Below are positions 1 to 64,000 of a stretch of 64,000 bases of DNA, one piece after another. Positions within the stretch are counted from its first letter, which is position 1. The number at the start of each line of letters is the position of its first letter. The notes under the pieces are model-generated. The model saw only the letters and a list, made by a program, of their open reading frames with translations, did no database searches and was not told the origin of the DNA. Source of the stretch: Pseudanabaena sp. BC1403 (lineage in GTDB: Bacteria > Cyanobacteriota > Cyanobacteriia > Pseudanabaenales > Pseudanabaenaceae). Where the stretch lies: contig NZ_PDDM01000006.1 of NCBI RefSeq assembly GCF_002914585.1, positions 1 through 64,000 of the forward strand, read 5' to 3'. Both the position numbers and the translations under genes were made by a program.

Positions 1-218
1 TCTTCGCTGTAATAACCCAAAATTATTCCTTTTTTCTCTTTGTCTGAGCTTATCCTAATTTGCACAAGTTATTTATTTTTCATTCCTTACTAACTGAAGA
101 TTGGACTCTTACCTGAAAACAAAAGGATCGCGAATGACTATTTTGTTTACTTAAGCACTATGACGGTTGCTATGGTAGCGTTGCTACAGTTGAATAAAGT
201 CAGTAGCATGGAGAACTC

Positions 219-1628
219 ATGGAAGAGCGATCGCAAGCGCTGCTGAGCTTAGCAAAAGCAAAACTATCGCGACGAATTGCCTTTTGGATCTTTGTCAGCA
301 TTGTTGTTATCGAGGCGATTCTTCTGGTTCCGTCGTATTTTCGGCGTGAACAAGAATTGATCGATCAAGTAGAAAATGTCTCAGCTATTCAAGCGAGATT
401 TTTTTTGCAAACCTCTAAATCTATGCAAACAGAGGCTGAATTCGCAGATTTAGCAAAATCAATCAAGCGAGAAACGAATGTCACAGGATGGGCAGTAGAA
501 AATGCCAAAGGTCAACGCCTTACTCAAATGGGCGAAGTCCCAACCCTAACCTCTACCGATGTGCGCGATCAGCCAATCGCTCGGTTTCGCAGTGCCAATG
601 GCAATCGCTACGATGTCGCATGGAATGGCAAACAGCTTGGCAGTGAATACATATTAATAATTCGCCACAATGTCGAGTTTATTCAGCAAGAACTAGTTAA
701 TTATGTATGGCGGATTATTGGTTTAGTTGCCATTATTTCCCTCTTTGTAACGGCAAGTACTTTGGTGATTTTGGGGGCGATCGTGATTTTACCCATCTTG
801 AAATTGCGCGAAGATTTAGAACTGGTTGCCGACTCGATCAGTCAAGATCAAATGAATTTGCAATTTCATTCAATGGTGACATCGCGAACCGATGAAGTGG
901 GCGATGTCATGACAGCTTTTAGTCAGATGTATGTACGGATTATCAAAGAGATATCAGAACGCAAACGCGCTGAAGCCCTGATTCAGCAGGAAAAGGATAC
1001 TTCTGAAAATCTGCTGTTAAATATTCTGCCCTATGCGATCGCTGATCGTCTAAAGCTAGGAGAAAAGATTATTGCTGATGGCTTTAGCGAAGCTACAGTT
1101 TTATTTGCGGATATTGTTAGTTTTACAGAGCTCTCGGCAAAGGTTCCACCAGTTAAATTGGTTTGCTTGCTGAATGAAATTTTTTCTGAATTTGATGGTT
1201 TAGCTGAAAAATATGGCCTAGAAAAAATTAAAACCATTGGTGATGCCTATATGGTGGTGGGAGGACTACCCATGTATCGTCCCGATCATGCAGAGGCGAT
1301 CGCCGATATGGCTTTGAATATGCAAGATGTGATTGGTAAATTTGCGAGTGATCTCGGTGAGCCTTTCAAAATTCGCGTTGGCATAAATACTGGGCCAGTT
1401 GTGGCTGGGGTAATCGGAATCAAGAAATTTATCTATGATCTGTGGGGAGATGCCGTTAATGTCGCGAGCAGGATGGAGTCTCATGGAATGCCTGACCATA
1501 TTCAAGTCTCTGACTCGACCTACACAATTTTAAAAAACAAATATAACTTTACAGATCGTGGAAAGATTATGATTAAAGGTAAGGGAGAAATGCAAACATA
1601 CTTTTTAATTAATAAGATAGGGGGCTAG
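219..1628 (+). CDS. Membrane-anchored class III adenylate cyclase (HAMP + cyclase domain)
   Basis: Predicted to make cAMP from ATP at the inner face of the plasma membrane. It is 469 aa: an N-terminal membrane segment near residues 18-40, an extracytoplasmic region, a second segment near 165-190, a HAMP-like linker to about 245, then the class III catalytic domain (about 275-465). Metal-binding aspartates lie in FADIVSF and KTIGDAYMV. The lysine before TIGD and the aspartate in YDLWGDAVN fit adenine rather than guanine specificity. GGAG just upstream supports the ATG. A cNMP-domain MscS channel at 24885-26363 is a possible effector, by inference only. Confidence 0.93.
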   Translation: MEERSQALLSLAKAKLSRRIAFWIFVSIVVIEAILLVPSYFRREQELIDQVENVSAIQARFFLQTSKSMQTEAEFADLAKSIKRETNVTGWAVENAKGQRLTQMGEVPTLTSTDVRDQPIARFRSANGNRYDVAWNGKQLGSEYILIIRHNVEFIQQELVNYVWRIIGLVAIISLFVTASTLVILGAIVILPILKLREDLELVADSISQDQMNLQFHSMVTSRTDEVGDVMTAFSQMYVRIIKEISERKRAEALIQQEKDTSENLLLNILPYAIADRLKLGEKIIADGFSEATVLFADIVSFTELSAKVPPVKLVCLLNEIFSEFDGLAEKYGLEKIKTIGDAYMVVGGLPMYRPDHAEAIADMALNMQDVIGKFASDLGEPFKIRVGINTGPVVAGVIGIKKFIYDLWGDAVNVASRMESHGMPDHIQVSDSTYTILKNKYNFTDRGKIMIKGKGEMQTYFLINKIGG

Positions 1629-1684
1629 CAAGAACTAGTTTTTTGTAGTGCGGCTTTACCCTGTCACAAAAAACTAGTTCTTGC
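1628..1684. repeat. Imperfect palindrome after the cyclase gene
   Basis: The arms GCAAGAACTAGTTTTTTGT and their inverse flank a 19-nt loop, starting at the last base of the cyclase stop codon. A related palindrome (ACAAAAAACTGGTTCCTTA arm) lies at 35060-35116. It probably works as a terminator. Confidence 0.75.
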
Positions 1685-1751
1685 ATAATTCATATAAAAC
1701 CAATTAAACAAGAAGTCTTTATTATTGCTCAATATTCATCAATCAAATGAA

Positions 1752-2144
1752 ATGAGCGAATCACTCGCCTCAATAACTATGACAACCTTAGAAGAAACTA
1801 AATTTGAAACTTATACATTAGGAGCGGCAACTTTTGACTTAAGCGGGCTTCCTAAGGAATATTACACGCTTGTAGATGGTAGTCAAAGCCTCATTTGGGT
1901 ACAACCAATTTTCCAAGCGCTAGGACTAAAGTCATTGTTAGCAGCTTCTTTACCTGTGGAAAATTTTACCCATGCAGTAATTCATGGAAAGGAATACACT
2001 GCAATTGTAGTCAAACAACATGGAAATTATTTAGCATTACTGATCGGGCCGCAAACCGAAATTATTGATGATAAATTTTTAAAATGGGCACAATGTTTTG
2101 ATACGAATTTTCTAAAAAACAATCCAAGGTTTCAAGTAATTTAA
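1752..2144 (+). CDS. Hypothetical soluble protein
   Basis: I do not recognise this protein. From the ATG at 1752 it has about 130 aa, no signal peptide and no membrane segment, with alternating hydrophobic stretches (HAVIHGKEYTAIVV, YLALLIG) suggesting a small alpha/beta fold. An in-frame TTG at 1725 would add nine residues, and an in-frame ATG at 1779 would shorten it; none has a clear ribosome binding site. It follows the adenylate cyclase but is separated from it by a hairpin, so co-transcription is uncertain. The stop lies inside a 12-nt tandem repeat. Confidence 0.6.
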   Translation: MSESLASITMTTLEETKFETYTLGAATFDLSGLPKEYYTLVDGSQSLIWVQPIFQALGLKSLLAASLPVENFTHAVIHGKEYTAIVVKQHGNYLALLIGPQTEIIDDKFLKWAQCFDTNFLKNNPRFQVI

Positions 2145-2170
2145 TATGTTATTTAATATGTTATTTAATT
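2140..2170. repeat. 12-nt tandem repeat, about 2.6 copies
   Basis: The unit TTTAATATGTTA occurs twice in direct succession, followed by a partial third copy (TTTAATT). The first copy overlaps the stop codon of the preceding gene. Confidence 0.85.
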
Positions 2171-2175
2171 AGTTA

Positions 2176-2261
2176 GGCACAATTAAATATAAAAAGCCAG
2201 AATCTGTCTCACCTGTACAACGGGCAGTACAAATTTTGGCTCTGTTTTTTTTAATTATGCC
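2176..2261. repeat. 86-bp imperfect inverted-repeat element
   Basis: The ends GGCACAATTAAA and TTTAATTATGCC are near-inverse of each other. Inside, AGCCAGAAT pairs imperfectly with ATTTTGGCT, and TGTAC/GTACA forms a central hairpin. I see no clear target-site duplication. It could be a small non-autonomous element or a terminator for the upstream gene. Confidence 0.55.
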
Positions 2262-2413
2262 AAGGCACTTAAAGGCGAGACACTGCTTCGCATTTACGCC
2301 TCGCCCTTGGGGTTTAATCGTTTTTGTAACAGAATAAATTTGCTCTAGAGATAGACTTAGAGCATGATTGAGGAAAGATAGCGCTATTGTCCGAGGATAT
2401 CCGAGGCGAAATT

Positions 2414-3502
2414 ATGAATTCTACCTATAAAGCATTTTGGTTAGAAGCTGGTGATCTGGTAGTGATTGACCAGACTCAACTTCCATTTCGTTCAGTAACT
2501 AAGACCCTGAAAACTAGTGCCGATGCTACCCTTGCGATTCAGGATATGACTGTGCGCGGTGCTGGCGTAATTGGGAATGTCGCCGCTTTTGGGGTGTATT
2601 TAGCCGCTAGAGAAAGTAACGGCGATCGCGACAAGATTAAGGCTCTCTCAGCCGTGATCCGTCGTGCTCGTCCAACCGCCGTAAATCTGATGTGGGCAGT
2701 CGATCGCATGATTGCGGTATTAGAAAAAGCATCCGCAAATCAGGATTTGGTAGAAATTGCTCTTAAAGAAGCGATCGCTATTGCCGATGAAGATGTAATT
2801 GGCACACGCAATATTGGCAAATTTGGCTGTGAACTAATTGAGGCGATCGCCAAGACTAAGCCCAAGGGCGAACCTGTAAATATTCTTACCCATTGCAATG
2901 CGGGATGGTTAGCGATTGTCGATCGCGGCAGCGCCTTAGCGCCAATTTATGAAGCTAGCGATCGCGGGCTGAATATTCATGTATGGGTTGATGAAACCCG
3001 TCCACGCAATCAAGGCGCAAATTTGACAGCATGGGAACTTGGACAATCGAAAATCCCGCATACGCTGATTGCTGACAATACGGGCGGATTGTTAATGCAA
3101 TATGGCAAAGTTGATCTTTGCATTGTGGGAACCGATCGCACCACCCGTAGCGGTGATGTTGCCAATAAGATTGGTACATATCTCAAAGCTCTCGCAGCAT
3201 TTGACAATAATGTTCCTTTTTATGTAGCCTTGCCAAGTTCCACTTTTGATATGCAAATCGCTGATGGAGTCAAAGAGATTGCGATCGAGACTCGCAGTGA
3301 GGATGAGGTGCTCTATATGCAAGGGCTACAAGATGATGGCAATATTGGGAAGGTGCGGGTCGCTCCTTTGGAAACTACGGCTTTAAATTATGGATTTGAT
3401 ATTACTCCTGCCAGACTAGTTACAGGTTTAATTACCGAACGCGGTATTTGCGACGCTGCTGAAACTGCGATCGCAGGTATGTTTCTCGATCTGATTCCAT
3501 AA
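2414..3502 (+). CDS. mtnA: S-methyl-5-thioribose-1-phosphate isomerase (MtnA/eIF2B-alpha family)
   Basis: Predicted to isomerise methylthioribose-1-phosphate to methylthioribulose-1-phosphate in methionine salvage, in the cytosol. The catalytic cysteine is in THCNAGWLA, the catalytic aspartate in GTDRTTRSGD, and NKIGTY and VALPSSTFD follow as expected. The wording HVWVDETRPRNQGA and GTDRTT, rather than the Bacillus-like GADRVARNGD, recalls the Rhodospirillum-type enzymes, some of which also act on 5-deoxyribose-1-phosphate; that substrate range is not excluded. I chose the ATG at 2414 because GAGG lies seven bases upstream; a TTG at 2387 is in frame. No other salvage genes are adjacent. A strong hairpin follows. 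Confidence 0.9.
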   Translation: MNSTYKAFWLEAGDLVVIDQTQLPFRSVTKTLKTSADATLAIQDMTVRGAGVIGNVAAFGVYLAARESNGDRDKIKALSAVIRRARPTAVNLMWAVDRMIAVLEKASANQDLVEIALKEAIAIADEDVIGTRNIGKFGCELIEAIAKTKPKGEPVNILTHCNAGWLAIVDRGSALAPIYEASDRGLNIHVWVDETRPRNQGANLTAWELGQSKIPHTLIADNTGGLLMQYGKVDLCIVGTDRTTRSGDVANKIGTYLKALAAFDNNVPFYVALPSSTFDMQIADGVKEIAIETRSEDEVLYMQGLQDDGNIGKVRVAPLETTALNYGFDITPARLVTGLITERGICDAAETAIAGMFLDLIP

Positions 3503-3532
3503 ATTACAGCGCTTTGCGCTCAAACACAAACA

Positions 3533-3581
3533 AATAAATCCTTGGGAAGTGTTGCTTTGCAACGCTTCCCAAGGATTTATT
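3533..3581 (+). terminator. Hairpin terminator of mtnA
   Basis: AATAAATCCTTGGGAAG and its inverse flank GTGTTGCTTTGCAACGC, giving a stem of about 20 bp with a GCTTTGC core. Confidence 0.75.
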
Positions 3582-3584
3582 ATG

Positions 3585-3637
3585 GTGAAACTCGTAAAGC
3601 AATAAATTTTTAAAATTTATTGCTTTACGAGTTTCAC
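3585..3637. repeat. Near-perfect palindrome reaching into the 3' end of the minus-strand gene
   Basis: The arms GTGAAACTCGTAAAGCAATA and inverse meet almost without a loop. The right arm is the last codons and stop of the gene at 3617-4132, so the left arm is an inverted copy of a coding 3' end. Likely its terminator. Confidence 0.8.
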
Positions 3638-4132
3638 AGGTTGCTCGTCAGCTTGTAGAGTTTTTCCATCTGCTAATAATGTGTAGGACTGAGTAGGAGG
3701 AAGTTGAGCAGGTTTTTTCCCATTTAGGGTTTCAACTTGAGACAAGACTTTTCCATTCTTGATCGAAACTTTTCCTGTTGTCCTGATGGTCTGTTTTTTG
3801 CCACTAGTAGAAGTAGCGTCGATAACAGCTTCAAATGAGCCATTGGGTTTGATCGTCCATACACCTGAAATTGATGCCAAGCCTTGTTTTTTTGCATTGG
3901 CTAAAAACTCAGGCGTAAAAACAGTTTTATAGGTTCCTGCAATTTTAACAACCTTTACGTCAGCCTGTTTTTGTTTTGTGATGACACTTGTATTTTCAAA
4001 AGCTTGGACTGGTTGTAACGTCTCCCAAACACCAACCGCAGAGAGCGTCATGGCAAGTGAAGCGATCGCGCCCAAGATTGCAAAATTCAAGTTATGCGGA
4101 TGTAGATTCTGATACCTGTTGCTATTTGACAT
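3617..4132 (-). CDS. Hypothetical exported or membrane-anchored protein
   Basis: Function unknown. From the ATG at 4132 it is 171 aa with one hydrophobic segment (NFAILGAIASLAMTLSAVGVW) near its start, then a polar exported region holding SGVWTIKPNGSFEAVIDATS and a matching strand IRTTGKVSIKNGKVLS, which suggests a beta-rich fold. I chose this ATG because GAGG lies just upstream; the longer 188-aa frame lacks such a site and would bury the signal anchor. It lies downstream of the 75-aa gene on the same strand and is probably co-transcribed with it. Its 3' end forms one arm of a palindrome. Confidence 0.7.
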   Translation of the reverse strand: MSNSNRYQNLHPHNLNFAILGAIASLAMTLSAVGVWETLQPVQAFENTSVITKQKQADVKVVKIAGTYKTVFTPEFLANAKKQGLASISGVWTIKPNGSFEAVIDATSTSGKKQTIRTTGKVSIKNGKVLSQVETLNGKKPAQLPPTQSYTLLADGKTLQADEQPVKLVKQ

Positions 4133-4186
4133 TGTAACCTCGCATAAACTACTTGCAAAATTAGAATAAATGATTCTACGCACTGT

Positions 4187-4414
4187 CTATCCTAATCTTT
4201 GAAAATCTTCAATTTCTATAACATCACCGATCACTGCCATTGTGAAAATATCATCTCGGACTTTGGCATTAACCGTAACTTTCAATCCCTCTTGCATAAT
4301 CTCTTCAGGTGCAGGTTGCCAAATCTCATATTGCTCGTCAGTATCGGTAACAATCGCCCAAGCCCCTGTACCAATATCGATATATTCTACGGTTCCGACA
4401 ATTTGGATATTCAT
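4187..4414 (-). CDS. Small conserved acidic protein of unknown function
   Basis: 75 aa, no signal or membrane segment. Regularly spaced strands (IQIVGTVEYIDI, GAWAIVTD, QYEIWQP, LKVTVNAKV, VIGDVIEIEDF) suggest a small OB-like or SH3-like barrel. I cannot name the family. It precedes the exported protein at 3617-4132 with a short gap, so the two may form an operon. The opposite-strand reading frames over it are shadows. Confidence 0.65.
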   Translation of the reverse strand: MNIQIVGTVEYIDIGTGAWAIVTDTDEQYEIWQPAPEEIMQEGLKVTVNAKVRDDIFTMAVIGDVIEIEDFQRLG

Positions 4415-4438
4415 ATACTGTAGTAGTTTTCAAACAAT

Positions 4439-4493
4439 CATAACCCAAAAAGGAAAGGCGGCGCGAAGCGCCGCCTTTCCTTTTTGGGTTATG
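4439..4493. terminator. Perfect 26-bp palindrome with GAA loop
   Basis: The 26-nt arms (CATAACCCAAAAAGGAAAGG... and exact inverse) enclose GC-GAA-GC. It sits between the start of the 75-aa gene and the stop of the subtilase gene, so it should terminate the subtilase transcript. Confidence 0.85.
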
Positions 4494-4508
4494 GTTGAGC
4501 GCCTTACT

Positions 4509-6326
4509 CTATATGCTAGAAGTTTCTGATTTAATCGATAGATAGGCAAAACCAAAACAAAGTAGCGAGTTAACGCTGAGAAATGCGATCGCAGGCATTC
4601 CACTGCCAATCCACATCATTTGTGGAGCAAGTACCGCACTAGTTGCTAAGCAAGCGGAAGTGCCGATCGCTGAACCAATCGCAAACCATTTCCATTGTGG
4701 ATGTCCTAACAGAACCAGCAATAAACCAAGCGGTACAAGCACACTTGCGGTAATTGGATTCAGTGCATTTGTATTAGAAAAAGCATTGCCTAATTCAGGG
4801 AGAGAACTCCCCGCAATACGAAAGGGAAGTTGGGTAATATCAAATAGATAGAAACCTCGTAAAAAGAATAAACCTGCACCGCCAAAGAAAACGCCATTAG
4901 TAAATGACCAATTCCAACGGAATGGGAACCAGCGATTAAGTAGCCATGCCAATAGATAGGAACCAATCATCATAATTAGTTTGGGAATAAGTGCGATCGC
5001 ACCGCCATCAACCCAAAATCTGGGACTCAAGTATCCATTGTCCCGCGCCCAGCGCAAGAAATCGGGAATTCCCAATTGCCCCTGTGACGCAAGATTTACT
5101 GCTGCCGCCGCATTCAAATGTCCAGCACCATAATAGTTAAGCGTATCATCGGTAACTTTGCGCGAAGACTGTTTGAGGATTTGAAACACTTTCTCAGGAT
5201 CTTTCACGCCCGAAGCTTCGATCAAAGCGACGACACCCGCAACGTGAGGAGATGCCATACTTGTTCCTTGGAAAGAACTAAATACGGATTGCTTCGTTTT
5301 CGGATCAATTGTGTTTTGCAAAATACCACCCGAATCATCACCTTTCTCGCCGTTTTTACCCCTTGTGATCGCACCACCTGGAGCCGCCACATCGATACCA
5401 GCGCCGTAATTAGAATAAGGGGCTTTTTCGCCTGTCGAACCTGTAGCTGATACAGCGATTACTTTGGGATAGCGGGCTGGATAAAAAGCTGCATTACGAT
5501 TGGAATTACCCGCCGCTGCCACGATTACCACACCTTTTTTATAGGCATAGTCGATCGCATCTTGCATAAGTTTGCTTTCGCCGCCACCACCAAGGCTCAT
5601 ATTGATCACATTTGCGCCATTGTCAGCTGCAAAGATAATCGCTTCGGCAATATCGGAAACTGTGCCACCACCTGAACCTGACAGCACTTTGAGCGGCATG
5701 ATGTTCGCTTCGTAGGCAATGCCAGCTACCCCAAAATTATTATTCGTCGATTGGGCGATCGTACCAGCGACGTGAGTTCCATGCCCATTGTCATCACTCG
5801 CATCTTCGCGATCATTAACAAAGTCGTATCCTTTGACAAAATTAGTGTTTTTGAGGTCTTCAACTTTGCTTACGCCCGTATCGATGACAGCAACTGTGAT
5901 TCCCTTACCTTTAGTTTTTTGCCAAGCCTTTTCCACTTCGATCGCTTTTAAATTCCACTGCTCCTTATACATCGGATCATTGGGAGTGGAGTCACCGATA
6001 AATTCCATCGAATAGACATAATTGGCTTCGACATATTCGGTCAAGTTGCGAAGTTCTTCTGACTGTTTGAGCTTTTCGAGGACTTGAGCATCGCCTTTGA
6101 CCACATACAGGTTTTCGGATTTAGAAAAGGGGCTATTAAATTTTGGCTCAATTCCATATTTTGCAGCGATCGCCTTTAGTTCGCGCTCGACTTGAGCGGG
6201 GGATAAGTTATCACGAAAGTTCAATACCATTGAGTCATATTTACCTTGGACTGCCAACCCTTGATAGGTTGAGAGCGCCCAAAATAAACCCACAAAAAAC
6301 AAGCATGAGAGCAGAAATTTTTTCAT
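4509..6326 (-). CDS. Exported subtilisin-like serine protease with C-terminal membrane domain
   Basis: An S8-family peptidase. From the ATG at 6326 (MKKFLLSC) it begins with a signal peptide, followed by an I9-like propeptide region with FRDNLSPAQVERELKAI. Numbering from the longer 615-aa frame that begins at a TTG at 6356, the triad is Asp159 (VIDTG), His192 (NGHGTH) and Ser366 (GTSMASP), with oxyanion Asn284 (AAGN). After the protease domain (to about 430), residues 450-605 hold roughly four to five hydrophobic segments. The protease would therefore be tethered to the membrane, with its active site outside the cytoplasm. The membrane tail is unusual for this family. Palindromes flank the gene on both sides. 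Confidence 0.92.
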   Translation of the reverse strand: MKKFLLSCLFFVGLFWALSTYQGLAVQGKYDSMVLNFRDNLSPAQVERELKAIAAKYGIEPKFNSPFSKSENLYVVKGDAQVLEKLKQSEELRNLTEYVEANYVYSMEFIGDSTPNDPMYKEQWNLKAIEVEKAWQKTKGKGITVAVIDTGVSKVEDLKNTNFVKGYDFVNDREDASDDNGHGTHVAGTIAQSTNNNFGVAGIAYEANIMPLKVLSGSGGGTVSDIAEAIIFAADNGANVINMSLGGGGESKLMQDAIDYAYKKGVVIVAAAGNSNRNAAFYPARYPKVIAVSATGSTGEKAPYSNYGAGIDVAAPGGAITRGKNGEKGDDSGGILQNTIDPKTKQSVFSSFQGTSMASPHVAGVVALIEASGVKDPEKVFQILKQSSRKVTDDTLNYYGAGHLNAAAAVNLASQGQLGIPDFLRWARDNGYLSPRFWVDGGAIALIPKLIMMIGSYLLAWLLNRWFPFRWNWSFTNGVFFGGAGLFFLRGFYLFDITQLPFRIAGSSLPELGNAFSNTNALNPITASVLVPLGLLLVLLGHPQWKWFAIGSAIGTSACLATSAVLAPQMMWIGSGMPAIAFLSVNSLLCFGFAYLSIKSETSSI

Positions 6327-6372
6327 AACCCTAAGACATTGATCTCCAGTCCTCAATAGCTTTGCAAAGATC

Positions 6373-6403
6373 AGGATAGGCGGCGCTTTGCGCCACCTGT
6401 CCT
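6373..6403. terminator. Imperfect GC-rich hairpin
   Basis: The arms AGGATAGGCGGCG and CGCCACCTGTCCT (two mismatches) enclose a CTTTG loop. It lies downstream of the DUF2256 gene and upstream of the subtilase start. Confidence 0.65.
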
Positions 6404-6422
6404 AAATGTTTAAATTATTATT

Positions 6423-6572
6423 TTAACTATTCCCATTTTGTTTGCGACAGCGATCGCTACAATATTTAACCTCATCCCAACACCTTTCCCATTTTTTGCG
6501 CCATGTAAATGGCTTGCCGCATACTACACAATCTTTGCTAGGTAAAAAAGATTTATTCCCTTTATGAGCCAT
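6423..6572 (-). CDS. DUF2256 zinc-ribbon-like mini-protein
   Basis: A 49-aa protein that I translated by hand. It starts [15 protein letters not shown], has the two cysteine pairs CVVC (residues 15-18) and CSDRC (38-42), and carries the tryptophan-rich [14 protein letters not shown] between them. This matches the pattern I know for the DUF2256 family, a predicted zinc-binding mini-protein of unknown role. It lies between the subtilase and the divergent 6656 gene. No photolyase or cryptochrome gene, a partner I associate with this family elsewhere, lies nearby. Confidence 0.85.
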
Positions 6573-6655
6573 ATTTTTGAAAAAGTTTATGTTTGAAAAG
6601 TCATTATACTAAAAGGTGATTTTGGTGATTTTATAGCCGAGGATAGCCAGAAACC

Positions 6656-6976
6656 ATGACCCGAACACCCTTCCCCCAACCCCAGCCTGATCGCACTCCA
6701 ATCACCCTCGATCAGTACCACGAATATACACCCGATAAACTAGAGTTCATCAATGGCTACTATGGCTTTGCCTATCAAGATATGACAGGCTTTCATCTTG
6801 CGATATTAACCAATATGGGACTACGCACAGCCGTTAGCCATGTACCGATCGCTAAGTGGCTAGCCGCGTTCCAAGAGGTTGCTTTCCAAAATCCCAAACT
6901 TGACGATGCTTTGCACGATCGTTTAGTCAAAGGAATAGCAGAGTTGAATGCGATCGCAGAATGTTTGGAGGAGTAA
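6656..6976 (+). CDS. Hypothetical protein, possibly Uma2-related
   Basis: 106 aa with a proline-rich start and no signal or membrane segment. The stretch YHEYTPDKLEFINGYYGF resembles the opening of Uma2/DUF820 proteins (a Glu-Phe/Tyr-Ile-Asn/Asp-Gly motif), but the nuclease core is absent, so the similarity is weak. The rest is helical. It starts at an ATG divergent from the DUF2256 gene. HIP1 sites inside suggest it is native. Confidence 0.6.
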   Translation: MTRTPFPQPQPDRTPITLDQYHEYTPDKLEFINGYYGFAYQDMTGFHLAILTNMGLRTAVSHVPIAKWLAAFQEVAFQNPKLDDALHDRLVKGIAELNAIAECLEE

Positions 6977-7049
6977 TTGTGAAAGAGGGCTTGGTCTCCA
7001 AGCCCAAATCTTTGCTTCCATGTAACATCACTTAACTAATTGGAATTAT

Positions 7050-7102
7050 TCTTCAGTCTGCTTCAGCAGACTTGACCTTTTAGCCAAGAACTTGAGTTCT
7101 TA
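7050..7102 (-). repeat. Partial copy of the structured repeat seen at 59721-59834
   Basis: On the minus strand it reads AAGAACTCAAGTTCTTGGCT followed by GTCTGCTGAAGCAGAC, the same layout of short palindromes as at 59721-59834. It sits just after the xseB stop codon. Confidence 0.65.
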
Positions 7103-7103
7103 G

Positions 7104-7331
7104 TTACTTTTGACTTTGAATTAGGGTAACTTTCTGTTCAGCTTTTTCTAGATATTCACGGCAATATTGCGATCGCTTCATGCCTTCATCATAGAGGGCA
7201 AGCATCTCATCTAGAGCAGTTTCCCCATCGTCAAGAATTTCCACAATTTCTTCTAGGCGCTGCATTTGGGCTTCAAAGGGTAGATCTTTAGGTTCTTTTG
7301 GTTTCTTTGGTGATTTATTCGGTTCGGTCAT
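7104..7331 (-). CDS. xseB: Exodeoxyribonuclease VII small subunit
   Basis: Small subunit of ExoVII, which degrades single-stranded DNA to short oligonucleotides in repair. It is 75 aa, the usual length, with the family core FEAQMQRLEEIVEILDDGE and the following helix ALDEMLALYDEGMK. It lies downstream of xseA and overlaps its end by 17 nt, which points to translational coupling and a fixed subunit ratio. The proline/lysine-rich N-terminus (KSPKKPKEPK) is an ordinary variable tail. Confidence 0.95.
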   Translation of the reverse strand: MTEPNKSPKKPKEPKDLPFEAQMQRLEEIVEILDDGETALDEMLALYDEGMKRSQYCREYLEKAEQKVTLIQSQK

Positions 7332-8529
7332 ATACTTTATCGATTACTTTCTCAATCTTGACATGCGCTATTTCTGCGCGTCGCACGATTTCCACTTTAT
7401 CAAATTCAGTGAGCGAATCATCATTGCTAAGTATGCGATCGCCTGAACGCAACAAAGCAAAACCACGCTGTAATGGTGATAGTGGATGTAGCGATCGCAG
7501 ATGGGCAGTTATACCGTCAAGTTTAGTTTTGGATTGATGCAAATGACGAACGAGAGACTTTTGCATTTCACGTTCTGCTTCATCTAACTGTTGGGCGCGA
7601 TCATGCAGGCGATCGCTAAAATTCTGCAAAGCATAACTATTGGTAATCGTATTCAGTCGTTGATCGTAATTCTGGATTGCTAGTTGGGCAGAGCGATTTA
7701 GTAGATTTTCCCAAGTAATAATCTGTTGCCATAGGGTATCGCGATCATATTGAGATACCAGTTCTGCTGCTGCCGTTGGTGTGGCTGCGCGTAAATCAGC
7801 GACAAAATCCGCGATCGTAAAGTCGGTTTCATGTCCAACAGCGGAAATAATCGGAATTTGCGAATTATAGATTGCTTCGGCAACAGGTAAGGTATTAAAC
7901 GCCCAAAGATCCTCAATCGAGCCACCACCACGACCGACGATTAGCACATCGGCATCGGTATTCTGTAAAGCTTTAATGGCTGACGCAATCTCTTCTGGGG
8001 CATTTTCTCCTTGAACGGTCGCGGGACATAGATAAATCTCGCAATGGGGCGATCGCCTATTTAATGTACTGAGAATATCCTGAATCACGGCTCCTGTCGG
8101 TGAAGTGACAACCCCAATTTTGAGCGGAAAAGCAGGAATACCACGTTTTCGGTCTGGGTCAAAATATCCCTGCTCAGCGAGTGCTTCTTTGAGTGCAGCA
8201 AAGGCAAGATAGAGATCCCCCTGCCCTGCGGCAGTCATGCGATCGCAATCAATCTGATATTTGCCACGGGGGGCATAAACTGTCAAACGACCTTGGATAA
8301 CAACTTGCATTCCACTTTTTGGTCGAAATGATAAAGTGCGACTTGCCCACATCACACAATCGATCTGGGCTGACTCATCCTTGAGGGTAAAATAGCGATG
8401 ACCAGAGGCAGCTGTCGTGAATCCTGATATTTCTCCTGTTACACGCACAATGCCAATTTCGTCCCGCAACAAAAGCGTAATCGCTTGCGTCAAATTAGCT
8501 ACAGTCATCGCATCTTTAGAACTGTTCAT
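7315..8529 (-). CDS. xseA: Exodeoxyribonuclease VII large subunit
   Basis: Catalytic subunit of ExoVII. It is 404 aa: an N-terminal OB-fold for single-stranded DNA (about 8-105, with YFTLKDESAQIDCVMW) and the catalytic domain from about 120, with GVVTSPTGAVIQDI and the diagnostic GRGGGSIEDLWAFN, followed by a long coiled-coil region. It is somewhat shorter than the E. coli protein. GAGCAGGG precedes the ATG. It is transcribed with xseB and diverges from the 8562 gene across 32 nt, so the two promoters must overlap. Confidence 0.96.
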   Translation of the reverse strand: MNSSKDAMTVANLTQAITLLLRDEIGIVRVTGEISGFTTAASGHRYFTLKDESAQIDCVMWASRTLSFRPKSGMQVVIQGRLTVYAPRGKYQIDCDRMTAAGQGDLYLAFAALKEALAEQGYFDPDRKRGIPAFPLKIGVVTSPTGAVIQDILSTLNRRSPHCEIYLCPATVQGENAPEEIASAIKALQNTDADVLIVGRGGGSIEDLWAFNTLPVAEAIYNSQIPIISAVGHETDFTIADFVADLRAATPTAAAELVSQYDRDTLWQQIITWENLLNRSAQLAIQNYDQRLNTITNSYALQNFSDRLHDRAQQLDEAEREMQKSLVRHLHQSKTKLDGITAHLRSLHPLSPLQRGFALLRSGDRILSNDDSLTEFDKVEIVRRAEIAHVKIEKVIDKVYDRTE

Positions 8530-8561
8530 AAACCCTGCTCATCCCGCAATCTCCTCATAAT

Positions 8562-9002
8562 ATGAATACTTGTTTAAATACTTTTTCTATCTCCCTGAAA
8601 CATTCTATGCTGCTGCTCGCTGTCCTGCCAGTGGCATTATTGCCAGCCACCGCAGTCCAAGCTCAAGTTGCCATTCCAGATAGACAAGGCAACTACTACA
8701 GAAATGAAACTAACGTACAAGCCAAAAGATCATCTAGATATGGCACTGGTTCGCTCTGGCAGGTAATAGTTGACGGTCTCAATTGTCGTCAAGATCCCAG
8801 TCTAGATAGTCCCGTACATCGTACTTATTTAGCTGATGATCTTTTAGAAGTACAAATCTATAGAGGCGGATCTGATGAAGTTTTAATAAATCCCCTCGAT
8901 CAAAATGGTAGACCTTGGATGCCTGTTCGTGATGGAAATTCATCGGAAGGAGCCTGTTATGTGAGGGCTAATAGTCGATTTATTCGACCAGTAGTTCAGT
9001 AA
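8562..9002 (+). CDS. Hypothetical secreted protein, possibly SH3-like
   Basis: 146 aa. The N-terminus has a basic start and hydrophobic core (MLLLAVLPVALLPATAVQAQ), with likely signal cleavage after AVQA. The mature part contains VIVDGLNCRQDPSLDSPVHRTY, the layout of bacterial SH3-type domains (LNCRxxPS), plus two cysteines that could form a disulfide (GLNC and GACY). The substrate is unknown. It diverges from xseA with only 32 nt between the starts. Confidence 0.75.
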   Translation: MNTCLNTFSISLKHSMLLLAVLPVALLPATAVQAQVAIPDRQGNYYRNETNVQAKRSSRYGTGSLWQVIVDGLNCRQDPSLDSPVHRTYLADDLLEVQIYRGGSDEVLINPLDQNGRPWMPVRDGNSSEGACYVRANSRFIRPVVQ

Positions 9003-9102
9003 AACAAGATTTACGTTGCTTTGAACAACTCTTTTCCTGTTGATCATGACTGGCGATCGCTTAATAGACACGAGAAAGAAAACTAAAACCCAAGAAAGCA
9101 CT

Positions 9103-9120
9103 TAGAGCATATTTGCTCTA
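9103..9120. promoter_or_regulatory. Candidate operator palindrome upstream of the Rrf2 gene
   Basis: The perfect dyad TAGAGCA-TATT-TGCTCTA lies 75 nt before the GTG start of the Rrf2-family gene. Rrf2 proteins bind such dyads and often control themselves; its use here is inference. Confidence 0.35.
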
Positions 9121-9195
9121 AATTTACAGTGACATACCGTAGTATCATAGGACTCAGTTAAGAAAAATGTATTTAAACAAGAATTACGGTCTGCT

Positions 9196-9636
9196 GTGGA
9201 ACTTTCTTTAAAGAGTGAATACGCAATCTTGGCTATGCTTGAGCTAGCTAACCATTTTGATATCGATCAGCCTCTCCAGATTCGTCAAATTGCGAACCAA
9301 CAAAATATTCCAGATCGCTATTTAGAGCAGTTGCTAGCAACTTTAAAACGGCAGGGTTTAGTCAAAAGTCAGCGCGGCGCAAAGGGTGGATACATCCTAG
9401 CCCGAGATCCATGGGAAATCAGTTTATTAGAAATTATTCGTGGCATCGAAGGTTACGATCCGATCGCAGAAAAAAGCAGTAAATCGGGTAATGAAAGTGC
9501 TTCTCTTTCGGTAATTCATGAGGTATGGGAATCAGCGCAAAAGGCAGCTTCTAATGTGTTGGATGGCTGTACGCTGAAGGATTTATGCGATCGGCAACGT
9601 CAACGCCAAATCTCCACAACTATGTATTACATCTAG
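9196..9636 (+). CDS. Rrf2-family transcriptional regulator
   Basis: A 146-aa winged-helix regulator that begins with MELSLKSEYAILAMLELA, typical of the family. Recognition helix region: IRQIANQQNIPDRYLEQLL; wing: GLVKSQRGAKGGYIL. Cysteines are limited to GCTLKDLC near the C-terminus, so a labile Fe-S cluster is possible but the three-cysteine IscR spacing is not complete. The opening resembles the cyanobacterial Slr0846 type linked to iron and photosystem genes; that assignment is tentative. Start is GTG. A perfect dyad lies 75 nt upstream. Confidence 0.88.
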   Translation: MELSLKSEYAILAMLELANHFDIDQPLQIRQIANQQNIPDRYLEQLLATLKRQGLVKSQRGAKGGYILARDPWEISLLEIIRGIEGYDPIAEKSSKSGNESASLSVIHEVWESAQKAASNVLDGCTLKDLCDRQRQRQISTTMYYI

Positions 9637-9642
9637 TCCATT

Positions 9643-9745
9643 ATACCAATTCACAAAAGTGTGACAACACTTCTGTGAGTTAAAAACCAAACCCTATAAG
9701 GGTTTTAAAAACACAAAGTGGCTGCGCCACTTTATGTTTTGGTAT
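9643..9745 (+). repeat. Three-hairpin 103-bp element, copy 1
   Basis: The ends are ATACCAA and TTGGTAT. Inside are three dyads: TTCACAAAAGTGT/ACACTTCTGTGA, CCCTATAAGGG, and CACAAAGTGGC-TGC-GCCACTTTATG. Length and layout match the copies at 10023 and 13488. Confidence 0.85.
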
Positions 9746-9756
9746 TAAATCTAATA

Positions 9757-9851
9757 GACTTAAGTACTTGTATAAAATAAATCACCCAAATTTGTAGGGT
9801 TGTGCCCCCGAGTGGGGGCACAACCCTACAAATTTGGGTTTGTAATTAATT
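9757..9851 (+). repeat. 95-bp dispersed element, copy 1
   Basis: It begins GACTTAAGTACTTGTA, carries a long hairpin (AAATTTGTAGGGTTGTGCCC and inverse) and ends in TTTGTAATTAATT. Similar copies lie at 48107-48198 and, inverted, at 30944-31034. Confidence 0.8.
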
Positions 9852-10022
9852 AAATCCAACTACTACAACCATCCATATTTTTAGTTAGCATTTTTTGCGA
9901 TCGGCAATGGTTTGTCTTGAAAATTGATATTAGGCGATAAACAGAAAAAGCTAAGAATAAAAAGAGCCAAACTACCTAAATGTAGATATAGCAATGTAAG
10001 CTTTATGTCCTAGCTATCTCTT

Positions 10023-10125
10023 ATACCAATTCACAGAAGTGTTGCCACACTTTTGTGAATTAAAAAGCAAACCCTGTAAGGGTTTTAAAAACACAAAGTG
10101 GCGTAGCCACTTTGTGTTTTGGTAT
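10023..10125 (+). repeat. Three-hairpin 103-bp element, copy 2
   Basis: Same ends and length as copy 1. The third hairpin reads AAAGTGGCGTAGCCACTTT, with changes on both arms relative to copy 1 that keep the pairing. Confidence 0.85.
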
Positions 10126-10200
10126 TACATTGCTATAAAAGAGAAATATCCGTTCACAGTCATAATTATTTAGATATTTTGGGATTAACTATCGCCAATA

Positions 10201-10259
10201 TAAAACCCTAAAAAGCTAATAGCGGCGCTAAGCTCTGCTATTAGCTTTTTAGGGTTTTA
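10201..10259. repeat. Perfect 23-bp-arm palindrome
   Basis: TAAAACCCTAAAAAGCTAAT... and its exact inverse enclose a 13-nt loop containing GGCGCTAAGC. It stands about 200 nt upstream of the 10460 gene, far from any stop codon. Confidence 0.8.
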
Positions 10260-10459
10260 TGCACCTAATATGGTTAGCGATCGCTATAACATGATTACTA
10301 TACCTGCTACGATATAATGGATAAAATCACTAGAAAGCTTGCCTAGAATGCACTTTAATGGGGCTTTCCGAAAACCCTATAAAACATTTATTGCAAGAAG
10401 ATTTCAAGACTTTTTGAGCTAATATCCCAACAGGTCTAAATATTGGAGTTGATGAAGTT

Positions 10460-11899
10460 ATGCAACCGCAGTATTCAACTTATCGAACATTACTTGCCCC
10501 CGTTTCGGGGCAAGGAATTTCTGAAGCGGAAGCAAAGGATATCTTGCGGCAAATACTTCCTCATTTAAGCAAATTGCATGATTGCCAACAATCACATGGC
10601 TCCATCTCTCTAGATACAGTTGCATATGATTACAGCAGTATGGAGATTATACTGCTAGGTGCTAATGGAACAAATAATCCAATTTATTTAGCCCCAGAAG
10701 TTTTGCAAACGCAACAAGCTACACCCACAGCCGATATTTATGCGATCGGTGTAGTAATCATAGTGTTACTAACAGGCTTCCCCCCTCAAGCGCTAAAAGT
10801 ACAAAACGGTACATGGAATTGGCAACAGCTTTGCAATGTAAGTGATAAGTTTACACAAATTCTAAATATTGCTCTTTTGGATGAGCCTGACCTGCGCTAT
10901 GTCAATGCAGGACAAATGCTGAAATCTCTACAACCAATTATTAATCCTTCCGAACCTACGATCAGTTCACTAACTAACGATTATGGCACACTGTTATTTT
11001 CGCCTACCCTCCTTAAAGTCATCTCATCGAGACAATTTTCGTCGCCATTGCCGTTGTCTCCTGAATCACCTTCTTCAGAACCATTGAATTCAGAACAATT
11101 AAATTCAGAATCAAATTATAGTCATAGAACAAAAAAACTTAAGGTAAATTTTTCCAGCACCCAAATTTACAGAAAAGCAAATACTTCTAAAAATCAATCC
11201 CAAGCGACTACCAAAGACATAATGCGAAAATTACTTACCATAATGTTAGGTATTGGAGTTATTGTTAGTAGTACATTTGGAGCATACTTTTATGCACGAT
11301 CCAAATCTGTGGATATTGCGAATAAAAATTTAGAACTTGCCAATGCCGCAAATCAATTAACAGAAAAAGAGATCGCGCTTACTAGTGAGATCGCGCTTAC
11401 TGATGAGGAGAGAAAGGCAGATGATGACGTAGACAAATTAATCTCTTTAGCCAAAGAAAAATATGAAAATACAGGTGGTTTGATAGAATCAAAAACGATG
11501 TTACAAGCGATTCCTCTTGACAGTCGTATGCGCTCAAAAGCTGACCAACTCTTGGCTCAATGGGAGCAAGATATCAAGAAGAACAGTGATCTTATCAAAA
11601 AAGCGGAGAGAGCGACAAAAGATGAAAAATGGCAAATCGCGATCGATATTGTCAAAGGTCTTTCGCCGACTCCTTATTGGCAGTTGCGTGGCAAGGAAAT
11701 TGCAGAAGAAGCGAAACAAAAGCTAGCCACTCCTACTATTGTTGCGCCATCATCTCAATCTGTCACATCTCCCTCGCCGAATGTAGATCCCCCTCGTAAC
11801 ACGCCTGCTGAAACATATACGCCTCCTGATGAAGCATATACGCCTCCTACTGAAAAGGAATCTCCACCCCTGCCACCAGCACCGCGTGTTGCTCAGTAA
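10460..11899 (+). CDS. Kinase C-lobe-like membrane protein, degenerate
   Basis: 479 aa. Residues 20-160 resemble only the C-lobe of a Hanks-type kinase: the HRD loop position reads HGSISLDTV, the activation region keeps YLAPEVL and PTADIYAIGVVIIVLLTG, but there is no glycine loop, no catalytic lysine and no DFG. It is therefore probably not a kinase but a scaffold or sensor. A membrane segment lies at about 257-278, followed by a charged coiled region with a duplicated EIALTSEIALTDEE and a proline-rich tail with YTPPDEAYTPPTE. It is followed by a TPR gene 72 nt downstream, probably in one operon. Confidence 0.75.
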   Translation: MQPQYSTYRTLLAPVSGQGISEAEAKDILRQILPHLSKLHDCQQSHGSISLDTVAYDYSSMEIILLGANGTNNPIYLAPEVLQTQQATPTADIYAIGVVIIVLLTGFPPQALKVQNGTWNWQQLCNVSDKFTQILNIALLDEPDLRYVNAGQMLKSLQPIINPSEPTISSLTNDYGTLLFSPTLLKVISSRQFSSPLPLSPESPSSEPLNSEQLNSESNYSHRTKKLKVNFSSTQIYRKANTSKNQSQATTKDIMRKLLTIMLGIGVIVSSTFGAYFYARSKSVDIANKNLELANAANQLTEKEIALTSEIALTDEERKADDDVDKLISLAKEKYENTGGLIESKTMLQAIPLDSRMRSKADQLLAQWEQDIKKNSDLIKKAERATKDEKWQIAIDIVKGLSPTPYWQLRGKEIAEEAKQKLATPTIVAPSSQSVTSPSPNVDPPRNTPAETYTPPDEAYTPPTEKESPPLPPAPRVAQ

Positions 11900-11925
11900 A
11901 ATTTCTACAAGCCTAAAACTTCAAA

Positions 11926-11955
11926 TCAAAATTTATCTGCTCAAAATTTATCTGC
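11926..11955 (+). repeat. 15-nt tandem duplication between two genes
   Basis: TCAAAATTTATCTGC occurs twice in direct succession in the short gap between the kinase-like gene and the TPR gene. Confidence 0.9.
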
Positions 11956-11971
11956 TCAAACAATAAAAATT

Positions 11972-13381
11972 ATGGCTTCTCACTCTTTAATTCTTCGGTC
12001 ATTAACTTATTGCTTGATTTTATCAGGTTGCACATTAGAATTTTTTTTTGCATTCACCGCTCAATCAGCTTATAGCCAAACACAGTCTTGTAATATTGGC
12101 TCAAATCCTAAGCATCCTGGTAATTACAAACTACTAGGCAGCATTTTTTTGGGCCAAAAACGATTTCAAAAAGCCCTCGATTGTTTTGAAATTGCTCTGC
12201 AAGATGAACGCGGAATTAAAGATCCAGAACTATGGAACAATCACGGTTTGGCGTTGGCTGGTCTCAAAAAATTTGATCAGGCGATCGCGTCCTACGATAA
12301 GGCATTGCAAATTAGTCCAGGGGCGACTTTTGTCGATCGCGTAGAGCCTCCATCAAAAGCAGAAGATTACTATCTGTGGTGGTTTAATCGCGGAACTGCA
12401 TTAGTTGATCTCAAGCGCTATGAAGAGGCGATCGTTTCTTTAGATGAATCTATAAAGATTAAACCTAACTATAGTTTTGTCTGGTTTTTTAGGGGACTAG
12501 CGTTGTTTCGATTAGAACGCTATGAAGAATCTCGGGCTGCCTACCGTCGTGCAGTTTTACTCTCTCCCAATACTCCCTACATCGCGTCTAAAGACTTAAT
12601 CAGCCTTCAAGACTATTTAGTTTACTACGGACAAGCTGAGGCAAAATCAAGACTAGGAAGCTATCAAGATACCATTCTAGCTTTTGAGCGTGGTCAAAAA
12701 ATTCGGCGTAGCAACCCTCAGATAAAGCTCATTGAAGACAAGAGTAGTGAAAATTTCTATGAGGCTTTTATTGATGGCATTCGATTGCTCGATCAAGGCG
12801 AAAACAAAAAAGCGTTAATTGCCTTTGAGCAATTGATTACTCAAAAACCTGATTATACCAATGCTTGGTTTGGGAAGGCTGATGCATTAACAGCCTTGGG
12901 ACTTTATCCAGAGGCAATATTAGCTTATGATCGGGTTATTGCCATCGAACCTGATGACTATGCCTCTTGGTATAAGAAGGGAAATGTACTGAGGAAAGTG
13001 AACCGTAAGGAAGAAGCGTTGCAAGCATACCAAACGGCTATAGAGTTATCAGGCGGATTCTCTGAAGTCTGGCACAATCGGGGCGTGATTTTCTACGATC
13101 TCAATAGAGATGCAGAAGCGATCAATGCTTATTCTCTCTCTCTAAAAGCAAACACTTTATGGGGAGGTATTGAAAGAATTGATACCCAATATGCATTAGC
13201 TGCGACCTTATACCGTGCAAAGCGTTATAGTGAGTCTCTTTTTGCTGTTGAGAAAGTACTACAAGAGCAGCCAACATACCAAGAAGCGCTGGAACTTCGT
13301 AAGTTGATCAAAAAAATCATGGGTTGCGATCGCACTAAAACACCATCTGAATGTAGCGTAGAACCTACTCCCTTGAAGTGA
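11972..13381 (+). CDS. Exported TPR-repeat protein
   Basis: 469 aa. The N-terminus is a signal sequence; LSGC at residues 17-20 could be a lipobox, although hydrophobic residues continue after it, so cleavage near AYSQ is an alternative. The rest is built from TPR units of about 34 aa, for example LWNNHGLALAGLKKFDQAIA, WWFNRGTALVDLKRYEEAIV, WFFRGLALFRLERYEESR, AWFGKADALTALGLYPEAIL and SWYKKGNVLRKVNRKEEALQ. It should be a protein-binding scaffold at the periplasmic face. Probably transcribed with the upstream kinase-like gene. Confidence 0.88.
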   Translation: MASHSLILRSLTYCLILSGCTLEFFFAFTAQSAYSQTQSCNIGSNPKHPGNYKLLGSIFLGQKRFQKALDCFEIALQDERGIKDPELWNNHGLALAGLKKFDQAIASYDKALQISPGATFVDRVEPPSKAEDYYLWWFNRGTALVDLKRYEEAIVSLDESIKIKPNYSFVWFFRGLALFRLERYEESRAAYRRAVLLSPNTPYIASKDLISLQDYLVYYGQAEAKSRLGSYQDTILAFERGQKIRRSNPQIKLIEDKSSENFYEAFIDGIRLLDQGENKKALIAFEQLITQKPDYTNAWFGKADALTALGLYPEAILAYDRVIAIEPDDYASWYKKGNVLRKVNRKEEALQAYQTAIELSGGFSEVWHNRGVIFYDLNRDAEAINAYSLSLKANTLWGGIERIDTQYALAATLYRAKRYSESLFAVEKVLQEQPTYQEALELRKLIKKIMGCDRTKTPSECSVEPTPLK

Positions 13382-13434
13382 ATAATTGGTGATGCACAGC
13401 AAATTCGCACATCATTAATTATTCACTTTATCCA

Positions 13435-13487
13435 AAAACCAAAAAGAGAGTTGCAGCGCAAAGCGCTGCAACTCTCTTTTTGGTTTT
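13435..13487 (+). terminator. Perfect 25-bp palindrome with AAA loop
   Basis: The arms AAAACCAAAAAGAGAGTTGC... and inverse enclose GC-AAA-GC. It directly abuts the third copy of the 103-bp element. Confidence 0.85.
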
Positions 13488-13590
13488 ATACCAATTCACA
13501 AAAGTGTGACAACACTTCTGTGAATTAAAAACCAAACCCTGTAAGGGTTTTAAAAACACAAAATGGCTGCGCCACTTTGTGTTTTGGTTT
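13488..13590 (+). repeat. Three-hairpin 103-bp element, copy 3
   Basis: It starts ATACCAATTCACAAAAGTGT and ends TTGGTTT, one base off the usual TTGGTAT. Together with the adjoining palindrome it fills most of the 344-nt gap; nothing else is recognisable there. Confidence 0.85.
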
Positions 13591-13725
13591 TATTTCTTAG
13601 CAATGTAGGCGATCGCTACAAAACAAAAATCAAGCTAAAGACCTATTAAGTAAAAGTACTTAGTTGCGCTAATCTAGATGTAGATTTGTAAAGTAACTCA
13701 TTCAGTATCCTAACCGCTTTGCCTG

Positions 13726-14433
13726 ATGACAACCTTAAACCTCCAGAAAACGCCTGCTAATCTGTTTTGTCATTCCCCGCACCCCCTTAAAGTTACAGCT
13801 TTTGGTGATAGTTTAATCTACGGCTATGGAGATCCTATAAATGGGGGCTGGGTTGAGCAACTAAGGAGACAATGGATGGCTACAGAACCTAGCCATGTTC
13901 TCTATAACCTAGGAGTACGCGGCGATACGGCGGCAATGGTCAATCAAAGATTAGAGCAAGAATTTTTGCTGCGGGGAGAACTTCGCAATAAGCGCCCCGA
14001 TTTGATGATCTTGTCTGTTGGGGTGAATGATTCACCACGAGTTGGCAAGCGATTGGGAAGAAACATGACGGATTGCGATCGCTTTACCTTAGAAATTGTC
14101 AATTTATTGGACAAAGCTCAGAGCCTCTGTCCAGTGATGTTTGTGGGGATGGTTCCTGTAGATGAGTTGAAAATGCCCTTTTTAGGTTGTATGCATTTCA
14201 ATCATGAGGATCAATTCCGCTACAAGGAAATCACAAAATCAGCTTGTCAAGTGCGAGATATTCCCTACTTAGATGTATTCGATCTGTGGCAAGAGCGCGG
14301 ACAAGATTGGATTTGCGATCGCTTATGTGAGGATGGATTGCATCCCAATTCTGAGGGTTATAGTGCGCTCTTTCAAGACATTCTCCACTGGCAATCACAG
14401 ATTCAATTGGAACAACTTGTATCCATATCGTGA
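13726..14433 (+). CDS. SGNH/GDSL-family hydrolase
   Basis: A probable esterase or lipase of 235 aa. Block I is TAFGDSLIYGYG with the nucleophile serine, block II includes LGVRGDTA, block III is SVGVNDSPR, and block V is EDGLHPNSEGY with the Asp-His pair. There is no signal peptide, so it should act in the cytosol. The natural substrate cannot be read from the sequence. A simple hairpin with a T-run follows. Confidence 0.88.
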   Translation: MTTLNLQKTPANLFCHSPHPLKVTAFGDSLIYGYGDPINGGWVEQLRRQWMATEPSHVLYNLGVRGDTAAMVNQRLEQEFLLRGELRNKRPDLMILSVGVNDSPRVGKRLGRNMTDCDRFTLEIVNLLDKAQSLCPVMFVGMVPVDELKMPFLGCMHFNHEDQFRYKEITKSACQVRDIPYLDVFDLWQERGQDWICDRLCEDGLHPNSEGYSALFQDILHWQSQIQLEQLVSIS

Positions 14434-14442
14434 AAAGTCTAT

Positions 14443-14479
14443 AAGATAAGATGTGGTGCTTTAAGCTACATCTCATCTT
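14443..14479 (+). terminator. Rho-independent terminator
   Basis: The arms AAGATAAGATGT and ACATCTCATCTT (one mismatch) are followed by a run of T, directly after the hydrolase gene. Confidence 0.7.
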
Positions 14480-14546
14480 TTTTGTGGTGTAAAGCCAGAT
14501 TTTATACGTGGTATGTTTAGATGTAGTATGGCGCAAAGGGTGAAGA

Positions 14547-15104
14547 ATGGTCACTATAACAGCAAAACCTACGAGCTTAGAGTCGTTTCTCAGTCTGCCT
14601 GAGACTAAGCCTGCTTCTGAATTTATTAATGGGCAAATCACTCAAAAACCTATGCCTCAAGGTAAACATAGCCTATTACAAGGTGCGCTTTGCCAAGCTA
14701 TTAACCAAGTAGCTCAATTTAAAAAGATGGCGATCGCTTTTCCAGAACTACGCTGCACTTTTGGAGGAGCATCGATCGTTCCAGATATATCAGTATTTCG
14801 CTGGGAGAGAATTCCGCGTGACAAGTCTGGTCAGGTATCTAACCGTTTTAAGCTTTATCCTGATTGGGCGATTGAGATTCTTTCTCCAGATCAAAGGCAA
14901 AACAAGGTTTTAGCAAATTTGTTGCATTGTATCGAGAATGGCACAGAATTAGGCTGGTTGCTTGATCCCAAAGATGAGAATATTTTGTTAATTTCTAGCG
15001 ATCGCCGCATTCAGATTTTTAAAGGTGCAGATATAATACCTGTTCTTGATGGAATTAATCTGGAACTAACGGCTGAACAAATTTTTGGATGGCTGAAGTT
15101 TTAG
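14547..15104 (+). CDS. Uma2/DUF820 family PD-(D/E)XK nuclease-like protein
   Basis: 185 aa. It has the family opening (SLESFLSLPETKPASEFINGQI) and the nuclease core: IVPDISVFRWERIP with the acidic residue, then DWAIEILSPDQRQNKV in place of the D/E-x-K pair, and WLLDPKDENILL after it. Such proteins are abundant in cyanobacteria, and their substrate is generally unknown. No partner gene is evident nearby. Confidence 0.85.
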   Translation: MVTITAKPTSLESFLSLPETKPASEFINGQITQKPMPQGKHSLLQGALCQAINQVAQFKKMAIAFPELRCTFGGASIVPDISVFRWERIPRDKSGQVSNRFKLYPDWAIEILSPDQRQNKVLANLLHCIENGTELGWLLDPKDENILLISSDRRIQIFKGADIIPVLDGINLELTAEQIFGWLKF

Positions 15105-15159
15105 GGCATATATGCAAAATCCTTGTAAGTATCTTGGCGTAACAGAGACTAAAGCCCAA

Positions 15160-15196
15160 AAATGTAAATTGCCCGCATAGCGGGCAATTTACATTT
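15160..15196. terminator. Palindrome overlapping the stop of the DUF4132-type gene
   Basis: AAATGTAAATTGCCCG-CATAG-CGGGCAATTTACATTT. It lies between the Uma2 gene and the convergent DUF4132-type gene and covers the latter's stop, so it could terminate both. Confidence 0.85.
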
Positions 15197-17708
15197 AAAG
15201 TATTTGCGGCAAAATCGTGGGATCTTTAATTTCTTTGTCCTTTGCGAGTAATAAAATCTTAGAAATTATTTCCGCAGTTTTCGGATCGTCGTCGGCAAAG
15301 GGAAGGAATAATCTACCTCGATGCTGACTGTGAACGGGAACAATACAAAGGGAGCCCCCTGGTTGGCGATGTACCACACCACTGCCAAGATGGACAGAAT
15401 AGCTGCCGAGTTCACCTTCGATCAGGGCATAGTTATTTTGTAAATTGACATTGGTCAACTTCAATAATCGATTGGTTTCCCGAATCAGTGCCGATCGCAT
15501 TTCCACCGTAGAAGCACTTGCCTCTGGATCGACCCCGCCTTGATGCGCCACGCTCACCACTAGGTCAAGATCGCGCATGACTTCGCTAAACACTATGGCA
15601 GGAACTTGATCGAGTTTGAGCGCATTGCCTCGACTGCGCTGTGAGAAGTAGACAGCATCAATAGTTAAACCTTCCACCTCGGCGGGAGTAGTCCAACCCC
15701 TATCAGTTTCGACAGAGACATAAATATCTTGGTCATAAAAAATGCGATGGATACTTGATTCGTAATCGTAACTATTCGCCACCCAGCCACGCTGTCCAAA
15801 TAAAGCCAAAGCCTGTCTGGGATTCACTTGATGTCCAGCATAGCGGCGAGAACCTTTATGTTCAGTTTCTTCCGTAGGAATAGGAAGATAGAGTTCTCGA
15901 AAAATTTGTTTGAAAGGTTGCGATCGCTCGGTATGGAAACATTCTTGTTGCCAGAGATGCCATTCACCAGTTTTTACAAGATCGGCGGGATGGGCGATTC
16001 GGACTAGATCAGCAGAATTGAGTTGGGCGTAGGTGCTGTCATATTTTCGCAATCGAGAATCTTGCGGATAACCGATCGCCGTTTCACCAACAAAAATTAG
16101 CTGCTGCAACATCGGGCGCAGAATGGGATGAATTAGTAATTGTTGTAGTTCTGCCCCCGTAAAGCGATCGCCTCGACACATGGACTGTTCGAGAGACAAC
16201 CTCATTCTTGAGGCTTGTTTGGTTAGTTTTTGCTTGCGCTCCTGAAAAGCCATAATTTCTGCATTCTTTTTGAGGGTCGCAGGAATCGTTTTTTGCGGTT
16301 TACCTTTTTTGACTACCGTTAAATTAGGAGCGCCGAGCGCGTCAAGACTGAGACTAACGGAAACATCGCCTTCTGTCACCGTGACTGAACCTTCTACTAA
16401 ATCAGCGATCGCTTTGGCTTCCATTGCCCATTCTAGGCGTTGAGGATCGGCATATCCAGCCGTCCGCGATAGGTTTTCGAGGGCAATGCGGGCGGCTAGT
16501 TTTTCACTTGCCTGCCGTTGGGAACCAAATTGTTTAGTACCCTGCATAAATTCTTGAATAACTTCGTAGCGTTGCAAAATATCGGCTTCACGATTCTCTG
16601 ACTCTAAGGGAATTAAGCCCAAGGCTCGCACAGAATCCTGATGGCGCTTTGTTTGAATGCGATCAATGGTTGCCGATTTCTCAACTTGTCCTAACATAGC
16701 ATCCGCAAACAGACGCGCCCGAGTATGCCCTTGTCCGCCCGCCGCAAATTTTGCCGCTTCGTGGATTTCTTCCCATTGAGCAGGTGTCATGGCGCGATAG
16801 GCTCGCCAAAACCAAGCTACATCGACAGCACCATCTACTAAATCTTGGCTGGTGAGGGGAGTATGTTCACCAACTTGAGCGCTCCAACCTTCTCTAATCG
16901 ATTGCTCGACTTGCCAATGGGAATCTTTGGTATGGGCATGGAACCACCATACGGCTTCGGCAAATGCGGGAGATTCCAGTAGATGCCCCACATAACGCGC
17001 CCATTGAGGAGCATAGACAGCCAGCTCGATCGCTTTGCGATTAGTAAGTCCAGAAGCGGTAAATTGCTGCGCGAATAGTTCGGGGGTATCGGTGGGCAGA
17101 GGGAAGGAAACGCGAATGAGATGGCTAAATATGGCGGCTTTACTAGCGCGATCGTAGCTCCATCCTCGGATAAACTGTTCTTTGCCTAAATTTTGCAAAA
17201 GTTTAATCACAGGGGCAATCCCTAATACAGACTGCAAGCTCAAGGCGGCTTCTGTCGCAGGAGTAGGTAAATCGCCGCGATCGCATTCTATTTCCACAAT
17301 CCGCCGCCGACAGCGATCGACTAATTCTAATAAATACTGATAATCAGTTTCGGGTAAATTAGAGAACTCATTGCGGGTGCGATCGCGCTGAGTTAATGCG
17401 CTTAATTCTCTAAAACTATAGTAGTAGTTCCCTAACCGTTCGCCAATTAAACTGTCTAAAAGATCTGCCTCAGTAACTGCATTGGCTTTGAAGGCAACAA
17501 TCATCTGGATTAAACTCGGACGACAACGCTTAATTTGTCCTTCGGACTGATTGCTAATGGGCAATATTAGATAGCTCCCCCTTTCATCCTGTAGATAGTG
17601 AGGTACGGTTCCTTTTGGCTCATCAATCCAGCGTATAAGTTGCCACAAGCGCTTAACCTGTGACTCTGTCCAGTTACTAGAATCAGAGGCATAGTTCTTA
17701 CAAGCCAT
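15195..17708 (-). CDS. DUF4132 (MolR-like) family large protein
   Basis: 837 aa, soluble. I recognise the general pattern of DUF4132-family proteins (the family of E. coli MolR). The central part includes MLQQLIFVGETAIGY, VRIAHPADL and a W-x-LWQQECF segment, followed by QPFKQIFRELYLP and SRRYAGHQVNPRQALALFGQRGW; the tail has GSLCIVPVHSQHRGRLFLPFADDD. No nuclease, ATPase or E1/E2 motif is obvious. It is the last gene of a three-gene operon. Its start lies in the same frame as the upstream HEAT-like gene, 33 nt after that gene's TGA, so it may be the second half of an originally single protein of about 1,720 aa. Biochemical role unknown. Confidence 0.75.
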   Translation of the reverse strand: MACKNYASDSSNWTESQVKRLWQLIRWIDEPKGTVPHYLQDERGSYLILPISNQSEGQIKRCRPSLIQMIVAFKANAVTEADLLDSLIGERLGNYYYSFRELSALTQRDRTRNEFSNLPETDYQYLLELVDRCRRRIVEIECDRGDLPTPATEAALSLQSVLGIAPVIKLLQNLGKEQFIRGWSYDRASKAAIFSHLIRVSFPLPTDTPELFAQQFTASGLTNRKAIELAVYAPQWARYVGHLLESPAFAEAVWWFHAHTKDSHWQVEQSIREGWSAQVGEHTPLTSQDLVDGAVDVAWFWRAYRAMTPAQWEEIHEAAKFAAGGQGHTRARLFADAMLGQVEKSATIDRIQTKRHQDSVRALGLIPLESENREADILQRYEVIQEFMQGTKQFGSQRQASEKLAARIALENLSRTAGYADPQRLEWAMEAKAIADLVEGSVTVTEGDVSVSLSLDALGAPNLTVVKKGKPQKTIPATLKKNAEIMAFQERKQKLTKQASRMRLSLEQSMCRGDRFTGAELQQLLIHPILRPMLQQLIFVGETAIGYPQDSRLRKYDSTYAQLNSADLVRIAHPADLVKTGEWHLWQQECFHTERSQPFKQIFRELYLPIPTEETEHKGSRRYAGHQVNPRQALALFGQRGWVANSYDYESSIHRIFYDQDIYVSVETDRGWTTPAEVEGLTIDAVYFSQRSRGNALKLDQVPAIVFSEVMRDLDLVVSVAHQGGVDPEASASTVEMRSALIRETNRLLKLTNVNLQNNYALIEGELGSYSVHLGSGVVHRQPGGSLCIVPVHSQHRGRLFLPFADDDPKTAEIISKILLLAKDKEIKDPTILPQIL

Positions 17709-17741
17709 GAGCGTCCAAGCATTAATTTGACTATTTTCACG

Positions 17742-20357
17742 TCAATCGTATTTGTCTGATGGAGAACTTTGGCGCAGACCTTTCAAGTTCATCCCAGAAT
17801 TAATTTGGGATAGAATTGTCGATACGTTGAGCCCCATCCCCGAAAACCCAGAAATATTGGCATTTAGGATGGCGAGCAGATCATTCTCCGAAGAGCTTTC
17901 TGTGAGATCTACTCCATCTTCAGGTTCAGTTTGAGATGGCTCTAAATCCTGTGCGATCGCCTTACGAATAGAAGCTAGGGAATATTGGGCTGCATCTAGA
18001 ATGAAATCCACGCAATTAACAGGCGGAGCAATACTTAAAAACCACTCTATTAAATTAGAAATTAATTCATGATAATTAAGTTGCGGAACATCAATCACTA
18101 AGCTCTTTTGGCATTTTTTAACCCATTTAGGAGAGTTGTCAGCAAAATAACTCATCTGAAAAAAACTATGATCTTGGAAAATTTTTTCATGGAATAGTCC
18201 AGATAAAGAAGCAGCCGCTCGTAATAATTCATAGCCATCATCATCGCGCAGTTCGGCTGAACGTCCTTCCCACCAAGTTTGCCATACTTCTGCTAAGGGT
18301 AGGTCGTCTAGGCTTTTTGCCACAGATTTTTGCGGAATTCTCGCCCTCAGCCACCTAAGATTTCCCAGAAGCTTTTCTTCGGATTCAGTTCCATCTGAAT
18401 TTAAGGAGTTAATAGGCGTATTTCGGTGTTCATGAATTAGCTCGTCGAGCGATCGCAAAATATTTTTAGCAGCTTCAGAAACTAATACAATTTCGCGATC
18501 GGGAAATTCGGGCGGAATCGCGGGAGTACGTTGACTGGGATCGAACAGCCCCAAGCCATTTTCGAGAGTAGCAGTTTGCTGCTTCTCAGGTTCAGAAAAT
18601 TTTTGTAAAAGCTCTACTTCGGCGGCGGTGAGTTTTGGTCTTTGGTGATAGGCTTCCACTTTTTGATAACAGTCATCGCTCAGCCGTTTTGCCCGAATCA
18701 TTTCATCTAATAATTCTAGCCCTGATAAGCGTTGACCCGCATCTTTACTGTTTAAAAGGCGATCGCTACTGACAAGAACATCATTATCAGATTGATTCAA
18801 GATTAAATTCAACACTCCCCGCCGCAGATCGCTACCTTTACGGGTGAGTAACCCCTCCATTTTGACAATCAATTCTGAGTTGAGAGGATATGGCTTAAGC
18901 AACTTGAAAATTTGTTCGCGCAAATGGGAAGAGCGATCGCGCATTGCCGCAAAAACTTGCTCCTGTATCTCATCATCCCAAGGTTGCTCTTTAAGCAATA
19001 ATTGGATTACTTGAACCCGCAGCCAAACGTCCATCTCCGACAGATAAGGAATCATCCTTCTAGGAGAGCGATCGCCTAAACGATTATTTAAGGTACGAAT
19101 AACCTCTGAACGGTTTAAGCTCAACAGCATCCATTCCCAAACTATGGGTTGTAGTTTCTTCTCATTGGCGGGAATTCGCTGTAAAAAAGATTCTAAACGC
19201 TCAAATAGATCGGTATTCGCTAATTTGTTTTGGATACTCCGAAAAGCCTGAGCAGCAACTCGCAAATCATCATCTTCTAAACTAGGTAATAGAGCTTCTT
19301 GGGCTAAGCCTAGATGCAATTGGTTCAACAAAAAAGCCGCCACAAAGCGAATTTCAACTTGAGAATGTTGGAGTAAGAGCGTCGCAGGGGCGATGGCAGC
19401 TTCAGCATTATCAAAGGCGATCGCCCATAGACAAAGATAAACTTCATGAGGATCGGTACTTTCTAAACCTGACTGCCTTAAATTCGCATCTTCAAGAAAT
19501 CCTAATACTTGACGCAGCGATCGCTCGGCTATTTTCTTATGTTCGACAGTCCAACCAAAGCCAAACCACTGATCTACTGCTCGAATCGTGGCACTAAAGC
19601 GGATCAAATCCTGCTCTAAAATCAACCTCACCATGCGCCGAAAAGCTTGGGGATGCGCCTGAGCGATCGCTTCCAAAATTGTCTGCCGTAGTCCTTCCTG
19701 ACGTTGGGCAGCTAGCAGCAAATTCTCAACAAATGTCCAACAATCTGGTCGATTCACAACCAATAGCGATCGCACGACATGATTGCCCATAGCCGCGATC
19801 GCATGTTCCCCCCTTGCCGAGTCTAGTAATATTTTTAATATTTCTTCCGAATGCTCATCTTCAGCTTCAATCGCCGCCGCGAACAGGATGCCAATATCGC
19901 TGTATTGATGAATATAAGCAACCCAAACTGCATACCAATCAATATCCTGTTCGTATTGCTGAACTATGTTCAGAATGCCCTGTACCCAATTAACTAAAGT
20001 GGTAGGGATAATGGAAGATGACAAGCGAAATGGCTGCCTTTGATAGCTATTCTGATAGGGTAGTCGCTGATGTAATTGCCAACCAGCTTCTACATATTTG
20101 GCAATTAATGGACATAGCGCTTCAAAGATTTGATATCTTTCCTGAGCATTAACTTCTCCCAACCGATTAGCTACTTTAGAAAGCTCATCCCAATTTCTTG
20201 TCTCCAATCCTTGGGAATCTCTTCGCAATAAAGCCCAAGCAATTTCTCTTAAACTATCTGGTAGAGATGCGATCGCCAATTGGTGGCGCTCCAACCAAGC
20301 ATGGGGGAGGGTAGCAAATTTTTGTAGCTCCTGAGAAGCCTGTTCGCGTTTTAGCAT
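17742..20357 (-). CDS. HEAT-like repeat protein of the DUF4132 operon
   Basis: 871 aa, almost wholly helical, no signal or membrane segment. Repeated amphipathic helix pairs such as VEIRFVAAFLLNQLHLGLAQ, DLRVAAQAFRSIQNKLAN, SHLREQIFKLLKPYPLN and AGQRLSGLELLDEMI indicate an alpha-solenoid. Its ATG is preceded by a perfect AGGAGGT that lies inside the last codons of the upstream gene, so translation should be coupled and strong. It ends with a TGA, 11 codons before the in-frame ATG of the DUF4132-type gene. It probably forms a complex with that protein. Specific role unknown. Confidence 0.75.
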   Translation of the reverse strand: MLKREQASQELQKFATLPHAWLERHQLAIASLPDSLREIAWALLRRDSQGLETRNWDELSKVANRLGEVNAQERYQIFEALCPLIAKYVEAGWQLHQRLPYQNSYQRQPFRLSSSIIPTTLVNWVQGILNIVQQYEQDIDWYAVWVAYIHQYSDIGILFAAAIEAEDEHSEEILKILLDSARGEHAIAAMGNHVVRSLLVVNRPDCWTFVENLLLAAQRQEGLRQTILEAIAQAHPQAFRRMVRLILEQDLIRFSATIRAVDQWFGFGWTVEHKKIAERSLRQVLGFLEDANLRQSGLESTDPHEVYLCLWAIAFDNAEAAIAPATLLLQHSQVEIRFVAAFLLNQLHLGLAQEALLPSLEDDDLRVAAQAFRSIQNKLANTDLFERLESFLQRIPANEKKLQPIVWEWMLLSLNRSEVIRTLNNRLGDRSPRRMIPYLSEMDVWLRVQVIQLLLKEQPWDDEIQEQVFAAMRDRSSHLREQIFKLLKPYPLNSELIVKMEGLLTRKGSDLRRGVLNLILNQSDNDVLVSSDRLLNSKDAGQRLSGLELLDEMIRAKRLSDDCYQKVEAYHQRPKLTAAEVELLQKFSEPEKQQTATLENGLGLFDPSQRTPAIPPEFPDREIVLVSEAAKNILRSLDELIHEHRNTPINSLNSDGTESEEKLLGNLRWLRARIPQKSVAKSLDDLPLAEVWQTWWEGRSAELRDDDGYELLRAAASLSGLFHEKIFQDHSFFQMSYFADNSPKWVKKCQKSLVIDVPQLNYHELISNLIEWFLSIAPPVNCVDFILDAAQYSLASIRKAIAQDLEPSQTEPEDGVDLTESSSENDLLAILNANISGFSGMGLNVSTILSQINSGMNLKGLRQSSPSDKYD

Positions 20358-20358
20358 A

Positions 20359-20778
20359 TTAACCTCCTACCATCGCCACGAGACGCAAAAATAATACCTT
20401 GCTTTGGGGCTGGAGCGTCACTTGTTCGTCCAACGATTCATACTGGCGATCGTCAATAAAAACATAATATAAGCCATCGCTAAAAGCCTGAATCGCAGCC
20501 TCAAAAGCGGCTTGCAAATCGACAGATTGGGGCGCAAATTCGCGATCGCCTGAAGTTATCTTGCCTTTTTCCATTCCCCAAGCGATCGCGTCCTTAGTCA
20601 AAATTTGAGGCAATTTTTGTTGTTCTTGGCGATCGCGAAAAGCAGTCACTTCTGCATCCACAATATCCAAAATTAAGTCTCGTAATGTCAAACCTTCCTG
20701 CGAGATTGATACTTGCCACGGCGCTACTGGCGATCGCTTCCGTCCTATAACCTTTGCTTCAACCTCAATGATTTGCAT
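20359..20778 (-). CDS. Small beta-grasp (ubiquitin/MoaD/ThiS-like) candidate ending in Gly-Gly
   Basis: 139 aa, first gene of the operon. The C-terminal part reads as strand YYVFIDDRQYE, then SLDEQVTLQPQSKVLFLRL and finally VAMVGG at the very C-terminus. This resembles the end of sulfur-carrier and ubiquitin-like proteins, where a final Gly-Gly is adenylated or conjugated. The N-terminus (IIEVEAKVIGRK...PWQVSI, then the helix LTLRDLILDIVDAEV) would supply the first beta hairpin and helix; about 50 residues in the middle look like an insertion. The fold assignment is inference. The Gly-Gly codons also form the ribosome binding site of the next gene, a non-protein reason for their presence. The DUF4132 family is known from MolR, linked historically to molybdate. 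Confidence 0.6.
   Translation of the reverse strand: MQIIEVEAKVIGRKRSPVAPWQVSISQEGLTLRDLILDIVDAEVTAFRDRQEQQKLPQILTKDAIAWGMEKGKITSGDREFAPQSVDLQAAFEAAIQAFSDGLYYVFIDDRQYESLDEQVTLQPQSKVLFLRLVAMVGG
20362..20368 (-). promoter_or_regulatory. Shine-Dalgarno AGGAGGT inside the Gly-Gly codons
   Basis: On the minus strand GTA-GGA-GGT-TAA-T-ATG encodes Val-Gly-Gly-stop and then starts the HEAT-like gene. AGGAGGT lies four bases before the ATG, an ideal spacing, so one stretch serves as coding end and ribosome binding site. Confidence 0.85.
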
Positions 20779-20928
20779 AGTTTAGCCTATACGCTATTTA
20801 GAAAGTAGATAGTGGAGTGATTTTATCATCAAAAAGTTTGCCACCATCTAATCGAGCTAAAGAGTATCAATCTCAACTTTGCGATCGCGCAAATTTATCG
20901 AGGACTTACACTAACATAAGAAACTGAG

Positions 20929-20948
20929 TAGATGTAGCGACACATCTA
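20929..20948 (-). terminator. Small hairpin at the pcrA stop codon
   Basis: TAGATGT-AGCGAC-ACATCTA overlaps the last codon of pcrA. It is short and may be a weak terminator before the three-gene operon, whose promoter should lie in 20779-20928. Confidence 0.45.
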
Positions 20949-23321
20949 TATTTTCTGAATTGGTGCAAGCTTGGGATCGATAATTTTTTTGCCTTGCCCT
21001 GCGAAAGCAACAGCTAAATACATCTTGTCACCAGTGCCAAGCAAATTAGCAACTTGACCTTCACCAAACTTGTCATGCATCACGCGATCGCCTACTTGCC
21101 AATCAATACGAGGCTTGGGCTTAACAGCATTTACCTTGACGGGAGGCACAGACCTGAGCGAACCTTTAACACTAGTGGCTTCAGCCCGTTGACTTGCCTT
21201 ACTGATAAACTTATCAATGCCATGTCCAGTCAGATACTCTTTGGGAAGCTCTGCAAGGAATTGAGAGGGAATAGCATATTCGCGATTGCCATAGAGACGA
21301 CGAGCCTGAGCATGGCTAAGAAATAACTTCTCTTGGGCGCGAGTAATGCCCACATACATGAGACGGCGCTCCTCTTCTAAAGCCATCGGATCGTTAATGG
21401 AACGGAAGCTAGGAAATAAGCCTTGCTCTAGACCAACGAGGAAGACCACAGGGAATTCTAAACCTTTAGCTGCATGAAGAGTCATCAAGGTGACCTTATC
21501 GGCATTCTCGCTGCTGTCATCAAGACTAGAAGCAAGAGCCGCATTAGCTAAGAAAGCATCAAGGGAAGCATCTTCATTCTCTTCGGCAAACTGTAGCGCT
21601 GCGTTATACAGTTCTTGCAAGTTAGAAATGCGATCGTTGGCTTCATCATTACTTTGAGCTTTCAGTTCATCGACATAGCCAGATTCGGCGAGAATGCCCT
21701 GAATGATATCCGCTGCTGGCGTAACTGCTACTTTCGCTTGCCATTTTTGCATCAATTCCACAAAGGAGAGCACACCCCTAGCCGATCGCCCAGCCAGAGT
21801 CTTGACAGTGGTTTCATCGCTGATGATGTCCCAGATGGGGACGCTGAGTTCTTGGGCGGCTTGTTGGAGCTTATCGAGAGTTGCCTTACCGATACTGCGT
21901 TTAGGAACATTGATGATTCGCATCAAGCCGAGGGTATCGGAGGGATTGGACAGCAGGCGTAAATAGGAAAGAACATCTTTAATTTCTTTGCGATCGTAAA
22001 ATCGTAAGCCACCCACAACTTTGTAAGGAATATTCCAACGCACCAGCATTTCTTCAAAGGGGCGAGACTGGGCGTTAGTGCGATAGAGAATTGCAAAATG
22101 TCCAAGATTGGCGCTAGGGGTTTTGGTCTTAACGCGGCGAATCTGCTCGATCACAAACTGTGCTTCATCAACTTCATCATCGGCACGGAATAGCTCGATC
22201 AAGTCTCCGTCGGGTCTAGTTGCTTTCAGGACTTTATCGATACGTTGTGTGTTATGGTCGATCAGTTGATTGGCAATTTCGAGGATATTAGCAACGGAAC
22301 GATAGTTCTCTTCTAGCTTGATCATTGTGCCTGTATGGGCATCGGGCAAGCGATCGCCAAAAGCTTCTTGAAATTCCATCAAGATCGTAAAGTCAGCAGA
22401 GCGGAAACTATAAATCGATTGGTCGGCATCACCGACAACAAAAATGGAACGATTTTCCCAAGTCGGCTTTTTGTCATTAGTGGAGAGTAGCTGAATCAAA
22501 TCATATTGAGTACGGTTTGTGTCTTGATACTCATCAACAAGAATATGCTTAAAGCGATTGTGCCAGTAGTTAAGAACTTCAGGATTTTGTTTGAATAGGC
22601 GCACTGGCAAAAAGATTAAATCATCAAAGTCGAGAGCATTATTGGTGGCTAGCTGATTTTGGTAAAGACTATAAACCTGTGCGATCGCACGCTTACGGAA
22701 AGACGAATCATCACTCTGAGCCTCATATTCTTCGGGAGTCCAGCCTTTATTTTTGGCATTGCCGATCGCAAAACGTACGGATTTTGGCTCAAATTTCTTT
22801 TCATCAAGGTTTAGCTGATTGATGACAATATCTTTAACTAAAGATTGCGCGTCAGAATCATCAAAAACCGAGAAGTTTTTTGCCCAGCTGCGACCATTAC
22901 TATCTTTGTATTTATCAATATCAAGGCGCAAAATTCGACAGCACATACTATGGAAAGTTCCCATCCATAGTCCATCTTGCGCATAACTATTTATATATTG
23001 CTTATAAACTTTTTTGCGAAGTTTGTCCTGTTCCCAGTCAGGAATTTCGCTTAAAGTTTTACCTAATTCCCTTTGAACGACCTCTTGAGTTAACAAGGAT
23101 TGAATTCGTTCATTCATTTCCTTGCCAGCCTTATTTGTAAACGTCACGGCTAAGATTTGCTCAGGTGCAACACCGTGATTGAGCATTAAGTTGGCAATAC
23201 GATAGGTCAATGTCCTTGTTTTCCCTGAGCCTGCCCCTGCGACCACGAGCATTGGCCCATGCAAATGGCTTGCGGCTTTTTGTTGGGCTGGGTTGAGATG
23301 AAGCAAAAAATTGGAACTCAT
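20946..23321 (-). CDS. pcrA: ATP-dependent DNA helicase, UvrD/PcrA type
   Basis: A superfamily 1 3'-5' helicase in repair and replication restart, 791 aa. It carries the Q motif (LNPAQQKAA), Walker A GAGSGKT at residues 29-35, motif Ia (AVTFTNKAGKEM), motif II LVDEYQDTN, motif III (VGDADQSIYSFR), motif IV region (LEENYRS), motif V (VTLMTLHAAKGLEFPVVF) and motif VI (RRLMYVGITRAQEKL). The C-terminal tail has a Tudor-like end, WQVGDRVMHDKFGEGQV. Its length is slightly above the Bacillus protein. The neighbouring kinase gene diverges from it. Confidence 0.96.
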   Translation of the reverse strand: MSSNFLLHLNPAQQKAASHLHGPMLVVAGAGSGKTRTLTYRIANLMLNHGVAPEQILAVTFTNKAGKEMNERIQSLLTQEVVQRELGKTLSEIPDWEQDKLRKKVYKQYINSYAQDGLWMGTFHSMCCRILRLDIDKYKDSNGRSWAKNFSVFDDSDAQSLVKDIVINQLNLDEKKFEPKSVRFAIGNAKNKGWTPEEYEAQSDDSSFRKRAIAQVYSLYQNQLATNNALDFDDLIFLPVRLFKQNPEVLNYWHNRFKHILVDEYQDTNRTQYDLIQLLSTNDKKPTWENRSIFVVGDADQSIYSFRSADFTILMEFQEAFGDRLPDAHTGTMIKLEENYRSVANILEIANQLIDHNTQRIDKVLKATRPDGDLIELFRADDEVDEAQFVIEQIRRVKTKTPSANLGHFAILYRTNAQSRPFEEMLVRWNIPYKVVGGLRFYDRKEIKDVLSYLRLLSNPSDTLGLMRIINVPKRSIGKATLDKLQQAAQELSVPIWDIISDETTVKTLAGRSARGVLSFVELMQKWQAKVAVTPAADIIQGILAESGYVDELKAQSNDEANDRISNLQELYNAALQFAEENEDASLDAFLANAALASSLDDSSENADKVTLMTLHAAKGLEFPVVFLVGLEQGLFPSFRSINDPMALEEERRLMYVGITRAQEKLFLSHAQARRLYGNREYAIPSQFLAELPKEYLTGHGIDKFISKASQRAEATSVKGSLRSVPPVKVNAVKPKPRIDWQVGDRVMHDKFGEGQVANLLGTGDKMYLAVAFAGQGKKIIDPKLAPIQKI

Positions 23322-23383
23322 GGGCGAAGGAGGGAGAAACTTAGGTAGACTCTAATACAGTATGCCAAAAATACAGTACTAAC

Positions 23384-24862
23384 GTGGATATTTACTGCAC
23401 GCGCCCGAATTGTACCAAGCCTTTAAATTCTTTTGCCGATCTTGATAGTGGCAATACGCTCAAAACGATCACTCAAAAATTCTGCACGGCTTGCGGGATG
23501 CCTTTACTGCTTGGAGGACGATATATCGTTGAACGCCCGATCGCGCAGGGTGGTTTTGGTGCGACTTTTCTTGCTCGCGATCGCTATACTCCTGCGATGA
23601 AACGCTGCGTGGTGAAGCTGTTGCAGCCCGTGGGGTTAACTAGTTCTCAGATGGTAATCGCCAAGCAAATGTTTGAGCGTGAGGCTACAGTTTTAGAAGA
23701 TTTGGGGACGCATCCGCAAATCCCTGACATGCTTGCCTACTTTGAGGTGCAGTCGGGACAGGATGAATTTTTTTATTTAGTGCAGGAATTTGTTGATGGC
23801 TTTACCCTAGAACAAATTGTGGAGCAGCATGGCGCGATCGCGGAGGCGGATGTTTTAGAAATCATGCAAAGTCTGCTGCCTGTGTTGACATTTATTCATG
23901 ACAAAGGCTCGATTCATCGTGATATCAAGCCCTCAAATATCATGGTGCGCAAGCTCGACCAAACTTACTTTTTACTAGATTTTGGCGCGGTCAAGCAAGT
24001 TGCTGGAGCTGTCCAAGGTCAAAAATCCACGGGTATTTTTACCCCAGGCTATGGCGCACCTGAACAAATGCGGGGCGATACGGTATTTCCTGCTACCGAT
24101 CTCTATGCCTTTGCAGTAACTTGCCTCTTTTTGCTAACTGGCAAAGATCCCGACGAATTATTTGATGTAAATTACAACACTTGGAAATGGGATCGCTTTG
24201 TTACGCTAAGTCCACATCTTAATAATGTTTTACATAAAATGTTAGAGACGGCTCCCAGCGATCGCTTTTCTTCGTCGGCTGATGTCCTCCAAGCCCTCAA
24301 TTCTCAAATATCAGTACAGCCATCGATAAGCGCTCCAATACAAAGCACTCCAATACAAGCCCCACCAGTGCAATCAGCACATCAGACCAGTATCCAAGTC
24401 CCTCCACCTGCACCACTTCCTAATTTTGCACCTTCGGTTCCTAAGCCTGTAGCTCCGCGATCGCAGAAAACGCCTTGGATTTTAGCAGCGCCAATTAGTA
24501 TTCAATTCATTGCAGCTTTTTTGCTCGGTGTCGAAACGATGCTGCTATGGCAAGTGAGCGCAACGGTCGGGCTAGCCTTAATCGGCTCTCCTGCCAATTT
24601 AATTACTTTTGCCGCCCTATTGCTGGGTGTAATTCTGCTCAGGATTAGTTCCATTCTTGATAATAAAGACCTATTTGTATTCGTAAATTTGTTGAGCTTT
24701 GCCGCAGTTTGGGGAGTGCAAACCTTTGGGAAACTCTCTCAATTTCAGAGCTTTCCTAACTGGATCGAGATTGCTCAATATTGCGGAGTCGCAGGTTTTA
24801 GTGCGATCGCACTGATGGCAGCCTTTCGCCTCATCTTCCAATTACTCTATTCCTTTCTCTAA
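23384..24862 (+). CDS. Membrane Ser/Thr protein kinase with N-terminal zinc-ribbon
   Basis: 492 aa, GTG start. Cysteines 5, 10, 34 and 37 (CTRPNC and CTAC) form a probable zinc ribbon. The kinase domain follows (about 46-310): glycine loop AQGGFGATF, lysine in CVVKLLQP, HRDIKPSN, DFGAVK and GYGAPEQ are all intact, so it should be active. A proline-rich linker (about 315-365) leads to about four hydrophobic segments at the C-terminus, so the kinase domain faces the cytosol. This layout is common in cyanobacteria. Substrates are unknown. Confidence 0.93.
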   Translation: MDIYCTRPNCTKPLNSFADLDSGNTLKTITQKFCTACGMPLLLGGRYIVERPIAQGGFGATFLARDRYTPAMKRCVVKLLQPVGLTSSQMVIAKQMFEREATVLEDLGTHPQIPDMLAYFEVQSGQDEFFYLVQEFVDGFTLEQIVEQHGAIAEADVLEIMQSLLPVLTFIHDKGSIHRDIKPSNIMVRKLDQTYFLLDFGAVKQVAGAVQGQKSTGIFTPGYGAPEQMRGDTVFPATDLYAFAVTCLFLLTGKDPDELFDVNYNTWKWDRFVTLSPHLNNVLHKMLETAPSDRFSSSADVLQALNSQISVQPSISAPIQSTPIQAPPVQSAHQTSIQVPPPAPLPNFAPSVPKPVAPRSQKTPWILAAPISIQFIAAFLLGVETMLLWQVSATVGLALIGSPANLITFAALLLGVILLRISSILDNKDLFVFVNLLSFAAVWGVQTFGKLSQFQSFPNWIEIAQYCGVAGFSAIALMAAFRLIFQLLYSFL

Positions 24863-24884
24863 ATTTATAACAGTTTGCACTGTA

Positions 24885-26363
24885 TCAATTTTTCCCTAAG
24901 TTAATCCCAAACAAATCATTTAAGCGATCGCGTACCCATGCCAGTGCAGCGTATTGCGATCGCTGTAATTCTTCTTCATTCAATAATCCGAGACTGATTA
25001 AAATCTGTTGACGTTCCGATAATTTCACGGCGATTTGTTCACCTAATTCCTTATGTTCACTTAAAAGTTTTTGCAATTGCCGACGCTCAACCACAAAAAC
25101 AACTGTATTAGCCACCAAAGCTCGAACAGTTGCAGTCCGAGGCGTTCCAGTCAGAAGAGATATCTCTCCAAAAAAATCCCCTTCTCTTAAAGTTGCGATC
25201 GCTTGATTATTCCTTTCAGAAAAAACTTCTACTGCCCCAGACAAAATAATGTAGAACTCCTCACTAGGATCGCCTTCACCGCAAATCACTTCACCAACAT
25301 CAATATATTTACGATAACCTCTTGCAATTAATGCAAATAGTTCTACTTCTGTGCTTCTCTCAAAGTAGGATATTTTTCGCAATAAATCACGCAGACTACT
25401 AGTGTCTATTTCATTATTAGCGGAAGATATTTTAGAGCTGGTTTGTTTTGTGGTTCGTAGATTTTGTATATGTTCATCATCTTCTGGAGCTTTCGTATTA
25501 ACAATTTGACTGAGTACTTTAGGATTGTGCAGAATTAGCTCTCTAGTGGGGAAAGGAATTCTAATGCCTTTAGATCTAAACTCATAGGCAATCCGAAAAT
25601 TAATCGAACTCCGAATTGGTTCGTTGGCATCAGGATCATCAATCCAGACTAATAGCTCAAACTCAAGTGAGTCTTTCCCAAATGATTTAAACCAAACTTC
25701 TGGTGGTGGGTTAGATAGTACACGGGGTTCATTTCGAGCCGCAGTTAGCAAAGTTTCAGTTAAGACTAATAGATCTGTGTCATAAGCAACACTAACAGGG
25801 ATATGAATTCGGCAAGTATGACCTTGATAACTCCAGTTGACAGTATTATTTTCGATAAACCGTTGATTTGGCACAATCACAAATAAGTCATCTTCAGTAC
25901 GAATAATTGTGGAGCGAATAGAAATTTTTTCAATTGTGCCTTTGAGTTCTCCGATTTCGATGTAATCACCAACTTTGATTGTTTGCTCGAATAGCAAGAC
26001 TAGTCCGCTAATAAAGTTGCTAGCAATATTTTGTAACCCAAAGCCGATTCCAATTCCTACTACACCTGCAATTACAGCTAAGGAACTAAGATTAATTCCC
26101 GCCGTTTGTAAAATGATCACACTACTAAGAGTGATCAGTAAATATTTGATAAATACGGTAATAGCTTCTTGTAATCCGCGATTAATGCGAAGTCGAGTTA
26201 AAAGCGATCGCCGAATGATTTCGCTAATAAGTCTAGATACAAAAAAAGATAGGATGATTAGTCCTAGTAAAGAGGCGATTGTGGCGATCGAAAACTTAGT
26301 ACCTCCGACATCTAAAATTTGGGCTGTGAAGATTTCATACAGTTTTGTTAATAAAACATCCAT
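24885..26363 (-). CDS. MscS-family channel with cyclic-nucleotide-binding domain
   Basis: A mechanosensitive-type channel with three N-terminal membrane segments (about residues 15-120), the MscS pore helix and beta domain (GIGIGFGLQNIASNFISGL, then the VGDYIEIGELKGTIEKISIRST strand set), and a C-terminal cNMP domain (about 325-440) with the binding cassette GDFFGEISLLTGTPRTATVRA. The Glu and Arg of that cassette are present. Such bCNG channels may be gated by cAMP rather than tension. I chose the ATG at 26363 (MDVLLTKLYEIF); a TTG at 26390 is in frame but has no better site. Confidence 0.92.
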   Translation of the reverse strand: MDVLLTKLYEIFTAQILDVGGTKFSIATIASLLGLIILSFFVSRLISEIIRRSLLTRLRINRGLQEAITVFIKYLLITLSSVIILQTAGINLSSLAVIAGVVGIGIGFGLQNIASNFISGLVLLFEQTIKVGDYIEIGELKGTIEKISIRSTIIRTEDDLFVIVPNQRFIENNTVNWSYQGHTCRIHIPVSVAYDTDLLVLTETLLTAARNEPRVLSNPPPEVWFKSFGKDSLEFELLVWIDDPDANEPIRSSINFRIAYEFRSKGIRIPFPTRELILHNPKVLSQIVNTKAPEDDEHIQNLRTTKQTSSKISSANNEIDTSSLRDLLRKISYFERSTEVELFALIARGYRKYIDVGEVICGEGDPSEEFYIILSGAVEVFSERNNQAIATLREGDFFGEISLLTGTPRTATVRALVANTVVFVVERRQLQKLLSEHKELGEQIAVKLSERQQILISLGLLNEEELQRSQYAALAWVRDRLNDLFGINLGKN

Positions 26364-26502
26364 CTTTGCGACTATTTCTCCACAACTCAAGCCAAAGTAA
26401 GTTTAGACAATATTGCCTTGCGATATTGTCTAAACTTACTCATAACCTAATGATTTTCAAACCGCTATATAGCTTTTTCTGATCTAAATATAGCTGATAC
26501 AA

Positions 26503-26607
26503 AACCTCAAATAGGAGTGGCAGAGCTTCGCTCTGCCACTCCTCAGCAATTCTCATTATGAAACCAATTTTTATAATGAGAACTGCTGGCCACTCCTATT
26601 TGAGGTT
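26503..26607. repeat. Nested inverted repeats with alternative pairing
   Basis: The outer arms AACCTCAAATAGGAGTGG and inverse lie 69 nt apart. Between them are hairpin GGAGTGGCAGAGC-TTC-GCTCTGCCACTCC, which competes for the left outer arm, and hairpin CAGCAATTCTCATTAT...ATAATGAGAACTGCTG. The sequence CAGCAATTCTCATTATGAAA recurs at 45408-45427. Confidence 0.8.
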
Positions 26608-26612
26608 GACAA

Positions 26613-26658
26613 GCCTAGCAATTAGAGAGTTGCAAAGCCCTCTCTCTAATTGCTAGGC
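26613..26658 (-). terminator. Palindrome covering the propeller-gene stop
   Basis: GCCTAGCAATTAGAGAG and its inverse flank TTGCAAAGCCCT. The right arm includes the last codons (Met-Pro-Ser-Asn-stop) of the propeller gene. Confidence 0.8.
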
Positions 26659-27737
26659 ATTTTGTAGATGACTGTAGCAGTCGCTGATGGTATTTCTGAA
26701 TTTTTAAGATTACTGTTGATCTTTCCTAATCCATCCTCAGTACCAACCCAGATCTGTTGATTGTGAACAAGTAAATTAATGACTGAACTGCTGGGCAAAT
26801 TATAGATCGACGAAGTAATTGCGCCATTGTAGGTGTTAGCAAGCACTAAACCGTCTCTCATGCCTATCCACAATTCACCATTTTTACTACTTGCCAAAGC
26901 CACAATATCTCGTCCAGTTACAGAATTAATCCGTGCGATCGCTTGATTAGTATTCGGATTAATTTCAATCACATTACGTGGCGTACCTGCCCAAATCTTT
27001 CCCGACGGATCCACGGCGATCGCTTGGACAATTTGCCCTGATACATAGGGAATCTTTGCGGTGATTTTGGCGGTTCCAGGATTAAGTTTAAACAAGCCAT
27101 TTAATGTGCCAACCCAAATATTGCCAGCATTATCAATCTGCATCACATTTGCGGCTGTCCCAGGAATATCGGGAAGTCTGGCATAGGTCTCAGCATTGTA
27201 GGGACTGATGCGAGTAATACCTTGATCAGTGCCAACCCAGATAAAGCCAGCCCGATCCATGGCTAAGCTTAGTATCCGACTAGAAGATAGTTGGATCGCA
27301 ATATTTTCGATTTTGCCTGAGTCAGGATCGATTTGGTACAAGCCTGAAGTTGTGCCGACCCAGAAGTAACCACGACGATCTTCTAATAAGGCGGTGATAG
27401 TAGAATTTGGTAAAGATATGGAGGCGATCGCTTTTCCAGACCTTTGATCGATTTGCATTAAACCTTGCCAAGTTCCGATCCAAAGTCGGCCCTGTTCATC
27501 TACGAGGGTTGAACTAATTCGACCATCTAGACTTAATGATGGATTACGGGCAAGACGAATATTTTCAGGTATTACTAGGTTGTGGCTGTCAGGCTCAATC
27601 GCCTCTGCGTTATTAACGACTCCATAGCTCACAGCGCATAGACTAGCTACGTTAACCGTTATTGCCAATAGTACTTTTGGAAAAATTTTAGAGAAAGTTT
27701 TCGCGATCGCCCCAGATATCTTGTGTTTTGTCAACAT
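26646..27737 (-). CDS. Exported seven-bladed beta-propeller protein
   Basis: 363 aa with an N-terminal signal anchor (about 20-45). The mature part has seven repeats of about 42 aa, each with a W-V/I-G-T core: RLWIGTWQGLMQID, YFWVGTTSGLYQID, FIWVGTDQGITRI, NIWVGTLNGLFKLN, KIWAGTPRNVIEIN, ELWIGMRDGLVL and QIWVGTEDGLGKIN. This is the two-component-regulator-propeller/streptogramin-lyase-like repeat. No kinase follows in the chain, so it may be a free periplasmic sensor or scaffold. The FecR-domain gene lies upstream on the same strand. Confidence 0.87.
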   Translation of the reverse strand: MLTKHKISGAIAKTFSKIFPKVLLAITVNVASLCAVSYGVVNNAEAIEPDSHNLVIPENIRLARNPSLSLDGRISSTLVDEQGRLWIGTWQGLMQIDQRSGKAIASISLPNSTITALLEDRRGYFWVGTTSGLYQIDPDSGKIENIAIQLSSSRILSLAMDRAGFIWVGTDQGITRISPYNAETYARLPDIPGTAANVMQIDNAGNIWVGTLNGLFKLNPGTAKITAKIPYVSGQIVQAIAVDPSGKIWAGTPRNVIEINPNTNQAIARINSVTGRDIVALASSKNGELWIGMRDGLVLANTYNGAITSSIYNLPSSSVINLLVHNQQIWVGTEDGLGKINSNLKNSEIPSATATVIYKMPSN

Positions 27738-27844
27738 CTTTATGTCCTCACTACACCCTATTTACACTCTTTTAAGCGTCAGATGTTAACACAAGAGATC
27801 GCGATCGCCACATCAATTTTAGACTTATAGCGCTTTGCGCTCAG

Positions 27845-27891
27845 ACCCAAAAGAGAATGGCGGCGCAAAGCGCCGCCATTCTCTTTTGGGT
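27845..27891. terminator. Perfect 22-bp palindrome with AAA loop
   Basis: ACCCAAAAGAGAATGGCGGC... and inverse enclose GC-AAA-GC. A second, weaker dyad (ACTAAAA...TTTTAGT, 27895-27925) touches the FecR gene stop. Both should terminate the FecR transcript. Confidence 0.85.
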
Positions 27892-27925
27892 TAGACTAAA
27901 AATGGCGCGTTGCGCTGCTTTTAGT

Positions 27926-29056
27926 TTATGGTTTTGGTGCTGGAGTTATGGGGGCAGGGGCAGGTATCTCGGGTTGAACTGGCTGTGGTGGTGGCTCTAG
28001 AGGAGCGGGCTGGGATGGTGGCGGTTCTACTGGTGTCGCCACAGTATTGGTAGTTACAGGAGCCGGAGTCGGATCATTTGTCCTAGCTGGTTCTATCGGA
28101 TTGTTAGTAGGAGCTGGACTGGTTGGTTTTACTTCTGGAGTGGCTGTAGGGTCATTCTTAGCAGCTGTTTGGTCTCTTTGCTTGTTATCAGGTGGATCTT
28201 CACGTCGATCATTGCGATCGCTATTTGCAGTGCCTGAAGTATAAGTAACTTTATTCCGATTCTTGTTTTCACTAGTCTTGGGTAAGTCAGAACGGCGAAA
28301 CTCGATTGTCTTCGCTTCTTTAAACGATGCTGTCACACCAAATTCAGAGCTAATTTGAGGCAAGCTTGCTAACTGAGAGCTAAATCCAAAAATTAGTGAG
28401 TTATTGGCAATCCGCTTGTCAATACTTTCTTTGTCAATGCGTTTTGGTGCAGAAGCTTTGCCATCAGCTTGGATTCTAATTTCTTCACCTTTGCCAAGGG
28501 TAACAATCTCTGATGTGCTTTTTAGCAAAACCGTAACAGTGCCATCGAGAGCAATCACTCGACGCTCTTCAGAAGCCTTGTCGGGAATTTCTAGATATAC
28601 AGTGCCATCATTACTTGAAATTTCGCCAAAGGGTGTTTGGACTTGGGCTGGAGATTTGAGATCTTTAGCTGCCCAAGCTAATAAGCGCCCAGAGGTAAAT
28701 TCAACTTGGTTTTGCGGCTTGAGGGTTAAAGTCGATTTTCCACCAATTCTGATAATTGCACCACTGCGTAATGTCACTTGAGCAGTTGAGGAGTCCTCGG
28801 TGCTAATACTTTCATTAACCTTAAGTGGCACACCAATAGTCGCAGGTCTGGAGGATGTGGCATTGATATACTTAACACGCACAGGATAGCTGCGGATTTC
28901 ACTAATTTCGGCGATCGCCTCTGTTGGTACAGCCTCAGAACTAAACGGTTTAGGAGGCTGATAACCTGAACAACTAGGTAGCCCTATGGCTACTAGAGAT
29001 AGGAACAAAAGTGGCAAAATTTGCCCAGATATTTTAGATAACTGCCAACGCTGCAT
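27926..29056 (-). CDS. FecR-domain lipoprotein-like protein with proline-rich tail
   Basis: 376 aa. The N-terminus is a signal sequence ending in GLPSCSG, a possible but atypical lipobox (Pro at -2). A FecR domain follows (about 60-180): ISTEDSSTAQVTLRSGAIIRI, LTLKPQNQVEFTSGRLLAW and VQTPFGEISSNDGTVYLEI. The last 110 residues are rich in proline, threonine and asparagine, a likely flexible surface linker. There is no FecI-type sigma gene nearby, so classical signalling is not indicated; in cyanobacteria such proteins are often simply exported. Confidence 0.87.
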   Translation of the reverse strand: MQRWQLSKISGQILPLLFLSLVAIGLPSCSGYQPPKPFSSEAVPTEAIAEISEIRSYPVRVKYINATSSRPATIGVPLKVNESISTEDSSTAQVTLRSGAIIRIGGKSTLTLKPQNQVEFTSGRLLAWAAKDLKSPAQVQTPFGEISSNDGTVYLEIPDKASEERRVIALDGTVTVLLKSTSEIVTLGKGEEIRIQADGKASAPKRIDKESIDKRIANNSLIFGFSSQLASLPQISSEFGVTASFKEAKTIEFRRSDLPKTSENKNRNKVTYTSGTANSDRNDRREDPPDNKQRDQTAAKNDPTATPEVKPTSPAPTNNPIEPARTNDPTPAPVTTNTVATPVEPPPSQPAPLEPPPQPVQPEIPAPAPITPAPKP

Positions 29057-29267
29057 CGTAAATTTTTTGTAGAGTCTACAAAGCCAGTTTTTTCGCTATA
29101 CTAGAAAGTCTGGTTAAAACCGTAAATTCTAATGTATCTATATTAGTTCTAACATCGTGGTTTGACCATAGATATCAGTAATTCTCATGATGATTAATGA
29201 AAGAGTGCTGACGGTACACTTTCATAGATCCCAATCTATATTTTAAACGAGTAAGAGTCAAAAGCAC

Positions 29268-29729
29268 ATGGCAAAGAGTAATTTGCAGGTCATGCTGACC
29301 AAAAATGTTACAAAATTAGGTAAACTCGGCGACTTAGTATCTGTAGCGCCAGGTTATGCCCAAAATTTCCTCATACCTCAAGGTATGGCTATTCGTGCCA
29401 CCACAGGTGTTGTTAGAGAAGTTGAAAGACGCAAAGAAGTTGAGCGTCAACGTTTGATCGCGATTCGCCAAGAAGCAGAAAGCCGTAAGACTGCACTCTC
29501 GACCATTGGCGGCTTTATTATCAAGAAAAAAGTTGGCGAAGGTAATGCAATTTTCGGTACTGTTACCGATCGCGAAGTTGCTCAGTTGATTACAGCGAAG
29601 TCGATGTTAGAAATCGATCACCGCGACATTACGATTCCTGAAATTAATCAAACAGGTACTTTTGATGTTTCGATCAAGCTTCATGCTGAAGTCACTGCAA
29701 CCATCAAAATCCAAGTTATTGCTGAATAA
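29268..29729 (+). CDS. rplI: 50S ribosomal protein L9
   Basis: 153 aa, the usual length. The N-terminal domain starts MAKSNLQVMLTKNVTKLGKLGDLVSVAPGYAQNFLIPQG with the typical GY-x-NFLxP motif, followed by the long connecting helix (REVERRKEVERQRLIAIRQEAE) and the C-terminal domain (FGTVTDREVAQLI). It binds 23S rRNA. It stands alone, diverging from the FecR gene across 211 nt. Confidence 0.98.
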   Translation: MAKSNLQVMLTKNVTKLGKLGDLVSVAPGYAQNFLIPQGMAIRATTGVVREVERRKEVERQRLIAIRQEAESRKTALSTIGGFIIKKKVGEGNAIFGTVTDREVAQLITAKSMLEIDHRDITIPEINQTGTFDVSIKLHAEVTATIKIQVIAE

Positions 29730-29731
29730 TC

Positions 29732-29770
29732 TCCAAAAGTAGGCGGCGCAATGCGCCGCCTACTTTTGGA
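29732..29770. terminator. Perfect 18-bp palindrome with AAT loop
   Basis: TCCAAAAGTAGGCGGCGC and its inverse enclose AAT, a few bases after the rplI stop. Confidence 0.85.
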
Positions 29771-29836
29771 AACTAAGGAACCAAGTTTTGTGTGGCGCGG
29801 CGAAGCCGCGCCACACAAAACTTGGTTCCTTAGTTT
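29770..29836. terminator. Perfect 32-bp palindrome with GAA loop
   Basis: AAACTAAGGAACCAAGTTTT... and inverse, 32 nt each, enclose GGC-GAA-GCC. It follows the previous palindrome without a gap and ends at the pdxA stop, so it should terminate both convergent genes. The GGTTCCTTA ends recur at 35060-35116 and 61330-61386. Confidence 0.9.
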
Positions 29837-30918
29837 TACGGCGATTCCCTACGTATTTTTGTGAGTTCTACAGCTAAAGCGATCGCTTCGATCGTACTAG
29901 CAGGATCAGCTATACCTTTGCCTGCAATATCAAAGGCAGTACCGTGATCGGGTGATGTCCTCACGAAGGGTAAACCAATCGTCGTATTCACAGCCCGATC
30001 AAAAGCTAAAAGCTTTACGGGAATTAGACCTTGATCGTGATACATGGCGAGATAGGCATCATGACCAAGTGAAACCCGATCGCGATCGCTCCAAGCTCTC
30101 GCTGGATTGATCCACATGGTGTCGGGCGGAATTGGATTAGTGAGTTGCACATTAGGATGCTGTTGACGATAACTATCAATTAAAGGCTGTAACCAGTCGC
30201 GCTCCTCATGTCCCAGTTGCCCCTGTTCACCGCTATGGGGATTGATTCCTGATATAGCAATACGTGGATTCGTGATACCAAAATCTTGTAACAGCGATCG
30301 GCGTAACAACTCTAATTTTTGCTCAATTAACTCTGGCGTAAGTTGCGTTGTCACTTCGCTCAAAGGAATATGCACCGTCGCTAGCAAAGTCCTTAATACC
30401 CAGTCTGTATGAGGAGATTTGCCCACAAACAACATGCCAAAATCATCGACTTGGCTACGCTCGGCTAGCAACTCAGTTTGTCCAGCATAGTCATGCCCCG
30501 CTTGTTTCCAAGCTGACTTTGCGATCGGGGCGGTGACGATCGCGTCAAAATCTCCTGCCAGAGTTGCGGCGATCGCGGCATCTAGATAAGCAAAACTTGC
30601 TGATCCACTAGCCCTATTGCCAATTCCCAATGAAATCGCCTCATTGGTGCAGATATCAGCAATCTCTAGGCGATCGGGATCGGTAATTAGTAGGTTGCCA
30701 TGATTTCTTAACAAATCATAGGTGTCTTTGAGATACCGATGATCGCCAAACACCGTAAACTCAGCATCTAGAGCTAGTAAAGTGCGATCGGCAAGAGATT
30801 TCAAAATGATTTCTGTCCCAATTCCTGCGGGATCGCCTATAGTGAGAGCTATTCGCGCTCTAGAATTAGATTGAGATTTTAATCTGGAGCTTGTGTGGGG
30901 ATTTTGCAGAATATTCAT
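29836..30918 (-). CDS. pdxA: 4-hydroxythreonine-4-phosphate dehydrogenase
   Basis: A pyridoxal-phosphate biosynthesis enzyme (NAD-dependent oxidation of 4-phosphohydroxythreonine), 360 aa. It has [15 protein letters not shown], the metal-site histidine in HDYAGQTE, the segment [18 protein letters not shown], and [19 protein letters not shown] with [18 protein letters not shown] near the end. The first 20 residues ([20 protein letters not shown]) look non-conserved. It is a single gene, upstream of a dispersed repeat. Confidence 0.95.
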
Positions 30919-30943
30919 TAAGTCAGTTAATTTAGATGTACAT

Positions 30944-31034
30944 AACTAATTACAAACCCAAACCCGTAAAGTTGTGCTCCTGTGGGGGGCAACTTTACGG
31001 GTTTCGATAATTTATTCTGCACAAGTAGTTAAGT
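30944..31034 (-). repeat. Dispersed element, copy 3 (inverted)
   Basis: On the minus strand it begins ACTTAACTACTTGTGCAGAA, carries the hairpin CGTAAAGTTG...CAACTTTACG and ends in TTTGTAATTAGTT. The flanks match those of the copies at 9757 and 48107 better than the stem does. Confidence 0.7.
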
Positions 31035-31104
31035 AATTCTCCAAAATTTTAATCCACGCGATAAGATCGTGATCCGCTGTTAGCCCTCCTGACTAAAACC
31101 AACG

Positions 31105-32577
31105 ATGTCTGTTGATATTTCCTTAGAAACCCTCTGGAATCAAGTTCTCGAACTGCTTGAAAGCCAACTTAGCCGTCCTACTTACGAAGGGTGGATTAAA
31201 ACAGTTGTGGCTGATGAGCTTACGGCTGATCGCTTGACTATTCGCACGCCCTCAATTTTCGCTAAAAATTGGCTGCATAAATATTATGTTCAAAATATTA
31301 CAGATGCTGTAACAGAGATCCTCGGTTATCCCGTGGAAATTCATATTGAGGCGGCTCCAAGTAGTGAACCTCCCACTGGTCAACCAGAACTAAATCTCAA
31401 TCTCGACGGTGTTGAAATTAGTCAAGATGGGATGCTAGAAACAGCGATCGCGGCGGAAGCAGTCCAAGCCATGTCAGCGGCAATTCCAAATACGCTTAAT
31501 ACTCCCATCATCCCCCAGTCCGAAACCCACAGCAATACACCCCGTCCTAGTAATCTCAATTCTAAGTATAATTTCAATCGTTTTGTAGTTGGCTCTACCA
31601 ATCGCATGGCACATGCGGCAGCGCTGGCGGTGTCCGAGTCCCCTGGGCGCGAGTTTAACCCTTTATTTTTATGTGGCGGTGTGGGTCTAGGCAAGACGCA
31701 CCTGATGCAAGCGATCGCCCATTATCGTCTGGAAATCGAACCGAAAGCTAGAATTGCCTATGTATCGACGGAGCAATTCACTAACGATCTGATTTCGGCA
31801 ATTCGTAAAGATAGTATGCAGAGATTTCGGGAGCTATATCGCGAGATCGATATGCTGATTGTTGATGATATTCAATTTATCGAGGGTAAGGAATACACTC
31901 AAGAAGAATTTTTTCACACCTTTAATACACTCTACGAAACTGGTAAACAAATCGTCATAGCAAGCGATCGCCCACCTGCTCAGATTCCGCGTTTACAAGA
32001 GCGACTTTGTTCACGGTTCTCCATGGGATTAATTGCGGATATCCAAGTTCCCGATCTAGAGACGCGCATGGCAATCTTGCAAAAGAAAGCGGAATACGAT
32101 CATCTCAAAATCCCTCCTGATGTCCTCCATTACATCGCTGCGAGTTACACTTCTAACATTCGTGAATTGGAAGGAGCGTTAGTGCGTACTGTTGCCTATA
32201 TTTCCATCTCAGGACTACCGATGACGGTAGAAAATGTTGCACCTGTTCTCAATCCTCCTAAAGAGCCTGTAGAAGTATCTGCGGAGATGGTTTTGAGTGT
32301 AGTTACAGAAATGCTGAATATTGATTTAGCGGATCTATTAGGAAATTCTCGGCGCAGAGAAATTAGCCAAGCTCGTCAGTATGTGATGTATCTCATGCGT
32401 CAACATACTAATCTCAGTTTGCCAAAAATTGGTGAGGCTGTTGGCGGTAAAGATCATACGACGGTGATGTATAGCTGCGAAAAAGTTGCTCAACTACAAT
32501 CAACTGATGGTGATATCGCCCAGTTGTTGAGGCAGTTAAGCGATCGCATCTATCTCGTCGCTCAAACTAAAAACTAA
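31105..32577 (+). CDS. dnaA: Chromosomal replication initiator protein DnaA
   Basis: The AAA+ initiator that binds and melts the origin, 490 aa. Domain I (1-80) ends in [10 protein letters not shown]-like sequence, domain II is a 70-residue variable linker, domain III carries Walker [10 protein letters not shown] (about 190-198) and [14 protein letters not shown], and domain IV has the DNA-binding signature [12 protein letters not shown] (about 447). I saw no cluster of TTATCCACA-like boxes near it and no dnaN next to it, so this need not be the origin. Confidence 0.98.
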
Positions 32578-32623
32578 CGAAATAGAAGCAAAACGCCGTC
32601 CACCCATACCACAATAAAAAACT

Positions 32624-33004
32624 ATGCAGATGATTGATTTTGCCGTAAATGGAACTTTAATGCGAGGGCTAGAGTTAAATGGTAACTTGCAGAAGGTTGG
32701 TGCGATATTTGTCAGAGAAGAAGTAACTGCGCCTATCTATCGGCTTTGGACGATCTCAGATCGCCATCCTGCGATGCTACGAGTTAGCGAAAATGGTCAT
32801 GCGATCGCCTTGGAGATCTGGTCAGTTACTCCTGATGCTTTGGGTGCAATTTTATTGTCTGAGCCTGCTGGTCTATGTATTGGCAAAATTGTTTTGTCTG
32901 ATGGACAAGAGGTTTTAGGCGTTCTCGGCGAACCATTTTTATGTGAAGGTCAAAAGGAAATTACTTCCTATGGTGGTTGGCGAGCTTACACCGCAAAGCG
33001 TTAA
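32624..33004 (+). CDS. Stand-alone allophanate-hydrolase C-terminal-like domain protein
   Basis: 126 aa. The sequence follows the C-terminal domain of allophanate hydrolase (AtzF type, a gamma-glutamyl-cyclotransferase-like fold): AVNGTLMRGLELNGNL at the start, then APIYRLWTISDRHPAMLRV, IALEIWSVTPDALGAILLSEPAGLCIGKIVLSDG, and EITSYGGWRAYTAKR at the end. The amidase half that should precede it is absent, so it is not an allophanate hydrolase itself. Its role is unknown. It lies 46 nt after dnaA and may share its transcript. A perfect palindrome overlaps the stop. Confidence 0.8.
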   Translation: MQMIDFAVNGTLMRGLELNGNLQKVGAIFVREEVTAPIYRLWTISDRHPAMLRVSENGHAIALEIWSVTPDALGAILLSEPAGLCIGKIVLSDGQEVLGVLGEPFLCEGQKEITSYGGWRAYTAKR

Positions 33005-33044
33005 AAAATGTAGGGGCAATTCATGAATTGCCCCTACATTTTTT
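33003..33044. terminator. Perfect 21-bp palindrome without loop
   Basis: AAAAAATGTAGGGGCAATTCA is followed at once by its inverse. The core GTAGGGGCAATTCATGAATT recurs at 36692-36731. It starts within the preceding stop codon. Confidence 0.85.
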
Positions 33045-33071
33045 GTGTCACACTGAATTGAGAACTGCGTA

Positions 33072-33120
33072 TACCAATCAAATAAAAAAGGCGCTTCGCA
33101 CCTTTTTTATTTGATTGGTA
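33072..33120. terminator. 20-bp-arm palindrome covering the CocE-like gene stop
   Basis: TACCAATCAAATAAAAAAGG and its inverse enclose CGCTTCGCA. The right arm contains the last codons and stop of the hydrolase gene. Confidence 0.85.
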
Positions 33121-34789
33121 GTTGTAAATGGGAAGGATATTCAACATCATAAAAAATTTGCTGTGTTGCTTCTACTAAATCACTGACAGTTGCTTCAGAT
33201 GGCAATTTCTGCGTATTAGAATGACGCTCGATCGCAGGAAAAGCCGAACTTGCGATCGCTACGCCAATGCGATGGCCTTGAGCGAAGCTCTGACAGGTTG
33301 GACGCAATTTAATATGATATTCATTTACCACATCAGATTCAATCCATTCAGGCTCAGTCCATGATTTACGGAACTTCGCTCGTAACACACCCATCGACAC
33401 CAGCATTTGCTTACCATCGGGATAAATATCTAAGAGTTTAATTACCCAATCAGTATCAGGGGCAGTAGTAGCTGCATAAAGAATAAATTCGGGAATACCT
33501 GCGATCGCGATCTCTTGATCCAATTCTGAACTCTCATAAACTAATACATCCCAACGATGATGCACATGACGCTGATCGTAAAATCCATAGGGTGTAGCAG
33601 GGTTAGGATTACGAGGATCGTAAACGAAGATGTCTGGTAATTCGTAATTCGTAATTCGTAATTCGTCACTCAGTTGTTTTTGGGAAGAGAGATAGAATAT
33701 TTTTGTACGAGTATCTTTGGGGAATTCTGGTAAATCTAGCCAGTGATTTTTGCCCATCAAGAACATCTGCACAGGAGCGCGATCGCAGATTCCATTCTCA
33801 ATTCCTTTTAACCAAAAATCAAACCAATCAACCTGTAATTGATCAATTTTAGAAACAGCAGCTTCGCCAAAATCAATCTCGCCTACTTTCGGCAGCCAAG
33901 GCATATGCTGCCAAGGGGCAACCACTAAATGCTGTGGCTTCTGCGTTGCGGCTTTAGCTTGATGATATGTGTTAATCGTTGCCTCAATAAAAATATCTGC
34001 CCATCCAGCAATATGTAATGCAGGTAAATCATAGCGATCGAAATAACTCAGAGGATTTAGCTTTTGCCAATAATCATCATCAGCTTGCTGATTCCCAATC
34101 CAATCAAAAAAGAATTCACCAAAATCTCCAAAGGATTCATTCTTAAATAGTTCTATTTCACTTAGTGGCGTAGTAGCTAGCCATTTAGACATTTGCTTTT
34201 GGGCATCAAAAAGGTTCGTGGCTTGAGGCTCTTGTTTTAAATACCATGCTCGATTTTGCGCCAATTGCAAAGCCCAGCCCAAGTCAAAATCTAGACAAAG
34301 TGCACCACCAAAATAAAACCAACCATGATATAAATCCGCCGTTGCCATAGTCGGACAAATTGTAATTAGCCCTTCAGGCTGTTGCACAGCAGCTTGAAAT
34401 TGGGTCACCCCCTGATAGGAAAATCCATACATTCCCACCTTACCGCTACTGCCTTCTAGTTCTTTTGCACACCATTCCACTGTGTCATATCCATCATCAT
34501 ATTCATTACGAAATGGATAGAACTCACCCTCAGAAGTACCACAACCGCGTACATCTTGGATAACTACAATATAACCTTGGCTGGCATACCAACTCGGATG
34601 CGCATAGGTGCAAGTCGATGCGATCGCCCGACCATAGGGTAAGCGCATCAATAGTACTGGTAAAGTACTATCAACTTTTTTGGGTCGATAAATATCAGCG
34701 GTCAAATTAATGCGATCGCGCATGGGGATTTTGACTTGGCGCTGGACATTAACTTGAGAATGGAATGCAGTTATTTTAGGAGGCATCAA
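33107..34789 (-). CDS. CocE/NonD family hydrolase (S15-type)
   Basis: An alpha/beta hydrolase of 560 aa, related to cocaine esterase and X-Pro dipeptidyl-peptidases. It has the oxyanion region LLMRLPYGRA, DVRGCGTSEGEFYPF, the nucleophile elbow GMYGFSYQGVTQF, the acid region LHIAGWADIFIEATI, and the C-terminal jelly-roll with VIKLLDIYPDGKQMLVS. The substrate is unknown and there is no signal peptide. A heptamer repeat (33637-33666) is inserted in frame and encodes LRITNYELP. HIP1 sites suggest a resident gene. Confidence 0.9.
   Translation of the reverse strand: MMPPKITAFHSQVNVQRQVKIPMRDRINLTADIYRPKKVDSTLPVLLMRLPYGRAIASTCTYAHPSWYASQGYIVVIQDVRGCGTSEGEFYPFRNEYDDGYDTVEWCAKELEGSSGKVGMYGFSYQGVTQFQAAVQQPEGLITICPTMATADLYHGWFYFGGALCLDFDLGWALQLAQNRAWYLKQEPQATNLFDAQKQMSKWLATTPLSEIELFKNESFGDFGEFFFDWIGNQQADDDYWQKLNPLSYFDRYDLPALHIAGWADIFIEATINTYHQAKAATQKPQHLVVAPWQHMPWLPKVGEIDFGEAAVSKIDQLQVDWFDFWLKGIENGICDRAPVQMFLMGKNHWLDLPEFPKDTRTKIFYLSSQKQLSDELRITNYELPDIFVYDPRNPNPATPYGFYDQRHVHHRWDVLVYESSELDQEIAIAGIPEFILYAATTAPDTDWVIKLLDIYPDGKQMLVSMGVLRAKFRKSWTEPEWIESDVVNEYHIKLRPTCQSFAQGHRIGVAIASSAFPAIERHSNTQKLPSEATVSDLVEATQQIFYDVEYPSHLQLPIK
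33637..33666. repeat. Heptanucleotide tandem repeat (STRR-like) inside a gene
   Basis: GTAATTC is repeated four times plus two bases. Heptamer tandem repeats are a known cyanobacterial repeat class. Here it lies in frame and gives Arg-Ile-Thr-Asn-Tyr-Glu-Leu in the hydrolase. Confidence 0.9.
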
Positions 34790-34804
34790 AATATTCTAGG
34801 AGTA

Positions 34805-34837
34805 ATTTAGTAGCGTGGCTTCGCCGCGCTACTAAAT
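34805..34837. terminator. 15-bp-arm palindrome with TTC loop
   Basis: ATTTAGTAGCGTGGC-TTC-GCCGCGCTACTAAAT, one mismatch. It lies between the small gene at 34842 and the CocE-like gene start. Confidence 0.8.
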
Positions 34838-34841
34838 GTTA

Positions 34842-35027
34842 TTAATTCTGCTGCCAATCAGGAAAGACTTTTCTGATTTCAATTAGTAAATCATCAAGCT
34901 CTTCTAGGGCTTGGATTACATCTATGCTCAAGCTACCCAAATTATCTTTGAGAGACAACTGCACCAATAATTCACGCTTGCTAGCGATCGCCACAAATCT
35001 TTCTTTTAGAGCTTCAGGAGTAGACAT
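34842..35027 (-). CDS. Hypothetical 61-aa helical protein
   Basis: Not recognised. It starts with an ATG (MSTPEALKERFVAIASKRE), is helical and acidic in its second half (VIQALEELDDLLIEIRKVFPDW) and has no signal. It is bounded by a terminator-like palindrome at its 3' end and a repeat upstream, so it is probably its own unit. Coding status is likely but not certain. Confidence 0.5.
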   Translation of the reverse strand: MSTPEALKERFVAIASKRELLVQLSLKDNLGSLSIDVIQALEELDDLLIEIRKVFPDWQQN

Positions 35028-35059
35028 ATCTATGGTTTTAGTAAGTTATTTAGGCTTGT

Positions 35060-35116
35060 GCCATTTAGTTTTTTATGGCGCGGCTTCGCCACATCACAAA
35101 AAACTGGTTCCTTAGC
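35060..35116. repeat. Palindrome of the GGTTCC-ended family, diverged
   Basis: CCATTTAGTTTTTTATGGCG... pairs imperfectly with ...CATCACAAAAAACTGGTTCC around GGC-TTC-GCC. Related to 29770-29836, 61330-61386 and, more loosely, 1628-1684. Confidence 0.65.
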
Positions 35117-35214
35117 TATTTTACAGCGCTTTGCACTGAAGTAAAAATGGCACAGTTGCTCTAGATGACAAGAATTCAGGATAAACTTTACCTAAAAGAA
35201 ATTTTAAAAGGCTT

Positions 35215-36693
35215 ATGCACGGCAAATTCACATTGCATCCCCCCATACGCTTTGGGACTGACGGCTGGAGAGGCATCATTGCCGATGACTTTACATTTGA
35301 TCGCTTAGCAGCAGTTGCGCCGATCGCAGCACATATACTTCGCGAAACCTTTGGTGAATCTGGCAGCAACACAATTATTGTTGGATACGATCGCCGTTTC
35401 ATGTCCGATGCTTTCGCCAAACGCACCGCCGAAGCCATTGCCGCGATCGGATTTGATGTCTTACTTGCCGAAGAATTTGCACCAACACCTGCTTTTAGCT
35501 GGGCAGCCTATGATCGCAAAGCTTTGGGCGCATTGGTAATTACCGCTAGCCATAACCCTGCCAACTATTCGGGATTAAAAATCAAGGGTGCATTTGGTGG
35601 CTCAGTATCGCCCGATGTGACTGCAAAAGTTGAAGAAATCTTAGAACGTGGGGACTTTGTTTACGAAAATCCTAAAAAGGGGAAAATCGAAACTTTTGAT
35701 GCATGGACAAGCTATTGCCAAGCTTTACGGAGCAAAGTGAATATCGAGGCGATCAAAGAGGCGATCGCTATGGGAAAGTTAACCATCTTTGCAGACGTGA
35801 TGCATGGAACCGCCGCAGGTGGTTTAGCGAAAGTTTTAGAATTGCCATCCACAACCCAAGCCAGTCTTATTGAAATCAACAGTGATACCGATCCTCTCTT
35901 TGGTGGTGGCGCACCCGAACCACTCCCCCGCTATATTGCCGAGCTATTCCGTCAAGTCAAAACCTATCATCATGACCATCCCGAAAAAACTCTAGTAGGA
36001 TTTGTGTTTGATGGGGATGCCGATCGCATTGCGGCTGTGGATAGCGAAGGTAATTTTCTGAGTTCTCAAATCCTGATTCCGATCTTGCTAGAACATCTTG
36101 CTAAGTATCGCGGATTTAAAGGAGAACTGATTAAAACGATCAGTGGCTCTGACTTAATGCCCAAAGTCGCCGCTCTTTTCGATCTGACCGTTTACGAAAC
36201 TCCTGTTGGCTACAAGTATATTGCCGAAAGAATGCTTTCAGGAATTCCTTGTCTATTGGGTGGCGAAGAGTCGGGCGGTATCGGCTATGGCAATCATATT
36301 CCTGAGCGTGATGCTTTGCTTTCGGCTTTGTATGTGCTAGAGGCGATCGCACAATCAGACAAAGATTTGAGCGTTCTGTACAGCGATTTGCAAAAGCAAA
36401 CTAATTTTGTCTCCCATTACGATCGCATTGATAAAAAGCTATCTGGTATGGCAGCGCGTGAGAAGCTCGTCTCTACTCTTCAGCAATTCTCTCTGACCGA
36501 AATCGCTGGACGGAAAGTAATCGATGCTAAGTCTCCCGATGGATTTAAGTTCCGTTTAGACGATGGAAGTTGGCTTTTAATTCGTTTTAGCGGCACTGAG
36601 CCTTTGTTGCGCCTCTATTGCGAAGCATCAACGCCTGAGCTTGTGCATAAAACTCTCAACTGGATTTCCAATTGGGCAGAACAATTCAATTAA
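35215..36693 (+). CDS. Phosphoglucomutase/phosphomannomutase family enzyme
   Basis: An alpha-D-phosphohexomutase of 492 aa. It has RFGTDGWRGIIADDF, the phosphoserine loop TASHNPANYSGLKIKGAFGG, the metal loop FDGDADRIAAVD, the sugar loop GGEESGGIGYG, and the phosphate-binding RFSGTEPLLRLYCEA at the end. It interconverts hexose 1- and 6-phosphates for glycogen, cell wall or sugar-nucleotide synthesis; the exact substrate cannot be fixed from the motifs, and GlmM is less likely because of its length and loop wording. A perfect palindrome starts in its stop codon. Confidence 0.93.
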   Translation: MHGKFTLHPPIRFGTDGWRGIIADDFTFDRLAAVAPIAAHILRETFGESGSNTIIVGYDRRFMSDAFAKRTAEAIAAIGFDVLLAEEFAPTPAFSWAAYDRKALGALVITASHNPANYSGLKIKGAFGGSVSPDVTAKVEEILERGDFVYENPKKGKIETFDAWTSYCQALRSKVNIEAIKEAIAMGKLTIFADVMHGTAAGGLAKVLELPSTTQASLIEINSDTDPLFGGGAPEPLPRYIAELFRQVKTYHHDHPEKTLVGFVFDGDADRIAAVDSEGNFLSSQILIPILLEHLAKYRGFKGELIKTISGSDLMPKVAALFDLTVYETPVGYKYIAERMLSGIPCLLGGEESGGIGYGNHIPERDALLSALYVLEAIAQSDKDLSVLYSDLQKQTNFVSHYDRIDKKLSGMAAREKLVSTLQQFSLTEIAGRKVIDAKSPDGFKFRLDDGSWLLIRFSGTEPLLRLYCEASTPELVHKTLNWISNWAEQFN

Positions 36694-36731
36694 ACACGTA
36701 GGGGCAATTCATGAATTGCCCCTACGTGTTT
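36692..36731. terminator. Perfect 20-bp palindrome without loop
   Basis: AAACACGTAGGGGCAATTCA followed by its inverse, overlapping the mutase stop. It shares its core with 33003-33044 but has different outer bases. Confidence 0.85.
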
Positions 36732-36783
36732 GTAATCTATCTATTAAAACTTTGGGCTAATTCCCGCTTGCTTGCATATAGCA

Positions 36784-37014
36784 TTAGCTGTAATTCGATA
36801 CTTCCACAGGAATCTGCTCCAGCAAAGATTTACCCGTAGGAATCTCTTTACTTTGTTGCTTATAAGCCGCAATCATTTGCTGTAAGGCATCTAGGAGGGA
36901 TTCACGACATAGCTCAAGAGTATCTCCCTCTGTAATTACTTCTTGCCATTCTATAAGCTGCCCCATATAACCTGAGTCAATTTTTGTATAATTCGCTGTG
37001 AATGTAGTTAGCAT
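36784..37014 (-). CDS. HicB-like antitoxin, no HicA seen
   Basis: 76 aa with the HicB partial RNase-H-like pattern: FTANYTKIDSGYMGQLIEWQEVITEGDTLELCRESLLDALQQMI, then a lysine-rich end. HicB normally neutralises the HicA mRNA interferase. I found no HicA reading frame on either side, so it appears to be an orphan, perhaps a regulator or a remnant. The full pair at 52879-53356 is a separate locus. Confidence 0.75.
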   Translation of the reverse strand: MLTTFTANYTKIDSGYMGQLIEWQEVITEGDTLELCRESLLDALQQMIAAYKQQSKEIPTGKSLLEQIPVEVSNYS

Positions 37015-37080
37015 AGCAACTTGTCCAGAGTTTATTTACTGTAAGTAATTATATAGCGATCGCTTACTGAGCTAAAATAT

Positions 37081-37133
37081 AAAAACCAAAAAAGAGATGC
37101 GGCGCTTTGCGCCGCATCTCTTTTTTGGTTTTT
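37081..37133 (-). terminator. Perfect 25-bp palindrome with TTT loop
   Basis: AAAAACCAAAAAAGAGATGC... and inverse enclose GC-TTT-GC, between the sigF stop and the HicB gene. Confidence 0.85.
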
Positions 37134-37150
37134 AAAAATATGAGGGGATT

Positions 37151-37990
37151 TTAGCAAGCTTCAGCTTCTAATACACAACGTAAAGTTGACAAACCTTTTT
37201 TGAGTTGACGAGAAATTGTCACTGCGCTCACCCCTAGCATTTTAGCGACTTCTCTTTGAGGTAGATCTTCAATAAACACAAACTCCACGATTTCTCTAGT
37301 GCGTTGTTCTAGAACTGCTAAAGCCTGTTGTAGACGGAACTTCTCATCTTGCTGTAATTGCATATTGCTTTTAGGATCAGCAACTAAATCTCCAATGGAA
37401 GCAGCATCTTCTTCTTCAGAACGAATAGGTGCATCAAGACTTAAGGGAGCGCGATTTTGACAGGCGAGTTTCGCTTCTTGCCATTCGATAAGTGTCACTC
37501 CGAGGGCATTCGCAACTTCCTGCACCGAAGGCTCTCTTTGCAAAGTATTACGTAACTTTTGCATCACCCGCACTGATTGCTGTTGCAAATCCATCCAGCG
37601 GCGAGGGATGCGGACTGACGAACTTTTATCACGTAAATAATGTTGAATCTCACCGCGAATGTAGCGGACAGCGAAAGAACTAAATGCATAACCACGATTT
37701 AGCTCAAAGCGATCAACGGCTCCGATTAGACCAAGTGCCCCCACTTGCAATAAATCATCGTATAGCTCAGAGTTACGATCTGCCCAAAAATGTACTTCTT
37801 TTTTGACAAGACCGATATTTAAACGCACAAGGCGATCGCGTAGATATGTTGATGGTGCTTTGCGATATTGCTTGAGTAGTTCGAGGGTTGTGGTTTTATC
37901 TTCAGCCGAAAACTCACGGACTTTGTGAGTATAGGTGTTGCCATAGTGATCAGAAATATTGGAGTTAACGGCGAATGTTGCGGTGGTCAT
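37151..37990 (-). CDS. sigF: RNA polymerase sigma factor, SigF-type (group 3)
   Basis: 279 aa. Region 2 reads LNIGLVKKEVHFWADRNSELYDDLLQVGALGLIGAVDRFELNRGYAFSSFAVRYIRGEI, region 3 follows (REPSVQEVANALGVT), and region 4 ends ERTREIVEFVFIEDLPQREVAKMLGVSAVTISRQLKKGL with its helix-turn-helix. This is the pattern of cyanobacterial SigF, tied to motility, pili and stress genes in other species. There is no anti-sigma gene beside it; the STAS/PP2C pair at 54.7-56.2 kb could serve this purpose, but that is inference. Confidence 0.9.
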   Translation of the reverse strand: MTTATFAVNSNISDHYGNTYTHKVREFSAEDKTTTLELLKQYRKAPSTYLRDRLVRLNIGLVKKEVHFWADRNSELYDDLLQVGALGLIGAVDRFELNRGYAFSSFAVRYIRGEIQHYLRDKSSSVRIPRRWMDLQQQSVRVMQKLRNTLQREPSVQEVANALGVTLIEWQEAKLACQNRAPLSLDAPIRSEEEDAASIGDLVADPKSNMQLQQDEKFRLQQALAVLEQRTREIVEFVFIEDLPQREVAKMLGVSAVTISRQLKKGLSTLRCVLEAEAC

Positions 37991-38345
37991 AGTTTTGCCC
38001 TGAACTAATCAAGCCCATTGATCAAGTCATTTAAGAAAGCTACTTGTTTGATGTACTTAGATTAGTTGTTACAGGGGCGATCGGTCACCTTGCAAGCTGT
38101 TAGGGATTTTCAAGTATAAAAAATAGCCAACACCTAACAGGTTGTTAGGTGTTATCAATAAAGAGGGAAATTTGTGCAATCCCTCTGTTGAAATAAGCCG
38201 CAGCTACTTTAATTAATAAAAGGGTTTTAAAAACACAAAATGGCGTAGCCATTTTGTGTTTTGGTATCAGCCATTGAGCAAAAATTTTTATGAGATAATT
38301 TAGAAAGATAAGTCAACGTTAATGCAATAAGTATAAATACTATAA
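37991..38345. other. Intergenic region upstream of sigF and the large hybrid kinase
   Basis: 355 nt between divergent genes, so it should hold both promoters. It contains the dyad AACACCTAACAGGTTGTTAGGTGTT (about 38131) and half of a 103-bp element. No gene is seen. Confidence 0.7.
38220..38267 (+). repeat. Right half of the 103-bp element
   Basis: AAGGGTTTTAAAAACACAAA, then the hairpin AAAATGGC-GTA-GCCATTTT and the end TTTTGGTAT. The left hairpin is missing. Confidence 0.8.
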
Positions 38346-41300
38346 ATGACTGATCAACTCTTGCGGACTGCTATAACCCTGTTGATAGTCGATGATGCTG
38401 AGACCGATCGCGCCACGTACTCGCTTTATCTGCAATCAGACACAGAAAGCACCTATCGCATTATCGAAGCAGCAACCCTAGAAGAAGGTTTAGAACTGTG
38501 CCGATCGCGTTCACCTAACATTGTGTTGCTCGATCTGAGTTTGCCTGATGGCGATGGGCTGGAATTTCTAGAAACAATCAATATCGATCGTGTAGAAGAT
38601 CGAGTTCCTGTGATTATGTTGACGGGGCAGGGAAATGAAAAAACGGCTGTAAGTGCTATGAAATTGGGGGCGGCTGACTACTTGCTGAAAGGGGATCTCA
38701 CGGCAAAATTACTCACTACTACGGTTAATCATGTACTGAGGGAAACTGCTCTCAGTCGTCAACTTTGGCGATCGCAGCAACAGCAAATATTAACCTCCGA
38801 AATCGCACTGCGGATTCGCGAATTTACGGACTTAAACGATATCGCGAATGCAATTGTTAAAGAGGTGCGTCAATTTATAAGTGCCGATCGCGCCACTATT
38901 TATAAATTCAACCCAGCAGATATGAGTAGCAAAATTGTTGCCGAAGATATCGTCTCACCTTGGCGGCCTTGCTTAAATGTGCAAGTTAACGATACCTGCT
39001 TTCTCGAAAATCTCGGTGGTGCATATTGCGAGGGCAGGATTTTCGTTGCTAATGATATTTATGCGGCTAATTTGACAGCTTGCCACATTCAACTGCTCGA
39101 AAGATTTCAAGTACGCGCCAATCTGGTAGTACCGATCCTATTGCCCAATGCTAACAAACGCATTTTATGGGGTTTGCTGATTTTGCATCAATGCGCGGCT
39201 CCAAGGATTTGGCTAGAGTCAGATGTTCAGCTAATTCAACAGCTAGCGGTGCAGCTATCGATTTCTATTAAACAAGCGATCGCTTATCAACAGTTGCAAA
39301 CTGAACTGACAGAACGCCACCGAGTTGAGGCTTTACTCTTAAATCAGCGAGAAGCGCTAGAAGATCGCAATGAATTATTAGAGAAAATCAGTGAGGAATT
39401 GCAATGTACTGTGGAGGAATTGAGGGTTATTACTGAAGAGCAGATAGAGCAACATCGACTACTACAATGCGAAGAGGAGCGCTACCAAAATTTATTTAAC
39501 TTTGCACCTAATGGCTATCTGGTGACGGACTTATCTGGCAAGATACTAGAGGCAAATCAAGCTATTTTAGAATTGCTTGCGATTAGCCGTGAGTTTGTTG
39601 TAGAAAGGCCATTGGTCGTGTTTGTTACCTCTGACAACAGAGATTTTTTCTACACCCAACTCAATCGGCTTTCAACCGCAACCTATGCCAAAACAACTTG
39701 GGAAATTACGCTGAGAAATCATCAGCGAGATCCTTTCCCTGCCGAAATTACCGTAACCCAAAATATCAATCTTGTTAATAATCAGCCTCAACTATTCTGG
39801 ATGGTTCGTGATATTAGCGATCGCAAACGAGCCGAGCAAGCATTGCAACAACTCAATCAATCCCTAGAAACAAAAGTCACAGAACGCACTCAAGAAATAC
39901 AACTGCAAGCGCAAATGCTGGAGCAGATTCATGATGCAGTAATTTCTACTACGATGGATGGCACGATCCAAACTTGGAACATTGGGGCTGAGAGACTCTA
40001 TGAATACAAGTCTAATGAGGCGATCGGGCAGAACGTTAGTATGCTTTACCTAGAGGAAGACCTTCCTATCATGGAACCCGAAGTCTTTCGCCCACTAATG
40101 AGAAATGGAACTCATGAAGTTGAGATACAGAATCGGACAAAATCAGGAAAAATAATTTATATAGGCTTGCGTCTTTCGCTCGTTCGGGATGCACTGGGAA
40201 ATCCCATTCGCTTAATTGGTTGCTCTGACAATATTAGCGATCGCAAACAAGCTGAAAAAGCCTTAAAAGAAAGCGAACGTCTTTTCTCAACATTGGTCTC
40301 TACTTCCCCTGTTGCCATTACTCGCTTCGATCGCCCATTAAACTGTATCTACGTCAACGAACGTTGGTGCGAAATGACAGGAAGATCCGCCGCATCAGCA
40401 ATGGGGAGAGGATGGCTCGACGCAGTGCATCCCGATGAGCAAGATATGATCAGAGGAATGATAGAACATGAGTTCTTCTCGCCTTCATCCCGACAACTTA
40501 TGCTGACTGGGGAAGGCAGACATCTTCGCCCAGATGGCACTATTAATTGGTGTTTTATTCAACTCGTCAAAGAATTCAATGAGAGCGGGAAAGTCACTGG
40601 CTACATCGGATCGTTAACCGATATTGGCGATCGCAAACAAGCCGAAAATGCCTTGCGAGAATCTCAAGTACTATTACAAACTGTCCTCGATGCCTTCCCT
40701 TTGTCTGTATTTTGGAAGGATAGAGAATCAGTCTATTTGGGATGCAACCAATTTTTTGCCCATACAACTAGCCTGAACTCTGTGCAAGATATTGTTGGCA
40801 AAACCGATCTTGATTTTTCTAATAGTGAAACCCAAGTTCTTGCCTATCGTGCCGATGATCTCCAAGTAATAGAATCAGGCATAGCCAAAATCAACTTTGA
40901 AGAAATGGTTACCACACCTACAGGTGAACAGATATGGGTGCAAACCAACAAAATCCCTTTGAGAAATGCAGAAGGGAATGTGATAGGCGTGATGGGGACT
41001 TTTCAGGATATTAGCGATCGCAAACGAGCAGAATTAGCATTAGCTCAAAAGGAACAGCAATTCCAAGAATTAGCCAATGCTTCACCAAGTGTGATTTATA
41101 GCATAGTTCAATCTTTGCATGGAGCACCTTACTTTGAATACATCAGCCCTGCCGCTGAGAAAATCCATGAACTGACCGTCGCTGAAGCTTATCAGAATTC
41201 TGCAATCATTTTTGAACAGATGCATCCAGATGATCTCCAAGGCTATGGGGATGCAATCGAACAAAGTCTAAAAACATTACAACCTTTCTCTCATGAATGG

Positions 41301-43808
41301 CGAATTATCACAAATTCTGGCACTAAATGGCTGAGAGGCAACTCCCTTCCCTCACAGCGCAAAAATGGTGACGTTGTCTGGCAAGGGGTCGTTACTGAAA
41401 TCAGCGATCGCAAACAAGCAGAATTAGAACTACAGAAAACAACTGATCGCCTAGCTTTGGCGCTTAAGTCTGGAGCGATCGGTTATTGGGAATGGAATAT
41501 CCAGCAAAATATTGGTTTTTGGGATGATCGGATGTATGAACTTTACGGGTTATGTAAAGAAACTGACTCACAGATCGTCTGCGAAATTTGGTCTAATTCA
41601 CTACATCCTGATGATCTTGCTACAAATGAAATGCTACTTCAACAAATTGCCACGGGACAAATAGATGAATATGATACTGAATTTCGTGTTGTGTATCCTG
41701 ATGGGAGTATTCACTTTAACAAAGCCTATGGAAAACTCGAACGGGATGCAGACGGTAAGCCTCTGAGCATTACTGGGATTAATTTTGATATTAGCGATCG
41801 CAAACAAACAGAAATTGCATTACAAAGTAGCGAAGATCGTTTTCGCAGAGTATTTGATTCTAGCGTCGTCGGTATGCTCTTTGCTGATTTTCAAGGGAAT
41901 ATTATCGATGCCAATGATCGCTTTTTAGAGATGGTTGGCTATACCAGAGAAGATTTCCAAACTGGGGCAATTGATTGGCTAGCGATGACTCCACCTGAAT
42001 ACATAGAGCAAGACTATGCCAGCATGGAATATTTGCTCAAACATCGTCAAATCGCTCCTTGGGAGAAGGAATACTATCGCAAAGATGGTAGTCGTGTTTC
42101 TATCTTGATTGGGGCTGCATTACTGCAAGATAAAAACAATGAAACCATTTGTGTGATTCTAGATATTAGCGATCGCAAAAATGCCGAAGCAGTCTTGAGA
42201 GAAAGCGATCAACGTTGGCAATTTGCCTTAGAAAGCGTTGGTGATGGCATTTGGGACTGGAATACTCAAACCAATGAAGTCTTCTTCTCCCAGCAATGGA
42301 AAGCCTTGATGGGATATGCAGATGATGAAATTGAGAATAAATTTGAGTCATGGGAAAATCTCGCCCACCCCGACGATATCGCCCAATCCTACGCGGATAT
42401 CAATAAATGCCTAAATAGGGAAACTCTCTTTTATGAAAACGAGCATCGGCTACGATGTAAAGATGGTAGCTATAAATGGATCTTAGCCCGTGGCAAAGTG
42501 TTTGAGTGGGATGTCAATGGTCGTGCCTTGCGAATGATGGGTACACATACCGATCTAAGCGATCGCAAACAAGCTGAAGCCCAACTAAAACATATTAACG
42601 AGGAACTTCTCCTCGCCACAAGGCTCAAGGACGAATTTCTCGCTAATATGAGCCACGAACTCCGCACGCCGCTAAATTCCATCTTAGGAATGTCAGAATC
42701 TCTCAAAGAAGAGGTTTTGGGCTCACTAAACGAAAGGCAATTAAAGGCGATCTCTACAGTCGAGTCAAGCGGCGAACATTTGCTATCACTGATCAATGAC
42801 ATTCTCGACCTATCCAAAATCTCATCAGGAATGATGGAACTATATATTGAATCAGTCTCAGTCAAAAATCTCTGTAGTTCCAGTCTAGTTTTCGTCAAAC
42901 AGCAAGCATTTAACAAGAGAATCCAAATCTATAGCCATATTCCGACCCATATAAACAATATCAATATCGATGAACGTCGCATCAAACAAGTATTGATTAA
43001 CCTGCTCACAAATTCCGTCAAATTTACTCCCAATGAAGGAAACATAAGTCTCCTCGTTGCGATCGGTAGCGGCGATACATGGCAAGGTGAAGCGACAATT
43101 CCCCAACAACTTAGAGAAATGAATTCGCCGAGGATCGTATTTCAAGTAGTAGATACGGGCATTGGCATTGCCCCCAACGATCTACCACGACTCTTTCAGC
43201 CCTTTATACAGGTGGATAGCGCTCTCAACCGTCAGTACGAAGGTACTGGCTTAGGACTCGCCCTAGTCAAGCAGATTGTCGAGCTGCATGACGGTCAGGT
43301 CATGGCTGAGAGTGAAGTTGGCAAAGGCAGTCGCTTCTCAGTTGTGCTACCCTACGATATGTCTCTGTCTAGCGCTTCAGAATCGGAACCAACCGCCACA
43401 ACTTCATTGCCACAAGACGTAAATCCTGAAAATGCGATCGCGCCACTTATTTTACTCGCCGAAGATAACGAAGCAAATATTCAAACCTTCACTTCCTATC
43501 TGACCGCCGTCAATTACCGTATCATCGTCGCCAAAAATGGAGAAGACGCTGTTGCCATGGCGAAAGCAAATTCCCCAGATATCATCCTCATGGATATTCA
43601 AATGCCAATCATGGATGGTATCGAGGCAACTAAGCAAATTCGCCTCGATCTTAACTTGATTAATACTCCCATCATTGCCTTAACTGCTCTAGCGATGGAA
43701 GGCGATCAAGAAAGATGTCTAGCGGCAGGAGCCAATTCATATATAGCTAAACCTGTCAAGCTGCGACAACTTAACTTCTTAATTCAGCAAGCTTTAGAAA
43801 CCATTTAA
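38346..43808 (+). CDS. Hybrid sensor histidine kinase: REC-GAF-8xPAS-HisKA-HATPase-REC
   Basis: 1820 aa, no membrane segment. Receiver domain at 10-130 (IVLLDLSLPDGDG), a phytochrome-like GAF at about 155-310 without the usual chromophore context, a coiled coil at 315-375, then eight PAS/PAC units to about 1410. Each unit ends in a D-I-S/G-D-R-K linker encoded with a HIP1 octamer (39817, 40237, 40627, 41014, 41404, 41794, 42169, 42559). The kinase core has NMSHELRTPLNSILG (His about 1436), NLLTNSVKFTPNEG, DTGIGIAPND and GTGLGLAL. A final receiver (about 1695-1815) has ILMDIQMPIMDG. Such proteins integrate many signals. There is no response-regulator gene next to it. Confidence 0.95.
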   Translation: MTDQLLRTAITLLIVDDAETDRATYSLYLQSDTESTYRIIEAATLEEGLELCRSRSPNIVLLDLSLPDGDGLEFLETINIDRVEDRVPVIMLTGQGNEKTAVSAMKLGAADYLLKGDLTAKLLTTTVNHVLRETALSRQLWRSQQQQILTSEIALRIREFTDLNDIANAIVKEVRQFISADRATIYKFNPADMSSKIVAEDIVSPWRPCLNVQVNDTCFLENLGGAYCEGRIFVANDIYAANLTACHIQLLERFQVRANLVVPILLPNANKRILWGLLILHQCAAPRIWLESDVQLIQQLAVQLSISIKQAIAYQQLQTELTERHRVEALLLNQREALEDRNELLEKISEELQCTVEELRVITEEQIEQHRLLQCEEERYQNLFNFAPNGYLVTDLSGKILEANQAILELLAISREFVVERPLVVFVTSDNRDFFYTQLNRLSTATYAKTTWEITLRNHQRDPFPAEITVTQNINLVNNQPQLFWMVRDISDRKRAEQALQQLNQSLETKVTERTQEIQLQAQMLEQIHDAVISTTMDGTIQTWNIGAERLYEYKSNEAIGQNVSMLYLEEDLPIMEPEVFRPLMRNGTHEVEIQNRTKSGKIIYIGLRLSLVRDALGNPIRLIGCSDNISDRKQAEKALKESERLFSTLVSTSPVAITRFDRPLNCIYVNERWCEMTGRSAASAMGRGWLDAVHPDEQDMIRGMIEHEFFSPSSRQLMLTGEGRHLRPDGTINWCFIQLVKEFNESGKVTGYIGSLTDIGDRKQAENALRESQVLLQTVLDAFPLSVFWKDRESVYLGCNQFFAHTTSLNSVQDIVGKTDLDFSNSETQVLAYRADDLQVIESGIAKINFEEMVTTPTGEQIWVQTNKIPLRNAEGNVIGVMGTFQDISDRKRAELALAQKEQQFQELANASPSVIYSIVQSLHGAPYFEYISPAAEKIHELTVAEAYQNSAIIFEQMHPDDLQGYGDAIEQSLKTLQPFSHEWRIITNSGTKWLRGNSLPSQRKNGDVVWQGVVTEISDRKQAELELQKTTDRLALALKSGAIGYWEWNIQQNIGFWDDRMYELYGLCKETDSQIVCEIWSNSLHPDDLATNEMLLQQIATGQIDEYDTEFRVVYPDGSIHFNKAYGKLERDADGKPLSITGINFDISDRKQTEIALQSSEDRFRRVFDSSVVGMLFADFQGNIIDANDRFLEMVGYTREDFQTGAIDWLAMTPPEYIEQDYASMEYLLKHRQIAPWEKEYYRKDGSRVSILIGAALLQDKNNETICVILDISDRKNAEAVLRESDQRWQFALESVGDGIWDWNTQTNEVFFSQQWKALMGYADDEIENKFESWENLAHPDDIAQSYADINKCLNRETLFYENEHRLRCKDGSYKWILARGKVFEWDVNGRALRMMGTHTDLSDRKQAEAQLKHINEELLLATRLKDEFLANMSHELRTPLNSILGMSESLKEEVLGSLNERQLKAISTVESSGEHLLSLINDILDLSKISSGMMELYIESVSVKNLCSSSLVFVKQQAFNKRIQIYSHIPTHINNINIDERRIKQVLINLLTNSVKFTPNEGNISLLVAIGSGDTWQGEATIPQQLREMNSPRIVFQVVDTGIGIAPNDLPRLFQPFIQVDSALNRQYEGTGLGLALVKQIVELHDGQVMAESEVGKGSRFSVVLPYDMSLSSASESEPTATTSLPQDVNPENAIAPLILLAEDNEANIQTFTSYLTAVNYRIIVAKNGEDAVAMAKANSPDIILMDIQMPIMDGIEATKQIRLDLNLINTPIIALTALAMEGDQERCLAAGANSYIAKPVKLRQLNFLIQQALETI

Positions 43809-43817
43809 GAATTCACT

Positions 43818-43894
43818 AGATCCCCCCCAGCCCCCCTTAAAAAGGGGGGAGAATTTAATTCTTCCCCCTTTTTAAGGGGGATTGAGGGGGATCT
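43818..43894. repeat. GATCCCCC...GGGGGATC inverted repeat
   Basis: AGATCCCCCCCAGCCCCCCT and an imperfect inverse enclose AAAAAGGGGGGAGAATTTAA-type sequence. I recall similar GATCCCCC/TTAAAAAGGGGG repeats as common in cyanobacterial genomes. Confidence 0.85.
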
Positions 43895-43996
43895 CTTAGA
43901 GTTTTTGACCGCAGAAAGTAATTCTTAAATGGTTTCTTAGATTCCGTAAATTGAGACAAGGCTCTATAGCTGTCGCCAAACGTACTACTCCAGTGA

Positions 43997-44037
43997 AGAA
44001 TTAGCGTTGCGGCGCGAAGCGCCGCAACGCTAATTCT
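43997..44037. terminator. Perfect 19-bp palindrome with GAA loop
   Basis: AGAATTAGCGTTGCGGCGC and inverse enclose GAA, between the convergent hybrid kinase and bciB genes. Confidence 0.85.
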
Positions 44038-44131
44038 TGGTTTTTGATGTATATTTTTTTGGTGGGAAGAGAGTAAGACATAAAACCCAAGGATTGATTT
44101 GTCCTAAGACAAGTAATACCAATTCACAAAA

Positions 44132-45328
44132 TCACACTTTTGGTAACTGGTACTGAGCAATGATCCGCTTGGCGAATTCAGGGACATGAGCCTCTAGCTT
44201 TTTAGGATAGTTACGGCGCACATAAAGAAAATTACGGACAAAGTGCGAATCGATCGAAAATCTGCCATATTCCAAACCTTTTGGCCCGACTTTATTGACG
44301 ACAAAACTAATAATCCAAGCTAGCCAAATCGGAATTGTCATCGCATTGTCATATGCCGAGATACCTTGCTGCACCGCTGCACGGCGATCGCCACTGGATA
44401 TGACTGGCTGAGTCTGCAATTGATCTTTGATCAGTTCCAGCATCTCTTTGCCAGTCTCGTTTCGCACCACGATCCATTGCCAGCCAAAGGTTGCGCCCAT
44501 GTAGCCAACAACGATATCAGCGAGAGCATTAGTGTAGTCAAAGCAGGTCATACAAGAAGGTGCAAATACATCCTTGAGTTCTTTAGTATTTAGTCCAAAG
44601 AAAGGCACTTGCTCAGTGGAGCCATCGGAATGTCTGAAATGCACATTAAAGTCCTGCATGAATTCATAATGCACGACGGTTTCAGGCGATCGGCTCGTGG
44701 TATCCAGAAATTTCTGTAATCCCGATCGCGTCACATTATCTGTACAAGGCGTACCTAATACATAGAGCTTTTCTAGACCAAGTTCTTTCTCGACCGTTCG
44801 TAATGCTTGAATCTGGCAACCAACCCCGATCGCTAATAATCTCTTAATACCCGACTGCTCGATTTGCTCTAATACTGAAAGGTTTGGCGAAAGGGTGGGT
44901 TTATTGACCCTTGCTGCCAAGATTTCCTCGCGGGTACGAGCGATAATTGGCTGAGGCTTAAAGCGATCGTCTTTACTAGATTGCACACAGACCACACCTT
45001 CAACTAAGCCACGCTCTAGCATCTCGATCGCTAGCGTTGAGACAATTCCTGTCCATTGTGCGCCCTCGATCGGCTCAGTTTTACGGGCAGCGATCATTTC
45101 TTGATGTACGCCAAAATATAATTCTTGTTCGTTATCGAGATCACGCGATCGCCCATGTGACTGCGTTTCGAGTTCGTCAATATGTTGTGTGATAAATGCA
45201 CAAGCCTCTTTGACGTAATGAATATAATAGGTGTCACAGAGACCACATTCACTGCACAGTTCTTTGGCAGGGCGACGCTGGACATCTCCAAGAGCTTTTG
45301 CCTTGCGATGGGATGGGACAACCGACAT
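44132..45328 (-). CDS. bciB: Ferredoxin-dependent 8-vinyl (protochlorophyllide) reductase
   Basis: 398 aa, FrhB/FdhB-family flavo-iron-sulfur enzyme. It has CSECGLC (Cys25, 28, 31) near the start for an Fe-S cluster, GVGCQIQALRTV, VLGTPCTDNVTR and FAPSCMTCFDYTNALADIVVGYMG. The sequence follows the cyanobacterial Slr1923 type, which reduces the 8-vinyl group of divinyl chlorophyllide in chlorophyll synthesis. The related 7-hydroxymethyl chlorophyll reductase is the alternative. It stands alone, and a fragment of the 103-bp element touches its stop. Confidence 0.9.
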   Translation of the reverse strand: MSVVPSHRKAKALGDVQRRPAKELCSECGLCDTYYIHYVKEACAFITQHIDELETQSHGRSRDLDNEQELYFGVHQEMIAARKTEPIEGAQWTGIVSTLAIEMLERGLVEGVVCVQSSKDDRFKPQPIIARTREEILAARVNKPTLSPNLSVLEQIEQSGIKRLLAIGVGCQIQALRTVEKELGLEKLYVLGTPCTDNVTRSGLQKFLDTTSRSPETVVHYEFMQDFNVHFRHSDGSTEQVPFFGLNTKELKDVFAPSCMTCFDYTNALADIVVGYMGATFGWQWIVVRNETGKEMLELIKDQLQTQPVISSGDRRAAVQQGISAYDNAMTIPIWLAWIISFVVNKVGPKGLEYGRFSIDSHFVRNFLYVRRNYPKKLEAHVPEFAKRIIAQYQLPKV

Positions 45329-45407
45329 TTTGCTATTTCTGACTAGATGGATCTAGCTAGATCATATCTTTTTTGGGTGATTGGCTAACTAATCAATGCG
45401 ATGTACC

Positions 45408-45526
45408 AGCAATTCTCATTATGAAACCGATTCTGGTGTTTCCAGCGTCTTTGGCGCTAGAAATACCAGAATCGGGTTTTTGAAAACCAGCCTAAGCTGG
45501 TTTTCAAAAACCCGATTTTCATAATG
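45408..45526. repeat. Nested inverted repeats upstream of bciB
   Basis: It starts with CAGCAATTCTCATTATGAAA, shared with 26543-26562. It then holds hairpin CGATTCTGGTGTTTC...GAAATACCAGAATCG, followed by the perfect hairpin at 45471-45516, and closes with TTTTCATAATG, the inverse of CATTATGAAA. Confidence 0.75.
45471..45516. terminator. Perfect 21-bp hairpin next to the hybrid kinase stop
   Basis: ATCGGGTTTTTGAAAACCAGC-CTAA-inverse, three bases from the stop of the gene at 45519. Confidence 0.8.
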
Positions 45527-46607
45527 AAAGAGGAATTGAAATACAAAGATTTGTGCCCATATTTTCTTGGCTTTTAATCTCAAGATTACCGCCATAAAAT
45601 TCAACTAAAATCTTCGCTAGCGATAAACCTAGTCCCATACCTTGCTGTTCATAAAATTGGCGCTCAAACTGCATAAATGCACCAATATTTTTAACCTGCT
45701 GCTCAGTCATGCCTCGACCGCTATCTCGGATATTAAATATCCATGCTGTATCAGTAACCTTACTACTGAGAACTACCTTGCTACCATTTGAGGAATATTT
45801 GAAGGCATTATCGATTAATTCCTCAGCAATTTTAGATAAGTCTTCTGACGAAATGGCAAGATCAACTTCTACAAGATCTAGTTCTAGATCATCTAGGCGA
45901 TCGCATGATTTTGCCCTGCGATCGCCTAGATTGCTAATAATCGTTTGGCTATCGCACGGATATGTTGAGTTAAATCTAGTCATCCCTTGCGATCTCATCA
46001 CTATTAAACGACTGTAGAGCAAATAGTTTTGGATCAATCGATAGAGACGATCAGCAGATTTGTGAATACCATCAGCATATTCATGAACTTCAGAGGGGAG
46101 CAACTCTTCGCTTTGCATCATCATCAATTCTGACAGTCCCATAATTCCAGAAAGAGGAGTCTGTAACTCATGGGGCAGAGATAGAGTGATACTAGTCCGC
46201 AAAGCTTCCATCTTTTCTTCAAAGCGTTGTTCTATAGCTTTTTGTTTACCTAAACGGACAGCGATCGCTTCTAGCAATTCATCTTTGGTGCAGGGCTTTT
46301 CTAAATAATCATCAGCACCTAAAGACATACCCCTGCGAGTACTGCGCCGATCTATCAGCGAAGTCAAAAACAGAAAAGGGACAGTACTCAAAGTTTTATC
46401 TTGCCGTAATTGTTCGAGGACTCCATAGCCATTAAGTACAGGCATCATTACGTCACAAAGAATCAAATCAGGATGTCTTTGGCTTGCCAGACTTACTCCT
46501 CTTTCCCCATTTTCGGCAGTAATTACCTCAAAACCCTCTACAGAAAGCAAGTCTTCTAAGGACTCGCGAATTAGGTCTTCGTCTTCGATGACTAATATGC
46601 ATGTCAT
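45519..46607 (-). CDS. Response regulator-histidine kinase fusion (REC-HisKA-HATPase)
   Basis: 362 aa. Receiver domain 1-120 with VIEDED and LILCDVMMP, then a dimerisation helix with LPHELQTPLSGIMGL (phosphoacceptor His about 150), and an ATPase domain with ELIDNAFKYSSNGS, IRDSGRGMTEQQ and MGLGLSLAKILVEFYGG. There is no sensor domain, so it is a relay kinase that likely takes phosphate or partner input from another protein, possibly the large hybrid kinase about 1.7 kb away. The N-box reads DNAFKYS rather than the usual DNAIKFS. Confidence 0.93.
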   Translation of the reverse strand: MTCILVIEDEDLIRESLEDLLSVEGFEVITAENGERGVSLASQRHPDLILCDVMMPVLNGYGVLEQLRQDKTLSTVPFLFLTSLIDRRSTRRGMSLGADDYLEKPCTKDELLEAIAVRLGKQKAIEQRFEEKMEALRTSITLSLPHELQTPLSGIMGLSELMMMQSEELLPSEVHEYADGIHKSADRLYRLIQNYLLYSRLIVMRSQGMTRFNSTYPCDSQTIISNLGDRRAKSCDRLDDLELDLVEVDLAISSEDLSKIAEELIDNAFKYSSNGSKVVLSSKVTDTAWIFNIRDSGRGMTEQQVKNIGAFMQFERQFYEQQGMGLGLSLAKILVEFYGGNLEIKSQENMGTNLCISIPLSL

Positions 46608-46752
46608 ACTTTTCTTTTGTTTCGTTTTTACTTAGATTACCCATTTATTGCTAATAGGCAATCGTAATTGTTTATATGGACAGTCTGAGCGATCTACAGT
46701 TAATGGTTTAACACAATTTTTTTGTTACAGCTGTATTCAGATTGGTTAATAC

Positions 46753-46811
46753 ATAAAATCTAAGAAGGAGAGAACGGCGCAAAGCGCCGTTCTCTCCTTC
46801 TTAGATTTTAT
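46753..46811. terminator. Perfect 28-bp palindrome with AAA loop
   Basis: ATAAAATCTAAGAAGGAGAG... and inverse enclose GGCGC-AAA-GCGCC. It joins the 103-bp element copy at 46810-46914. The 310-nt gap at 46608-46917 holds nothing else recognisable. Confidence 0.88.
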
Positions 46812-46914
46812 CCCAAATCACAAAAGGCGTAGCCATTTTGTGATTTTAAAACCCTTACTGGGTTTAATTTATACCAATTCACGAAAGTGTCGCCACACTT
46901 TCGTGAATTGGTAT
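46810..46914 (-). repeat. Three-hairpin element, inverted and diverged copy
   Basis: Read on the minus strand: ATACCAATTCACGAAAGTGT at the start, then CCCAGTAAGGGTTTTAAAAT, and the hairpin AAATGGC-TAC-GCC near the end. It finishes next to the stop of the gene at 46918. Confidence 0.8.
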
Positions 46915-46917
46915 AAA

Positions 46918-48018
46918 TTAGCTAATATGCTCACGATCCAACAAAATTGTAAAAATTGCACCTTTCGGTTGATTACTGGTTACTGAGATAACCCCTTTAT
47001 GAGCTTCAATCATCATTTTACAGAAAGAAAGCCCTAAGCCAATTTGAGAGATACCCAGCACAATATTGCCAACTTCATACTTTTCAAAGATCACCTGTTT
47101 TTGCTCAGAGCTTATGCCCACACCACAATCAATTACTTCAATCTTGATTAAATCTTGGCGATCAGGATTTTTGGGCAAACATTCAACCCTGAGAATAATA
47201 GAACTCTGCTGCGGAGAAAATTTGATCGCATTATCAAGTAAATTATTTAACACACGGCGAATTAAATACTTATCACCAAATGTATAAGCTGGTTCCGAGG
47301 CAAATTCACCTAAAATTTGAATTTGTTTACTGGTGGTGAGAGTCTCAAACTCAGCGATCGCTAATTTTGCTATTTCATTTATATCGAACTTAGTGCGATT
47401 GAGAATCAGTTTATTAGCTTCGATCCTACCGATGGTCAAAATATCATCAATAAGAAAACGCATTTGCTCGATTGTTTTGCCAATTTGGTCAATTCTCTTT
47501 CTGGCACGATCAGGCATCTCTAATACTTTGAGAGAATCACAGCCCAACATGATCCCAATCAAAGGATTGCGAAGATCGTGAACTATAGTTTGCATCATTT
47601 CTTCACGCAACATCATCGTCTCTTGAATGCGATCGTATTGCGACTTGATCCGCAACATCGATCGCACACGGGCGCGGAGTTCGTTGCTGTTAATTGGCTT
47701 GCTAATAAAATCATCGGCTCCAGCATCCAGACAACGGGCAAGATCTTCTTTGTCCGATAGGGCAGTGACGAAAATAATCGGGATATGCTGCCATTGACGA
47801 TCATTTTTAAGTTGCTGGCACACCTCAATACCATCCATGTCTGGCATCATCACATCTAATAAAATAAGGTCAGGCTTAATGGTGGCAAGAGAGGCGATCG
47901 CATCTGCCCCATTGTCTTGATGATGAAGCTCATAGCCCTCTTTAAAAAGCAAAATTTCGATTACATCAAAATTAGCTGGCTCATCATCTACGACCAAAAC
48001 GACTTGTTTATTTCCCAT
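46918..48018 (-). CDS. Response regulator-histidine kinase fusion (REC-HisKA-HATPase)
   Basis: 366 aa, same layout as the protein at 45519 but clearly different in sequence. Receiver domain with VVDDEPANFDVIE and LILLDVMMPDMDG, then QTIVHDLRNPLIGIMLGCD (phosphoacceptor His about 150), NLLDNAIKFSPQ, VIDCGVGISSEQ and IGLGLSFCKMMIEAHKG. No sensor domain. The two genes are consecutive on the same strand, separated by a terminator-like palindrome, so they are probably separate units. Confidence 0.94.
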   Translation of the reverse strand: MGNKQVVLVVDDEPANFDVIEILLFKEGYELHHQDNGADAIASLATIKPDLILLDVMMPDMDGIEVCQQLKNDRQWQHIPIIFVTALSDKEDLARCLDAGADDFISKPINSNELRARVRSMLRIKSQYDRIQETMMLREEMMQTIVHDLRNPLIGIMLGCDSLKVLEMPDRARKRIDQIGKTIEQMRFLIDDILTIGRIEANKLILNRTKFDINEIAKLAIAEFETLTTSKQIQILGEFASEPAYTFGDKYLIRRVLNNLLDNAIKFSPQQSSIILRVECLPKNPDRQDLIKIEVIDCGVGISSEQKQVIFEKYEVGNIVLGISQIGLGLSFCKMMIEAHKGVISVTSNQPKGAIFTILLDREHIS

Positions 48019-48106
48019 ACTTTACATATATAAGCTTGAAGCGCCTCATAATATAGACAAGGTTAACTGAATGCACCTTCTATTCTGACAGGTTTTCAAT
48101 TACCAT

Positions 48107-48198
48107 GACTTAAGTACTTGTACAAAATAATTTACCTCAATTTGTAAGGTTGTGCCCCGCAGGAGCGCAACCTTACAAATTTGGGTTTGCAATTAATT
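48107..48198 (+). repeat. Dispersed element, copy 2
   Basis: GACTTAAGTACTTGTACAAA at the start, hairpin TTTGTAAGGTTG/CAACCTTACAAA and end GGGTTTGCAATTAATT. It ends a few bases before the Ppx/GppA start and may carry part of that gene's leader. Confidence 0.8.
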
Positions 48199-48213
48199 TC
48201 GCGGAAACAGCCC

Positions 48214-49800
48214 ATGACTTCAGATGTCAAAACCTTAGCAGCGATCGATGTTGGCACAAACTCCATTCACATGGTAATTGTGCAAATTCAGACTTCGATC
48301 CCTAGTTTTAGCGTAATTGAATCAGAAAAGGCAACAGTGCGGCTAGGAGAACGTTGCGCTCAAACAGGAAATTTGACCGAAGATGCGATGAAGCGATCGC
48401 TGGAAGCTCTGAAGCGATGTCAGGAAATCTGCCATACTTTTAAAGTTGAAGAGATTGTAGCTGTAGCAACTAGTGCCACCCGTGAGGCTCCTAATGGTCA
48501 GGATTTTATCCGCCGCATTTATGAAGAGTTAGGCTTGCATGTTGAAGTTATCTCAGGACAAGAAGAAGCCAGACGCATCTATTTAGGTGTCATCTCCGCG
48601 ATGGAACTCAACGATGAGCCGCATCTGCTGATTGATATTGGTGGCGGTTCGACAGAGATGATTTTGGGGGATGGTCGCGATCCGTTACATCTTAGTAGTA
48701 CTAAAATTGGGGCAGTCCGATTAACTGATTTATTTATTAAAACTGACCCTATTTCGCAACCAGAATATGATCGATTATTGGGTTACATTCTTGGTTCAAT
48801 TGAGCGTCCTACCGATGACTTGCGATCGCTACTTAAAGATAAGCTTGAGGACAAGACATTAAAGGCGATCGGCACATCAGGTACGATCGAGACTTTGATA
48901 TCTCTACATGCTAAAGAAAAACTGGGGCTAGTTCCTAATCCTCTCCAAGGTTATGAGCTTCCCTTTGCGGATTTAGAAAATATTGTTTGGCGCTTACGCC
49001 GTGCAAATTTAGAAGAACGCACAGCTATGGTGCGCCAAAAGCGAGCCGAAATTATTTTAGCTGGTGCAATAGTTCTCTTAGAAACCATGCGTTTATTGGG
49101 AATTCCCAAAATCATGCTATGCCAGAGAGCCTTGCGAGAAGGCTTGGTGGTGAATTGGATGATCCGTCATGGCTATATCGAGGATGGTTGGCGCTATCAA
49201 AGTACGGTTCGCGATCGCAGTATTCTCAAGCTTGCTGATAAATATGGCATTGATACTAAATATGCGAAGCAAGTCGCTGAACATGCCTTAAGTTTATTTG
49301 ATCAGACCAAGGGGATTTTCCATGAATGGGGTGAAGATGAAAGACATTTGCTATGGGCGGCGGCGATGCTACATAACGCGGGACATCACATCAGCCACGA
49401 TGCGCACCACAAACATTCCTATTATTTAATTCGTAATGGTGAGTTGTTGGGCTATACCGAGTCAGAGATTGAGGTAATCGCTAATCTTGCGCGTTATCAC
49501 CGCAAGAGTGAGCCGAAGAAAAAACATGATAATTTCCAACGCTTGGATAGTGAGCAGCTGAAATTATTTGTGCGTCAAGGCAGTACATTTTTGCGAATAG
49601 CTACAGCCCTCGATCGTCGTCAGATTGGTGCGATCGACTCAATTCGGGTGGTTTGTAATCCTCGGACTCGCGCTTGTGGATTACAACTTACACCTAGACA
49701 AACCAATGATCCCTGCACCCTAGAGCTGTGGAGTCTTGACTATAAGAAGCAGCCCTTTGAGGCTCAGTTTAACGTTACGCTGTCAGTATCTTTAGAGTAG
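48214..49800 (+). CDS. Exopolyphosphatase / pppGpp phosphohydrolase (Ppx/GppA family)
   Basis: From the ATG at 48214 it is 528 aa. The N-terminal ASKHA ATPase-like fold has LAAIDVGTNSIHMVI and LIDIGGGSTEMI; the C-terminal HD-type helical domain includes LLWAAAMLHNAGHHISHDAHHKHSYYLI. It splits terminal phosphate from polyphosphate or pppGpp. An in-frame start at 48181 would lie inside the dispersed repeat, so the later ATG with GGAA upstream is preferred. A palindrome overlaps its stop. Confidence 0.93.
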   Translation: MTSDVKTLAAIDVGTNSIHMVIVQIQTSIPSFSVIESEKATVRLGERCAQTGNLTEDAMKRSLEALKRCQEICHTFKVEEIVAVATSATREAPNGQDFIRRIYEELGLHVEVISGQEEARRIYLGVISAMELNDEPHLLIDIGGGSTEMILGDGRDPLHLSSTKIGAVRLTDLFIKTDPISQPEYDRLLGYILGSIERPTDDLRSLLKDKLEDKTLKAIGTSGTIETLISLHAKEKLGLVPNPLQGYELPFADLENIVWRLRRANLEERTAMVRQKRAEIILAGAIVLLETMRLLGIPKIMLCQRALREGLVVNWMIRHGYIEDGWRYQSTVRDRSILKLADKYGIDTKYAKQVAEHALSLFDQTKGIFHEWGEDERHLLWAAAMLHNAGHHISHDAHHKHSYYLIRNGELLGYTESEIEVIANLARYHRKSEPKKKHDNFQRLDSEQLKLFVRQGSTFLRIATALDRRQIGAIDSIRVVCNPRTRACGLQLTPRQTNDPCTLELWSLDYKKQPFEAQFNVTLSVSLE

Positions 49801-49834
49801 AAAGGGTTGGCGCTAAGCGTCATCCCTTTCTACT
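49796..49834 (+). terminator. Palindrome overlapping the Ppx/GppA stop
   Basis: AGTAGAAAGGG and its inverse enclose TTGGCGCTAAGCGTCAT. The stop codon TAG lies in the left arm. Confidence 0.75.
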
Positions 49835-49846
49835 GAGATTTATCTT

Positions 49847-51835
49847 ATGGAAGGCTCTCTCTCTTTACTAATAATTATTGCGATCGCCGCAGGTGTATTT
49901 GCTCGTGTCATCGCGAATTTTTTTCGTGTGCCTAGTATCGTTTTTCTGTTGATTTTTGGCGTAGCTTTGGGAGGGAGTGGATTAAATCTAGTGCAACCAC
50001 GTCTATTAGGAGATGGGTTAGAGGCGATCGTATCGATTTCTGTTGCTCTAATTTTGTTCGATGGTGGACTGAACCTACAGCTAAAAGAGCTTGGCAAAGT
50101 ATCGGCTAGTTTGCGCAATTTAATCACAATTGGAACTTTGATTACCTTAATTGGTGGCGGGATTGCTGCCTATTGGTTGAGTGAATTTCCTTGGACAATC
50201 GCCTTTTTATATGCGGCTTTAGTGGTGGTGACGGGACCAACGGTCGTTAATCCGATTATTGAAGAGGTCGGACTCGATCGCCGTCTTGCCACGATCCTTG
50301 AAGGGGAAGGCGTATTAATTGATGCGATCGGTTCAGTGCTTGCCGTTGTCGTCCTCGATGTCGCTTTAAATCCGACATCTGGAGCTTTTGCGGTTGTTAG
50401 TGATCTAGGATTGCGGCTAGGTGTTGGCGGATTGCTGGGTGCGATCGCAGGTTGGTTATTGGGCAAATTTTTGCAACGTGCCGCATTTCTTGCGGAAGAT
50501 ACTAAAAGCGCGGTGGTAGTGGCGGCGGTATTAGGACTATTTGGAATTGCTCAAGAAATTCAAAGCGAATCGGGACTAACAGCGGTTGTCTTGATGGGAA
50601 TTGTTCTACGTGCTTCCGAAATTCCCAATAGTCGAGCTTTACTTAAATTTAAGAGCCAACTCGTGGCTCTCATAGTTTCAGTTCTATTTATTTTACTCTC
50701 AGCAAATCTTTCCATTCCAAGTATCTTTGCCCTTGGTTGGGGAGGTGTGCAGACAGTTCTCTTTCTGATGTTTATTGTCCGTCCGATCAATGTGATTGTT
50801 AGCACATGGAATAGCAGCTTCACTTGGCGGCAAAAAGCTTTTTTGTCATGGTGTGCACCTAGAGGAATTGTGGCTGCTTCTGTAGCTTCGCTCTTTTCGA
50901 TTTTATTAACAGAACGGGGAGTTAATGGCGGTGAATCGATTAAGGCTTTGGTCTTCCTCACGATCGCGATGACTGTTTTTTTGCAAGGGTTATCCGCCAA
51001 ATTTGTGGCGAAACTCTTAGGGCTCAATCAACCTGATATTTCAGGATTGGTGGTTGTGGGTAGTAATCCGATTGGAATTTTGGTGGCAAGGCTATTTCAA
51101 GCGAATGGTCAACGTGTGGCTCTTATCGATACTAGTGCCGAGCTTTGCAAACAAGCTGCTGAGTATGATATTCCTGCTTTTGTGAGTAATGGCTTGGATG
51201 CAAAATCTTTGGCTGAAGCTGGATTGGACTCGGTGGGAACCTTTGTAGCCCTGACCGTTAATACCGATGTGAATATCGTCATCGCTCAAATTGCAGCGAA
51301 GGAGTTCAATCCGCCTAAAGTATTTGCTGTTTATATTAAAGAGGCTGAAGGCGATCGCAATGGAGAGGCTGAAGTCCAGCAAGCTTTTAGTGCTCGTGTT
51401 CCAATTAAAACTTGGAATCAATATATTCTGCAACGGGAAGTGAGAGTTGGGGAATTCCTACTCATCGAAGAAGAACTTGAAGAACAGTTAAATCGTTTTA
51501 ATATGATGTTTAATGCAGGAATATTACTGCCACTATTGTTTGAGCGCAAAGGTCAATTACAAATAGTATCTGCGGATATGTTATGGGAAAAAGGCGATCG
51601 CATTTTATATTTGCTATATACCCCCAAAGCCTTATCTCCTGCTCAATCCGAAGTTCTGCCTCCCAACACCTTAGACATAACGCCCGTAGTTCTTTCGGAT
51701 CTCGATATTGCTCAAAAGACAAATGAATCTAATGGAGTTAGTTCACGCAGCAACAAAAATAAAGATGCTGATATTGCTGCTAGTCCAGATTATTTCTTAA
51801 AAATGGCAAAGGATATTTTAAATAGGCGATCGTAG
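49847..51835 (+). CDS. CPA1 cation/proton antiporter with C-terminal TrkA-N (RCK) domain
   Basis: 662 aa. About twelve membrane segments (1-390) with FDGGLNLQLKEL, VVVTGPTVVNPIIEEVG and WCAPRGIVAASVASLFSI, the typical motifs of NhaP-type Na+(K+)/H+ exchangers. An RCK/TrkA-N domain follows (about 395-510): GLVVVGSNPIGILVARLF and VALIDTSAEL give a Rossmann nucleotide site. The tail (515-662) is hydrophilic. It likely keeps ion and pH balance at the plasma or thylakoid membrane under nucleotide control. It starts 46 nt after the Ppx/GppA gene. Confidence 0.93.
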   Translation: MEGSLSLLIIIAIAAGVFARVIANFFRVPSIVFLLIFGVALGGSGLNLVQPRLLGDGLEAIVSISVALILFDGGLNLQLKELGKVSASLRNLITIGTLITLIGGGIAAYWLSEFPWTIAFLYAALVVVTGPTVVNPIIEEVGLDRRLATILEGEGVLIDAIGSVLAVVVLDVALNPTSGAFAVVSDLGLRLGVGGLLGAIAGWLLGKFLQRAAFLAEDTKSAVVVAAVLGLFGIAQEIQSESGLTAVVLMGIVLRASEIPNSRALLKFKSQLVALIVSVLFILLSANLSIPSIFALGWGGVQTVLFLMFIVRPINVIVSTWNSSFTWRQKAFLSWCAPRGIVAASVASLFSILLTERGVNGGESIKALVFLTIAMTVFLQGLSAKFVAKLLGLNQPDISGLVVVGSNPIGILVARLFQANGQRVALIDTSAELCKQAAEYDIPAFVSNGLDAKSLAEAGLDSVGTFVALTVNTDVNIVIAQIAAKEFNPPKVFAVYIKEAEGDRNGEAEVQQAFSARVPIKTWNQYILQREVRVGEFLLIEEELEEQLNRFNMMFNAGILLPLLFERKGQLQIVSADMLWEKGDRILYLLYTPKALSPAQSEVLPPNTLDITPVVLSDLDIAQKTNESNGVSSRSNKNKDADIAASPDYFLKMAKDILNRRS

Positions 51836-51855
51836 AAGTTTTGATGAGTTTTTGG

Positions 51856-51886
51856 ATTCTCAAAAATGGCAACACCATTTGAGAAT
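51856..51886 (+). terminator. Hairpin after the antiporter gene
   Basis: ATTCTCAAAAATGG-CAACA-CCATTTGAGAAT, slightly imperfect, in the gap between convergent genes. Confidence 0.6.
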
Positions 51887-51943
51887 TGGCATAAGGCGAT
51901 CGCCTATTTCTCTATCTAAGATTACTCCTTTGCGAGAGAATAA

Positions 51944-52633
51944 TCACTCTTGTGTTAGAAGCTCTTTTATTTTGTGATCATTGTAAGATACTTTATTCTC
52001 TGAAATTTTGATAGCACCCCGTGTAGTTAGCAACTTAAAAACTTCTTCTGCTAACTGAGGAGACTCTTTGAACCTAGTTCTAATGGTATTGAAGAGAGCA
52101 TCTTTAGTTGCTGGTCTATTTTGGTTATAGGTAACAAGTTGCGTACAATATACCTTGATTGCTGAGACTAAAGCTGTAGATTCAACTGTAGTTTTAGGGA
52201 CTGTAGTAGTTTTATTCTCTTCTTTTTTGGTGCTTATACGTTCCGCTGAACGTCCCTGACTTTGAAGCAAGTTTACAACGTGATCTAAATCAGTATCATT
52301 TGAAATAATTACAAAATGTGTTTGCTTGTGCAGCTGTTGCATCAAAATACCAGCAAAAAAACAAATACCAAAATCTGCTGCATTTTTACCCCCATTTGTC
52401 ATTTTAAAAATTTTTAGCTTGTTTGAACTGACCGTTCCACTAAGTGGAATAAGCCAATCAAGAGGTATTTTTGCTCCAGTTTGTGCATAGCAAATTACAA
52501 CTTGTGAGAACTGCTCTAATTTTTCTTGTAGCTGAGAAATCTGATCAGGACAGTTTTCTAAGTCAATCAATAATACTCTACCTATCTCATCATCATCATT
52601 TTGATTAATGCTGTGATTATCTTCAATCATCAT
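51944..52633 (-). CDS. NYN/PIN-like domain protein
   Basis: 229 aa. The N-terminal half shows the acidic pattern of NYN-type (PIN-like) ribonucleases: VLLIDLENCPD, then GGKNAADFGICFFAG and HFVIISNDTDLDHVVNLLQSQG, each with aspartates for metal binding. The C-terminal half looks like a winged-helix module (ATKDALFNTIRTRFKESPQLAEEVFKLLTTRGAIKI). It could process RNA. No partner is evident; hicBA lies upstream across the mrp fragment. Confidence 0.75.
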   Translation of the reverse strand: MMIEDNHSINQNDDDEIGRVLLIDLENCPDQISQLQEKLEQFSQVVICYAQTGAKIPLDWLIPLSGTVSSNKLKIFKMTNGGKNAADFGICFFAGILMQQLHKQTHFVIISNDTDLDHVVNLLQSQGRSAERISTKKEENKTTTVPKTTVESTALVSAIKVYCTQLVTYNQNRPATKDALFNTIRTRFKESPQLAEEVFKLLTTRGAIKISENKVSYNDHKIKELLTQE

Positions 52634-52708
52634 TCTTCATAAATATAAGTTGAACAGCAGCCTCGTAAACTTTTGAATCGTCTACGAGACTGCACTAGAA
52701 AAATTATT

Positions 52709-52807
52709 TTATTCTTGGACTTTAACCGCGATCGCCTTCGCAATCTCCCTTAAAGCCTTAGCAGATGCAGACCCAGAATAACCTAACACAATTGGTACAT
52801 CGCGATC
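52709..52807 (-). pseudogene. Fragment of an mrp/apbC 3' end
   Basis: On the minus strand it reads DVPIVLGYSGSASAKALREI... and ends AIAVKVQE-stop, matching the C-terminus of the intact mrp gene at 53428-54513. By my hand alignment 52712-52807 and 53440-53535 agree at 83 of 96 positions without gaps. Sequence further upstream is not clearly mrp. It lies on the other side of hicBA from the intact gene, in the same orientation. Confidence 0.85.
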
Positions 52808-52878
52808 TCTTCACCAAACAGCGATCGCGCTAACATACAGATGATAGAAAAATTGCGTTAATCATTCGTGATACATAG

Positions 52879-53130
52879 ATGAAAAGTCACATCAAACTTC
52901 AGCAAAACATCAAATCATTTATTCGATCAAATTTAGAAGGTGGTTATGTTGCCGAATGCTTGGAAATATCAGTGGTCACACAGGGAAACACCCTAGATGA
53001 AGTTGTCGAAAATCTTATAGAAGCAGTTGGGTTACATCTAGAAGACGAAAATCCTGAAGACTTCGGTTTGGTTGCCAACCCATCAATTTTTGTCACCTTT
53101 GAGCTACAACCCGAATATGTCAAAGCTTAA
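52879..53130 (+). CDS. hicB: HicB-type antitoxin
   Basis: 83 aa. It has the HicB partial RNase-H fold pattern: FIRSNLEGGYVAECLEISVVTQGNTLDEVVENLIEAVGLHL. It should bind and block the downstream HicA. It overlaps hicA by 14 nt, so the pair is translationally coupled; the antitoxin comes first here. The locus lies between an mrp 3' fragment and intact mrp. Confidence 0.88.
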   Translation: MKSHIKLQQNIKSFIRSNLEGGYVAECLEISVVTQGNTLDEVVENLIEAVGLHLEDENPEDFGLVANPSIFVTFELQPEYVKA

Positions 53131-53356
53131 ACGACTCTCTGGTGCAGATGCGATCGCCATTTTCAAAAAATTTGGTTTTGACGTGCATAGTCAGAAAGGG
53201 AGTCACATTAAGTTGCGCCGCATCACTCAACTTGGTAAAGAAACTCTCACTATTCCTAACCATCGCGAATTAGCCACAGGAACTTGTCAGGCAATCTTTC
53301 GGCAAGCTACCCGCTATATTCTCGAATCAGAACTGTTTCCTTACTTTTACGAGTAA
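53117..53356 (+). CDS. hicA: HicA-type mRNA interferase toxin
   Basis: 79 aa from the ATG at 53117. It has the small dsRBD-like fold motifs: LSGADAIAIFKKFGFDVHSQKGSHIKLRR with the catalytic histidine in KGSHIKL, and TIPNHRELATGTCQAIFRQA. It should cleave mRNA when free. Longer in-frame starts lie inside hicB and are not credible. Its last codons and stop form one arm of a 21-bp palindrome. Confidence 0.9.
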   Translation: MSKLKRLSGADAIAIFKKFGFDVHSQKGSHIKLRRITQLGKETLTIPNHRELATGTCQAIFRQATRYILESELFPYFYE

Positions 53357-53392
53357 ATCAACCTGCGTTCGGGTTGATTTACTCGTAAAAGT
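53343..53392. terminator. 21-bp palindrome covering the hicA stop
   Basis: ACTTTTACGAGTAAATCAACC and its inverse enclose TGCGTTCG. The left arm holds the final hicA codons and TAA. Confidence 0.85.
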
Positions 53393-53427
53393 CAACATCT
53401 AATCTAAAATTAACCAGAACTTAATTT

Positions 53428-54513
53428 TTAGTTGTCCTGTTCTTGGACTTTAGCTGCGATCGCCTTCGCAATTTCTCGTAAAGCCTTAGCCGAAGCAGAC
53501 TCAGGATGACCTAACACAATAGGCACACCGCGATCGCCACCTTCGCGCAAGCTGATTTCGAGCGGCACACAGCCAAGTAACTCCACCCCAAGCTCCTCAG
53601 AAGCTTTCTTACCGCCGCCAGAGCCAAAAATGTCGTATTGCTTATCAGGCATATCGGGCGGAATGAAATAACTCATATTTTCGACAATGCCCAAAACAGG
53701 AATACCCATATTTTGGAACATCTTCAAACCCTTGCGAGAATCCAAAAGCGAAACCGTTTGTGGTGTCGTCACGATTACGGCTCCAGCCAGTGGCACAGAC
53801 TGCGTAAGCGTCAACTGCGCGTCACCAGTCCCAGGAGGCATATCCACAATCAAATAATCAAGTTCGCCCCAGTTTGCTTGGTATAAAAACTGACGAATTA
53901 CACCATTCAGCATTGGACCACGCCAAACCACAGGCTGATCCTTGGCAATTAGAAATGCCATCGAGATCATTTTTACACCATAGTTAAAGGCTGGCTCGAC
54001 TACATCCGCGCCATTTTCAGCCTTGACCACCTTTACTTGCGCCGACTCCATACCCAACATCACAGGCACATTTGGTCCATAGATATCAGCATCAAGAATG
54101 CCAACCTTTGCACCCATGTCCGCAAGAGCAACAGCGACATTTACTGCGACCGAAGTTTTGCCTACGCCGCCCTTACCACTGGAAATTGCAAGGACGTATT
54201 TAACGCCGTCAATACCTTTTAATAAGCTTGTGGGAGCCTCTGGTGTTGCGATCGCAGGAGTGTTGGCGATTACCTTTACCCAAACATCGCTGACGGAGGC
54301 GATCGCCTTAATGGCAGTTTTACATTCTTGGATTAAAGGATCGCGATTAGGACTATTAGGATCCTTTAGTAATAACGTGAAACTGACCACCCCATTGGAC
54401 TTGATGGCAATATCACGCACCATATCCAGCTCGATAATACTTTCTTGGCGATCAGGATCGATAATTGGTGCTAGTGCATCCTCAATCGCTTGTAAATCAG
54501 GTAAATCAGCCAT
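53428..54513 (-). CDS. mrp: Mrp/ApbC-type Fe-S cluster carrier ATPase
   Basis: 361 aa. An N-terminal DUF59/MIP18-like domain (1-90) precedes a MinD/ParA-type ATPase with the deviant Walker A SSGKGGVGKTSVAVN, then LDADIYGPNVPVMLG and YLIVDMPPGTGDAQLTL. It carries Fe-S clusters to target proteins in the cytosol. The expected C-x-x-C pair of bacterial Nbp35-like carriers is not present; the segment reads VENMSYF. A 96-nt diverged copy of its 3' end lies beyond hicBA. Confidence 0.94.
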   Translation of the reverse strand: MADLPDLQAIEDALAPIIDPDRQESIIELDMVRDIAIKSNGVVSFTLLLKDPNSPNRDPLIQECKTAIKAIASVSDVWVKVIANTPAIATPEAPTSLLKGIDGVKYVLAISSGKGGVGKTSVAVNVAVALADMGAKVGILDADIYGPNVPVMLGMESAQVKVVKAENGADVVEPAFNYGVKMISMAFLIAKDQPVVWRGPMLNGVIRQFLYQANWGELDYLIVDMPPGTGDAQLTLTQSVPLAGAVIVTTPQTVSLLDSRKGLKMFQNMGIPVLGIVENMSYFIPPDMPDKQYDIFGSGGGKKASEELGVELLGCVPLEISLREGGDRGVPIVLGHPESASAKALREIAKAIAAKVQEQDN

Positions 54514-54697
54514 AGATTTAGAGAATTTATAAATTAAAACAATTGCTTAACAGTGACAAGATTTCATTAAAGCCCAAATAAGAGCAAAAAAAATCGATTA
54601 AAGATTTATGCTTATGTTGATGCGTCCAATTTAAACTTGATAACTAATCAGTATTCCTGCAATTATTAAACTAAATCTTTGAGCCAAGAAAAAATTC

Positions 54698-55021
54698 ATG
54701 AGTAATCAAGTAAAAGTTATCCAACCTTCAGGAAGATTAGATGTCACGACTGCGGCTGATTTTCGCCGCCAAGTTAATGACATTGCCTCAGTCCCAACTC
54801 CTCCCAAATATTTATTAGTTGATCTTCAAGAGATTACTTTTATGGATAGTTCTGGATTAGGAGCATTAGTATCAGCTCTAAAGGCGATCCGCAATAGTAG
54901 TGGTGACATGGTGATTTGTGGCGCTAACGATCAAGTGCAAATGCTATTTGAGCTTACTAGCATGACTAAGATTTTTAAAATCTACCCGACAGTTGACGAA
55001 TTTAATGCAACCTTGAATTAA
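54698..55021 (+). CDS. STAS-domain anti-sigma-factor antagonist
   Basis: 107 aa, a full STAS domain: VKVIQPSGRLDVTTAADFRRQV, LLVDLQEITFMDSSGLGALVSALKAI and a final helix. The phosphorylatable serine lies in MDSSGLG. In partner switching it is phosphorylated by a kinase and restored by a PP2C phosphatase. A REC-PP2C gene converges on it only 43 nt away, which makes a functional pair likely. No RsbW-type kinase gene is near. Confidence 0.93.
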   Translation: MSNQVKVIQPSGRLDVTTAADFRRQVNDIASVPTPPKYLLVDLQEITFMDSSGLGALVSALKAIRNSSGDMVICGANDQVQMLFELTSMTKIFKIYPTVDEFNATLN

Positions 55022-55029
55022 TTTTAAAA

Positions 55030-55060
55030 ATGGAGAGGGACGCTTTGCGTCCCTCTCCAT
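55030..55060. terminator. Perfect 14-bp palindrome with TTT loop, bidirectional
   Basis: ATGGAGAGGGACGC-TTT-GCGTCCCTCTCCAT fills the 43-nt gap between the convergent STAS and PP2C genes, with A and T tracts on either side. Confidence 0.88.
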
Positions 55061-55064
55061 CTTT

Positions 55065-56219
55065 TTATATATGAAATTCGATTTCTAATAGAGACAAATC
55101 ATCTTCAAAAGGACGATTATTGGCTGCGGCTTTAACGCAAGTTAATATATGCTCAATGCGTGAACTGCGATCGCTGGGAATCCTAATAAATGTATCAATA
55201 AGAGCATTAAATCCCCAAATATTGTCATTCTCTTGAGGAATTTCGTAAACCCCATCGCTAAATAGATATAGCCTGCTACTAGTATCAATCTCACAAACTT
55301 GCTCTTGATAATTAATATCAGGCATCATTCCAATGGGAAGACCAGCAGTTTTGAGTAACTTAATTTTAGGAATATCTTCATTGGAAATTAGAACAGCTGG
55401 AGGATGCCCTCCACTTGCATAAACTAGCTTGTGGGTTTGTTTGTTATAAACGCCATACCAGATCGTGAAGTACATCTCATTATGCACAGACATCTGAAAA
55501 GTATTGTTGAGATCACTTAATACTTCGCTGGGTTTATAAAAATCAGTCGTGTCCTGAGATGTTCTACTATGTCTTAAGCTACGGGTACGCATCAGATTTA
55601 AAACTGATACAGACAAAAGGGCTGATCCAACCCCATGTCCAGAGACATCCAGTAAGTAAAGCGCTAAGTTATCATCATCTAGCCAAAAATAGTCAAAACT
55701 ATCTCCCCCAAGCTGGGTTGATGGCAAAAAGCTAGATTGAATAGAAACTTCACCTTCAAAAGGCTCAGGCAAAAGCGATCGCACATATTGCGAAGCCTGA
55801 GCTAGCTCTTGCTCAATTAACCGTTTCTGTCTTTGGATTTCCTCAGTTGCTTGATAAAGTCTTAGCCCTGCTCTTACCCTTGCCCTTAGCTCATTAATGC
55901 GTGGAGGCTTACCTAAAAAGTCATCTGCCCCCATTTCCAAACCACGCACCAAGTCACCCTCTTGGTCACGCGCAGTTAGCAAAATCAAGTAGATATTTGC
56001 TAGATCTGGGTTGCTCTTAATCTGGCGACACACCTCCAAACCATCAATGATGGGCATCATCCAGTCACAAATAATTAAAGATGGGTGGATTTCTTTAGCC
56101 TTAGCTAATCCTTCTTCTCCATCCTTAGCTACAATTGCATCATAGCCTTGACTCTTAAGAAATCTCTTAAGAGTCATTCTGATTGTAGGATCATCATCAA
56201 TGACGAGAATTTGAAGCAT
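55065..56219 (-). CDS. Response regulator with PP2C (SpoIIE/RsbU-type) phosphatase domain
   Basis: 384 aa. Receiver domain 1-120 (VIDDDPTIRMTLKRF, LIICDWMMPIIDG), a coiled-coil linker (about 125-150, QRQKRLIEQELAQASQYV), then the phosphatase with LGGDSFDYFWLDDDNLALYLLDVSGHGVGSAL, SGGHPPAVLI and LYLFSDGVYE. Phosphorylation of the receiver would switch on dephosphorylation of a STAS protein, most likely the convergent one at 54698. Confidence 0.95.
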   Translation of the reverse strand: MLQILVIDDDPTIRMTLKRFLKSQGYDAIVAKDGEEGLAKAKEIHPSLIICDWMMPIIDGLEVCRQIKSNPDLANIYLILLTARDQEGDLVRGLEMGADDFLGKPPRINELRARVRAGLRLYQATEEIQRQKRLIEQELAQASQYVRSLLPEPFEGEVSIQSSFLPSTQLGGDSFDYFWLDDDNLALYLLDVSGHGVGSALLSVSVLNLMRTRSLRHSRTSQDTTDFYKPSEVLSDLNNTFQMSVHNEMYFTIWYGVYNKQTHKLVYASGGHPPAVLISNEDIPKIKLLKTAGLPIGMMPDINYQEQVCEIDTSSRLYLFSDGVYEIPQENDNIWGFNALIDTFIRIPSDRSSRIEHILTCVKAAANNRPFEDDLSLLEIEFHI

Positions 56220-56256
56220 ATTGATATCGCAGGCTTACAAAGATTTTTACTTGTTT

Positions 56257-56805
56257 CTATTCGCCAATACTGAAAGATTTGGCAACTCTAGCAAATAAAT
56301 CTTTGACTTTATCCCAACGTCTTTCAGAGCTAGAAATACTGAGGGTGTAAAGGTTACCACGATTTGTAGATACCGTTACGAGGTCATGACGGGGTTCACC
56401 TTGTAGACGCTGAACTGCATATTCAAAAATGTAATATTTGCGATCGCCTGATTCTCTCTGATTCGCGCTAAGCAACTTTGCTTGACGACCAGAACCTTCG
56501 GGAGCGACAACACGTTGCTGCACACGCAATCCGATCGCTTCAGGCTCGCCAATTTCTTCAAGATTTTTTACTGTTTCTAGCTTGCTAATGGCAACAGATA
56601 CATTTTCTGAAGGCTCAATAATGTCGTGAAACAAAATATCGATCGCTGAATTACCTTTTGTCTCTGTCCAGCCATTGGGATATAAAAATCGGTAGCTATC
56701 TTTACTATCTGAAAATGGCACGAGACCACTCGTAGGAGTATTAGCACAACTGGTAAGAAATAGGGCAAATACGACAAGTATGGTAGAAACGGCACGTTTA
56801 AGCAT
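56257..56805 (-). CDS. PsbP-like lipoprotein (CyanoP)
   Basis: From the ATG at 56805 it is 182 aa. The signal peptide ends in the lipobox LTSC (FALFLTSCANTP), so it should be lipid-anchored on the lumenal side of the thylakoid. The rest follows the PsbP fold: YRFLYPNGWTETKGNSAIDILFHDI, ENVSVAISKLETVKNLEEIG and YYIFEYAVQR, with VKDLFARVAKSFSI at the end. It helps photosystem II assembly in other cyanobacteria. The 22 residues of the longer frame are unlikely to be used, as they would displace the signal. Confidence 0.88.
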   Translation of the reverse strand: MLKRAVSTILVVFALFLTSCANTPTSGLVPFSDSKDSYRFLYPNGWTETKGNSAIDILFHDIIEPSENVSVAISKLETVKNLEEIGEPEAIGLRVQQRVVAPEGSGRQAKLLSANQRESGDRKYYIFEYAVQRLQGEPRHDLVTVSTNRGNLYTLSISSSERRWDKVKDLFARVAKSFSIGE

Positions 56806-57201
56806 GATTAAAGGAATTAAATTAAAGAAAGCAACAAAAATTTTCACGAAAATATTGAGATATCTTATCAACCAAGTAGTTAGAACAACCTATTACTAAC
56901 AGCCGTATAAGACCTGTCAATACTAGAATACAGTACTGCCGCAACCTCTAGAGATATCAATCCAAAAGCTAAAGGATAGATTCATCTCTCAGTATCGTTA
57001 ACTTTTGAATTGTTTGGATTGTTAAGTATTGCGTCAAAAGATTACGCTTCGTATCTAGGCATATCTGCTAAGAACACCTGTATGATAAGTTCTATATCAA
57101 AAGTTATAGAAATAACTTATCTAATCTCAATCAGACGAGAGATTAGTCTTTAAAAAATCATATCTAGTTTACATTCACATAATTAAATGAGAGGTAACGC
57201 G
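56806..57201. other. Intergenic region between CyanoP and a small gene
   Basis: About 400 nt, divergent promoters. Only short dyads are visible, such as AAGTTATAGAAATAACTT (about 57101) and TAATCTC...GAGAGATTA (about 57122). No gene seen. Confidence 0.6.
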
Positions 57202-57405
57202 GTGACTAGCAATAAATCTGTAGCGCTCAAACAAATTGATGTTCAAGGCGATCTGAGTGAATACGTCGCACATTTACAGTTACATATGGCATTGCAAGCC
57301 CGTAACCTCGTCCCGAATTTAAGTGGCGATCGCAATTCAGATAGCCGTAGCAGGATGCTATCAAGTACCCAAGCTGATTTTGAAAGATTAGCTTCTCGCT
57401 TGTAA
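57202..57405 (+). CDS. Conserved-looking 67-aa protein
   Basis: Not recognised. I chose the GTG at 57202 (MTSNKSVALKQIDV) because GAGAGG lies about seven bases upstream; an ATG at 57187 overlaps that site. It is hydrophilic with one amphipathic helix (LSEYVAHLQLHMALQARNL) and a HIP1 octamer. Two hairpins follow it. The good ribosome binding site and terminator favour a real gene. Confidence 0.65.
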   Translation: MTSNKSVALKQIDVQGDLSEYVAHLQLHMALQARNLVPNLSGDRNSDSRSRMLSSTQADFERLASRL

Positions 57406-57408
57406 TTA

Positions 57409-57439
57409 AAAAAAGGAGGTGCATCGCACCTCCTTTTTT
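57409..57439 (+). terminator. Rho-independent terminator
   Basis: AAAAAAGGAGGTGC-ATC-GCACCTCCTTTTTT. A second hairpin (AAACAAGGGG...CCCCTTGTTT, 57444-57469) follows directly. Confidence 0.9.
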
Positions 57440-57537
57440 AGCGAAACAAGGGGATTAAGCCCCTTGTTTTTTAATTTTTTGGCACAATAGAAAAGTATTA
57501 TCAACAACGAGTCATCACTGGACTTACAGCAATTTCC

Positions 57538-57616
57538 GATCAAACGAACCACAAGAAATTTTTTAAAAGTGTTGCGAAGCAACACTTTTAAAAAATTTCT
57601 TGGTTCGGGTTTGATC
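57538..57616. repeat. Long palindrome upstream of mutS2
   Basis: GATCAAACGAACCACAAGAA... pairs with ...TTCTTGGTTCGGGTTTGATC around GTTGC-GAA-GCAAC; the inner 23 bp are perfect. It sits about 40 nt before the mutS2 ATG, so it may affect expression rather than only terminate. Confidence 0.85.
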
Positions 57617-57654
57617 GCTGGATGTTGACGAATAAAAAGCTATTTTGAGGTGTC

Positions 57655-59703
57655 ATGCAAGCTGAGACGTTAGATCTGTTGGAATGGAATCGTTTATGTC
57701 AGCATTTATCAACATTTACAACGACAAAGCTGGGTGCGATCGCATCGGCGCATTTACCAATACCCGATCGCTATGAAGATACATTAGAGTTACTCACTCA
57801 AACTAAAGAAGCCTATGCATTGGAAGAGCGAAATGCAGGCGTATCTCTAGATGGGATTCAAAATATTACAGAGGCGGTATTTCGGGCTGAGAAACAGGGG
57901 ATTTTGTCAGCCTTAGAGTTATGGGCGATCGCCACGACTTTGGCAGGGGCACGAAACCTCCGCCGTCAGCTAGATAACGTCGATTACTGCCCAAATTTGC
58001 AAATCCTCGCTAGCGAATTGCGAACTTATCCTGATGTCGAGCAGGAAATCTATCGCTGTATAGATGAAGGGGGAAATGTTTTAGATCGAGCTTCAGCGCG
58101 TTTAGGTGAAATTCGCCATGAGTTGACCTCAGTGCGCGATCAAATTATTACTAAGCTGCAAAATATTATCCAGCGCAATGCTAGCTCGTTACAGGAGCAG
58201 ATCATTACGCAACGTAGCGATCGCTATGTGTTATCGGTAAAGTCGCCCCAACGAGATCGCGTACCTGGGGTAATTCACGATACTTCCAGCACGGGGATGA
58301 CCTTATTCGTAGAGCCAAACTCTATTGTGCAGTCAAATAACCGCTTGCGCCAACTTTTGAAAATGGAACAGGCTCAAATCGAGATTATTTTGGCGGAACT
58401 TAGTGCCAAGATTACTGCGATCGTTGAAGATTTACAAAGATTGCTGATTATTGTAACAAAGATAGATCTGGCTGTGGCTCGGGCGCGTTATGGATATTGG
58501 TTAAAAGGAAATCCACCGCATTTTTTGGAGGATGAATCAATCGTTCTGCGCCAATTGCGGCATCCTTTGTTGGTATGGCAACAACAAAATGAAGAAGGGC
58601 GCGAAGTCGTGCCTGTGGATGTATTAATCTCGCCGCAAATTTCCGTAGTCGTGATTACAGGGCCCAATACAGGCGGTAAAACTGCGACGCTGAAAACTTT
58701 TGGCTTGGCGGCTTTAATGGCTAAAGCAGGAATGTTTATCCCTGCTAAAGAGCCTGTGGAAATGCCTTGGTTTGATCTTGTGCTTGCTGATATTGGCGAT
58801 GAGCAGTCATTGCAGCAAAATCTATCGACTTTTTCGGGACATATTCGCCGTATTGGTCGAATTTTAGACTCACTTTCGCCCCAGTCTCTAGTTTTGCTCG
58901 ATGAAGTTGGCGCTGGTACTGATCCATCTGAAGGCAGCGCGATCGCGACGGCCTTATTAGAATATCTCGGTGAGCATACAAGACTCGCGATCGCGACTAC
59001 TCACTTTGGCGAACTCAAAGCCCTGAAATACCAAAACCCCAAATTTGAGAATGCTTCCGTAGAATTTGATGATGCTTCTCTAGCTCCTACCTATAGGCTT
59101 CTGTGGGGTATCCCTGGGCGTTCTAATGCTCTAGCGATCGCAGGACGCTTGGGCTTGTCACAGGAAATCATCGAAGCGGCTCAAGTGCTCGTGGGCATTG
59201 GTTCTACGGAAATGAATGATGTAATCGCCGAATTGGAAGCCCAACGGCGTGAACAAACTCAAAAAACTGAAGCTGCTGCAAATTTACTTGCTGAGACTGA
59301 ACGTTTGCATAATGAGATTTTGGATCGGGCGGAAAAAATGCGATCGCAAGCTAAAGAGTTGCGTGAGCGTCAAGAAAAAGAAGTGAATGCAGCGATCGCT
59401 CAAGCCCAAAAAGAAGTTGGTCGAGTAATCCGTAAGTTGCAAAAAGGTGAACAACTAGGCGAACAAGTGGCGGCTGATGTGCAACGTACTGAGCAGAGAA
59501 TCGGAGAACTAACCAAGCGTCATCTACCTATTGTCCCTGAAGAAAAAATTGAGGTACAGCTTAAGGTAGGCGATCGGGTGCGGATTCCCAAATTTGGCAA
59601 AATCGCGCAAGTATTGACGGTTCCCAATAGTTCTGGCGAGTTTTCAGTACGTTTGGGAACCATGAAACTAACTGTCAATATTACTGACACTGAAAAGGTT
59701 TAA
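57655..59703 (+). CDS. mutS2: MutS2-type ATPase lacking the Smr nuclease domain
   Basis: 682 aa. Core and clamp helices (1-310), then the MutS ATPase: ITGPNTGGKTATLKTFG (Walker A), DIGDEQSLQQNLSTFSGH, LVLLDEVGAGTDPSEG and AIATTHFGELK. A long coiled coil (520-620) and a KOW-like strand set (VGDRVRIPKFGKIAQVL) end the protein. The C-terminal Smr endonuclease domain of typical MutS2 (about 780-820 aa) is absent, and the following DNA is repeat sequence, not Smr code. It may act in ribosome rescue or recombination control without cleavage. Confidence 0.92.
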   Translation: MQAETLDLLEWNRLCQHLSTFTTTKLGAIASAHLPIPDRYEDTLELLTQTKEAYALEERNAGVSLDGIQNITEAVFRAEKQGILSALELWAIATTLAGARNLRRQLDNVDYCPNLQILASELRTYPDVEQEIYRCIDEGGNVLDRASARLGEIRHELTSVRDQIITKLQNIIQRNASSLQEQIITQRSDRYVLSVKSPQRDRVPGVIHDTSSTGMTLFVEPNSIVQSNNRLRQLLKMEQAQIEIILAELSAKITAIVEDLQRLLIIVTKIDLAVARARYGYWLKGNPPHFLEDESIVLRQLRHPLLVWQQQNEEGREVVPVDVLISPQISVVVITGPNTGGKTATLKTFGLAALMAKAGMFIPAKEPVEMPWFDLVLADIGDEQSLQQNLSTFSGHIRRIGRILDSLSPQSLVLLDEVGAGTDPSEGSAIATALLEYLGEHTRLAIATTHFGELKALKYQNPKFENASVEFDDASLAPTYRLLWGIPGRSNALAIAGRLGLSQEIIEAAQVLVGIGSTEMNDVIAELEAQRREQTQKTEAAANLLAETERLHNEILDRAEKMRSQAKELRERQEKEVNAAIAQAQKEVGRVIRKLQKGEQLGEQVAADVQRTEQRIGELTKRHLPIVPEEKIEVQLKVGDRVRIPKFGKIAQVLTVPNSSGEFSVRLGTMKLTVNITDTEKV

Positions 59704-59720
59704 ACCTTGTACACATAAAA

Positions 59721-59834
59721 TAGCCAAGAACTCAAGTTCTGGGCTAAAAGCTAAAGTCCACTGAAGTGGACTGACTGAAAAAGATTAACCCGTTTCAACG
59801 GGTTTTAGCTCTTAGCCCGCACTTGAGTGCAGGG
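59721..59834 (+). repeat. Cruciform-like structured repeat
   Basis: The left arm AGCCAAGAACTCAAGTTCTG and the right arm (inverse of GCCCTGCACTCAAGTGCGGG) pair imperfectly. Within lie AGTCCACTGAAGTGGACT and AACCCGTTTCAACGGGTT. A partial inverted copy lies at 7050-7102. Confidence 0.75.
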
Positions 59835-59904
59835 CGTTCGCGATATGTGCAGACAATCTAGACTTGTTTGTACACCGTAGCTTTAATGTTTGTTTTTTAA
59901 AAAT

Positions 59905-60360
59905 ATGCTGCAATTTTTTGAGTTTGAAGCCGATTTTGTCGCTGCCTTGCGTTGTATCCCTATGCAAGTACGGTACAAACTAGACACATGTGGTATCAAG
60001 CTCAAACTGCAACATTGGCATAGTTTTTCCACTATTCAACGTCAAAAACTAATTGATTTGCCTTGTGAGACTAACAAAGAGATTCAAGACTATCGAGAAA
60101 ACTTGCGATCGCAAGTTTTTCAATATTTCAATACCTATCCGAGCGATTTGCCAATAGACAAAGAACCTGTATGGATGCAAATAGAATCAATCCCCCTAAG
60201 TGTGGAGCTGCACGCGCAGGAATTAAACTTTGCGATCGCCCTAAATCAATGGCAAGCTCTCACACCAATACAACGTTTTGCCCTAATTAAGCTAAGCAAC
60301 TCTAATCACGAAAACAATAATTTTTTGCCAGCTCTACAAGAATTTGGGCTAATACCATAA
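59905..60360 (+). CDS. narM: Nitrate reductase-associated protein NarM
   Basis: About 151 aa from the ATG at 59905. The opening FFEFEADFVAALRCIPMQVRYKLDTCGIKLKL, the cysteine-containing IDLPCETNKEIQDYR and the end WQALTPIQRFALIKLS...FLPALQEFGLIP follow the NarM pattern as I know it. NarM is needed for active nitrate reductase in cyanobacteria. It is not next to narB or a nitrate transporter here. A TTG at 59890 would add five residues. The stop lies in a palindrome shared with the convergent regulator. Confidence 0.88.
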   Translation: MLQFFEFEADFVAALRCIPMQVRYKLDTCGIKLKLQHWHSFSTIQRQKLIDLPCETNKEIQDYRENLRSQVFQYFNTYPSDLPIDKEPVWMQIESIPLSVELHAQELNFAIALNQWQALTPIQRFALIKLSNSNHENNNFLPALQEFGLIP

Positions 60361-60396
60361 AGAAAAAGGAGTGCTTTGCACTCCTTTTTCTTTATG
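60356..60396. terminator. Perfect 19-bp palindrome spanning two stop codons
   Basis: CATAAAGAAAAAGGAGTGC-TTT-inverse. The left arm includes the narM stop TAA and the right arm includes the stop of the convergent regulator gene. Confidence 0.92.
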
Positions 60397-61069
60397 AAAG
60401 TTGACTCAAACGATAGCCAACACCGTGAATTGTCTCGATCAAATTATGAGGAGCAGCAGCACCCTTTAACTTATTCCGCAGACTCTTGATCGTGGCATTG
60501 ATCGTGTCCTCTCTAGGTGGATCGGTCAAAGACCAAACATGTTCCACAATTGTGATTCGCTTTAGGACTTGACGACCATGATGGAGTAGCAACTCTAGGA
60601 TGTTGTATTCCTTAGGAGTCAAGTGCACAGATTGTCCTGCATAGGAAACCTCATGCATACCTGGATCAAGTTGCAGTTCCCCCCAACGTAAAACAGTGGG
60701 TTCAGCAATTTGAGCGCGACGTGACAAAGCCCGAATACGAGCCATTAACTCAGGCGGATCGATCGGCTTGACGAGGTAATCATCAGCACCAGCATCTAAC
60801 CCCTGAACCTTGTCGGTGCTCATATCGAGCGCAGTCACCATCAAAATCGGTATATTGTTGCCATGCGCCCGCAAACGGCGGCATAAGTTAATGCCGTCAA
60901 GCTTTGGCAGCATGACATCTAACAAGATCAGGTTGTAGTCGTCAGCTTGAGATTTCTCCCAGCCTTCTTCACCATCTCTTGCGATATCTACAACACAATG
61001 CTGACTAGTTAGCACTTCAGCTAAAGTGTCAGCTAAGTTAGCATCATCTTCTACAAGGAGAATTCTCAT
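60392..61069 (-). CDS. OmpR/PhoB-family response regulator
   Basis: 225 aa from the ATG at 61069. Receiver domain with LLVEDDANLADTLAEVL, phosphoacceptor in LILLDVMLPKLDG and KPIDPPEL. Winged-helix domain with LTPKEYNILELLLHHG, EHVWSLTDPPREDTINATIKSLRNKL and IETIHGVGYRL. No kinase gene is adjacent, so its partner is unknown. The TTG at 61081 would only add four residues. Confidence 0.94.
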   Translation of the reverse strand: MRILLVEDDANLADTLAEVLTSQHCVVDIARDGEEGWEKSQADDYNLILLDVMLPKLDGINLCRRLRAHGNNIPILMVTALDMSTDKVQGLDAGADDYLVKPIDPPELMARIRALSRRAQIAEPTVLRWGELQLDPGMHEVSYAGQSVHLTPKEYNILELLLHHGRQVLKRITIVEHVWSLTDPPREDTINATIKSLRNKLKGAAAPHNLIETIHGVGYRLSQLS

Positions 61070-61081
61070 TGGATCGATCAA

Positions 61082-61480
61082 ATCTCAGTTACTTAAGGTT
61101 GATAGGTGCATATTTCTATGTTAACAAATGCCTTTGCAGGTTTATGAAGAATATGAACTTTATAAATCTCATTAACACGATTCACCCCTATCTATTTGCA
61201 TCATATACGAAAGATCGAATGCTTTTTCAGAAATGCAAAAATTTTAAGTATTATTGCGACTACAACAATCTTGCTCTTTTTTATTTTAGAAAATAAAGAT
61301 ACAAAAATCTTGTTTACTAAGAATTCGCGAAGGAACCAATTTTGGGATGGTACGGCTTCGCCGTACCATCCCAAAATTGGTTCCTTACTTTCTCATGGAA
61401 TTTTGTGCCGCTTGCATCATTGCTAAGTTAAATTGAGTCTAGAAAGAGTCAAAATTCCTAAAATAAATCTTCGTTAAAAA
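61082..61480. other. Intergenic region upstream of hemL
   Basis: About 400 nt between divergent genes. It holds one long perfect palindrome and AT-rich sequence. The short reading frames here have no ribosome binding site or coding character. Confidence 0.65.
61330..61386. terminator. Perfect 27-bp palindrome with TTC loop
   Basis: AAGGAACCAATTTTGGGATG... and inverse enclose GGC-TTC-GCC. It has the same GGTTCCTT ends as 29770-29836 but a different inner stem. It is not next to a stop codon: it lies about 95 nt before hemL. Confidence 0.85.
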
Positions 61481-62791
61481 ATGACTGCGAATTTATCTAC
61501 CTTTAAAACAACCGCATCCCAAGAAATTTTTGCTAAAGCAAAACAATTAATGCCTGGTGGTGTGAGTTCCCCAGTCCGTGCATTCAAATCCGTTGGCGGT
61601 GAGCCAATCGTATTCGATCGCGTAAGTGGTGCATACGCCTGGGACATCGATGGCAACAAGTACATTGACTATATTGGCTCATGGGGCCCTGCGATCGTTG
61701 GACATTCCCATCCTGAAGTCATTGAAGCATTACATAAGGCTCTTGAAAAAGGCACTAGCTTTGGTGCGCCTTGCGTTCTCGAAAATACGCTCGCCGAAAT
61801 GGTGATTGAAGCTGTACCTAGTGTGGAAATGGTGCGCTTTGTGAATTCTGGAACTGAAGCTTGCATGTCAGTATTACGCTTGATGAGAGCTTTTACAGGA
61901 CGTGACAAAATCATTAAGTTTGAAGGATGCTATCACGGGCACGCTGATATGTTTCTGGTCAAAGCAGGATCTGGAGTAGCTACCCTTGGCTTGCCAGACT
62001 CTCCTGGTGTACCAAAGTCCACAACTGCTAATACTCTGAATGCGCCCTACAACGATCTCGAAGCTGTCAAGGCATTATTTGCGGCAAATCCTAATGAAAT
62101 TTCTGGGGTGATCATTGAGCCAGTGGTCGGCAATGCTGGTTGTATTGCACCTAAGGAAGGATTCTTGCAAGGATTGAAAGATCTTTGTCATGCAAATGGT
62201 GCACTACTAGTATTTGATGAAGTCATGACAGGATTCCGCGTCTCCTATGGTGGTGCACAGGCTCATTTCGGCGTTACCCCAGATCTAACTACTATGGGAA
62301 AAGTCATCGGTGGTGGTTTGCCTGTGGGAGCCTATGGTGGTCGCAAAGATATTATGGCGATGGTTGCTCCTGCTGGTCCAATGTATCAGGCTGGAACGTT
62401 ATCGGGTAATCCTTTAGCGATGACCGCAGGGATTAAAACTATGGAAATCCTCAAGCGGGCTGGCTCTTATGAGTACCTTGAACAAGTTACTAAGAAGCTG
62501 GCGGAAGGAATGTTGGCGATCGCTCATGAAACTGGACATGCTGCTACGGGTAACATTGTTGGAGCGATGTTCGGGATGTTCTTCACTAGTCAGCAAGTTT
62601 ATGACTATGAAGATGCCAAAACCAGTGACACAGTCAAGTTTGCGAAATTTCATCGTGGAATGCTAGAGCATGGTGTATATCTTGCACCTTCTCAGTTTGA
62701 GGCAGGTTTTACATCACTTGCTCATACTGATGCTGATGTAGAAGCGACATTAGCCGCAACTCGTGCTGTATTGTCACAAATTGCCGTTTAA
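61481..62791 (+). CDS. hemL: Glutamate-1-semialdehyde 2,1-aminomutase
   Basis: A PLP enzyme that makes 5-aminolevulinate in the C5 route to chlorophyll, heme and bilins; 436 aa, the usual length. It has [71 protein letters not shown], the PLP lysine in [17 protein letters not shown], and [12 protein letters not shown]. It is a single gene with a strong hairpin after it. Confidence 0.98.
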
Positions 62792-62797
62792 AATAAC

Positions 62798-62830
62798 TTT
62801 GATGAGATGAGCAAAGCTCATCTCATCAAA
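62798..62830 (+). terminator. Perfect 15-bp palindrome with AAA loop
   Basis: TTTGATGAGATGAGC-AAA-GCTCATCTCATCAAA, six bases after the hemL stop. Confidence 0.9.
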
Positions 62831-62976
62831 AAAAGTTCATGTTGTAACAGCTTTCGCAAAAAGTCATTTACAATGTTGATTAGTTATTTCTAGGCTGATT
62901 CGCTTAAGCACATTTGGCAAGCTAGACAGTCTAGAACATCAAAGCAAAGCATTGAACTTTCTCCTACACAAACCCG

Positions 62977-63603
62977 ATGCTGACAGAAAACTCAACTGCT
63001 AGTACTAAATCTAACAATGGTAATTACAACGGCTCCCCTGCGCCTTTACCAAGAGCCGACTACTACATGAGCTTACACAAAGAGCTAGACCATCTTGAAG
63101 AAATGGTGCTGGAAAGTGGTCCTCGCGTGATGGGGCATACCGTCATCGACGAAGAAAAACTATGTCAGCAGATCGATCGCGTAAGGCTCTCTGTTCCTGA
63201 ATCGATCGCTAAAGCTGAAGAGATTCTCCTCTACAAACAAGACCTAGTTACCGAGGCTCAACAATACGCTGAAGATTTAATTAAATCTGCTGAGTTAAGG
63301 GCAAGTCAGCTATTAGAAGAATCGGCGATTATTCGCCAAGCAGAGCAAGAGGCAAGTCAAATCCGCCGCGAACTGCAAGAAGAATGCGAACAAGTGCGAT
63401 CGCAAACTCTCAATGAAGTCAATCAAATGCGCCGTCAAGCTCAAAAGGATCTTGACTTGTTGCATCAGAGAGTGACGGGCGAAGTCCAAGATATGCAGCG
63501 CGGCGCAGATGAATATAGCGATCGCGTATTAGGCAATCTTGAGACGCAGCTAATTGACATGATCAAAATCGTCCAAAATGGGCGAAAAGAATTGCGCCTC
63601 TAA
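62977..63603 (+). CDS. Coiled-coil protein, DivIVA-like in layout
   Basis: 208 aa, no signal or membrane segment. A short disordered start (about 1-28) is followed by a conserved-looking block (YMSLHKELDHLEEMVLESG... VIDEEKLCQQIDRVRLSVPESIAKAEEIL) and a long coiled coil rich in Glu, Gln and Arg (about 85-190). This layout recalls DivIVA-like or ATP-synthase-stalk-like cytoskeletal proteins; the family is not certain. It is followed by a strong terminator and ftsH. Confidence 0.75.
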   Translation: MLTENSTASTKSNNGNYNGSPAPLPRADYYMSLHKELDHLEEMVLESGPRVMGHTVIDEEKLCQQIDRVRLSVPESIAKAEEILLYKQDLVTEAQQYAEDLIKSAELRASQLLEESAIIRQAEQEASQIRRELQEECEQVRSQTLNEVNQMRRQAQKDLDLLHQRVTGEVQDMQRGADEYSDRVLGNLETQLIDMIKIVQNGRKELRL

Positions 63604-63607
63604 ACCT

Positions 63608-63665
63608 AATATCTATCAAAAGAAAAACACCCCCATTCGGGGGTGTTTTTCTTTTGATAGATATT
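63608..63665 (+). terminator. Perfect 27-bp palindrome with ATTC loop
   Basis: AATATCTATCAAAAGAAAAA... and inverse enclose CCCCC-ATTC-GGGGG, directly after the coiled-coil gene. Confidence 0.92.
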
Positions 63666-63750
63666 TATGATCGCGCTATTACATTGATTGAGGTTCATGG
63701 TAAGTTAAGTTTAGTTAAGAAATTATTTTGAACATCAGGCTCTTTGCTAT

Positions 63751-64000
63751 ATGAAATCCTCTTGGAGAACTGCACTGCTGTGGTTACTGCCCATAGCGAT
63801 AATAGGCTTTTTTGGATGGCAGACATTAATTGCCCGTCCCGCACCTAGCCGCCCCACTGTAAATGCGGCAAATACCCGAATCGCCTATGGAAGATTCCTT
63901 GAATATCTCGATGAACATCGGGTACGCAAGGTTGATATTTTTGATGGTGGTCGCACGGCGGTAATCGTAGCAAGTGATCCCCAAATTGAGGGCAAAGAGC
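63751..64000 (+). CDS. ftsH: FtsH-type AAA+ metalloprotease, N-terminal part (cut by window end)
   Basis: The first 83 codons are visible. It starts MKSSWRTALLWLLPIAIIGFFGWQ with a membrane segment, then NTRIAYGRFLEYLDEHRVRKVDIFDGGRTAVIVA, the typical FtsH extracytoplasmic region. FtsH degrades membrane proteins such as photodamaged D1. The ATPase and zinc site lie beyond the window. Confidence 0.88.
   Translation, partial: MKSSWRTALLWLLPIAIIGFFGWQTLIARPAPSRPTVNAANTRIAYGRFLEYLDEHRVRKVDIFDGGRTAVIVASDPQIEGKE

Follow-up and report, generated by a model that had tools for sequence, protein, structure and literature searches.

A predicted ubiquitin-like beta-grasp protein paired with a DUF5724-DUF4132-DUF7737 giant in Pseudanabaena sp. 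BC1403 and across many bacterial phyla

Introduction

UFM1 and ATG8 are ubiquitin-like modifiers that act through a single glycine, and the tail of MoaD enters its partner MoaE. The small protein described here resembles MoaD, ThiS, Urm1 and SAMP1 in its predicted beta-grasp fold and, in one of its two clades (clade I), in a Gly-Gly end. It differs from these four in having additional helices between its second and third strands, and from MoaD, ThiS and Urm1 in that its members (69 scanned) matched none of their family profiles, no recurrent E1 gene stood beside it and Gly-Gly was missing in about half of the sampled family. Operons that encode a small beta-grasp protein with a C-terminal Gly are also known from the prokaryotic ubiquitin-like E1/E2/JAB clusters (Iyer et al., 2006; PMC1779556). 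Unlike those clusters, as set out in the available text of that paper, the present loci had no recurrent E1 or JAB gene, and their constant partner was a DUF5724-DUF4132-DUF7737 giant; in the same text, "MolR" and "HEAT" did not occur in the main body and "DUF4132" did not occur at all.

For the giant, a described relative is Escherichia coli YehI (MolR), which shared DUF4132 homology (38 bits against the giant profile), with IAHP and PF.Q..R stretches in common, although the match ended before the DUF7737 part. A ubiquitin-like gene was not found in the 20-kb E. coli yeh region.

Results

Locus layout and the split giant gene

The window was the whole stretch of 64,000 nucleotides analyzed from Pseudanabaena sp. 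BC1403 (contig NZ_PDDM01000006.1). The features of the locus were as follows:

20359..20778, minus strand: small-protein ORF, 139 aa, from the ORF list; ubiquitin-like beta-grasp by its AlphaFold2 model, homologue of DRA0165
20362..20382, minus strand: codons of the last seven residues, a tail past the final strand that ends in Gly-Gly (from the ORF, model and conservation)
17742..20357, minus strand: N-terminal half of the giant, 871 aa, DUF5724 profile positions 39-796
17742..17744, minus strand: in-frame stop splitting the giant in Pseudanabaena sp. BC1403, the frame resuming beyond it
15195..17708, minus strand: C-terminal half of the giant, 837 aa, with DUF5724 profile positions 834-1214, DUF4132 and DUF7737
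15783..16304, minus strand: DUF4132 domain (Pfam match)
15201..15506, minus strand: DUF7737 domain (Pfam match)

A single base lay between the stop codon of the small gene and the start of the 871-aa ORF, and the 837-aa ORF followed after 33 bases in the same reading frame. A preliminary description of this DNA had reported two large proteins; judging from the sequence, the two ORFs are instead two halves of one DUF5724-DUF4132-DUF7737 protein, cut by the in-frame stop. The giant was an open frame of ~1,688 aa in two relatives of the same genus (G299 and G306), and a single unbroken ORF was likewise present in G143 and most of the fetched loci. Against two relatives, dN/dS was 0.21-0.24 for the N-terminal half and 0.125-0.128 for the C-terminal half, values that span the time before the split as well and are no proof that the halves still work. 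The small protein, which contains YYVFIDDRQYESLDEQVTLQ, ended in FLRLVAMVGG, in agreement with the first observation of a Gly-Gly terminus.

Pairing of the two genes and their spread

The genome scan was made with the giant C-terminus (A3) as query and the best 80 of 472 confirmed relatives were fetched, so that the sample was biased to close kin, with Flavobacterium and Paenibacillaceae abundant. The small gene was present at 68 of these 80 loci, all fetched via the giant C-terminus alone. Among the matches listed, it adjoined the giant at 66 of the 68 loci with a giant ORF > 4.5 kb, once downstream of it (L042), while at the other two the giant ran off the contig end. The proposed linkage to a DUF4132 gene was thus borne out. 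Many loci had an intergenic gap of few bases, and the small gene was absent beside the broken giants of L041 and L051. By blastp it was the only pervasive neighbor, found at 59 of 89 giant loci; the next neighbor clusters occurred at 15 and 13 of the 89, in scattered positions. Within Cyanobacteriota, the small gene was detected in five of 292 genomes, each of which also had DUF4132 and DUF7737. Small gene and giant form a real two-gene unit, and this pair spans many bacterial phyla.

The wider proposition that every DUF7737 protein has a small gene was rejected, as divergent DUF4132-DUF7737 giants with no small gene nearby were found in G044 and in Nonomuraea (L113, the one place examined out of three). 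Viral contigs held no relative of the small protein or the giant at the sensitivity used, and phage records held none of the giant C-terminus.

Fold of the small protein

The AlphaFold2 model of the small protein had a mean pLDDT of 83.2. Its top PDB matches in Foldseek were Urm1-type 1wgk, SAMP1 and MOCS2A, with probabilities of 0.97-0.99 and weak E-values (0.014-0.1). In VIA, the model gave Z 8.6 against 5mpo chain B (80 residues, 3.1 Å), Z 7.7 against chain G of the Ahp1-Urm1 complex, and Z 7.2 against ubiquitin with Uba1, an alignment that reached model residue 137; just 6 of 999 chains had Z of at least 8. The model thereby agrees with the suggested beta-grasp candidate, and the protein is predicted to be of the ubiquitin/MoaD/Urm1 type. 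Helices were modeled at residues 32-55 and, as the extra elements between strands 2 and 3, at 62-71 (low confidence) and 88-100.

Scans of the small protein against Pfam, NCBIfam and PADLOC gave nothing above cut-off, and PHROGs gave no match. When 69 members were scanned at E up to 0.1, they hit 19 Pfam families in all, with ThiS, MoaD and Urm1 not among them; two of the 69 weakly matched the ubiquitin-like autophagy protein APG12 (best E 0.046). A sequence-profile search of the PDB returned non-significant matches alone, including an Urm1 at E 1.6.

C-terminal tail and the two clades

Gly-Gly was the exact C-terminus in 38 of 79 small-protein homologues, and the other 41 ended differently; the expectation that all homologues would end in Gly-Gly therefore failed, 40 of the 41 lying on one side of a deep split. 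The tree, a quick search with midpoint rooting only, was built from 73 of the 79 small-gene loci; it excluded L016 and L017, whose giants are broken, as well as L009, L012, L013 and L014, whose giants are outlying or lie on another contig. Clade I, which holds the Pseudanabaena sp. BC1403 protein, had the Gly-Gly end in 32 of 33 members, as did the four outlying homologues. All 40 members of clade II had another ending, which was Trp in 35. The tail was x-G-G in one clade and mostly G-x-x-W in the other, with the first Gly conserved in 78 of 79 proteins (Cys replaces it in L068) and variable residues after it. Given the exact terminal position in 38 of 79 homologues and in 32 of 33 of clade I, the Gly-Gly end is not a chance feature.

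Domains and conservation of the giant

In the 837-aa half, DUF4132 scored 158 bits against a Pfam cut-off of 27, and the AlphaFold2 model had a mean pLDDT of 86.4. Residues 1 to ~430 were modeled as an alpha-solenoid, with weak solenoid matches in Foldseek and VIA, and structure search gave a YugN-like match at 617-727 (Z 8.2-8.4, ~100 residues). No enzyme fold is claimed from these searches, and the region outside these matches was covered only sparsely. Across 75 giants, 128 columns were at least 95% identical. Their density was highest toward the DUF4132-DUF7737 end, where the two domains and the intervening stretch held most near-invariant residues of the giant. A conserved cysteine was not found in the 75 giants, no cysteine column exceeding 63%.

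The Deinococcus counterpart and its regulation

The homologous pair of Deinococcus radiodurans is drA0165-drA0166, published as a DNA-damage operon under DdrO/IrrE control. DRA0165 was 41% identical to the 139-aa protein over 96% of its length and was followed by the giant, there a single gene. An operator at 11913-11932 of L006 was identical to the DRA0165 site given in PMC8533742, and the three further Deinococcus loci had it upstream as well, L010 in diverged form; the control gave an exact match in 4 of 400 random windows of the same four loci, possibly the same sites. In the available text of PMC9650054, DRA0165 (SEP068184) was described as Deinococcus-only and without a DdrO operator. 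The sequences contradict both statements. An H2O2 phenotype has been published for the DRA0165 deletion.

Upstream sites were also sought elsewhere. The LexA motif GAAC-N4-GTTC preceded the small gene in 2 of 79 cases versus 5 of 474 random windows, which is no signal. Cyanobacterial LexA-like sites with at most one mismatch to the consensus were seen at 4 of 10 loci versus 58 of 1000 random windows; two of the four loci were close relatives and the Pseudanabaena sp. BC1403 window had none, so that these possible sites are a weak lead.

Discussion

We consider it somewhat probable (about 0.55) that the locus encodes a two-part stress-response complex, in which an obligate ubiquitin-like subunit docks its tail on the giant's conserved polar end. 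By sequence and prediction, the partner of the beta-grasp protein consists of a HEAT/ARM-like alpha-solenoid with DUF4132 and DUF7737 behind it, and the strict gene pairing suggests that the two bind physically. Conservation points to a pocket at the DUF4132-DUF7737 end, lined by near-invariant polar residues, into which the flexible tail may dock. The docked tail would switch or complete the activity of the giant, much as the MoaD tail enters MoaE, although not every lineage would require the Gly-Gly carboxylate. The Deinococcus pair is reported to be produced on demand when DNA is damaged, through DdrO and IrrE, and the operator was seen here. Because it is induced by DNA damage there, the pair looks like a widespread stress system, and a damage- or stress-response complex is its most likely role. 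Of the two options first put forward, a large complex with a beta-grasp subunit fits best. Against docking, the conservation of Gly-Gly in clade I and the outlying homologues exceeds what a mere docking tail needs, and clade I may still use its Gly-Gly covalently. Also against this reading are the giants of G044, L113, L041 and L051, which have no small gene beside them, the weak Foldseek E-values, and the 157 proteins that co-purify with DRA0165 according to the available text of PMC9650054, among which DRA0166 was not named.

The other early option, a new conjugation or sulfur-transfer system, is rather doubtful. The small protein would then be a genuine modifier or sulfur carrier, as Urm1, SAMP and MoaD are, its Gly-Gly carboxylate adenylated by the housekeeping MoeB-type E1, with the giant as acceptor, ligase-like adaptor or sulfur-using enzyme. 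The nearest folds and the Gly-Gly end of clade I and the four outliers speak for it, as does a strong ThiF match (E ~1e-80), which we take to be MoeB-type, elsewhere in the genome of all four carriers of the genus. Yet the whole of clade II departs from Gly-Gly and the giants have no conserved cysteine. Of the 2,316 ORFs lying up to 8 kb from the 89 giants, an E1-like profile matched one (L091 1591-3195, E 1.7e-6) and a JAB query none, although with four MoeB-like sequences as profile and a single JAB sequence as query, distant forms could be missed. Inspection by eye of the recurrent neighbor clusters at the 89 loci revealed no E1-, E2- or JAB-type cluster and no protease gene; the surrounding ORFs listed for the window agree with the earlier remark that no E1-like or JAB gene lies beside the locus. 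Within the genus, ThiF counts overlapped between the four carriers (5, 3, 3 and 2) and non-carriers (2 to 7), and neither ThiF nor JAB counts, which are not orthology assignments, separated the two groups; one carrier (G319) had a JAB match below cut-off only. Moreover, C-terminal tags would block the carboxylate, yet according to the available text of PMC9650054 co-immunoprecipitation with such tags shared 157 proteins with the N-tagged baits.

It is unlikely that the DUF4132-DUF7737 giant itself activates or transfers the ubiquitin-like protein. Such a system would work with no catalytic cysteine and no E1, E2 or JAB of its own, in many phyla, damage-induced in Deinococcus, and with both a Gly-Gly and a single-Gly clade.

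That the small protein acts as a single-glycine modifier, in the manner of UFM1 or ATG8, is quite improbable. A protease would cut after the near-invariant first Gly, so that both tail types would yield the same kind of mature end, in keeping with the variable residues that follow and with the weak APG12 matches; against this stand the lack of a protease gene among the recurrent neighbors, the giant without a conserved cysteine, and the Cys of L068. Strict adjacency with few bases between genes might suggest a toxin-antitoxin-like pair in which a harmful giant is kept in check by the small protein, but this is very improbable, as the DR_A0165 deletion was reported in the available text of PMC9650054 to be viable, with growth at least at wild-type level and DR_A0166 expression unchanged, and the sole PADLOC match, which lay in the 837-aa half, was weak and HicA-like (E 0.023).

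The pairing links a ubiquitin-like family that has no Pfam model with a single, constant giant partner in many bacterial phyla. It also offers one testable hypothesis for three DUF families and for an operon that has been an orphan within the Deinococcus damage regulon. If the Gly-Gly of clade I is used covalently, the pair would represent a ubiquitin-like system that departs from the E1/E2/JAB operon pattern; otherwise it is a clear example of a ubiquitin-like protein retained as a subunit, an entire clade of which lacks the Gly-Gly end.

A gene pair whose second member is interrupted by a stop

The locus contained three minus-strand ORFs of 139, 871 and 837 aa, placed exactly as in the preliminary description.

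Features of the locus in Pseudanabaena sp. BC1403 (NZ_PDDM01000006.1)
20946-23321, minus strand, UvrD/PcrA-like helicase ORF (named by eye)
20359-20778, minus strand, small protein ORF, 139 aa (ORF listing)
17742-20357, minus strand, first half of the giant, 871 aa (ORF listing); Pfam DUF5724 positions 39-796
17742-17744, in-frame stop splitting the giant gene (comparison with same-genus relatives)
15195-17708, minus strand, second half of the giant, 837 aa (ORF listing); DUF5724 834-1214, DUF4132, DUF7737

The Pfam DUF5724 profile ran across both large ORFs (39-796 in the first, 834-1214 in the second), followed in the 837-aa ORF by DUF4132 and then DUF7737. Both ORFs shared one frame with an in-frame stop between them. 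In two genomes of the same genus (G299 and G306) the giant read through as a single ~1,688-aa frame, while in a third (G319) it was truncated by the contig end; none of the three had a stop at the position corresponding to 17742-17744. The two large ORFs are thus halves of one protein. The supposed three-gene operon therefore consists of two genes, the second of which is split by the stop. The small gene was present as a single copy in the genome, and its product had no above-cut-off match in Pfam, NCBIfam or PADLOC. Immediately upstream of the small gene, on the same strand, is the helicase ORF; a TrmD-like ORF (by eye) takes its place in G299, G306 and G319, so this link is not conserved.

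Pairing and distribution of the small gene and the giant

Plasmid records gave the first examples of the small protein with giants, in Deinococcus (4), Bacteroides (1) and Novosphingobium (1); a giant adjoined its gene in 6/6. One genome for each of 84,980 species was then scanned, using the last 140 residues of the giant as query so that selection for the small gene was avoided. Of 472 confirmed relatives the 80 best were kept. Many are metagenome bins, and the record titles include Cyanobacteria, Chloroflexi, Planctomycetes, Actinobacteria, Paenibacillus, Brevibacillus, Flavobacterium and other Bacteroidota, Acidobacteria, Verrucomicrobia, Armatimonadota and others. A profile search detected the small gene in 68 of these 80 loci. 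Where the giant ORF exceeded 4.5 kb (68 loci), the small gene was present in 66, and in both exceptions (L073 and L087) the giant begins at a contig edge. Two loci without the small gene (L041 and L051) had broken giants and sufficient upstream DNA, and in the eight remaining the giants were cut; in one locus (L042) the small gene was downstream of the giant. When ORFs of at least 90 aa within 8 kb of 89 giants were clustered by blastp, the small gene was the only pervasive neighbour (59/89 loci), the next two clusters being limited to 15 and 13 loci and having no fixed position. In Bacteroides finegoldii (L008, 10233-17990), a rhomboid protease gene precedes the pair and a GAF gene follows it.

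Within the Cyanobacteria, the small gene was detected in 5 of 292 genomes, DUF7737 in 6 and DUF4132 in 8, with both domains present in 5/5 small-gene carriers. In one carrier (G080) they were on another contig: the giant is at the start of contig C19 and the small gene on C12, where transposase-like ORFs (by eye) follow it up to the contig end (L014, 10133-12618), an arrangement that would fit insertion of a mobile element between the two. The pair is an accessory unit within the genus, since the giant occurred in 4 of its 26 genomes. The small gene was absent beside the divergent DUF4132-DUF7737 proteins of genome G044 and of Nonomuraea (one place examined of three). Nor did it accompany the DUF4132 proteins of genomes G004 and G018 or E. 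coli YehI, for which no DUF7737 part was detected.

Predicted structure

The AlphaFold2 model of the small protein, built from 69 aligned homologues (mean pLDDT 83.2, pTM 0.73; residues ~51-80 less certain), had the order strand-strand-helix-helix-helix-strand-strand-strand-tail. The best PDB matches in Foldseek were chains of 1wgk, which we take to be Urm1 (listed as a hypothetical protein), SAMP1 and human MOCS2A (probability 0.97-0.99, E 0.014-0.1). The 50 rows listed by a second structure search were mostly ubiquitin, ISG15, NEDD8, Urm1, SAMP1 or MoaD-type chains. Z was 9.1 and 8.9 against a U11 particle chain, presumably a ubiquitin-like protein, 8.6 against molybdopterin synthase (5mpo), 7.7 against the Ahp1-Urm1 complex and 7.2 against ubiquitin with Uba1, the alignment reaching residue 137 of 139; values <8 can reflect a common arrangement, and Z ≥8 was reached by 6/999 chains. 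These matches agree with the fold proposed earlier, and the small protein is predicted to be a beta-grasp ubiquitin-like protein. For the D. radiodurans protein, Zhou et al. had arrived independently at 5MPO, 3PO0, 1WGK and 1VJK (PMC9650054).

All 69 family members stayed below the Pfam cut-offs of ubiquitin-like families; the closest was APG12, matched weakly by 2/69. In the literature searched, whose scope left out most subscription journals, DUF4132 occurred in three papers, DUF5724 and DUF7737 were not mentioned and no link of DUF4132 with bacterial ubiquitin-like proteins was found. Of 28 papers mentioning DRA0165 or DRA0166 terms, at least two concern Deinococcus.

The C-terminal tail

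Gly-Gly terminated 38 of 79 small-protein homologues; the other 41 ended in Trp (35) or differently (6), and the first Gly of the tail was kept in 78/79. A midpoint-rooted tree of the last 480 residues of the giants (73 rows) had one deep split with full support. Clade I (33 rows), which includes the giant studied here, comprised Cyanobacteria, Deinococcus, Planctomycetota, Actinomycetota, Chloroflexota and allies, with Gly-Gly in 32/33 and -GA in one. Clade II (40 rows) comprised Bacteroidota, Bacillota and four rows that belong elsewhere or carry no group name, with Gly-Gly in 0/40 and a Trp end in 35/40 (e.g., -GSYW, -GSLW), the others being -GGYF, -GGIF, -GNY, -GR and -GLL. The expectation that all homologues end in Gly-Gly therefore held nearly throughout clade I and failed overall, and this contrast indicates that Gly-Gly is constrained in clade I and dispensable for the family as a whole. 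Two changes accounted for all tail states on the tree. Gly-Gly likewise terminates the outlying relatives in Novosphingobium and genomes G014, G080 and G005, which suggests that it may be the older state.

Conjugation genes and conserved residues of the giant

Contrary to what a conjugation system would lead one to expect, E1-like profiles matched 1 of 2,316 ORFs near the 89 giants and the JAB query 0, with no recurrent E1 or JAB cluster. No conjugation cascade was seen. Across the 38 genomes of the bacterial family that includes Pseudanabaena, ThiF matches occurred in 38/38 and their counts did not follow the pair (5, 3, 3 and 2 in carriers, 2-7 in genus non-carriers); JAB matches occurred in 30/38, above cut-off in 19, and one carrier had a match below cut-off only. 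The single E1-like ORF (L091, 1591-3195, Flavobacterium oncorhynchi; E 1.7e-6, a weak match), with a start E2-like by eye, lies ~1.5 kb upstream of the pair in 1/89 loci. Elsewhere in the Pseudanabaena sp. BC1403 genome, away from the pair, JAB and ThiF matches adjoin (contig C45, 11442-12226), possibly a separate ubiquitin-like system; similar pairs occur in part of the genus, among carriers as well as non-carriers.

In the C-terminal half of the giant, the model (pLDDT 86.4) was an alpha-solenoid to residue ~430 followed by an alpha/beta end, for which searches of the predicted model gave no clear structural match. An alignment of 75 giants had 128 columns with ≥95% identity. Their density is highest near DUF4132-DUF7737, and many of them are H, R, D, E, Q or K; no cysteine column exceeded 63%. 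These polar columns and the lack of a conserved cysteine speak against a thioester enzyme and favour an end that binds a ligand or substrate. We infer that the small protein's tail probably sits at this DUF4132-DUF7737 end.

Regulation and phenotype

In D. radiodurans (L006, pair DRA0165-DRA0166), GGTTATGCTATTTACATAAC lies at 11913-11932, 82 bases upstream of the small gene's start. The DdrO regulon map lists the identical site for DRA0165, at -83, and DRA0166 was up after mitomycin C in an IrrE-dependent manner (PMC8533742). Three of four Deinococcus loci matched a relaxed pattern of the site exactly, and the remaining one had a diverged copy. Zhou et al. describe the small gene as lacking a DdrO site and the protein as restricted to Deinococcus (PMC9650054); both statements conflict with the present sequences, the former because of the operator at 11913-11932, also listed in PMC8533742. 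In cyanobacterial loci L018, L019, L020 and L021, candidate LexA-like sites with at most one mismatch occur upstream of the small gene (4/10 loci vs. ~6% of random windows; two loci closely related).

Deletion of DR_A0165 raised H2O2 survival and over-expression lowered it, with DRA0166 expression unchanged in the deletion (PMC9650054). That the deletion is viable speaks against a toxin-antitoxin pair. N- and C-tagged baits had 157 partners in common, and the small protein binds thioredoxin Trx1, encoded by the gene upstream (PMC9650054). The small protein thus stands as a predicted ubiquitin-like protein of the beta-grasp type, constantly paired with a giant, and is at most a candidate modifier.
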